A program made the translations under genes and the position numbers. Below the pieces are notes generated by a model, which saw only the letters and a program-made list of their open reading frames with translations, did no database searches and was not told where the DNA came from. From a virus, in IMG/VR virus record IMGVR_UViG_3300049846_002024, positions 1-20,048 of that record: 20,048 bases of DNA; one strand, written 5' to 3'. Below, in pieces: positions 1 to 20,048 of this stretch. How positions within the stretch are numbered: position 1 is the first letter of the stretch; the number at the start of each line of letters is the position of its first letter.

Positions 1-108
1 CCTGGGCGGCCTTTGCGTGGGGGTGGGGCGGGTAAGAGGCGGCGGCGCCGAGTGCTGGGGCTGTCCAGCCGGCGCGGCGCGAATCGCTCAGATCTCTTGC
101 GCTGCAGC

Positions 109-154
109 GTGTCCAGCCCCGCGTACCTGCACCAATGACAGGTACGCTGGACAC
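109..154. repeat. Imperfect inverted repeat with two paired arm segments
   Basis: GTGTCCAG (109-116) pairs with CTGGACAC (147-154), and CGTACCTG (122-129) pairs with CAGGTACG (139-146). The left arm carries a 5-nt bulge (117-121) and the centre is a 9-nt loop (130-138), so 16 bp are matched in total. It could be a regulator or recombinase binding site or an RNA hairpin. No run of T follows it, so it is not a standard terminator. Confidence 0.6.
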
Positions 155-210
155 AGCGTTAAGAATTATCAACATTTGGCGTGGTGCTGAGCGGCGCTGT
201 CGACTGCTGC

Positions 211-226
211 ACCCTATGTAGGTAGG
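211..226 (+). promoter_or_regulatory. Operator-like 16-mer, copy 1
   Basis: ACCCTATGTAGGTAGG here is identical to the sequence at 7873-7888 just upstream of the HTH regulator gene. Its GTAGG core also recurs as GGTAGG/CCTACC inverted repeats at 6898-6916 and 10520-10542. A 16-bp exact repeat in two upstream non-coding regions suggests a shared repressor site controlling the left operon. The regulator is not proven; the HTH protein (7170-7865) and the RHH protein (6927-7142) are candidates. Confidence 0.55.
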
Positions 227-335
227 ATTGATTCGAGCGCAACGGAATTCGAGTCAGCGCAGCATCCTGCGCGGCGAAAAATTTCCCGCCCTGCCATAGC
301 GCGGGGCCTGCGTTCTTCACCACTGCTACGGAATC

Positions 336-521
336 ATGCTTTGCACCCTCGCATGGGTAGCCGCTGTGCTGACCCTGCCGCTGATCATTCTTTTTTGGGC
401 GACGGAATCGCGCCCGCAACGGATTCGCCGCTACGCGCGCCGCGGGCTCTCACAACGCGCCATCGCCCGTGAGCTGAACTGCAGCCGCTACGCGGTGCAA
501 TCCGCCCTCGCCGGAGCCTGA
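336..521 (+). CDS. Small membrane-anchored helix-turn-helix peptide
   Basis: This 61-residue protein has a hydrophobic stretch at about residues 4-22 that can span the membrane. A basic linker follows, then a resolvase/Hin-like helix-turn-helix at about 32-58 (GLSQRAIARELNCSRYAVQ). Such an HTH would be expected to bind DNA, so the product may tether or sequester DNA at the membrane or be a membrane-bound regulator. It is the first gene of the left operon, with only 4 nt to the next gene. The ribosome site is weak (CGGA close to the ATG). No named family is recognised, and the function is inferred from the two segments only. Confidence 0.6.
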   Translation: MLCTLAWVAAVLTLPLIILFWATESRPQRIRRYARRGLSQRAIARELNCSRYAVQSALAGA

Positions 522-525
522 CGCC

Positions 526-732
526 ATGCGCCCCACCACATACGCGGCCTGCGCCTTCGCCGCCCTGGCGCTGTCAGCTGGGGCCTGCGCTGCAGCCGTC
601 GCCACTGCGTCCGCCGCATCGCGCGCCCTCGCTTACCGCGCTTGCGTCACTGACGCCGCGCTGTCGCGCCTGTCGCCCGAGCACTGCTCACAGCGCCCCG
701 CGCCTGTCATCTCCACCGCTCACGGGTTCTGA
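526..732 (+). CDS. Small Ala-rich exported or membrane protein, unknown
   Basis: This 68-residue product begins with a hydrophobic Ala/Leu/Cys-rich stretch (about 5-32) that resembles a signal peptide or single membrane segment. A short polar tail with two cysteines follows. It lies 4 nt after the previous gene and 2 nt before the next, so it is probably co-translated. The composition is strongly skewed to alanine, as expected for GC-rich DNA, which lowers confidence. No domain is recognised. It could be a small envelope protein; a spanin lipoprotein role is conceivable, but no clean lipobox is evident. Confidence 0.45.
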   Translation: MRPTTYAACAFAALALSAGACAAAVATASAASRALAYRACVTDAALSRLSPEHCSQRPAPVISTAHGF

Positions 733-734
733 TC

Positions 735-1211
735 ATGCAAACAGCAACCACACACGCCGAGCAGAACGCTAAGGCGCACTTCGACACCATCAGCGCCCTC
801 TGGGAGCTGCACGACTTCCTCGACAATCCGCGCCGCGATGCGGACGGGTTCGCTGAGCTGAGCGACGACGCGCGCGAGCTGCTCGCTGAGATCGCCGACG
901 CCCGTACCTTTGACGAGCTGGGGCGCGACGACGCCGACGCGGTCGCCGAATACGCGCGCGAACTTGCGCTCAGCGTTTGCGTCCGCAGCGGTTGGGTGCT
1001 CGTTGGTGAGCCGCTCGAACCTGAGGAGTTTGAGCTCCTGTTGAGCACTGGCGGGCCGGCCTGCCGCATCGTTGGCGACCTGCGCGATGAGGAGCCCTGC
1101 CGCGCTGAGGTCCAATGGCAGGACTGGGGCACGCCCTGGACCCCACTCGCTGGGCAGCGCTGTGACGCCCTCGACTGGTTCGCCGGCCTCTTTTATTTCG
1201 GAGCGTGCTGA
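735..1211 (+). CDS. Conserved phage/plasmid-type hypothetical protein
   Basis: This 158-residue acidic soluble protein starts 2 nt after the upstream stop. The centre has a characteristic block (EEFELLLSTGGPACRIVGDL) followed by VQWQDWGTPWT. I remember similar blocks from hypothetical proteins of proteobacterial phages and plasmids, so it belongs to a conserved but uncharacterised family. The N-terminal half is rich in Asp/Glu/Ala helices, and an acidic DNA-mimic role is possible but untested. There are no membrane segments. Its place in an operon of regulators and unknowns suggests an early or host-interaction role. Confidence 0.7.
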   Translation: MQTATTHAEQNAKAHFDTISALWELHDFLDNPRRDADGFAELSDDARELLAEIADARTFDELGRDDADAVAEYARELALSVCVRSGWVLVGEPLEPEEFELLLSTGGPACRIVGDLRDEEPCRAEVQWQDWGTPWTPLAGQRCDALDWFAGLFYFGAC

Positions 1212-1214
1212 GCG

Positions 1215-1475
1215 ATGGCCTACACCATCCAAACCCACGCCGACTCCGGCAACTGGGCCTGTCCTGATGGCACGCAGTCGCTGTGGCTTGTGATGAGCAA
1301 GCGCGCGGCGGCCGAGCACTTTCTCGAGTGGGCCAATACGGTCGGCCGCTACGACGACCCGGCCTGCGCTTCGGCGCTGGTGTGGGCTGGCAACCACAAC
1401 GACACCACTGACCTTTACCCGGACTGGCGCCTCTCGCTGGGGCCCCGCGGTGGTGTGCGCTGGGAGGTGTGCTGA
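1215..1475 (+). CDS. Conserved hypothetical protein ending in a YPDWRLSLGPRGG block
   Basis: This 86-residue protein starts 3 nt after the preceding stop, and a GGAG lies about 11 nt upstream of its ATG. The C-terminal block (DLYPDWRLSLGPRGGVRWE) resembles the end of small hypothetical proteins often found beside homologues of the upstream gene in phages, as far as I remember. No enzymatic motif or membrane segment is seen. Its stop codon overlaps the next start by one base (TGATG), which implies translational coupling. Function unknown. Confidence 0.65.
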   Translation: MAYTIQTHADSGNWACPDGTQSLWLVMSKRAAAEHFLEWANTVGRYDDPACASALVWAGNHNDTTDLYPDWRLSLGPRGGVRWEVC

Positions 1476-1795
1476 TGGCACGCCGCGAACCCTGGGCGCT
1501 GTGGTTCAGCGTCAAACACTGCGGCGGGCGCGAATCGCTCCGCCAACTGCCGCCCGAAGCCATCAGCGATTGCAGCGGGCCGGGACCTGCTGATGAGGCC
1601 GTTGCCTACTGGGTGCAACGGCTCGAATTCGACGGCCCGCCTTGGCTGTTTCGCGACCACCTGCGCAGCTATGGCGCGTGGGATCGCGCCGACCTCACAG
1701 ATCACAACGCCAACCGTGAGCGGGTGCTCTGGCTCTGGGCGAACGATTGCCGCGAGGAGCCCGGCGATCACGACTTTCTCTGGCTTGGAATCTGA
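1475..1795 (+). CDS. Hypothetical Trp-rich small protein
   Basis: I chose the ATG at 1475 because GGAGG (1463-1467) sits 7 nt upstream and the ATG overlaps the preceding TGA. A GTG 6 nt earlier is possible but poorly placed. The 106-residue product is acidic and unusually rich in tryptophan (for example WALWF, YWVQRLEF, VLWLW), with no recognised domain and no clear membrane helix. It is part of the same compact operon, followed after 3 nt by the next gene. Function unknown. Confidence 0.6.
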   Translation: MARREPWALWFSVKHCGGRESLRQLPPEAISDCSGPGPADEAVAYWVQRLEFDGPPWLFRDHLRSYGAWDRADLTDHNANRERVLWLWANDCREEPGDHDFLWLGI

Positions 1796-1798
1796 ACA

Positions 1799-2260
1799 AT
1801 GACCACTCTCTTTTCGCGCTTGCTCGAGCAGGCGCTCCCGCACTGCACAGCCGCCGAAGCTGGGGCTTGGCCGTGCGAAACGTTCAACAGTCGCCACTGG
1901 GCGACCCTTGCAGCTGAGGGAAGGTGGCGCGTTTGCGTCCGCACCGAACCCGATCAAGACTGCGGCGCCGACTATGAAGAACCGCCAGAGCCCGGCACCG
2001 AATGGGTCGGCCTCGTGGTTCAGCTGCAGGACACCTACGGGCGCCCGTACCGCACCGAAGCGTTGTGGGGGATCGAGACACCGGGGCTGCGCTCAGTGCC
2101 GGCACGCGATTGGCAGGACTGCGAGGGCTTCATCGCTGACACCGCGCGGGAGCTGCTCGCCGAGCTGCTGGGCGATCCCGCGCCGTTGATCAGCAACCTA
2201 TTCGGAGAGATCTGTGAGCGCGAGGCCTGTATCCGCGAGCTAAACGAGGTGGCGCCGTGA
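1799..2260 (+). CDS. Hypothetical acidic protein
   Basis: This 153-residue acidic protein starts 3 nt after the upstream stop. It carries mixed hydrophobic/charged segments, including GTEWVGLVVQLQDTYGRPYR and a helical C-terminus (ARELLAELLGD). No family is recognised, and there is no signal peptide or membrane helix. Its last codons overlap the GTG start of the RHH gene by 4 nt (GTGA), so the two are probably translationally coupled. That could give the RHH protein a fixed ratio to this partner. Confidence 0.6.
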   Translation: MTTLFSRLLEQALPHCTAAEAGAWPCETFNSRHWATLAAEGRWRVCVRTEPDQDCGADYEEPPEPGTEWVGLVVQLQDTYGRPYRTEALWGIETPGLRSVPARDWQDCEGFIADTARELLAELLGDPAPLISNLFGEICEREACIRELNEVAP

Positions 2261-2418
2261 TCGGACCCGATACCACGCGCTTAACAATTGTTCTGCCCCA
2301 TAGCGTCGACGCGCGATTGCGCGAACTTGCGCAAAGGGAAGGGCGGAGCCTGTCCAACCTCGCGGCGTTACTGCTGCGGGAAGCGCTGGAATCGCTGGGG
2401 CGCGATGGCCAGCCGTAG
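2257..2418 (+). CDS. Ribbon-helix-helix (CopG/Arc-like) DNA-binding protein
   Basis: This gene starts at GTG (2257), overlapping the preceding TGA, and encodes 53 residues. The sequence begins with a beta-strand-like TRLTIVLPHSVDARL, then helix RELAQREGRSLSNLAALLL and a final helix. This is the classic RHH pattern of strand, helix A, turn (GRSLSN) and helix B. Such proteins bind DNA as dimers and usually autoregulate their operon. It overlaps the start of the next gene by 14 nt. It is easily missed because it is short and GTG-started. Its site is unknown; the 211-226 operator is a candidate. Confidence 0.75.
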   Translation: MIGPDTTRLTIVLPHSVDARLRELAQREGRSLSNLAALLLREALESLGRDGQP

Positions 2419-2827
2419 CTCCGACGCCCAATACGCGGCGCGGGTCGCTGATGCTCTTGAGCTTCTCAGCACCGGCGCCGGGTCCGCGTTTGCCGCGGCT
2501 GTGCTGGCGGAGCGGTACGCGGTGAGCCTGCGCCAGGCACGCCGCTATGTCGCCGGGGCATCCTTTGAGCTATGCGATCCGGCCACGCCGGCAGAACTTG
2601 ACCGCCAGGCGATGTTGTCGTTGCACCGGCTGGATCTGATCGCCGGCCGGGCGATGGCAGCAGGGGACGACAGCACAGCCGTACGCGCCACACGCGCCCA
2701 CGCCGCGGCGCTTGCGCAGTTCCGGCGCGCTATCACCGCGCCCGCCACGCGCTTCAGGCTCCCCACGGCAACCGATTGCGCCCCGGCGCGCGATTCGCCC
2801 GATGCACCCGCGGATTGCCCTTTCTGA
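2405..2827 (+). CDS. HTH protein, possibly terminase small subunit-like
   Basis: I chose the ATG at 2405 because the longer upstream frame only shadows the RHH gene. The 140-residue product has an N-terminal helix-turn-helix (about 27-50, AAVLAERYAVSLRQARRYV). A helical bundle (LHRLDLIAGRAMAAGD...TRAHAAALAQFRRAI) follows, then a Pro/Ala/Asp-rich tail. HTH plus helical oligomerisation domain is how phage small terminase subunits are built, but a plain transcriptional regulator fits as well. It is the last gene of the operon, followed by an intrinsic terminator. A second TerS-like gene lies convergently at 3300-3722, so at most one of them is likely to be the packaging protein. Confidence 0.6.
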   Translation: MASRSSDAQYAARVADALELLSTGAGSAFAAAVLAERYAVSLRQARRYVAGASFELCDPATPAELDRQAMLSLHRLDLIAGRAMAAGDDSTAVRATRAHAAALAQFRRAITAPATRFRLPTATDCAPARDSPDAPADCPF

Positions 2828-2852
2828 TCACGTGCGCGCCCTTGCGCCACAC

Positions 2853-2879
2853 GCGCCCCACGCCCGGGGCGCCTTTTTT
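2853..2879 (+). terminator. Intrinsic terminator of the left operon
   Basis: GCGCCCC (2853-2859) pairs perfectly with GGGGCGC (2866-2872) across a 6-nt loop. CC and then TTTTTT follow at 2874-2879. It lies about 25 nt after the stop codon of the last plus-strand gene, the ideal position for a Rho-independent terminator. Confidence 0.85.
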
Positions 2880-2993
2880 GTGTCCTAATTGCGTCCGCAG
2901 CGCGGTGCGCTAACTGCGCTCAGGATCGCCCACAACGGGCCGGTGTTGGTGGCGCGTGTCTCACAGCGGCCCGCGCCTTGGCGCCCACGGGAG

Positions 2994-3048
2994 GCCGGGG
3001 CGGCAGGGCTGGGGCGGCGCTACCGGTAGCGTCCCGTCGCGCCCCGGC
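2994..3048. repeat. Dyad enclosing a 14-bp perfect palindrome
   Basis: GCCGGGGCG (2994-3002) pairs perfectly with CGCCCCGGC (3040-3048). Inside lies the perfect palindrome CGCTACCGGTAGCG (3018-3031). The two could fold into one long bulged hairpin in DNA or RNA. No T-run follows on either strand, so it is not a plain terminator. Confidence 0.6.
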
Positions 3049-3053
3049 ACACT

Positions 3054-3139
3054 AGGCGCCCGGGTGTGATAATGATTCTCATCCTCGGCAGCAGCAGCGC
3101 GGCTGTTCTCGCCCGAGGCGGGAGGAAAGCCGGGCGCCT
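3054..3139. repeat. Multi-stem dyad (10-bp outer stem, inner stems)
   Basis: AGGCGCCCGG (3054-3063) pairs with CCGGGCGCCT (3130-3139), 10 of 10 bases. Inside, CCTCGG (3083-3088) pairs with CCGAGG (3113-3118), enclosing a small CAGC-GCG-GCTG hairpin (3095-3105). Nested stems of this kind suggest a structured RNA or a protein-organised DNA site. A GGAGGAAAG stretch near 3121 recalls RNase P P4, but the rest of that RNA is absent. Confidence 0.6.
3068..3086 (+). promoter_or_regulatory. Fur-box-like sequence
   Basis: GATAATGATTCTCATCCTC matches the classical Fur consensus GATAATGATAATCATTATC at 15 of 19 positions, counted by hand. In this GC-rich region an AT-rich match of that quality is notable. 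It lies inside the 3054-3139 dyad between convergent genes, so no obvious target gene follows it other than a 33-codon frame that starts within it. Function is inferred only. Confidence 0.4.
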
Positions 3140-3211
3140 GGCGTACGCGCGGGCGCCCTTAGTCCACTGCTAGGACCACAACACCTTAGACGCGGGGAAG
3201 CTGGGGGTCAA

Positions 3212-3251
3212 GCAAAATCGCGCCATGAATGCGTCATGAATGCGATTTTGC
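3212..3251 (-). repeat. 10-bp perfect inverted repeat after the TerS-like gene
   Basis: GCAAAATCGC (3212-3221) and GCGATTTTGC (3242-3251) are perfectly complementary around a 20-nt loop that holds two TGAATGCG copies. It lies about 50 nt beyond the stop of the minus-strand TerS-like gene, so it could be a bidirectional terminator-like hairpin or part of a packaging site. The loop is long and the T-run poor for an intrinsic terminator. Confidence 0.5.
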
Positions 3252-3282
3252 GCAGTGAATGCGCTGGGGCGCCCTGAATGCG
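3226..3282 (+). repeat. Four TGAATGCG direct repeats (iteron-like)
   Basis: Copies start at 3226, 3237, 3256 and 3275, giving spacings of 11, 19 and 19 nt, about one and two helical turns. They lie immediately beside the TerS-like gene, and a partial relative (GTGAATGCC) occurs inside it near 3622. Regular repeats next to a small terminase gene suggest binding sites such as pac/cos recognition sites; a replication iteron is an alternative. Confidence 0.55.
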
Positions 3283-3299
3283 TTTTTTCGGCGCAGCCG

Positions 3300-3722
3300 C
3301 TAGCCGATGCCCTTGGGTTTGACCAGCTGGAGTAGGTCCGCCTGGAGCTTCATCGCGCCGATGGCGTTGGCGCCCATGTTGCGCTCGATGCTCATTTGAA
3401 TGACCGTCTCGAGCTTCTCGATCATCTCGCTCACCTTCTCGGCGCGATCCATCACGTTGATGTCGCGGATCATTTGCTGACGCGCAGCAGCCATCCGGTG
3501 CTCGGCCGTGCGGGTGGAGATCCCCCATCGGTCAGCGCAACGCTGTCGGATCTGGTTGGGACGCGTACCTTCCGCCAGCCAATCCTGCACAATGCGCACC
3601 TGCTCGGCAATCTCAAGCGCAGTGAATGCCTGACGGCGCCGGGGCTCGTCCGCAGGATTAGCGGGGGCGGGGTTGCCGTAGTCCGCGAGCTGGGCGTCGG
3701 TGCTGCCGTCTGACATCGCCAT
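3300..3722 (-). CDS. Terminase small subunit-like HTH protein
   Basis: This 140-residue protein has a polar Pro-rich N-terminus, then a helix-turn-helix region at about 35-80 (IAEQVRIVQDWLAEGTRPNQ, then WGISTRTAEHRMAAARQQM). A helical domain ending LQADLLQLVKPKGIG follows. DNA-binding HTH plus oligomerising helices is the layout of phage small terminase subunits, which recognise the packaging site and load the large subunit. No large subunit follows, because this is the last gene before the convergent region, so a regulatory role remains possible. ATG codons lie at 3722 and 3716; neither has a good ribosome site. The adjacent TGAATGCG repeats could be its binding sites. Confidence 0.6.
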   Translation of the reverse strand: MAMSDGSTDAQLADYGNPAPANPADEPRRRQAFTALEIAEQVRIVQDWLAEGTRPNQIRQRCADRWGISTRTAEHRMAAARQQMIRDINVMDRAEKVSEMIEKLETVIQMSIERNMGANAIGAMKLQADLLQLVKPKGIG

Positions 3723-3773
3723 AGGCGCCGGGGGCGCAACAGGGGGTTGTGGCTAAGTTGCCCGGCTACGCCG

Positions 3774-3798
3774 AAAACGCCCTGGGCGCCTAGGGCGT
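3774..3798 (-). terminator. Possible minus-strand intrinsic terminator
   Basis: Read on the minus strand, ACGCCCT is followed by an 8-nt loop, AGGGCGT and TTTT. It lies about 40 nt downstream of the gene at 3839-4027, so it may end or attenuate the early operon before the TerS-like gene. The stem is 7 bp and the T-run short, so readthrough is likely. Confidence 0.5.
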
Positions 3799-3838
3799 AG
3801 GTATAAATGCTTAGGTGCGACGGGCTTAGTGGGTCTGA

Positions 3839-4027
3839 CTACTGGGCTTCAAGCTCGGTGGCGATCTCTTCCAGATACCAGGCGCTTTCTTGTCCAAGCC
3901 CTGCCAGTTTGATGACCACCTGATCCGCAGCAGCGCGAAGAACAGCAGCGGCGGTCACTGCATCGTCAATGTCAGCATCGCGGTAAGCATCAAGCACTGC
4001 TTGCACAGCAGGTGAAAGTTCAGACAT
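3839..4027 (-). CDS. Small conserved cyanobacterial-type hypothetical protein
   Basis: This 62-residue helical acidic protein has the pattern SPAVQAVLDAYRDA...AAAVLRAAADQVV. I remember this pattern from many short proteins of Synechococcus/Cyanobium genomes and their phage islands, where it is often fused or repeated; this is recall only. There are no membrane or catalytic motifs. It starts 14 nt after the stop of the preceding gene in the same operon. No clear ribosome site is seen. Function unknown. Confidence 0.65.
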   Translation of the reverse strand: MSELSPAVQAVLDAYRDADIDDAVTAAAVLRAAADQVVIKLAGLGQESAWYLEEIATELEAQ

Positions 4028-4041
4028 AGAAGTGATGTTGA

Positions 4042-4386
4042 CTAATCGGGCAGGGATTCAAGAGCGCGGCGGATTTGGGACAGGTCGCATCCCAGGCCGT
4101 GCATACCCAGATCTGCATTGAGCGTATCTAGCTGCAGTAGCGCCTTTTCCTTTAAGCTCAGCGGCTTTGGGCGTCTGGCGGCGCGGAGCCTGTCAGCAAC
4201 GTCGTAAGCAAGGTCATCGTTGACCCACTCACAGCACGCATCAAGTTCCTGAGTGGCACCCCAGCGGGTCGCCTGCAGAGCCACATAGAGAACGAGATCA
4301 AAATCGTTGTCTTTGGCCTTATGCCAATCATCGCTCCATTGTTTGACTAGGTCGATGAACGGAGTGATTGTGTCGTCTTGAGTCAT
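4042..4386 (-). CDS. Cyanobacterial/cyanophage conserved hypothetical protein
   Basis: This 114-residue soluble protein contains LDACCEWVNDD, LRAARRPKPLSLKEKALLQL and a terminal IRRALESLPD. That combination resembles a common small protein of cyanobacterial phage islands (recalled, not searched). A GAGG lies 7 nt before the ATG at 4386, supporting the start. Paired cysteines (CC) and a basic RRPKP segment are seen, but there is no known catalytic motif. It shares the minus-strand operon with recombination genes, so a role in early phage DNA metabolism is plausible but unproven. Confidence 0.7.
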   Translation of the reverse strand: MTQDDTITPFIDLVKQWSDDWHKAKDNDFDLVLYVALQATRWGATQELDACCEWVNDDLAYDVADRLRAARRPKPLSLKEKALLQLDTLNADLGMHGLGCDLSQIRRALESLPD

Positions 4387-4410
4387 TGTTGAACCTCGTA
4401 GTGTGTAGAA

Positions 4411-4575
4411 CTAAGTGATCTCAAGTTCGTCTGCTAGAGCGGTTAAGTAGCCGTTGATGAAGTGGTGGGCGACATAGACGCCCGCGTCTGCATCTGTGTC
4501 GCCGAGGGGCGCGTCCATGCGCACAAACTCAGCCACCCACCGGAGCGTGAATGGGTCGAGGGTGCTGGGCGTCAC
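4411..4575 (-). CDS. Short hypothetical protein
   Basis: I chose GTG at 4575, which overlaps the TGA of the upstream zinc-ribbon gene as GTGA, the same coupling seen elsewhere in this operon. The much longer open frame upstream (to about 4911) is Arg/Pro/Ser-rich and only shadows other genes. The 54-residue product (LDPFTLRWVAEFVRMD...HHFINGYLTALADELE) is helical and acidic. No family is recognised. Confidence 0.5.
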   Translation of the reverse strand: MTPSTLDPFTLRWVAEFVRMDAPLGDTDADAGVYVAHHFINGYLTALADELEIT

Positions 4576-4814
4576 GAGAACAGCGCGGATTTGTGCAGCA
4601 CGAAATCGTGATTGCCGCGGGCTGCGCTGCTCGTCCAGGTGAAGTCCGTGGGCGCAATCTGGCGCTCGGCATCCTGCAGCGTGTACCAGCGGTGGCGGCA
4701 CGCTTCGCAATGCCGGCGGCGGAGGATGTGCAAGTAGTCGCGCGTGGGGCGAGTCAACACAACGCGTACTCGCTGGGAGCCGCACTCGGGGCAGGCGGTG
4801 GGGTGGTGCGTCAT
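4572..4814 (-). CDS. Small zinc-ribbon protein (NrdR-like finger)
   Basis: This 80-residue protein has CPEC at residues 8-11 and CEAC at 36-39, followed by RHRWYT. That is a four-cysteine zinc ribbon like the N-terminal finger of NrdR, but without an ATP-cone. Start and stop overlap both neighbours by 4 nt (ATGA and GTGA). A similar ribbon protein is encoded at 15029-15367 on the other arm, with CPQC and CKHCGHRWW, so the two are probable paralogues. It may bind DNA or a polymerase partner; the exact function is unknown. Confidence 0.7.
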   Translation of the reverse strand: MTHHPTACPECGSQRVRVVLTRPTRDYLHILRRRHCEACRHRWYTLQDAERQIAPTDFTWTSSAARGNHDFVLHKSALFS

Positions 4815-5068
4815 TGGGTGCAGTGGGTGATCTCGGTGGGGATGAAGTCGCCGTTCGGATGGTGGTGCCAGACCTGAATCGTCGCGTCGAGCGTGTCGTC
4901 GCCGTACTCACTCACCAGCAGCTGGATCCACTGCCCAAGCCACTTGCCGGTGCGGAGGCCGCGCACCGTGAAGACCGCGTCGGGCTGGGGCGGGCATCCA
5001 TGTACAGGCAGAAACTGCAGGACGGCGGTGGTGGTGTTGCGCGGCGGGAGATGAATGTCGTCGTTCAT
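4811..5068 (-). CDS. Hypothetical protein
   Basis: I chose the ATG at 5068 because it overlaps the nuclease stop codon as ATGA; the frame extends 15 nt further but without a better start. The 85-residue product has hydrophobic and aromatic segments (LQFLPVHGCPP, KWLGQWIQLLVSEYG, IQVWHHHPNGDFIP). They read like a compact beta-rich fold. No family is recognised. Its position between the nuclease and the zinc-ribbon gene, with overlaps on both sides, suggests a stoichiometric partner. Confidence 0.6.
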   Translation of the reverse strand: MNDDIHLPPRNTTTAVLQFLPVHGCPPQPDAVFTVRGLRTGKWLGQWIQLLVSEYGDDTLDATIQVWHHHPNGDFIPTEITHCTQ

Positions 5069-5790
5069 TGCTCGTAACCGCACTGGGCGGTGTAGTAGCT
5101 GTTGGCGCGGGTGATGAACTTGCGGCCGTAATCGCGCAGTTCGTCGCCTGTCAGTTCCCAGATGTCGGGGAAGTCGCCGTGCGGGCGGGCGATCACCAGC
5201 AACGCGCGCTCTGGGACAACGCCGTACACGTAATCGATTGCCTTGGCGTATGCGCCGAGCTGGCAGCAGTAGTCCTCAACAAGCGCTGAATCGCGTTTGT
5301 TTTTGGAGGTCTTCCAATCCAAAAGCGTCAGCAGTTCGCTGGCGTCTTCGGGGGTCAGGTCGTCTCGCTGGGTGTAGTTGGTGTAGCCAAGGGCGTCGAA
5401 TTGGCCGGCGAAGCGGGTGGGGTGGTACACCGCGCACTCCTGCGCCACCAGCTGGACCCAGTGCTGCTCAAGGAATGGGCGGATGTTGCGCCAATACGCC
5501 CCAAACGCAAAGTGCTTTGGGTCGGGTAGTGGGTCACCGGCGCTGTGGGCTAGGAGCCAGGTCTCGATTTGCTCGTGGGTCCAGGTGCCACGGGCTTTAG
5601 CGGCGTCGCTAATTGCTGCAGCGTCAGGACGCTTTAGCCATTGCTCCAGCCGCTTTTTGCTGGTGCCCGTCTTGCCGAGGATCGACGTAACTGAATCAAG
5701 GCGACCGACTGGTGAGGTGTAGCCGCTCTTGTCGGGGAGCCGAGTGACAACGCCTCGCGGCTTTGGAAGTTCGGTGAGGCGTTGCGGCAT
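5065..5790 (-). CDS. PD-(D/E)XK nuclease, RecB/Cas4-like phage exonuclease
   Basis: This 241-residue protein carries the RecB-family nuclease motif set. The RGTWTH segment has a His near 72, Glu is at 118 (AQECAVY), GQFD has Asp 132, LLDWKTSK has Asp 158 and Lys 160, and YCCQLGAYAKA supplies the Q-x3-Y motif near 177-181. Such enzymes resect or trim DNA ends with two metal ions, and in phages serve recombination, DNA degradation or end processing. It follows the ssDNA-binding-like gene in one operon, consistent with a recombination/replication module. There are no Fe-S cysteine clusters as in classical Cas4, and no cas1/cas2 nearby, so a CRISPR adaptation role is unlikely. Confidence 0.85.
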   Translation of the reverse strand: MPQRLTELPKPRGVVTRLPDKSGYTSPVGRLDSVTSILGKTGTSKKRLEQWLKRPDAAAISDAAKARGTWTHEQIETWLLAHSAGDPLPDPKHFAFGAYWRNIRPFLEQHWVQLVAQECAVYHPTRFAGQFDALGYTNYTQRDDLTPEDASELLTLLDWKTSKNKRDSALVEDYCCQLGAYAKAIDYVYGVVPERALLVIARPHGDFPDIWELTGDELRDYGRKFITRANSYYTAQCGYEQ

Positions 5791-5793
5791 CGG

Positions 5794-5997
5794 CTACTGG
5801 TTGAGCAGGGCGGTGGTAATGGCGTCGATGGAGGCGTCGCTGAGGTACAGCGACTTGGCGATGCTTTGGGACTTGACGGCAGTGCGAAGAGCCAACGCAT
5901 TTGCGATGGCCTTCGCGTCTAGTTCGTTGACTGATGCGGCAAGCAGCTCCTCCTCTTCACTCAACCCGTCTTGATAGGTGTCGAGGAGGTGTTTCAC
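5794..5997 (-). CDS. Small acidic helical hypothetical protein
   Basis: This 67-residue protein starts at GTG 5997, overlapping the upstream TGA as GTGA. It is almost entirely helical and acidic at the N-terminus (LSEEEELLAASVNELDAKAI). There is no domain, signal peptide or membrane segment. It lies 3 nt before the nuclease gene, so it is probably co-expressed with it. Function unknown; a small modulator of the nuclease or of a host protein is only a guess. Confidence 0.6.
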   Translation of the reverse strand: MKHLLDTYQDGLSEEEELLAASVNELDAKAIANALALRTAVKSQSIAKSLYLSDASIDAITTALLNQ

Positions 5998-6236
5998 GCT
6001 GGGGTGGGTAGAGCTTTGCCCAAGGTTGCCGATGGGCGGACATGCACCACTACGACTGCACTCTCACCCGTGGTGCGGGTGTAGTTGCGGCAGGCGGCAT
6101 GGCAGCTGTCAACGTCTACCCACTGCTCTGCCTCTTCTGGAAAACGAGTCCAGTCGAGGTCCGCGCCAGGGCGTTGATGTGCCAAGGCGCGGAAGTACCC
6201 GCGTGCTGTTTTGATCAGGTAGCGGGTGACGGTCAC
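5994..6236 (-). CDS. Hypothetical protein
   Basis: I chose GTG at 6236 because it overlaps the TGA of the upstream ssDNA-binding-like gene (GTGA); the longer frame back to 6308 runs inside that gene. The 80-residue product (TVTRYLIKTARGYFRALAHQ, then QWVDVDSCHAACRNY and a beta-rich ESAVVVVHVRP) reads like a small alpha/beta fold. Two cysteines lie near the middle. No family is recognised. Overlaps on both sides tie it tightly to the recombination genes. Confidence 0.6.
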   Translation of the reverse strand: MTVTRYLIKTARGYFRALAHQRPGADLDWTRFPEEAEQWVDVDSCHAACRNYTRTTGESAVVVVHVRPSATLGKALPTPA

Positions 6237-6871
6237 TTGCTGCTGAACGGGTTGCCGCCGTCGGTCAGGCGCCAGATGTCGGCACCCGCAGCTTTCGCTG
6301 CTTCCCATGCAGCGTTGACCTTCTCGGCCACAGCCTTGTCCTTCTTGCGAAGGGCAGGCTTCATGTCAGCCGCGTAGCTGGTTTTTGGGCTGGTGACTTT
6401 GGTGATCTCCAAATCCCAAGCGGCCAGATCTTCGTAGTCCGGGTCGCCGGTTTTGCGGTCGATGTCACGCAAGAGCGACACCTGGGTGTAGCTCAGCACC
6501 TTCACTGCTTCGGCGTCGTAGTCGTACACGAAGAAAGCCGCGCACTTCTTGATGGCCTTGCGGTCAGTGGGCTGCTTGGTGTCGTAGTCGACTTCAAAAG
6601 CGACGGTCCCGCCGATCTGTTGCTCGTATTCAGCCAACACAGCGTCTGTCGGGTAATCGCCTGCAGCGATGCGCTTGGTTTTGCCGCCGTCAGCTTTGTC
6701 GAACCAGATTTCGTAACCGGTCAACGGCTCCTCACTAAGGATGGCGCACCTAAAGGGGTTAGGTAGTGTTTTGCCGATTTGAGACGGGTTGATGTAGCCA
6801 TCACGGCTGTTGCCGCTCTCGGTTTCCTTTGGGGCGAGTGAGGCAGAAAAGCTTTGCGAGAAGAAGGGCAC
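6233..6871 (-). CDS. Putative phage ssDNA-binding protein (OB-fold type)
   Basis: This 212-residue soluble protein starts at GTG 6871. The central part (KCAAFFVYDYDAEAVKVLSY, TQVSLLRDIDR, DPDYEDLAAWDLEITK) fits a pattern I remember from phage single-strand-binding proteins. In those, a hydrophobic strand pair is followed by EITQ-x-SI and D-x-x-W/Y-x-DP...YDI-x-IT. The C-terminus (GGNPFSSK) is not acidic, unlike T7 gp2.5 or T4 gp32, so partner contacts may differ. It lies ahead of a RecB-like nuclease in the same operon. The GGTAGG inverted repeat (6898-6916) lies about 30 nt upstream and probably controls it. The family assignment is inference. Confidence 0.5.
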   Translation of the reverse strand: MPFFSQSFSASLAPKETESGNSRDGYINPSQIGKTLPNPFRCAILSEEPLTGYEIWFDKADGGKTKRIAAGDYPTDAVLAEYEQQIGGTVAFEVDYDTKQPTDRKAIKKCAAFFVYDYDAEAVKVLSYTQVSLLRDIDRKTGDPDYEDLAAWDLEITKVTSPKTSYAADMKPALRKKDKAVAEKVNAAWEAAKAAGADIWRLTDGGNPFSSK

Positions 6872-6897
6872 TGTGGAAGGTGTTCGGTGATTTGGGC

Positions 6898-6916
6898 CCT
6901 ACCCTCCCTGGGTAGG
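6898..6916. promoter_or_regulatory. Operator-like perfect inverted repeat CCTACCC-N5-GGGTAGG
   Basis: CCTACCC (6898-6904) and GGGTAGG (6910-6916) are perfect complements with a 5-nt spacer, in the gap between the RHH gene and the ssDNA-binding-like gene. The GTAGG core is shared with 211-226, 7873-7888 and 10520-10542, suggesting one regulator. It has no T-run, so an operator is favoured over a terminator. Confidence 0.6.
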
Positions 6917-6926
6917 TGCGCGTACG

Positions 6927-7142
6927 CTACTGGGGGCGGTTGAGTTCGTCAACGGCTTCTGCCGAAAGTTGGCGCAGGGCTCGCTCGATGTACTCGCTTC
7001 GGTTGACGCCTTCGCGCCCTGCCAGGTAGGTCAGGATCTCCCAGCCGGTGTCAGTCATGTTCAGGCTGCGGCAACGCTTTAGCTCCCCCCAGTGAGTGGT
7101 GCGGGTGACCTGGGGCTTGGGCTGGACGATGTATTCGGGCAT
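6927..7142 (-). CDS. Ribbon-helix-helix transcriptional regulator
   Basis: This 71-residue protein has a basic N-terminal part, then the RHH pattern RSLNMTDTGWEILTYLAGRE followed by GVNRSEYIERALRQL (strand, helix A, turn NRSE, helix B). Similar RHH proteins are common in cyanobacteria. It should bind DNA as a dimer and probably regulates the operon. It is flanked by GTAGG-type operators at 6898-6916 and 7873-7888 and lies 27 nt after the HTH regulator gene. Which of the two proteins reads the operators cannot be told from sequence. Confidence 0.75.
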   Translation of the reverse strand: MPEYIVQPKPQVTRTTHWGELKRCRSLNMTDTGWEILTYLAGREGVNRSEYIERALRQLSAEAVDELNRPQ

Positions 7143-7169
7143 CTCGCGTCTGTTAAGTGCGGTGCGAGT

Positions 7170-7865
7170 CTATCTACCTAGGTGGCTTTCGATGTGTTCC
7201 CAGAGAGCGTCGCCGCTTAGGCCAATCAGCTTGCCGATTGCGTCCAAATCGTTCAGCAGGCGGTCGCTGCTCACCGTGTGGCTCAGAAGCAAGGGCTCCA
7301 TCGTCGGACAGTCGTAGGCGAGCTCGCGGAGCTTGGCGTACCAGTCAATGTCGTGCTTGGCGTAGTAGGCGCGCAGGAAGGCGCCCAGCACCCGAGAGGC
7401 GTCGTCGGCGTCTGCTGGGTCCATGCGGCGGCTTTCGCGCACTGGGAGCTGGCGTAGGCCGCAGAACGCTTCAAACATTCCTACCGGACCAAGTGCGAAG
7501 CCATCGCGGTCGAGCATGGGGATGGTGTGCTGCCACAGCTCCTTGAAGCGTTGCGGCAGTTTCGGTGGGTATCCCAGGGAGCTGGTGTCCTCAATCAGCT
7601 CCTCGGGGTGTCCGATGCTGCGAGCTAGCGCAGCGTTAAAGCAGCCCAGCGCCAGGAAGGTTTTGGGGGCCGGTTCCGTCAGTACGCCGCGGTTAAAGCC
7701 GCCGATGGTGCTGCTGTGGATCGCCTTCGTGCCCAGGTACTCCGTGGCGATCTTCATGAACTCTGTCTGGGTGAACTGCCCGCTCAGCGCCCGGAACGCA
7801 CTGGGGAATTGCAGGGCGCCCCGCTCAAGTGCGGTCAGCAGGGGTGGTGCCTGGTTTCCTTCCAT
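7170..7865 (-). CDS. HTH-domain phage regulator (repressor-like)
   Basis: I chose the ATG at 7865, giving 231 residues. An AGGG lies 8 nt upstream and the operator 16-mer (7873-7888) overlaps that leader. A TTG at 7892 and, more exotically, an ATT at 7943 behind a perfect Shine-Dalgarno are in-frame alternatives. Residues about 33-62 (QTEFMKIATEYLGTKAIHSS, then IGGFNRGVL) look like an XRE-type HTH. The C-terminal part (about 85-231) is helical and unrecognised, with no LexA-like Ser/Lys protease motif seen. It heads the early minus operon and is probably autoregulated through the operator. Confidence 0.6.
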   Translation of the reverse strand: MEGNQAPPLLTALERGALQFPSAFRALSGQFTQTEFMKIATEYLGTKAIHSSTIGGFNRGVLTEPAPKTFLALGCFNAALARSIGHPEELIEDTSSLGYPPKLPQRFKELWQHTIPMLDRDGFALGPVGMFEAFCGLRQLPVRESRRMDPADADDASRVLGAFLRAYYAKHDIDWYAKLRELAYDCPTMEPLLLSHTVSSDRLLNDLDAIGKLIGLSGDALWEHIESHLGR

Positions 7866-7872
7866 CTCGTTG

Positions 7873-7888
7873 ACCCTATGTAGGTAGG
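7873..7888 (+). promoter_or_regulatory. Operator-like 16-mer, copy 2
   Basis: ACCCTATGTAGGTAGG is identical to 211-226. It ends 8 nt upstream of the HTH regulator start codon and covers the likely ribosome-binding or transcription-start zone, as expected for an autoregulatory operator. Confidence 0.6.
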
Positions 7889-7960
7889 CCAAGAGTACAG
7901 GTGCGGAGCTGGGGAGGGGCGCATTTCTTTTTCCCCCTTTAATAAGTCACCTCCTTTGAG

Positions 7961-8165
7961 TGTCCGTGTTAGCTGAAACCCCTTGGGGGGTGAGGAGTTT
8001 GAACACGGACAGGTATCACGGTCTTACACGGACACTGTCCGCGCAACAACGATCCTTATTGAGAATGACCCCCAGTTATCACGGTCACTGTCCGTGTTCT
8101 GACCGAGATCATTTGGCCGTGTACTTTCCTTGCGCTGCATGGGATCTCGGCGATCACGGACACAA
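7961..8165. repeat. ACACGGACA iteron-like repeats with dyads
   Basis: TGTCCGTGTT (7961-7970) and AACACGGACA (8002-8011) form an inverted pair. CGGACACTGTCCG (8029-8041) is a palindrome around a central C. TGTCCGTGTT recurs at 8089-8098 and CACGGACACA at 8155-8164. TATCACGGTC is repeated at 8014-8023 and 8077-8086. CCGAGATC (8103-8110) pairs with GATCTCGG (8143-8150). Repeats in both orientations close to a helicase gene are typical of initiator-binding sites. Confidence 0.65.
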
Positions 8166-8220
8166 AAAGAGGGAGACTAATAAGGGCCTCCATCAAAAAG
8201 TGCGGGTTGTGCTGCCCCAG

Positions 8221-10470
8221 CTACACGACGTTGATGCCGTCGCCTTTGCTGGTGAGCATTTGCCGCGCACTGGTGCGGACTTGCAGCCGGGGGCGGTAGT
8301 GGAGCACCGTTTTGTTTTTGACGCGGGCGTTGGGGAGCGCTTCTGACTCGAGCACAGTCCCCACCAGCCGGTCCATGTACCGCCGCAGGGTGCGCTCGTT
8401 GAACTGAAGGTCCAGCAAGCTCATCCATTCGCTGGGGATGCGCCACTCGTCGTCGGTGACCCGGCGGAACGCGGCGCCAAGGGTTTCAAGTGGTGAGCTG
8501 TCGCCTTCGTTGGGGTTCATCCACTGCCAGATGCCGCTGTAGCCATCGCGGGTGACGTGCAGCTTGCGCCCCGCATAGCCGCCGCGGCTCTTCTCCACCA
8601 GCAGGTGGCGAGTCTTGTTGAACGACGGCGACGTTTTCTTCTGCTTGATGAGTTCGGGGTCGTAGTACACCCACATCTCTTCGCAGCTGGCCTTGATTTG
8701 CTCCGTGCCGCTGAACCGCAGGGGTTCGTCGCGGCTGGTGTGGTGCAGCACCATGAACGCCGCTTTGGGCCAGCTGATGCCGTTGTGGCGTACCAGCAGG
8801 CGGATGGGGTCGGCGTACGCAGGGTCGCCGATCTTCACGCCATGCACCGCCATGGACGCAAGGCAGTCGCAGATCACCAGATCCGGCGTGAACTCGCTCA
8901 GCGTCTGGACGATGGGGATCATGTCCTCAAACGTTGAACCAGATGAGATGCGCAGCCGGTCTGCGCACTCCTGAGGCTTGATGCCCTCAAGCACGAGGTC
9001 GCGCACCATGTCCTCATCGCTGCAATCGCTGGTGAGGATCAGCACGCGGCCGGGGGCATTGATTCCGTGGCGGGTGTTGCCAACGTCCACCGGCTGGCCG
9101 TTGAGGATGCGCCCAGCCAGGAAGCACGCCAGCGTCGTTTTGCCGCTGTGACTGCCACCCGCCAATACATGCACGCGCCGGGGGAGCAAGCCGTCGAGCA
9201 CATCTGATGCCACGTTGTCCGTGCGTCGAGCGTTGATGATTTCCTCCATGGTGCGGGGACCGCCGCTGCTCACCACGCCCAGGTACTGCTCCAGCCGCAG
9301 GCGGTACAGGTCCGAAGGGTCGACACCGAACTCCCGACGCGCCCGGCCTTCCCATGCCGCAAGCGCCGCGTGGTCGTGCGAGACCTCGTTCATCTTGTGC
9401 AGCATCTTTTTGAGCCCATCGACGTGCAGCTGGGCCTGCTCAATCGGAGGCAGCGACCACGTCGGCCACTGGAAGCCGTTGTTGCGGGCAAAGTGGAACA
9501 GCGAACCGATGCGAGCGCGTTGGTCCTCCGCAACGCTGCTGCGCGTCAGCGATGCGATGGTCTTCTCGGCGTTGTTGTTCTGGCCCCAGTCGTTGCGGGT
9601 GTTCCACTCGCTGTCCTCGACGATGGCGGTCGCAATGTCTCCACCGAACTCGTCAATCAGCCCGCAGATGATGCGGCGTACCTTCTCGTAGGTGCCGCTG
9701 CCACGCCCATCGCGATTTGGGCAAAACTCGAGTGCTTCCTTGGCAAGCTGCAACTTCTCGTGCGTCTTTAGGCGCTCCCAGGGCGTGGGGTCGTCCTCGC
9801 CGGAGCGGCGGCGCTCCTCCGGGCTGTCGGGAATTTGTTCGTCGAACTTGGCAATGATCCCCAGCAGTAGCCACTCGGGTGCGTCGGCCCACTGCACTTC
9901 AGCAGGTGAGTGGGCCTTCATCCACCGGTAGTACAGCGGGTGCTGGTGGGAGCTTTGGGGGTGGTCGCCGCAGATGACGGCATGGCGACCGGTGCCGGTG
10001 CCATTCATCCAGATGGCTTCGAGAACCACCTTGTCGTCGACTTTCCAGCTGGCGCTGCGGTTCTCGAGCTGGGGCCACCAGTGCGGAGGCACGCGCAGAA
10101 ACACCTTGCCGCGGCCTTTCTTGCCGCTCTCGTTGCACAGCGTGGCTGGCAACGTCTTGGGGCTGCGGTGGAAATGGTCGTGGAAGGCGCGTAGGGCCTG
10201 GGAGCCGGTGCCGTCGAAGTCCACGACCAGCAGACCGCCGCTTTCGGGCCCGGTGATGGCGCCTACCCCAATAAGTTTGCTGCTCTTCCACCGCTCGTAC
10301 GGGGTAGGGGATTTGTTGACCCGCAACACGTCTTCAAGGGTGCGACCGGAGCCCTTGTGGTTCCAGCCCTCCTCGAAACACACCTTGCTGTCGTCGTTGC
10401 CGCCGGTGAGGGCGTAGCGCCAGTGAGGTGGGAGCCCTTCCAGCAGGGCGGTTTGATCATCGCGGAGCAT
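8221..10470 (-). CDS. Phage primase-helicase (PrimPol-like N-terminus, RecA-like helicase)
   Basis: I chose the ATG at 10470 (749 residues); the frame is open to 10545, but that part covers the operator palindromes. Residues about 66-190 resemble a bifunctional primase-polymerase: GGLLVVDFDG has Asp 84 and Asp 86 as candidate metal ligands, with GKKGRGKVFLRVP and RHAVICG further on. Residues about 420-620 are a RecA-type ATPase, with Walker A GGSHSGKTT (Lys 444) and Walker B LVICDC (Asp 535), followed by VLHHTSR. The C-terminal 120 residues may be a winged-helix DNA-binding region (LQFNERTLRRYMDRLV). It would prime and unwind DNA for the phage polymerase transcribed divergently next door. No zinc-binding primase domain is seen. 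Confidence 0.85.
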   Translation of the reverse strand: MLRDDQTALLEGLPPHWRYALTGGNDDSKVCFEEGWNHKGSGRTLEDVLRVNKSPTPYERWKSSKLIGVGAITGPESGGLLVVDFDGTGSQALRAFHDHFHRSPKTLPATLCNESGKKGRGKVFLRVPPHWWPQLENRSASWKVDDKVVLEAIWMNGTGTGRHAVICGDHPQSSHQHPLYYRWMKAHSPAEVQWADAPEWLLLGIIAKFDEQIPDSPEERRRSGEDDPTPWERLKTHEKLQLAKEALEFCPNRDGRGSGTYEKVRRIICGLIDEFGGDIATAIVEDSEWNTRNDWGQNNNAEKTIASLTRSSVAEDQRARIGSLFHFARNNGFQWPTWSLPPIEQAQLHVDGLKKMLHKMNEVSHDHAALAAWEGRARREFGVDPSDLYRLRLEQYLGVVSSGGPRTMEEIINARRTDNVASDVLDGLLPRRVHVLAGGSHSGKTTLACFLAGRILNGQPVDVGNTRHGINAPGRVLILTSDCSDEDMVRDLVLEGIKPQECADRLRISSGSTFEDMIPIVQTLSEFTPDLVICDCLASMAVHGVKIGDPAYADPIRLLVRHNGISWPKAAFMVLHHTSRDEPLRFSGTEQIKASCEEMWVYYDPELIKQKKTSPSFNKTRHLLVEKSRGGYAGRKLHVTRDGYSGIWQWMNPNEGDSSPLETLGAAFRRVTDDEWRIPSEWMSLLDLQFNERTLRRYMDRLVGTVLESEALPNARVKNKTVLHYRPRLQVRTSARQMLTSKGDGINVV

Positions 10471-10519
10471 CAGTTTGGTAACGCGGCCAGGGAGAACGTA
10501 GCGGTGCCTGGCCGTGTCC

Positions 10520-10554
10520 GGTAGGTTTTGCGCACACCTACCCAAACCGGTTTG
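10520..10554. promoter_or_regulatory. Operator region between primase-helicase and polymerase operons
   Basis: GGTAGG (10520-10525) and CCTACC (10537-10542) form an inverted pair across 11 nt. It abuts the perfect 12-bp palindrome CAAACCGGTTTG (10543-10554). On the minus strand GGGTAGGTG here matches GGGTAGGTG at 6910-6918. The position between divergent replication genes suggests coordinated repression of both. Confidence 0.6.
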
Positions 10555-10599
10555 AAACGCCTACTGTCCCGGTTGCGTTCACTGCTGACTCGCGCACCA

Positions 10600-10788
10600 A
10601 TGTTCAAGCAAACCTTTGCTCTAGCCCCGGAAGAGCGGCGCGATTTGATACACGAGATCCAGCTGGATACGTTCCGGCACTTGGATATGGATGAAGTTCG
10701 TTGGGTCACGGCTTGGGCCCTGCTGCTGGCGGAGCGCAGCGATGACTGCATCCTGCGCATCTGGGAGGAGATCAATGGCCGACGTTGA
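10600..10788 (+). CDS. Small hypothetical protein upstream of DNA polymerase
   Basis: I chose the ATG at 10600 (62 residues); the frame is open from a TTG at 10528, but that would cover the operator. The product is helical and charged (LAPEERRDLIHEIQLDTFRH, then WVTAWALLLAERSDDCILRI). It has no known domain and overlaps the polymerase start by 14 nt. Its last codons contain the polymerase ribosome site GGGAGGAG. It may be a polymerase accessory factor or simply a leader gene; no evidence decides this. Confidence 0.6.
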   Translation: MFKQTFALAPEERRDLIHEIQLDTFRHLDMDEVRWVTAWALLLAERSDDCILRIWEEINGRR

Positions 10789-12592
10789 TCTCGCGCTTCT
10801 AAACGACCTGGAGAGGTTCGGTAGTGCGTTTGCGCTCGATATGGAAACGGCGCTGATCCCGCTGTGCTGGCAGGGGCGGGGGCAGCAGCGCCTGCTCCAG
10901 CTGCACAACGATCAGTACAGCAAGTGGTACGACCTGGCGTTGTGGGGCGACCCCCAGTGGGAGGCGCTGCGCATCTTCCTTGAGCAGCCGGGGCTGGAGG
11001 TGTACGGGCACAATCTCGCGTTCGACATCAAGTGCTTGATGGCGTCAGGGGTTGAGGTGCGCGGGAATCTGTACGACACGATGGTTGCCTCGCGCCTGAT
11101 CAATCAGGGGCAGGCCAACGTCAAGCACTCGCTCGGCGATGTGGCGCGACGGGTGCTGGGCAAGGTGATGGATAAGTCGCTCCAGGCGCAGGATTGGATG
11201 GCGGCGGAGCTCAGCGAGGCGGACCTCAAGTACGCCATGGAAGACGTGCGGGTGACGTGGGAATGCGCCCACTCGCTGCACGCACAGATCTACGAACAGG
11301 GCTTGCTGGAGACGTACCGCCTTGAGACCGCGCTGATTCCGGTGGTGGCGAGGATGGAACTCAAGGGCATGTACGTCGACACCGAGCAGCTCAAGTCAGC
11401 TCGCGAGTTCTACAGCGCCAACAAGACCGAGGGTGTGGCGTTTTATGTGTCCCTGCTGGATGAGCAGCTCAAGGAGCGGGGGCATGAGGGTCTACCGCGT
11501 TTGGCATCCGGTGAGGTGAACCTGAACGCCAAGGCCACCGGCAAAGTGCGCGACGGCACGAAAGTGCCAGCGGGTTTCAACATGGCGTCGCCCCGGCAAC
11601 ATGCGGCGTTCTGGGGCGAACTCGGAATCATCCCAAAGGACGCTGCCGGGAAGGTTTCGCTCGACAAGAAGAACCTCGCGACGTACCGCCATCACGAGAT
11701 TGTGCGGGCGTATGAGTTCTACAAGAAGGCGGAGAAGCGCTCCACCATGGCAGAGAAACTGCTGGAGCATGTTGGCGCAGATCAGCGCATACATGCACAG
11801 TTCATGCCACTCCAGACGGCTACGGGTCGCTTCAGCGCCAGCAATCCCAACTTACAGCAGATACCGCGCGACCCTGAGTTCCGCAACGCATTCACTGCGC
11901 CGGATGGCTATGTGTTGGTGCAGGCGGATTACAGCGCGATGGAACTGCGCTATTTGGCCGCAGTGGCTAAGTGCAAGCCGATGCTGGATGCGTTTAACAG
12001 CGGGGCTGATTTACACACCCGCACCGCTGCGTTGATGTACGGCATCAGCGACGACAAGGTCGAGAAGTCCCAGCGCAGCGCTGCCAAGGCGTGCAACTTC
12101 GGGTTGGCGTATTCGAGTGCGCCGGGCGGGCTGCAGTCTTACTTTGCGACGCTCGGGCTCTACATCTCGATGAAAGAAGCCCGGGAGTTTTACAACATGT
12201 GGCATACCGCTTACCCAGAAGTGGGTATTTGGCACCGCTGGTGTCAGCAGCAGGTCGACATCGGCAACCCAGTGCGCACCGCGATAGGCAGGCGCCGAGC
12301 GCTATACGGCGACGAGAACCGCGTCCAGATCTACGCCAACAACACGATCCAGGGCGGGTGCGCGGACATCATGAAGGCAGCGCTGATCTCGATTCACCAG
12401 CAGCTACCCGTCGGCGCGTCGCTGGTGGCCTGCGTTCACGACGAGGTTTTATGCGAATGCTGTATAGACCAGGCGGACGAGGTGCTCGGCCTCGTAATAG
12501 GGGAGATGCAAGATGCTGCTGTGCCCATCGTGTCTGATGCAGTCGTGATGAAGGCCGAAGGTGGAGTCGTGCGCAGCTGGGGCGAAAAGTGA
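10775..12592 (+). CDS. polA: Family A DNA polymerase with 3'-5' exonuclease
   Basis: I chose the ATG at 10775 because GGGAGGAG lies directly upstream; the longer frame is a shadow of the small gene. The 605-residue enzyme has the proofreading domain: ExoI Asp 22/Glu 24 (DMETA), ExoII Asp 84 (NLAFD), ExoIII Tyr 153 and Asp 157. The polymerase domain has motif A ADYSAMELR (Asp 385), motif B R434-x3-K438-x3-F442-x3-Y446, and motif C HDE at 555-557. It lacks the 5'-3' exonuclease domain, as phage replicative polymerases usually do. Phe at the position equivalent to E. coli 762 disfavours dideoxynucleotides. It replicates phage DNA with the divergent primase-helicase. Confidence 0.95.
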   Translation: MADVDLALLNDLERFGSAFALDMETALIPLCWQGRGQQRLLQLHNDQYSKWYDLALWGDPQWEALRIFLEQPGLEVYGHNLAFDIKCLMASGVEVRGNLYDTMVASRLINQGQANVKHSLGDVARRVLGKVMDKSLQAQDWMAAELSEADLKYAMEDVRVTWECAHSLHAQIYEQGLLETYRLETALIPVVARMELKGMYVDTEQLKSAREFYSANKTEGVAFYVSLLDEQLKERGHEGLPRLASGEVNLNAKATGKVRDGTKVPAGFNMASPRQHAAFWGELGIIPKDAAGKVSLDKKNLATYRHHEIVRAYEFYKKAEKRSTMAEKLLEHVGADQRIHAQFMPLQTATGRFSASNPNLQQIPRDPEFRNAFTAPDGYVLVQADYSAMELRYLAAVAKCKPMLDAFNSGADLHTRTAALMYGISDDKVEKSQRSAAKACNFGLAYSSAPGGLQSYFATLGLYISMKEAREFYNMWHTAYPEVGIWHRWCQQQVDIGNPVRTAIGRRRALYGDENRVQIYANNTIQGGCADIMKAALISIHQQLPVGASLVACVHDEVLCECCIDQADEVLGLVIGEMQDAAVPIVSDAVVMKAEGGVVRSWGEK

Positions 12593-12828
12593 ACGACGAG
12601 CGGCTTCGAGAACTGCTGCAGATTGCAGCAGACCGCTACATCAGAGGCGAAGCACCACGCTCGCCACTGCCTGGTGATCGATACGCACCTGCTCCACCAG
12701 CATCAAATACAGCTCCCGCAGCTGATCGTCGTCCAGCTGGCTCCAAACAGCGGGGTCCGCAAACACGTCCAGCAGCTGAGGGTCAGGGCCGACTTGCTGC
12801 TGGAGTGCGGCAAGCCGCTCGCGTTTGA
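12589..12828 (+). CDS. Possible small or disrupted gene after polA
   Basis: A GTG at 12589 overlaps the polymerase TGA (GTGA), the coupling typical of this phage. The first about 20 codons (NDERLRELLQIAADRYIRGEA) look like a real helical protein start. From about residue 22 the frame is Pro/Ala/Arg-rich and antisense to the recombinase C-terminus, so it looks spurious there. The simplest reading is a downstream gene cut short when the recombinase segment arrived, or a very short real peptide. I could not find its missing remainder after 13936. Confidence 0.3.
   Translation: MNDERLRELLQIAADRYIRGEAPRSPLPGDRYAPAPPASNTAPAADRRPAGSKQRGPQTRPAAEGQGRLAAGVRQAARV
12613..12631. repeat. Perfect dyad CTGCTGCA-GAT-TGCAGCAG beside the recombinase
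   Basis: CTGCTGCA (12613-12620) and TGCAGCAG (12624-12631) are perfect complements across 3 nt, ending 9 nt beyond the recombinase stop codon. It may be a terminator stem for the minus-strand gene, or an attachment-site core or binding arm. It also encodes plausible residues of the short frame after polA, so chance is not excluded. Confidence 0.4.
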
Positions 12829-13936
12829 TCGCGATGGCGGGCTCCAGGTCAGGGTCCGCCAACGCCTCCAGCTCGGCGATCTTGGTGCGCAGCTCCAGCA
12901 CCTCCGGCTTCTCGGCGGTCACCCGCTGGGCGAGTGCCTCGTTGCGCTCAGACAGCGCTACGTTAATCGCTTCGCGCACCACATCTTCTCGCGTGCTTTT
13001 GTAGCGCTGCGAACATTCACGGCTCTTACATATAACGCTGGAGATGGTGCGGCTGCCGGCGTAGGTCATCTTGCGGCCGCACCCTGCGCATACACAAAGA
13101 CCTGTAAGTAGGCGCGGCTTGACCTGGGCGCTATGGCCCCAACGCCTGCGGTTGTCCTGGAGTTGCCTCTCCATGATTAAAAAGTTGCTGTGGGACAGCA
13201 GAGGCTGGTGGGTATCCCAGACAATCTCCTTGTAGGTGTTATCGCTGCTCTTCAAATAGCCCAGACCACCTCTTAACACGGGATTTAGCAGCCATGCCTT
13301 AACAGCACGGCAGGAGCTGAGGGGGATTGGCCCCAGTTCCATCGCGTGCCACTTGTCTAGGGCCGTATTCATCCGCCAGTCGCACCTCTTACAAAGCTCA
13401 AGAAAGCGGCTAGCGCGGGGAAATTCAATGGGGTCTGGCTCCAACGCGCTTTTATCGGCGTTGACGCGGTAGCCCCAGCAGACCTTGCCGCGCAGCGGGC
13501 GGGCGCGTTTGCGGCCCTCGGAGTAGCCGGCACGTACTCGCATCGACAGCATGCGGCTCTCCATCTCCGCCATGGACGTGGCGATGCGCGAGAGCAGGAA
13601 GCCCTGGGGTGTCTGGGCGTCGACGGTGCCGCCGTCTAGGCAGGTGATGGTGACGCCGCGCTTGGCAGCAATGGCGATCAGCGCGTCGGTCGCAGCCGCG
13701 TCCCGGCCCAGGCGGTCGATGCGGGTACAGACCACCTCTGTGATCTGGCGCGTGTCAATGAGATGCAGAAGTTCGAGGTAGCCGGGGCGCTCCTGTGAGA
13801 GCCCGCTCTCCACGTCTTCGATGAGGCGATCAACCCCTGTGCTGGCAATGCGTGAGCGCTGGTTCTGCAGCGCAGAGAGCTGCTCTTCCGTGTCTGTCGA
13901 CACCCGCAGGTAGCCAATGCGCAGGGCTTGTCCCAT
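12641..13936 (-). CDS. Large serine recombinase / phage integrase
   Basis: This 431-residue protein starts at ATG 13936. The N-terminal resolvase domain has YLRVST (Ser 13 nucleophile) and RIDRLGRD (Arg 72, Arg 75, Arg 78). A recombinase domain covers about 150-270. A zinc ribbon follows (CVCAGCGRKM with a second Cys pair in CKSREC), then a coiled-coil-like helix (about 320-375, ELRTKIAELEALADPD). This is the large serine recombinase layout used by phage integrases and by cyanobacterial excision enzymes such as XisF. It is the only minus-strand gene between two plus-strand blocks, so it may have been acquired as a unit. It would integrate or excise the element; the att site is not identified. 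Confidence 0.9.
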   Translation of the reverse strand: MGQALRIGYLRVSTDTEEQLSALQNQRSRIASTGVDRLIEDVESGLSQERPGYLELLHLIDTRQITEVVCTRIDRLGRDAAATDALIAIAAKRGVTITCLDGGTVDAQTPQGFLLSRIATSMAEMESRMLSMRVRAGYSEGRKRARPLRGKVCWGYRVNADKSALEPDPIEFPRASRFLELCKRCDWRMNTALDKWHAMELGPIPLSSCRAVKAWLLNPVLRGGLGYLKSSDNTYKEIVWDTHQPLLSHSNFLIMERQLQDNRRRWGHSAQVKPRLLTGLCVCAGCGRKMTYAGSRTISSVICKSRECSQRYKSTREDVVREAINVALSERNEALAQRVTAEKPEVLELRTKIAELEALADPDLEPAIAIKRERLAALQQQVGPDPQLLDVFADPAVWSQLDDDQLRELYLMLVEQVRIDHQAVASVVLRL

Positions 13937-13956
13937 GGGACTGACGCTATATGGGG

Positions 13957-13984
13957 TTGACTTCCTGTGGGGAACAGATACTCT
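13957..13984 (+). promoter_or_regulatory. Possible sigma-70 promoter for the ThyX-sigma operon
   Basis: TTGACT (13957-13962) matches the -35 consensus at five of six positions. A weak TACTCT lies 16 nt further on (13979-13984). The segment is in the short gap between the divergent recombinase start and the first gene of the plus-strand operon. The -10 match is poor, so this is tentative. Confidence 0.35.
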
Positions 13985-14008
13985 CTGCCTGTCCTTACAG
14001 GAACGACC

Positions 14009-14230
14009 GTGACTTCCCTTGCGCCACGGCGCATCTCAGCGTTGGCTGAGGATTGTGTGCAGGAGGCTGCAGCGTTGGTGCAGCTCCTCAACCGCATCTC
14101 AGATGCGGACCACCAGCTGTCTGATGAGTTCACCCAGCAGGAGCTGACGACCGCGATTCGCGCCACCCGTAATGCCATCAACGGCATCAAGCAGGTGGTA
14201 CTCGCGGAGGTTCGGAGGCATGGGCTGTGA
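14009..14230 (+). CDS. Small helical hypothetical protein
   Basis: I chose GTG at 14009 because AGGA (13999-14002) lies 6 nt before it; an upstream in-frame GTG at 13967 overlaps the putative promoter. The 73-residue product is nearly all helix (LAEDCVQEAAALVQLLNRIS, then AIRATRNAINGIKQVVLAEV) and could form a helical hairpin or coiled coil. No family is recognised. It overlaps the DUF3310 gene by 4 nt (GTGA), heading the operon. Confidence 0.6.
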   Translation: MTSLAPRRISALAEDCVQEAAALVQLLNRISDADHQLSDEFTQQELTTAIRATRNAINGIKQVVLAEVRRHGL

Positions 14231-14469
14231 GCGCCGATCAGATGGTCGACCACCCGCCCCACTACACCCAGGGCGGGATTGAGTGCATCGAGGCGATCAG
14301 GGCAGCGCTGACTCCTGACGAGTACCGGGGCTACCTAAAAGGTCAGATCTTTAAGTACGCCTGGCGTGAGCGCCATCGCAACCGCCTTCAGGACGTTCGC
14401 AAGCTGACTTGGTACGCCAACGAGCTGATCGCGCACTTGGAGAAGACGCTCAAGGTGCTGGAGAAGTGA
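14227..14469 (+). CDS. DUF3310 family phage protein
   Basis: This 80-residue protein begins at GTG 14227. It shows the DUF3310 signature: VDHPPHYTQGGIECIEAI near the N-terminus, YLKGQIFKYAWR in the middle and a C-terminal D-x-RKLTWYANELI. These small proteins are widespread in phages and often sit among nucleotide-metabolism genes. Their biochemical function is not settled, although some are annotated as nucleotide kinase-like. It is the second gene of the operon leading to ThyX, fitting a role in nucleotide supply or replication. Confidence 0.85.
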   Translation: MSADQMVDHPPHYTQGGIECIEAIRAALTPDEYRGYLKGQIFKYAWRERHRNRLQDVRKLTWYANELIAHLEKTLKVLEK

Positions 14470-14663
14470 TGAAGGCTTCTCCTTATCAGCAGCTCTACGC
14501 CGCCGGCGACATGAGCCTTCTGGATGTAGTGAACCTCGCCAAGTGCGCAGCAGATCGAGCGCGCTCTTGCGCAGGTCAGCCGGGCCAGCGCTTCATGCGT
14601 GAGTACAAGTCCGCGCTTCTGTGGTCGACTGTGGCCGCAACTTACAAACTCTCCTCTTACTGA
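14469..14663 (+). CDS. Hypothetical small protein
   Basis: I chose the ATG at 14469 because it overlaps the DUF3310 stop (TGATG); the longer frame upstream shadows DUF3310. The 64-residue product is helical (SLLDVVNLAKCAADRARSCA) with two cysteines and a hydrophobic end (ALLWSTVAATYKLSSY). No family is recognised. It is coupled on both sides by one-base TGATG overlaps, so it is part of one translational unit. Confidence 0.6.
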   Translation: MKASPYQQLYAAGDMSLLDVVNLAKCAADRARSCAGQPGQRFMREYKSALLWSTVAATYKLSSY

Positions 14664-14863
14664 TGTCTAACAATGATTTGCGCCCGTGGAACGGGCCGCT
14701 TTACGCGGCGGATTGTGACCCCCGCGTGCAGCAAAAAGTCCAGGATCGACTGGATGAGTGGTATGTACGTGATGGCCGGTATCGGCCTGACCACCCTTAT
14801 CACTCGTCTTACACCGGTCTTGCTGCCAAGTACGCCTCTGAGGACACCACCGATGACAACTGA
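14663..14863 (+). CDS. Hypothetical small polar protein
   Basis: The ATG at 14663 overlaps the previous stop (TGATG), giving 66 residues. The sequence is polar and aromatic (LRPWNGPLYAADCDPRVQQK, then EWYVRDGRYRPDHPYHSS) with no membrane segment or known domain. It overlaps the next gene by 11 nt. Nothing beyond operon membership points to a role. Confidence 0.55.
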   Translation: MSNNDLRPWNGPLYAADCDPRVQQKVQDRLDEWYVRDGRYRPDHPYHSSYTGLAAKYASEDTTDDN

Positions 14864-15017
14864 ACAGCTGTTTCTTCAGTGGTGGGCTGAGTCGTACCCC
14901 AATACAAAGGCCGCTCCTCACACCGTGATGAGTCACGTCGCATTTGCTGAGTACGTCGACTCCGTGTGCACAAAAGTTGTGCTGGACGCATTAAGCCGAG
15001 CTGGGGCTGAGCAGTGA
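14853..15017 (+). CDS. Hypothetical small protein
   Basis: I chose the ATG at 14853 with a GAGG about 9 nt upstream. The frame is open further back to 14673, but that part shadows the preceding gene. The 54-residue product (TTEQLFLQWWAESYPNTKAA, then MSHVAFAEYVDSVC) is helical with several aromatics. The pattern resembles short phage proteins with a helical N-terminus, but no family is recognised. It lies 11 nt before the zinc-ribbon gene. Confidence 0.55.
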   Translation: MTTEQLFLQWWAESYPNTKAAPHTVMSHVAFAEYVDSVCTKVVLDALSRAGAEQ

Positions 15018-15028
15018 GGTAGGGCGTC

Positions 15029-15367
15029 GTGATCTGCCCCCAATGCACGGGTAAGTACAGCCGCCCTGGCCAGCCCAAACACGACGCACCGGACAGCATC
15101 CTCCGCTGGCGGGACTGCAAACACTGCGGTCACCGCTGGTGGACGGTGGAAATTGCGCTCCCGAAAGACGCTATCCAGTGGATTTCGCGTGAGCAGCCGG
15201 TGCGCCGACCCAATTACCAACGTGTCCGCTTCTCCAACAATGAAAGTAACTCTGGTGCATCGAACCGATGGCGCCGAGGCGCTTACGGCCTACATGGCAC
15301 GGGTGAGCAACCCCAGCAATCAGAACAACGACAAGACGGCACCCCGCCTGATCAAGTACCTGATTGA
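15029..15367 (+). CDS. Zinc-ribbon protein overlapping thyX
   Basis: This GTG-started protein has a four-cysteine ribbon: CPQC at residues 3-6 and CKHC at 30-33, followed by GHRWW, like the NrdR N-terminal finger and like the gene at 4572-4814. The conserved part ends near residue 70. The last about 43 residues (SN-rich, then GEQPQQSEQRQDG) are encoded in the 128 nt that overlap the start of thyX in another frame. That tail is low-complexity and may be non-functional; a lost stop codon would explain it. It could bind nucleic acid and affect expression of nucleotide genes, but this is not shown. Confidence 0.6.
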   Translation: MICPQCTGKYSRPGQPKHDAPDSILRWRDCKHCGHRWWTVEIALPKDAIQWISREQPVRRPNYQRVRFSNNESNSGASNRWRRGAYGLHGTGEQPQQSEQRQDGTPPDQVPD

Positions 15368-15866
15368 GCACCAGCACTGGAGCCCATTTGAAATGTGCTC
15401 AATGTGCGTGAAGATTGAGACCGAGCGCGACATCGCCGCCCAGCTCCTTCGCCACCGCAGCTTCTCGTTCCAGGAGTTCTCAACGCGCTACGCCCGCACC
15501 TCCATCGCTGAGATACCGCACTTCCGGCGCCAAGACGCCAAGAACCGCCAAAACTCCCTCGACGATCTGACGCCCGAGGACCAGGAGCAGCTGGGGCGGG
15601 ACGCCGGTGAGGTGATCACCAAGGCGTATGGCCTCTACTACGCAATGGTGGAGCAAGGCATCGCGCGGGAGTGCGCTCGGCGGATCCTGCCGCTCTGCAC
15701 GCCAACCGTGCTGTTCATGCACGGCAACTTGCGCTCGTGGATTCACTACATCCAAGTGCGCACTGACCCCGGCACCCAGCTGGAGCACCGCGAAATTGCT
15801 GAGCAGTGCAAGCAGGTGTTCGCAGCGCAGTTCCCTGTGATCGCGGAGGCGGCGTTCGGCGCATGA
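15240..15866 (+). CDS. thyX: Flavin-dependent thymidylate synthase ThyX
   Basis: This 208-residue enzyme makes dTMP from dUMP using methylenetetrahydrofolate, NADPH and FAD. The diagnostic motif RHR-x7-S lies at residues 71-81 (RHRSFSFQEFS, then TR). HWSPFEMC near 46-53 and the C-terminal RSWIHYIQVRTDPGTQLEHR are also ThyX-like. I chose the ATG at 15240 because the sequence immediately after it (MKVTLVHRTDGAEA) begins the ThyX fold; the frame upstream is unrelated. The gene is common in cyanophages and supports phage DNA synthesis. It overlaps the zinc-ribbon gene by 128 nt and the next gene by 4 nt (ATGA). Confidence 0.95.
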   Translation: MKVTLVHRTDGAEALTAYMARVSNPSNQNNDKTAPRLIKYLIEHQHWSPFEMCSMCVKIETERDIAAQLLRHRSFSFQEFSTRYARTSIAEIPHFRRQDAKNRQNSLDDLTPEDQEQLGRDAGEVITKAYGLYYAMVEQGIARECARRILPLCTPTVLFMHGNLRSWIHYIQVRTDPGTQLEHREIAEQCKQVFAAQFPVIAEAAFGA

Positions 15867-16066
15867 CGCTATCGCAATACCATAGTGCCTACGCGCTTGG
15901 GGGAGTTGAGGGCGTTCTGCTGGAGCTGATTGAAGAGGCGCAGCGCTACGCCGCCCAGCAACACCCTGCGGTCGACAACAGATCCCTCTACGCCTTTGCC
16001 GCTGACTTGAAGTACCGCGTCAGAGCGTCGGAAACCTTGACAAACACCAAAAACAATGAAATTTGA
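15863..16066 (+). CDS. Hypothetical small protein between ThyX and sigma factor
   Basis: The ATG at 15863 overlaps the thyX stop (ATGA), giving 67 residues. It is helical (VEGVLLELIEEAQRYAAQQH, then SLYAFAADLKYRVR) and soluble, with no recognised motif. Its end overlaps the sigma factor start by 11 nt. It may only serve translational coupling, but the clear helical pattern supports a real protein. Confidence 0.55.
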   Translation: MTLSQYHSAYALGGVEGVLLELIEEAQRYAAQQHPAVDNRSLYAFAADLKYRVRASETLTNTKNNEI

Positions 16067-17069
16067 TCACAGCTTTGGGGACTTTTTGAACGAGCTGGGG
16101 CGATACCCCCTGCTTACTGTTGATCAGGAGGTGCTGCTGGCGCGGCAGGTGCAGCGGATGATTGAGCTGCAAGAGCAGCAAGCCGAGGGGCGGGCCCTTA
16201 CGCCTAAAGAACGCAAGGAGTTGCGTATTGGCATGCGAGCTAAAGAGCAAATGATTAACTGCAACCTACGGATGGTTGTCTCTATCGCCAAAAAGTACCT
16301 CAAGCGTGTGGGGCATTTGACGATGATGGATCTGGTGCAAGAGGGTGTTATCGGTTTAATGCGGGGTGTGGAGAAGTTTGACCCTGCCCGAGGCTACAAG
16401 TTCTCCACCTACGCCTATTGGTGGATTCGGCAGGGGATGAACCGCGCTGTTAATCAGCAGGACCACACGATTCGGATGCCGAACCCTGTCGCGGAGAAGT
16501 ACCCGAAGCTCAAAGCAACGACGCAACGGCTGTGTCAGGAGCTGGGGAGGGTGCCGTCGAAACAGGAGCTGGCAGACGCGATGGAGATGAGCGTTGAGCA
16601 GATGTGGCTCATGTTTGAACGTGCGGCTACACCCTGCTCACTCGACGCGATCTACCACGATGAGGGTAGTCCGCTGATTGATCTGATCCCTGACACCAGC
16701 ACCGAAGACGAGGATGGACTGTTCTTTATGGATGATCGCTGGAGGCTTGACATTGCAATGGCCAAGCTTTCGGAGAAGGAGCGCTATGTCGTCGAGGCGC
16801 GGCATGAGCTCACCGGCAAGGCGCCTAAGTCCTACCAATCGTTGGCTGCAGAGATTGGCGTGTCGCGCGAGCGGGTGCGGCAGATAGAAATGAAGGCTTT
16901 GCGCAGGCTGAAGTATTACATGACAAGCATCTCGCCTTTAAGTAATTCCAAGGCTGTCGCAAACCTCGCGGGCCATAGCAAGGAAAGCCTCGGACTCATG
17001 GGCCTCCGCAGTCGCGCCCAGAAAAACAACAAGCTCCAACTCGCTAATGCGGGCAATGGCGTTGCTTAA
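16056..17069 (+). CDS. RpoD-like group 2 sigma factor, phage-encoded
   Basis: This 337-residue sigma-70 family protein has region 1.2 (ELGRYPLLTVDQEVLLARQV, about 13-32), region 2 (about 70-135, with NLRMVVSIAKKYLKRVG, DLVQEGVIGL, KFSTYAYWWIRQGMNRAV), region 3 (about 145-215) and region 4 HTH (about 258-287, SLAAEIGVSRERVRQIE). It lacks a long acidic region 1.1. It resembles cyanobacterial group 2 sigmas and would direct host RNA polymerase to phage or stress promoters. The start overlaps the preceding gene, and no clear ribosome site is seen. Residues after about 289 are beyond region 4, and from about 295 they are antisense to the gene at 16938-17240, probably a readthrough tail. Confidence 0.92.
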   Translation: MKFDHSFGDFLNELGRYPLLTVDQEVLLARQVQRMIELQEQQAEGRALTPKERKELRIGMRAKEQMINCNLRMVVSIAKKYLKRVGHLTMMDLVQEGVIGLMRGVEKFDPARGYKFSTYAYWWIRQGMNRAVNQQDHTIRMPNPVAEKYPKLKATTQRLCQELGRVPSKQELADAMEMSVEQMWLMFERAATPCSLDAIYHDEGSPLIDLIPDTSTEDEDGLFFMDDRWRLDIAMAKLSEKERYVVEARHELTGKAPKSYQSLAAEIGVSRERVRQIEMKALRRLKYYMTSISPLSNSKAVANLAGHSKESLGLMGLRSRAQKNNKLQLANAGNGVA

Positions 17070-17240
17070 GAGTTGTTGCTGGTGGTAGTTCTGCCGCATC
17101 AGCCCCGCGCACAAATCGCGCACTCTGGATACATCGGGGTGCGCGGCGACTTCTCGGATCGCCCTCTCTAGCTTGAGTTCTTCGTTTAAAGGTATTTCGT
17201 AGACCATCCAGCTGGAAGGTCTGTGGTCGCTGGTGCTCAT
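16938..17240 (-). CDS. Small cyanobacterial-type protein, possibly NblA-like
   Basis: This is a 100-residue protein; a shorter start at ATG 17207 (MVYEIPLNEELKLERAIREV) is equally possible. The core (LNEELKLERAIREV, then RDLCAGLMRQNYHQQQLLSN) is two helices. Its length and pattern recall NblA, the small protein that targets phycobilisomes for degradation and occurs in some freshwater cyanophages. The match is only a rough pattern: an acidic/hydrophobic first helix and an L/M-RQ-x-Y second helix. A different cyanobacterial small family is just as possible. The last 132 nt are antisense to the sigma factor tail. Confidence 0.5.
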   Translation of the reverse strand: MSTSDHRPSSWMVYEIPLNEELKLERAIREVAAHPDVSRVRDLCAGLMRQNYHQQQLLSNAIARISELELVVFLGATAEAHESEAFLAMAREVCDSLGIT

Positions 17241-17261
17241 AGCAACCTAGGCGTACAGACC

Positions 17262-17483
17262 ATGCTAGTGACCCTATCTATGGAACCCTCGATGCGCCGG
17301 GTTGCTGATGGCAGGGGTGGGGAGTTTTGGGTGGTTGAAGGGCTTGGGATGACCTTTATCCATCGTCAACAGTGGCAAGCAGAAGTGAAGCTGCACTATC
17401 TGCAAAGCAGTGTTGGTGTATCCATAGAAGAAGGTCTGCCTCGCGGTCTGGACTCCACTGGGGCTGCAGACGAAACCAGCTGA
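17262..17483 (+). CDS. Hypothetical small protein, convergent with HNH gene
   Basis: This 73-residue frame starts at ATG 17262, divergent from the gene ending at 16938. It contains GGEFWVVEGLGMTFIHRQQW and a mixed C-terminal part. Its last 128 nt are antisense to the HNH gene, and no good ribosome site is seen. The central block reads like a real beta-rich fold, but the evidence is limited. It may be a genuine short plus-strand gene or a chance frame. Confidence 0.35.
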   Translation: MLVTLSMEPSMRRVADGRGGEFWVVEGLGMTFIHRQQWQAEVKLHYLQSSVGVSIEEGLPRGLDSTGAADETS

Positions 17484-17712
17484 ACACTTCGTTGCTGCCT
17501 TTAAGGCGGTTGCAGTCAGGGCACGCCGGCGCCAGGTTCGCGGTTGTAGTGTTGCCTCCGCGGGAACGCGGTTTGATGTGATCCAGCGTGGTGGCGTTCG
17601 CTGAGCCGCAATATGCGCAGCGGTGATGCCACGCTTGGAAGATGTGGTCGCGGAAACGCCGTTTAGCGTCACGCTTGTGCAACAGGTGGGTGTCCGCTAT
17701 CCGGTGATCCAC
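17356..17712 (-). CDS. HNH endonuclease
   Basis: This is a 118-residue protein from GTG 17712; a TTG at 17751 is also in frame. It has the HNH/zinc layout CAYC (32-35), DHIKPRSRGG (Asp 44, His 45), NLAPAC and CPDCN (64-67), then RLKGSNEVFSWF. This fold nicks or cleaves DNA, and the two CxxC pairs bind zinc. In phages such enzymes act in packaging, homing or host attack; McrA-like solitary HNH proteins of this size are common in cyanobacteria. It overlaps the preceding small gene by 44 nt. The C-terminal 20 residues are beyond the usual family end. Confidence 0.85.
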   Translation of the reverse strand: MDHRIADTHLLHKRDAKRRFRDHIFQAWHHRCAYCGSANATTLDHIKPRSRGGNTTTANLAPACPDCNRLKGSNEVFSWFRLQPQWSPDREADLLLWIHQHCFADSAASLLLATVDDG

Positions 17713-17884
17713 TTGATGACGAGGGCGGCAAGGGGCAGGGCATGACCTCAAGCCGTAGGAGGTGGTCTTCCGAATAGGCCAGCTCTGCGCATTGGGCGTA
17801 GATGTTCTCGGCGACGTTCTGGGGGTCTTCGGTGGACTCGACGACGATCTGCATCCGGATGTCGACGATGTACTGCGTCTTCAT
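17669..17884 (-). CDS. Small hypothetical protein after the endolysin
   Basis: I chose the ATG at 17884 because it overlaps the endolysin stop (ATGA). The 71-residue product has a compact N-terminal domain (QYIVDIRMQIVVESTEDPQN, then AELAYSEDHLLRLEV) of beta-strand and helix type, and a Pro/Ser/Gly-rich tail. No family is recognised. Its coupling to the lysis gene suggests late expression. It overlaps the HNH gene start. Confidence 0.55.
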   Translation of the reverse strand: MKTQYIVDIRMQIVVESTEDPQNVAENIYAQCAELAYSEDHLLRLEVMPCPLPPSSSSGSPDSGHPPVAQA

Positions 17885-19023
17885 GGGTCGGCAAGGATGG
17901 CCCACCCGCTGCTGGGTCCCTCCACCAGCCAACGGGGCCCCCAGTTTTTGCGGCTGTACGCGAGCCCCGCACCTTTGCTGCTCAGGTACACGCCGTTGAC
18001 TACGTCCATTTCGCCGAAGGGGTCGTTGACGATCACCGCTGTTTTGGTGAAGCCGATCACGGTGAGCCAGTGCCCCCCGCCGGTGGGGGCGGAGCTGGGC
18101 CCGTGATGCAAGAACCCGCACGGCACGGGCACGCCGCGGGCGATCTGGCGCTCAAGGTCGCTCCAAGTTGCGTTTTGGGTGAACCGAGCGTTGATGCCAA
18201 AGCTGCGCAGCGCACGGAGCTGGGCGGTGGCATCGGTCGTGTCGCCGAACTCCAGCACTTTCTTGAGGTATTGGTCGTCCGCCGCAGGGCCAGTGATCGC
18301 GCCGGGGCGGAGTGCCGAAACAAGCATTGCGCAGGAGCTGCTAAAGCACATACGCATGGCTTGCCCAGCCATTGTGCTGTCGCGCTGGGAATAGAACGGC
18401 ACCCGCAGGGGGTTGGGGAACGGTGTCGGGCCGGGGAGTTTGCTGACTGGCGCGTTCTCGTTCATCAGCGCAATTAGGCGCTCTGCATACAAAGGATCGG
18501 TGGCGTATTTTTCTCGCACCAGCGCGCGGGCAGCATCGTTTCGGGTGCGCTCGCGGTTAATACCCTTGAAGCTTTTGTAATCCTTGTACCAACGGTCAAC
18601 CAAATACTGAACCGCTGTGGCCAGGTTGGGGAAGTTCAGGAATGAGTCTGTGATCGTGATCCACTCACCGTTCACAAACTCGCGTGTCTCGCTGCTGGTG
18701 CCAGAGCCCTTAAGGCCAAATGGGTTGTTGGACCCGCCGCCAGGCATGTGTTTGCCCCAGCCGGACTCAAGCGCCCACTGGGCAGCAACAAGTTCTGGGT
18801 ACGCTGCTCCTGCTGCTTTTGCGGCTGCGGTGATGCCGTCCCAGCTGTTTTCGACGGAGATGCCTGGCTTAGGGCCGGGGGTGGCGCGGAACAGCAACGC
18901 AAATTCGTTAAGTTGCTCCGGCGTCAATACGCTCTCCAGCCAGTTCCACGCCGCAAGCTGGTGAGGCTCGCTCTTGGTGAACTTGACCGCGTCAACGAGG
19001 CGGATGCTGCGCTGGGGGCTCAT
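17881..19023 (-). CDS. Two-domain endolysin: glucosaminidase plus C39-like peptidase
   Basis: This 380-residue protein starts at ATG 19023. The N-terminal about 50 residues are a helical segment (TPEQLNEFALLFRATPG). Residues about 58-190 form a FlgJ/LytD-type glucosaminidase (AQWALESGWGKH, likely catalytic Glu 86, then NNPFGLKG). Residues about 205-378 resemble a C39_2 peptidase: VPFYSQRD, Cys 226 in MCFSSSC, His 318 in GGHWLTVIGF and Asp 334 in NDPFGE, a plausible Cys-His-Asp triad. It would cut glycan and peptide parts of peptidoglycan. No signal peptide is seen, so export would need a holin, consistent with the small membrane proteins encoded just upstream. Confidence 0.85.
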   Translation of the reverse strand: MSPQRSIRLVDAVKFTKSEPHQLAAWNWLESVLTPEQLNEFALLFRATPGPKPGISVENSWDGITAAAKAAGAAYPELVAAQWALESGWGKHMPGGGSNNPFGLKGSGTSSETREFVNGEWITITDSFLNFPNLATAVQYLVDRWYKDYKSFKGINRERTRNDAARALVREKYATDPLYAERLIALMNENAPVSKLPGPTPFPNPLRVPFYSQRDSTMAGQAMRMCFSSSCAMLVSALRPGAITGPAADDQYLKKVLEFGDTTDATAQLRALRSFGINARFTQNATWSDLERQIARGVPVPCGFLHHGPSSAPTGGGHWLTVIGFTKTAVIVNDPFGEMDVVNGVYLSSKGAGLAYSRKNWGPRWLVEGPSSGWAILADP

Positions 19024-19083
19024 GCGTGTCCCTTGCGAAGAGATGTTGTGACATCAAACGGAGCCCCGGCAGTTTGAGTTGAG

Positions 19084-19326
19084 TCAAACCTTGGTCTCCA
19101 GAACAGTGAGACGTTGCTCAATCGAGTTGAGCCTTGGGAACAGCTCTTGGCGGTCGTCCTTGATCTCCTGGCGCAGGAGTGACACCTCACCGGCGATGTG
19201 CTCCACCGCCACGGTCAAGCGGATGACGGCGCGGGCCGCTTCATCGTCTTTCCGCATGAAGTTGCCAATACCGCTGGCACCAATGCCAACAGCAGCACCG
19301 ATGACGGCGGCCAAGACTTCAACCAC
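19084..19326 (-). CDS. Small membrane protein with coiled coil (lysis-associated)
   Basis: This 80-residue protein starts at GTG 19326, 2 nt after the preceding stop. It has an N-terminal hydrophobic segment (about 3-22, VLAAVIGAAVGIGASGIGNF), then a charged, heptad-like coiled coil (about 40-78, LLRQEIKDDRQELFPRLNSI). One membrane helix plus coiled coil in front of an endolysin fits a holin accessory or XhlA-like haemolysin-type protein. Which small membrane gene is the true holin cannot be settled by eye. Confidence 0.65.
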   Translation of the reverse strand: MVEVLAAVIGAAVGIGASGIGNFMRKDDEAARAVIRLTVAVEHIAGEVSLLRQEIKDDRQELFPRLNSIEQRLTVLETKV

Positions 19327-19328
19327 GA

Positions 19329-19502
19329 TCAGCGACGGCGCCTTTTGGTGTTTTGCTCAGCCTGAGCTGCAGCAGCGATGCCGCGCAGTGCCGCAAGGAT
19401 CAACTGCACCCAGCCGTTGGCTTTGACGCCGGGGATGTAGCTCAGCAGTTCACTGCCCGCTAGCAACGCAATGGCCAAACCTGCAAGTTCTTCTGGGGTC
19501 AT
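19329..19502 (-). CDS. Small membrane protein, holin-like candidate
   Basis: This 57-residue protein is below common ORF-length cut-offs. From ATG 19502 it reads MTPEELAGLAIALLAGSELL, then YIPGVKANGWVQLILAALRG and a basic RRRR end. Two hydrophobic stretches flank a polar KANG turn, the layout of a small holin or pore-forming protein with a positive C-terminus. I remember similar SELL-x-I-x-x-VKANG proteins in cyanophage and cyanobacterial prophage lysis modules. It ends 2 nt before the next gene. Confidence 0.6.
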   Translation of the reverse strand: MTPEELAGLAIALLAGSELLSYIPGVKANGWVQLILAALRGIAAAAQAEQNTKRRRR

Positions 19503-19534
19503 GGCCAGCAGGGCTGCTCTGTCTAAGTTGCCCG

Positions 19535-19774
19535 CTACTTGCTCTTCTGCAGCTCCTGCAGCAGGTACTGGCGCATCGCGCGATCTGCCGGCGTGGGATC
19601 AGCCTTGAGATCTAGCTCCAACACCTTGAGCTTGAGCTGTTTGGCATACAGCTCGTTGAGCTGCTCCTTCACATCCGCAGCTTTGGCGTAGCGGCTTTCA
19701 ACAGCGACAGTGGTGCCCACGATGGCCGTGAGCACCGCGATCACTGCACCCGCTGTAGCGAGATGACGTTCCAC
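19535..19774 (-). CDS. Single-pass membrane protein with coiled coil
   Basis: This 79-residue protein starts at GTG 19774. An N-terminal membrane helix (about 5-25, LATAGAVIAVLTAIVGTTVA) is followed by a charged coiled-coil region (about 34-58, VKEQLNELYAKQLKLKVLEL) and a helical tail. It could be an i-spanin-like or holin-like component of the lysis module. Its N-out or N-in topology is not determined. It lies 17 nt after the protein that runs off the right edge. Confidence 0.65.
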   Translation of the reverse strand: MERHLATAGAVIAVLTAIVGTTVAVESRYAKAADVKEQLNELYAKQLKLKVLELDLKADPTPADRAMRQYLLQELQKSK

Positions 19775-19791
19775 GCTCTTAATGCGCTGTC

Positions 19792-20048
19792 TTAAGCAGC
19801 AGCCGGTGGGTCTTGAGCAGGTTCCTGCACATCCTCAGGAGTGGGTTCCGGCAGCGGGGTCAGATCCGGCGGAGGTGCCACGAACACGTCGTTTGCCTCG
19901 TCGTAGGTATCGCCGGGTCCAGCGTACTTGCCACGGATGCGGCCGTTGTAGCTGGTCTGTACCCATCGACTATCGGCACCGTACAGCGATTTGCAGAAGG
20001 CAATACCCGCTGCTTCGGATTCATTGCCGTCTGGATCAAGGCACTCGG
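19792..20048 (-). CDS. Partial phage protein, cut by the right edge
   Basis: The 84 C-terminal residues are visible, ending in a Pro/Glu-rich tail (PPPDLTPLPEPTPEDVQEPA). A conserved-looking block (WVQTSYNGRIRGKYAGPGDT, then YDEANDVFV) matches a short domain I remember from cyanophage proteins near tail or baseplate genes. The start lies beyond the window. It lies ahead of the lysis genes on the same strand, so it is probably a late structural or structural-associated protein. Confidence 0.65.
   Translation of the reverse strand, partial: ECLDPDGNESEAAGIAFCKSLYGADSRWVQTSYNGRIRGKYAGPGDTYDEANDVFVAPPPDLTPLPEPTPEDVQEPAQDPPAAA

Follow-up and report, generated by a model that had tools for sequence, protein, structure and literature searches.

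The alpha protein of satellite phage P4 is a single polypeptide that holds primase, helicase and, at the C-terminus, a winged helix (as summarised in PMC4234260); through this winged helix it binds the ori repeats, after which it unwinds and primes (PMC4234260). In the archaeal plasmid pRN1, the ORF904 protein has the architecture primase-helicase-winged-helix and the origin is found immediately 3' of the gene that encodes this protein, with differences among relatives inside flanks that are conserved (PMC4234260). The PLE satellites of Vibrio have RepA_N/ori modules, in which the DNA-binding domain of the initiator and the origin are exchanged as a module, and the cognate pairing was shown experimentally (PMC8263062). 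The genome paper of the isolated freshwater Synechococcus phage S-LBS1 (MG271909) does not mention repeats, iterons or a replication origin (PMC6157547); we found that the stretch immediately 3' of the primase-polymerase gene of this phage contains TGCCTAACCT about 17 times.

We analyzed a linear viral contig of 20,048 bp (the window), in which a gene-free gap next to a primase-helicase gene is a candidate origin. As in P4 alpha, primase, helicase and C-terminal winged helix (predicted in the window protein) lie in one chain. P4 alpha has a bacterial-type primase domain (PMC4234260), whereas the window protein has an AAA_25/RecA-fold helicase and a primase like those of phage primase-polymerases, and sequence searches of solved structures with its winged helix and with the whole protein gave no match. 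As in pRN1, the origin (proposed, in the window) lies 3' of a primase-helicase-winged-helix gene and is variable among relatives, but the pRN1 origin is a stem-loop of about 100 nt without iterons served by a superfamily 3 helicase, whereas the window has an iteron array and an AAA_25/RecA-fold helicase. PLE RepA is not described as a primase-helicase, and it binds DNA through an N-terminal domain whose family differs from that of the window domain; two PLE module types are described (PMC8263062), compared with about nine site types in the group of phages studied here. S-LBS1 resembles the window as a freshwater cyanophage in which the gene for a related primase-polymerase (33% identity over 159 aa) is followed immediately on its 3' side by an iteron-like array, but only about 21% of the window protein aligns and the helicase part appears unrelated. 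The kind of system is thus already known, while for these phages the literature searched describes neither this type of initiator, nor so many specificities, nor a mirrored array.

The window encodes the primase-helicase, a DNA polymerase I-like protein (a label taken from reading the translation, without a family search), an exonuclease, ThyX, a serine recombinase, an RpoD-like sigma factor and an endolysin. This gene set, together with the distant similarity to S-LBS1, suggests that the window comes from a freshwater cyanophage with an integrase-like recombinase. As to the host, two scans of bacterial genomes with primase and exonuclease alignments found no relative. The gap (7863-8220, 358 bp) adjoins the primase-helicase gene (8221-10470, minus strand; Pfam AAA_25, E 1e-7; PHROG 'DNA primase', E 8e-9), whose start, ATG 10470, was fixed by comparison with relatives. 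A sequence-only reading of the window had placed the gap beside this gene, which holds; its orientation can now be stated more exactly, as 3' of the primase-helicase gene and 5' of a gene for a helical protein of about 230 aa (7170-7862, minus strand), the promoter of which would fall in the gap. No sigma-70-type promoter was found in the gap. The 230-aa protein, possibly an XRE-like regulator, has no family match; it is modelled as entirely helical (pLDDT 89.5) and gives weak matches to XRE-like folds, and it adjoins the proposed origin throughout the phage group.

A terminator-like hairpin followed by a T run (8172-8191, minus strand) marks the end of the primase transcript, and several relatives have stronger hairpins than the window at this place. 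Such hairpins stand directly after the primase stop in many relatives, among them L119, L120, L134, L002 and L008, so that the array seems to be shielded from read-through. In a look for an AT-rich unwinding element, a 30-bp stretch at about 7923 was found to be 67% AT, which puts it in the top 38 of 20,018 windows along the contig; it lies outside the array, the centre of which shows moderate AT-richness only.

About ten copies of one site, with the consensus TGTCCGTGTT, occur in 7863-8220. The sequence ACACGGACA or its complement is found exactly at 7961-7969, 8003-8011, 8026-8034 and 8089-8097, and with one mismatch as TCACGGACA at 8154-8162 and ACACGGCCA at 8114-8122. The repeats first noticed as five copies are therefore real, but the count is four exact copies and two with one mismatch. 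Likewise, two copies of TATCACGGTC are where they had been placed (8014-8023 and 8077-8086), but they are not a separate repeat: comparison with relatives shows a degenerate copy of the main site (GACCGTGATA), in which the variable half is retained and TGT is lost, as also happens at this position in relatives. An 8-bp dyad (8103-8110/8143-8150) is exact as described but is not conserved in relatives. At two or fewer mismatches to TGTCCGTGTT, the 358 bp contain seven sites (19.6/kb, against 0.66/kb elsewhere in the window), and the top 8-mer occurs 9 times with at most one mismatch, whereas none of 30 dinucleotide shuffles gave more than 5.

The sites are arranged as two outer sites, starting at 8153 and 7961, and two clusters of four with spacings of 14-11-11 and 11-10-13 bp. 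From the primase side, the outer site TGTCCGTGAT (8153-8162, minus) is followed by cluster 1, which consists of TGGCCGTGTA (8114-8123, plus), the weak site TGACCGAGAT (8100-8109, plus), which overlaps one arm of the 8-bp dyad, TGTCCGTGTT (8089-8098, plus) and TGACCGTGAT (8078-8087, minus). Cluster 2 consists of the weak site TGTCCGCGCA (8036-8045, plus), TGTCCGTGTA (8025-8034, minus), the weak site AGACCGTGAT (8015-8024, minus) and TGTCCGTGTT (8002-8011, minus), and the other outer site is TGTCCGTGTT (7961-7970, plus). With position 8062.5 as the mirror axis, these ten best sites fall into five pairs, an arrangement with P about 0.0005 under random placement. All five pairs are present in the window, L004 and L005, and four of the five in L002, L008, L023 and L025, with P 0.0005-0.015 across all of these; in nine lineages (L009, L010, L024, L119, L120, L121, L124, L125 and L134) the mirror symmetry was not significant. 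The clusters are separated by a centre of 42-43 bp in the window, L002, L004 and L005, by one of 31 bp in L008 and by one of 65 bp in L023. Such differences correspond to roughly one and two turns of the helix and suggest that the complex is phased.

At the mirror centre lies a dyad-like element, CATTCTCAATAAG..TTGTTGCG (8042-8067, minus strand). The middle between the clusters holds CATTCTCAATAAG..TTGTTG, which is kept in the closest relatives and partly in L023, and is absent from distant relatives. By inspection, we also noted a flanking element D1 (GAGATCCCATGCAGCGCAAGGAAAG; 8124-8148, minus strand) and a roughly inverted copy of it, D2 (AAACCCCTTGGGGGGTGAGGAGTTTGAA; 7976-8003, plus strand); most relatives, and S-LBS1 too, have a D1-related sequence in the corresponding position, again by inspection. 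A reading of D1 and D2 as primase hairpins, for which we took RSF1010 ssiA/ssiB as the model, was dropped because the predicted hairpins are weak in the window.

The order of domains in the primase-helicase is a primase-like N-terminus (assigned by weak similarity), a RecA-fold (AAA_25) helicase and a predicted C-terminal winged helix, all in one chain. An AF2 model places the winged-helix domain at about residues 660-745 (8236-8493, minus strand). In the 117-aa model, pLDDT is about 85-95 in residues 31-100, with helices at 28-37, 47-53 and 60-70 and wing strands at 75-82 and 88-95. Foldseek and VIA matched it weakly to PadR, ArsR, MarR and Zalpha winged helices (best Z 8.0); the P4 alpha domain is absent from the listed fold matches, an absence that excludes nothing. 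The wing (residues 709-724; 8299-8346, minus strand) is hypervariable and tracks the repeat type.

Relatives were found by scanning viral contigs with the primase, the exonuclease and the 230-aa protein; their primases range from 84% down to 53% identity, with L127 in addition at 24%. In 17 of 17 related contigs a gap lies at the same place, between the primase-helicase and the 230-aa gene, and in nearly all of them a site is repeated in it, differing in sequence and often keeping orientation and spacing. The repeated site is clear in most relatives and weak in L010, L119 and L120, with few clear copies in L010 and L120. With seeds picked by eye, the site types are TGTCCGTGTT (window, L002, L003), TGTCCGAGAT (L004), TGTCCGAGTC (L005), TGTCCGATTC or TGTCCGGTTC (L008), TGTCCGAACT (L009), TGTCCCTGTT (L023), TGTCCGCCTT (L024, L026), TGCCGGTAT (L025), TGTCCCATCT (L119, L120, L121, L134) and TGCCGCACC (L124, L125). 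Copies agree inside one phage and differ between phages; the usual cause of copies that are altered in concert is one protein that reads all of them. The loss of the repeats from close relatives, which had been named as evidence against an origin, was not seen: they are present there, with concertedly changed sequence.

The strongest evidence that site and winged helix are coupled comes from the pair L024 and L025. These contigs are about 98.5% identical over 11.4 kb, and one block of about 500 bp is replaced: 98.9% nucleotide identity over 6989 bp gives way to 517/494 bp in which no similarity is detected, followed by 98.2% identity over 4399 bp. The block takes in the gap and the final ~87 codons of the primase gene, and nothing else. 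Along with it, TGTCCGCCTT gives way to TGCCGGTAT in the repeats, and the winged helix is altered right into the predicted recognition helix (RSMRRYL to RSFTRYL). As in a PLE-type module, the DNA-binding domain and the putative ori are swapped together in a conserved backbone. The L024-type cassette recurs in L026, from a different metagenome. Since the L025-type cassette was found in one contig only, the exchange could be an assembly chimera, and the concerted change of the repeats could be ordinary drift of a fast-evolving region. We regard this account as very unlikely: even a chimera presupposes that a strain exists in which the other cassette sits between these same flanks on either side, the reading frame is unbroken over the junction, the L025 gap has consistent repeats of its own, and L002, L008, L004 and L005 show the same coupling through small changes. 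Drift, for its part, explains neither the concerted copies nor a matching lone site 2.3 kb away.

The same pair bears on the idea that the repeats are operators of a repressor, either an immunity repressor or the 230-aa or ribbon-helix-helix protein, that they control the downstream operon, and that their diversity reflects immunity types without any origin. The array does lie 5' of the 230-aa gene and the genes downstream, and the 230-aa protein, with its weak XRE-like fold match, is followed by a ribbon-helix-helix protein. However, the repeats of L024 and L025 differ wholly while both proteins are nearly identical between the two contigs, so that neither protein can be fit for the new repeats, and it is the primase winged helix that changes along with them. 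That the primase wing is the best short-window correlate of the variable site half also speaks against repressor operators, which we judge to be improbable.

Among the close relatives, the wing is the most variable part of the primase-helicase: in L002, L004, L005 and L008 the mean pairwise difference is 0.04 in the primase, against 0.38-0.44 in the wing. Of 11 residues that split the window, L002 and L003 from L004 and L005, as the repeat classes do, 10 lie within 658-722. Six residues, all in the C-terminal domain, group the opposite way (window with L004 and L005), which indicates that this domain is a mosaic. We then scanned co-variation in 371 windows along the primase-helicase with overall divergence removed. 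The best score for the variable site half came from the wing (713-725; 0.63, against a mean of 0.06 and an sd of 0.20), and that for the whole site from the HTH (679-692). Some versions of the scan gave almost equal scores to primase windows 327-342, 479-492 and 571-584; in a flank test the whole P240 and p212 correlated as well as the whole wing region. In a hands-off k-mer test the wing was not significant (partial r -0.05, P 0.65), and the HTH windows ranked high, not first. Given these close-scoring windows, the flank result and the k-mer null for the wing, the scan is modest evidence. Changes in the repeats track the predicted winged helix at the C-terminus of the primase-helicase.

A lone matching site, TGGCCGTGTC (10509-10518, plus strand), stands ahead of the primase start, within the divergent promoter that serves primase and polymerase. 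In about 10 of 16 lineages a lineage-like site is found 18-57 bp, most often 48 bp, before the primase start, with P <= 0.012 against 60-bp windows of the same contig in 10 of 16; in eight lineages the lineage's own type scores highest of all site types. Such a site is missing from L024 and L025. Because the place is 2.3 kb from the gap, local duplication would not account for the resemblance; the simplest reading is that the primase-helicase feeds back on its own gene.

The lone site also fits a scheme in which the primase-helicase binds the repeats mainly to control transcription of its own gene and of the downstream operon, and replication starts elsewhere. Matching sites stand in the divergent primase/polymerase promoter, and the array stands in the next promoter region. 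Yet a DNA-binding domain fused to a primase-helicase, with a mirrored multi-site array directly 3' of the gene, favours an origin, as do the precedents of P4 alpha and pRN1 (PMC4234260), and regulation and origin use can coexist. We hold transcription control as the main role to be unlikely.

Taken together, we consider it quite probable that the winged helix of the primase-helicase binds the iterons and that the gap is the phage origin. Several copies of a short site lie in a short gene-free region adjacent to the proposed initiator gene, as is typical of iteron origins. The sequence-only reading had proposed a replication origin or initiator-binding iterons here; comparison with relatives supports this and points to the winged helix of the primase-helicase as the initiator. 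It had also suggested GC skew as a check. In two long relatives (44.4 and 48.4 kb) the skew tracks the direction of the genes and leaves the gap unmarked, and the check locates no origin, here or elsewhere. Partition, packaging and recombination loci commonly have repeated sites in both orientations, and the array could by that token be one of these. No such gene is adjacent, though, the co-varying domain sits in the primase-helicase, and the cassette exchange disfavours such a function, which makes it highly improbable.

While the sites, their geometry, the concerted change and the block exchange are read from the sequence, for winged-helix binding, complex assembly, melting, priming and autoregulation we infer the following scheme. 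The iterons would be the binding sites of the C-terminal winged helix, so that the gap would serve as the phage origin and the primase-helicase as its own initiator. The protein would occupy ten sites, as two facing clusters of four and two outer sites, and the mirror layout would assemble, over the central element, two helicase complexes facing head to head. The paired complexes might then open the duplex and prime both strands. Binding at the lone site before the primase gene would let the primase-helicase regulate its own synthesis.

Like lock and key, the sites and the matching winged helix appear to change, or to be exchanged, as one unit, and an exchangeable specificity cassette made up of the origin and the DNA-binding domain is the best explanation of the data. 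We raise a wider idea tentatively, leaning slightly against it: that the replicon cassette of winged helix and mirrored iterons diversifies and is exchanged as a unit so that co-infecting relatives or parasites cannot share origins, that the series of sites and wings is a readable wing-to-base code, and that the mirrored array sets two primase-helicase complexes head to head. If true, a group of uncultured cyanophages would have a defined origin and initiator, and about nine natural initiator/origin specificities would be at hand in which protein and DNA changes can be aligned residue by base. Origin typing, known from plasmids and PLE satellites, would then diversify ordinary phages too, and the selecting force could be incompatibility between co-infecting phages, satellites, or origin-targeting nucleases. 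Such a wing-to-base code would be directly testable with short DNAs and domains of about 100 aa.

A second motif, CTACCTA / GGTAGG, often in inverted pairs, occurs just 5' of several early gene starts, at window positions 219, 6898/6911, 7174, 7881 and 10520/10537. It precedes the 230-aa gene, the ribbon-helix-helix gene, p212 and primase/polymerase, and is possibly an operator or promoter element; no GGTAGG..CCTACC pairs were found in the loci searched. In S-LBS1, the array region is L135 34237-34641, and 127 bp in it occur twice in direct orientation (34261-34387 = 34515-34641), which may reflect an assembly overlap. Lastly, the dyad CATTCTCAATAAG(N3-7)CTTATTGAGAAT (window 8055-8067) is found nearly perfect, in gene-poor stretches, in about 56 viral contigs outside the phage group, which are among loci L028-L087. 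A looser form occurs in the T4-like Synechococcus phages S-RSM4, S-WAM2, S-B43 and S-H9-1, and we take the dyad to resemble iron-box half sites.
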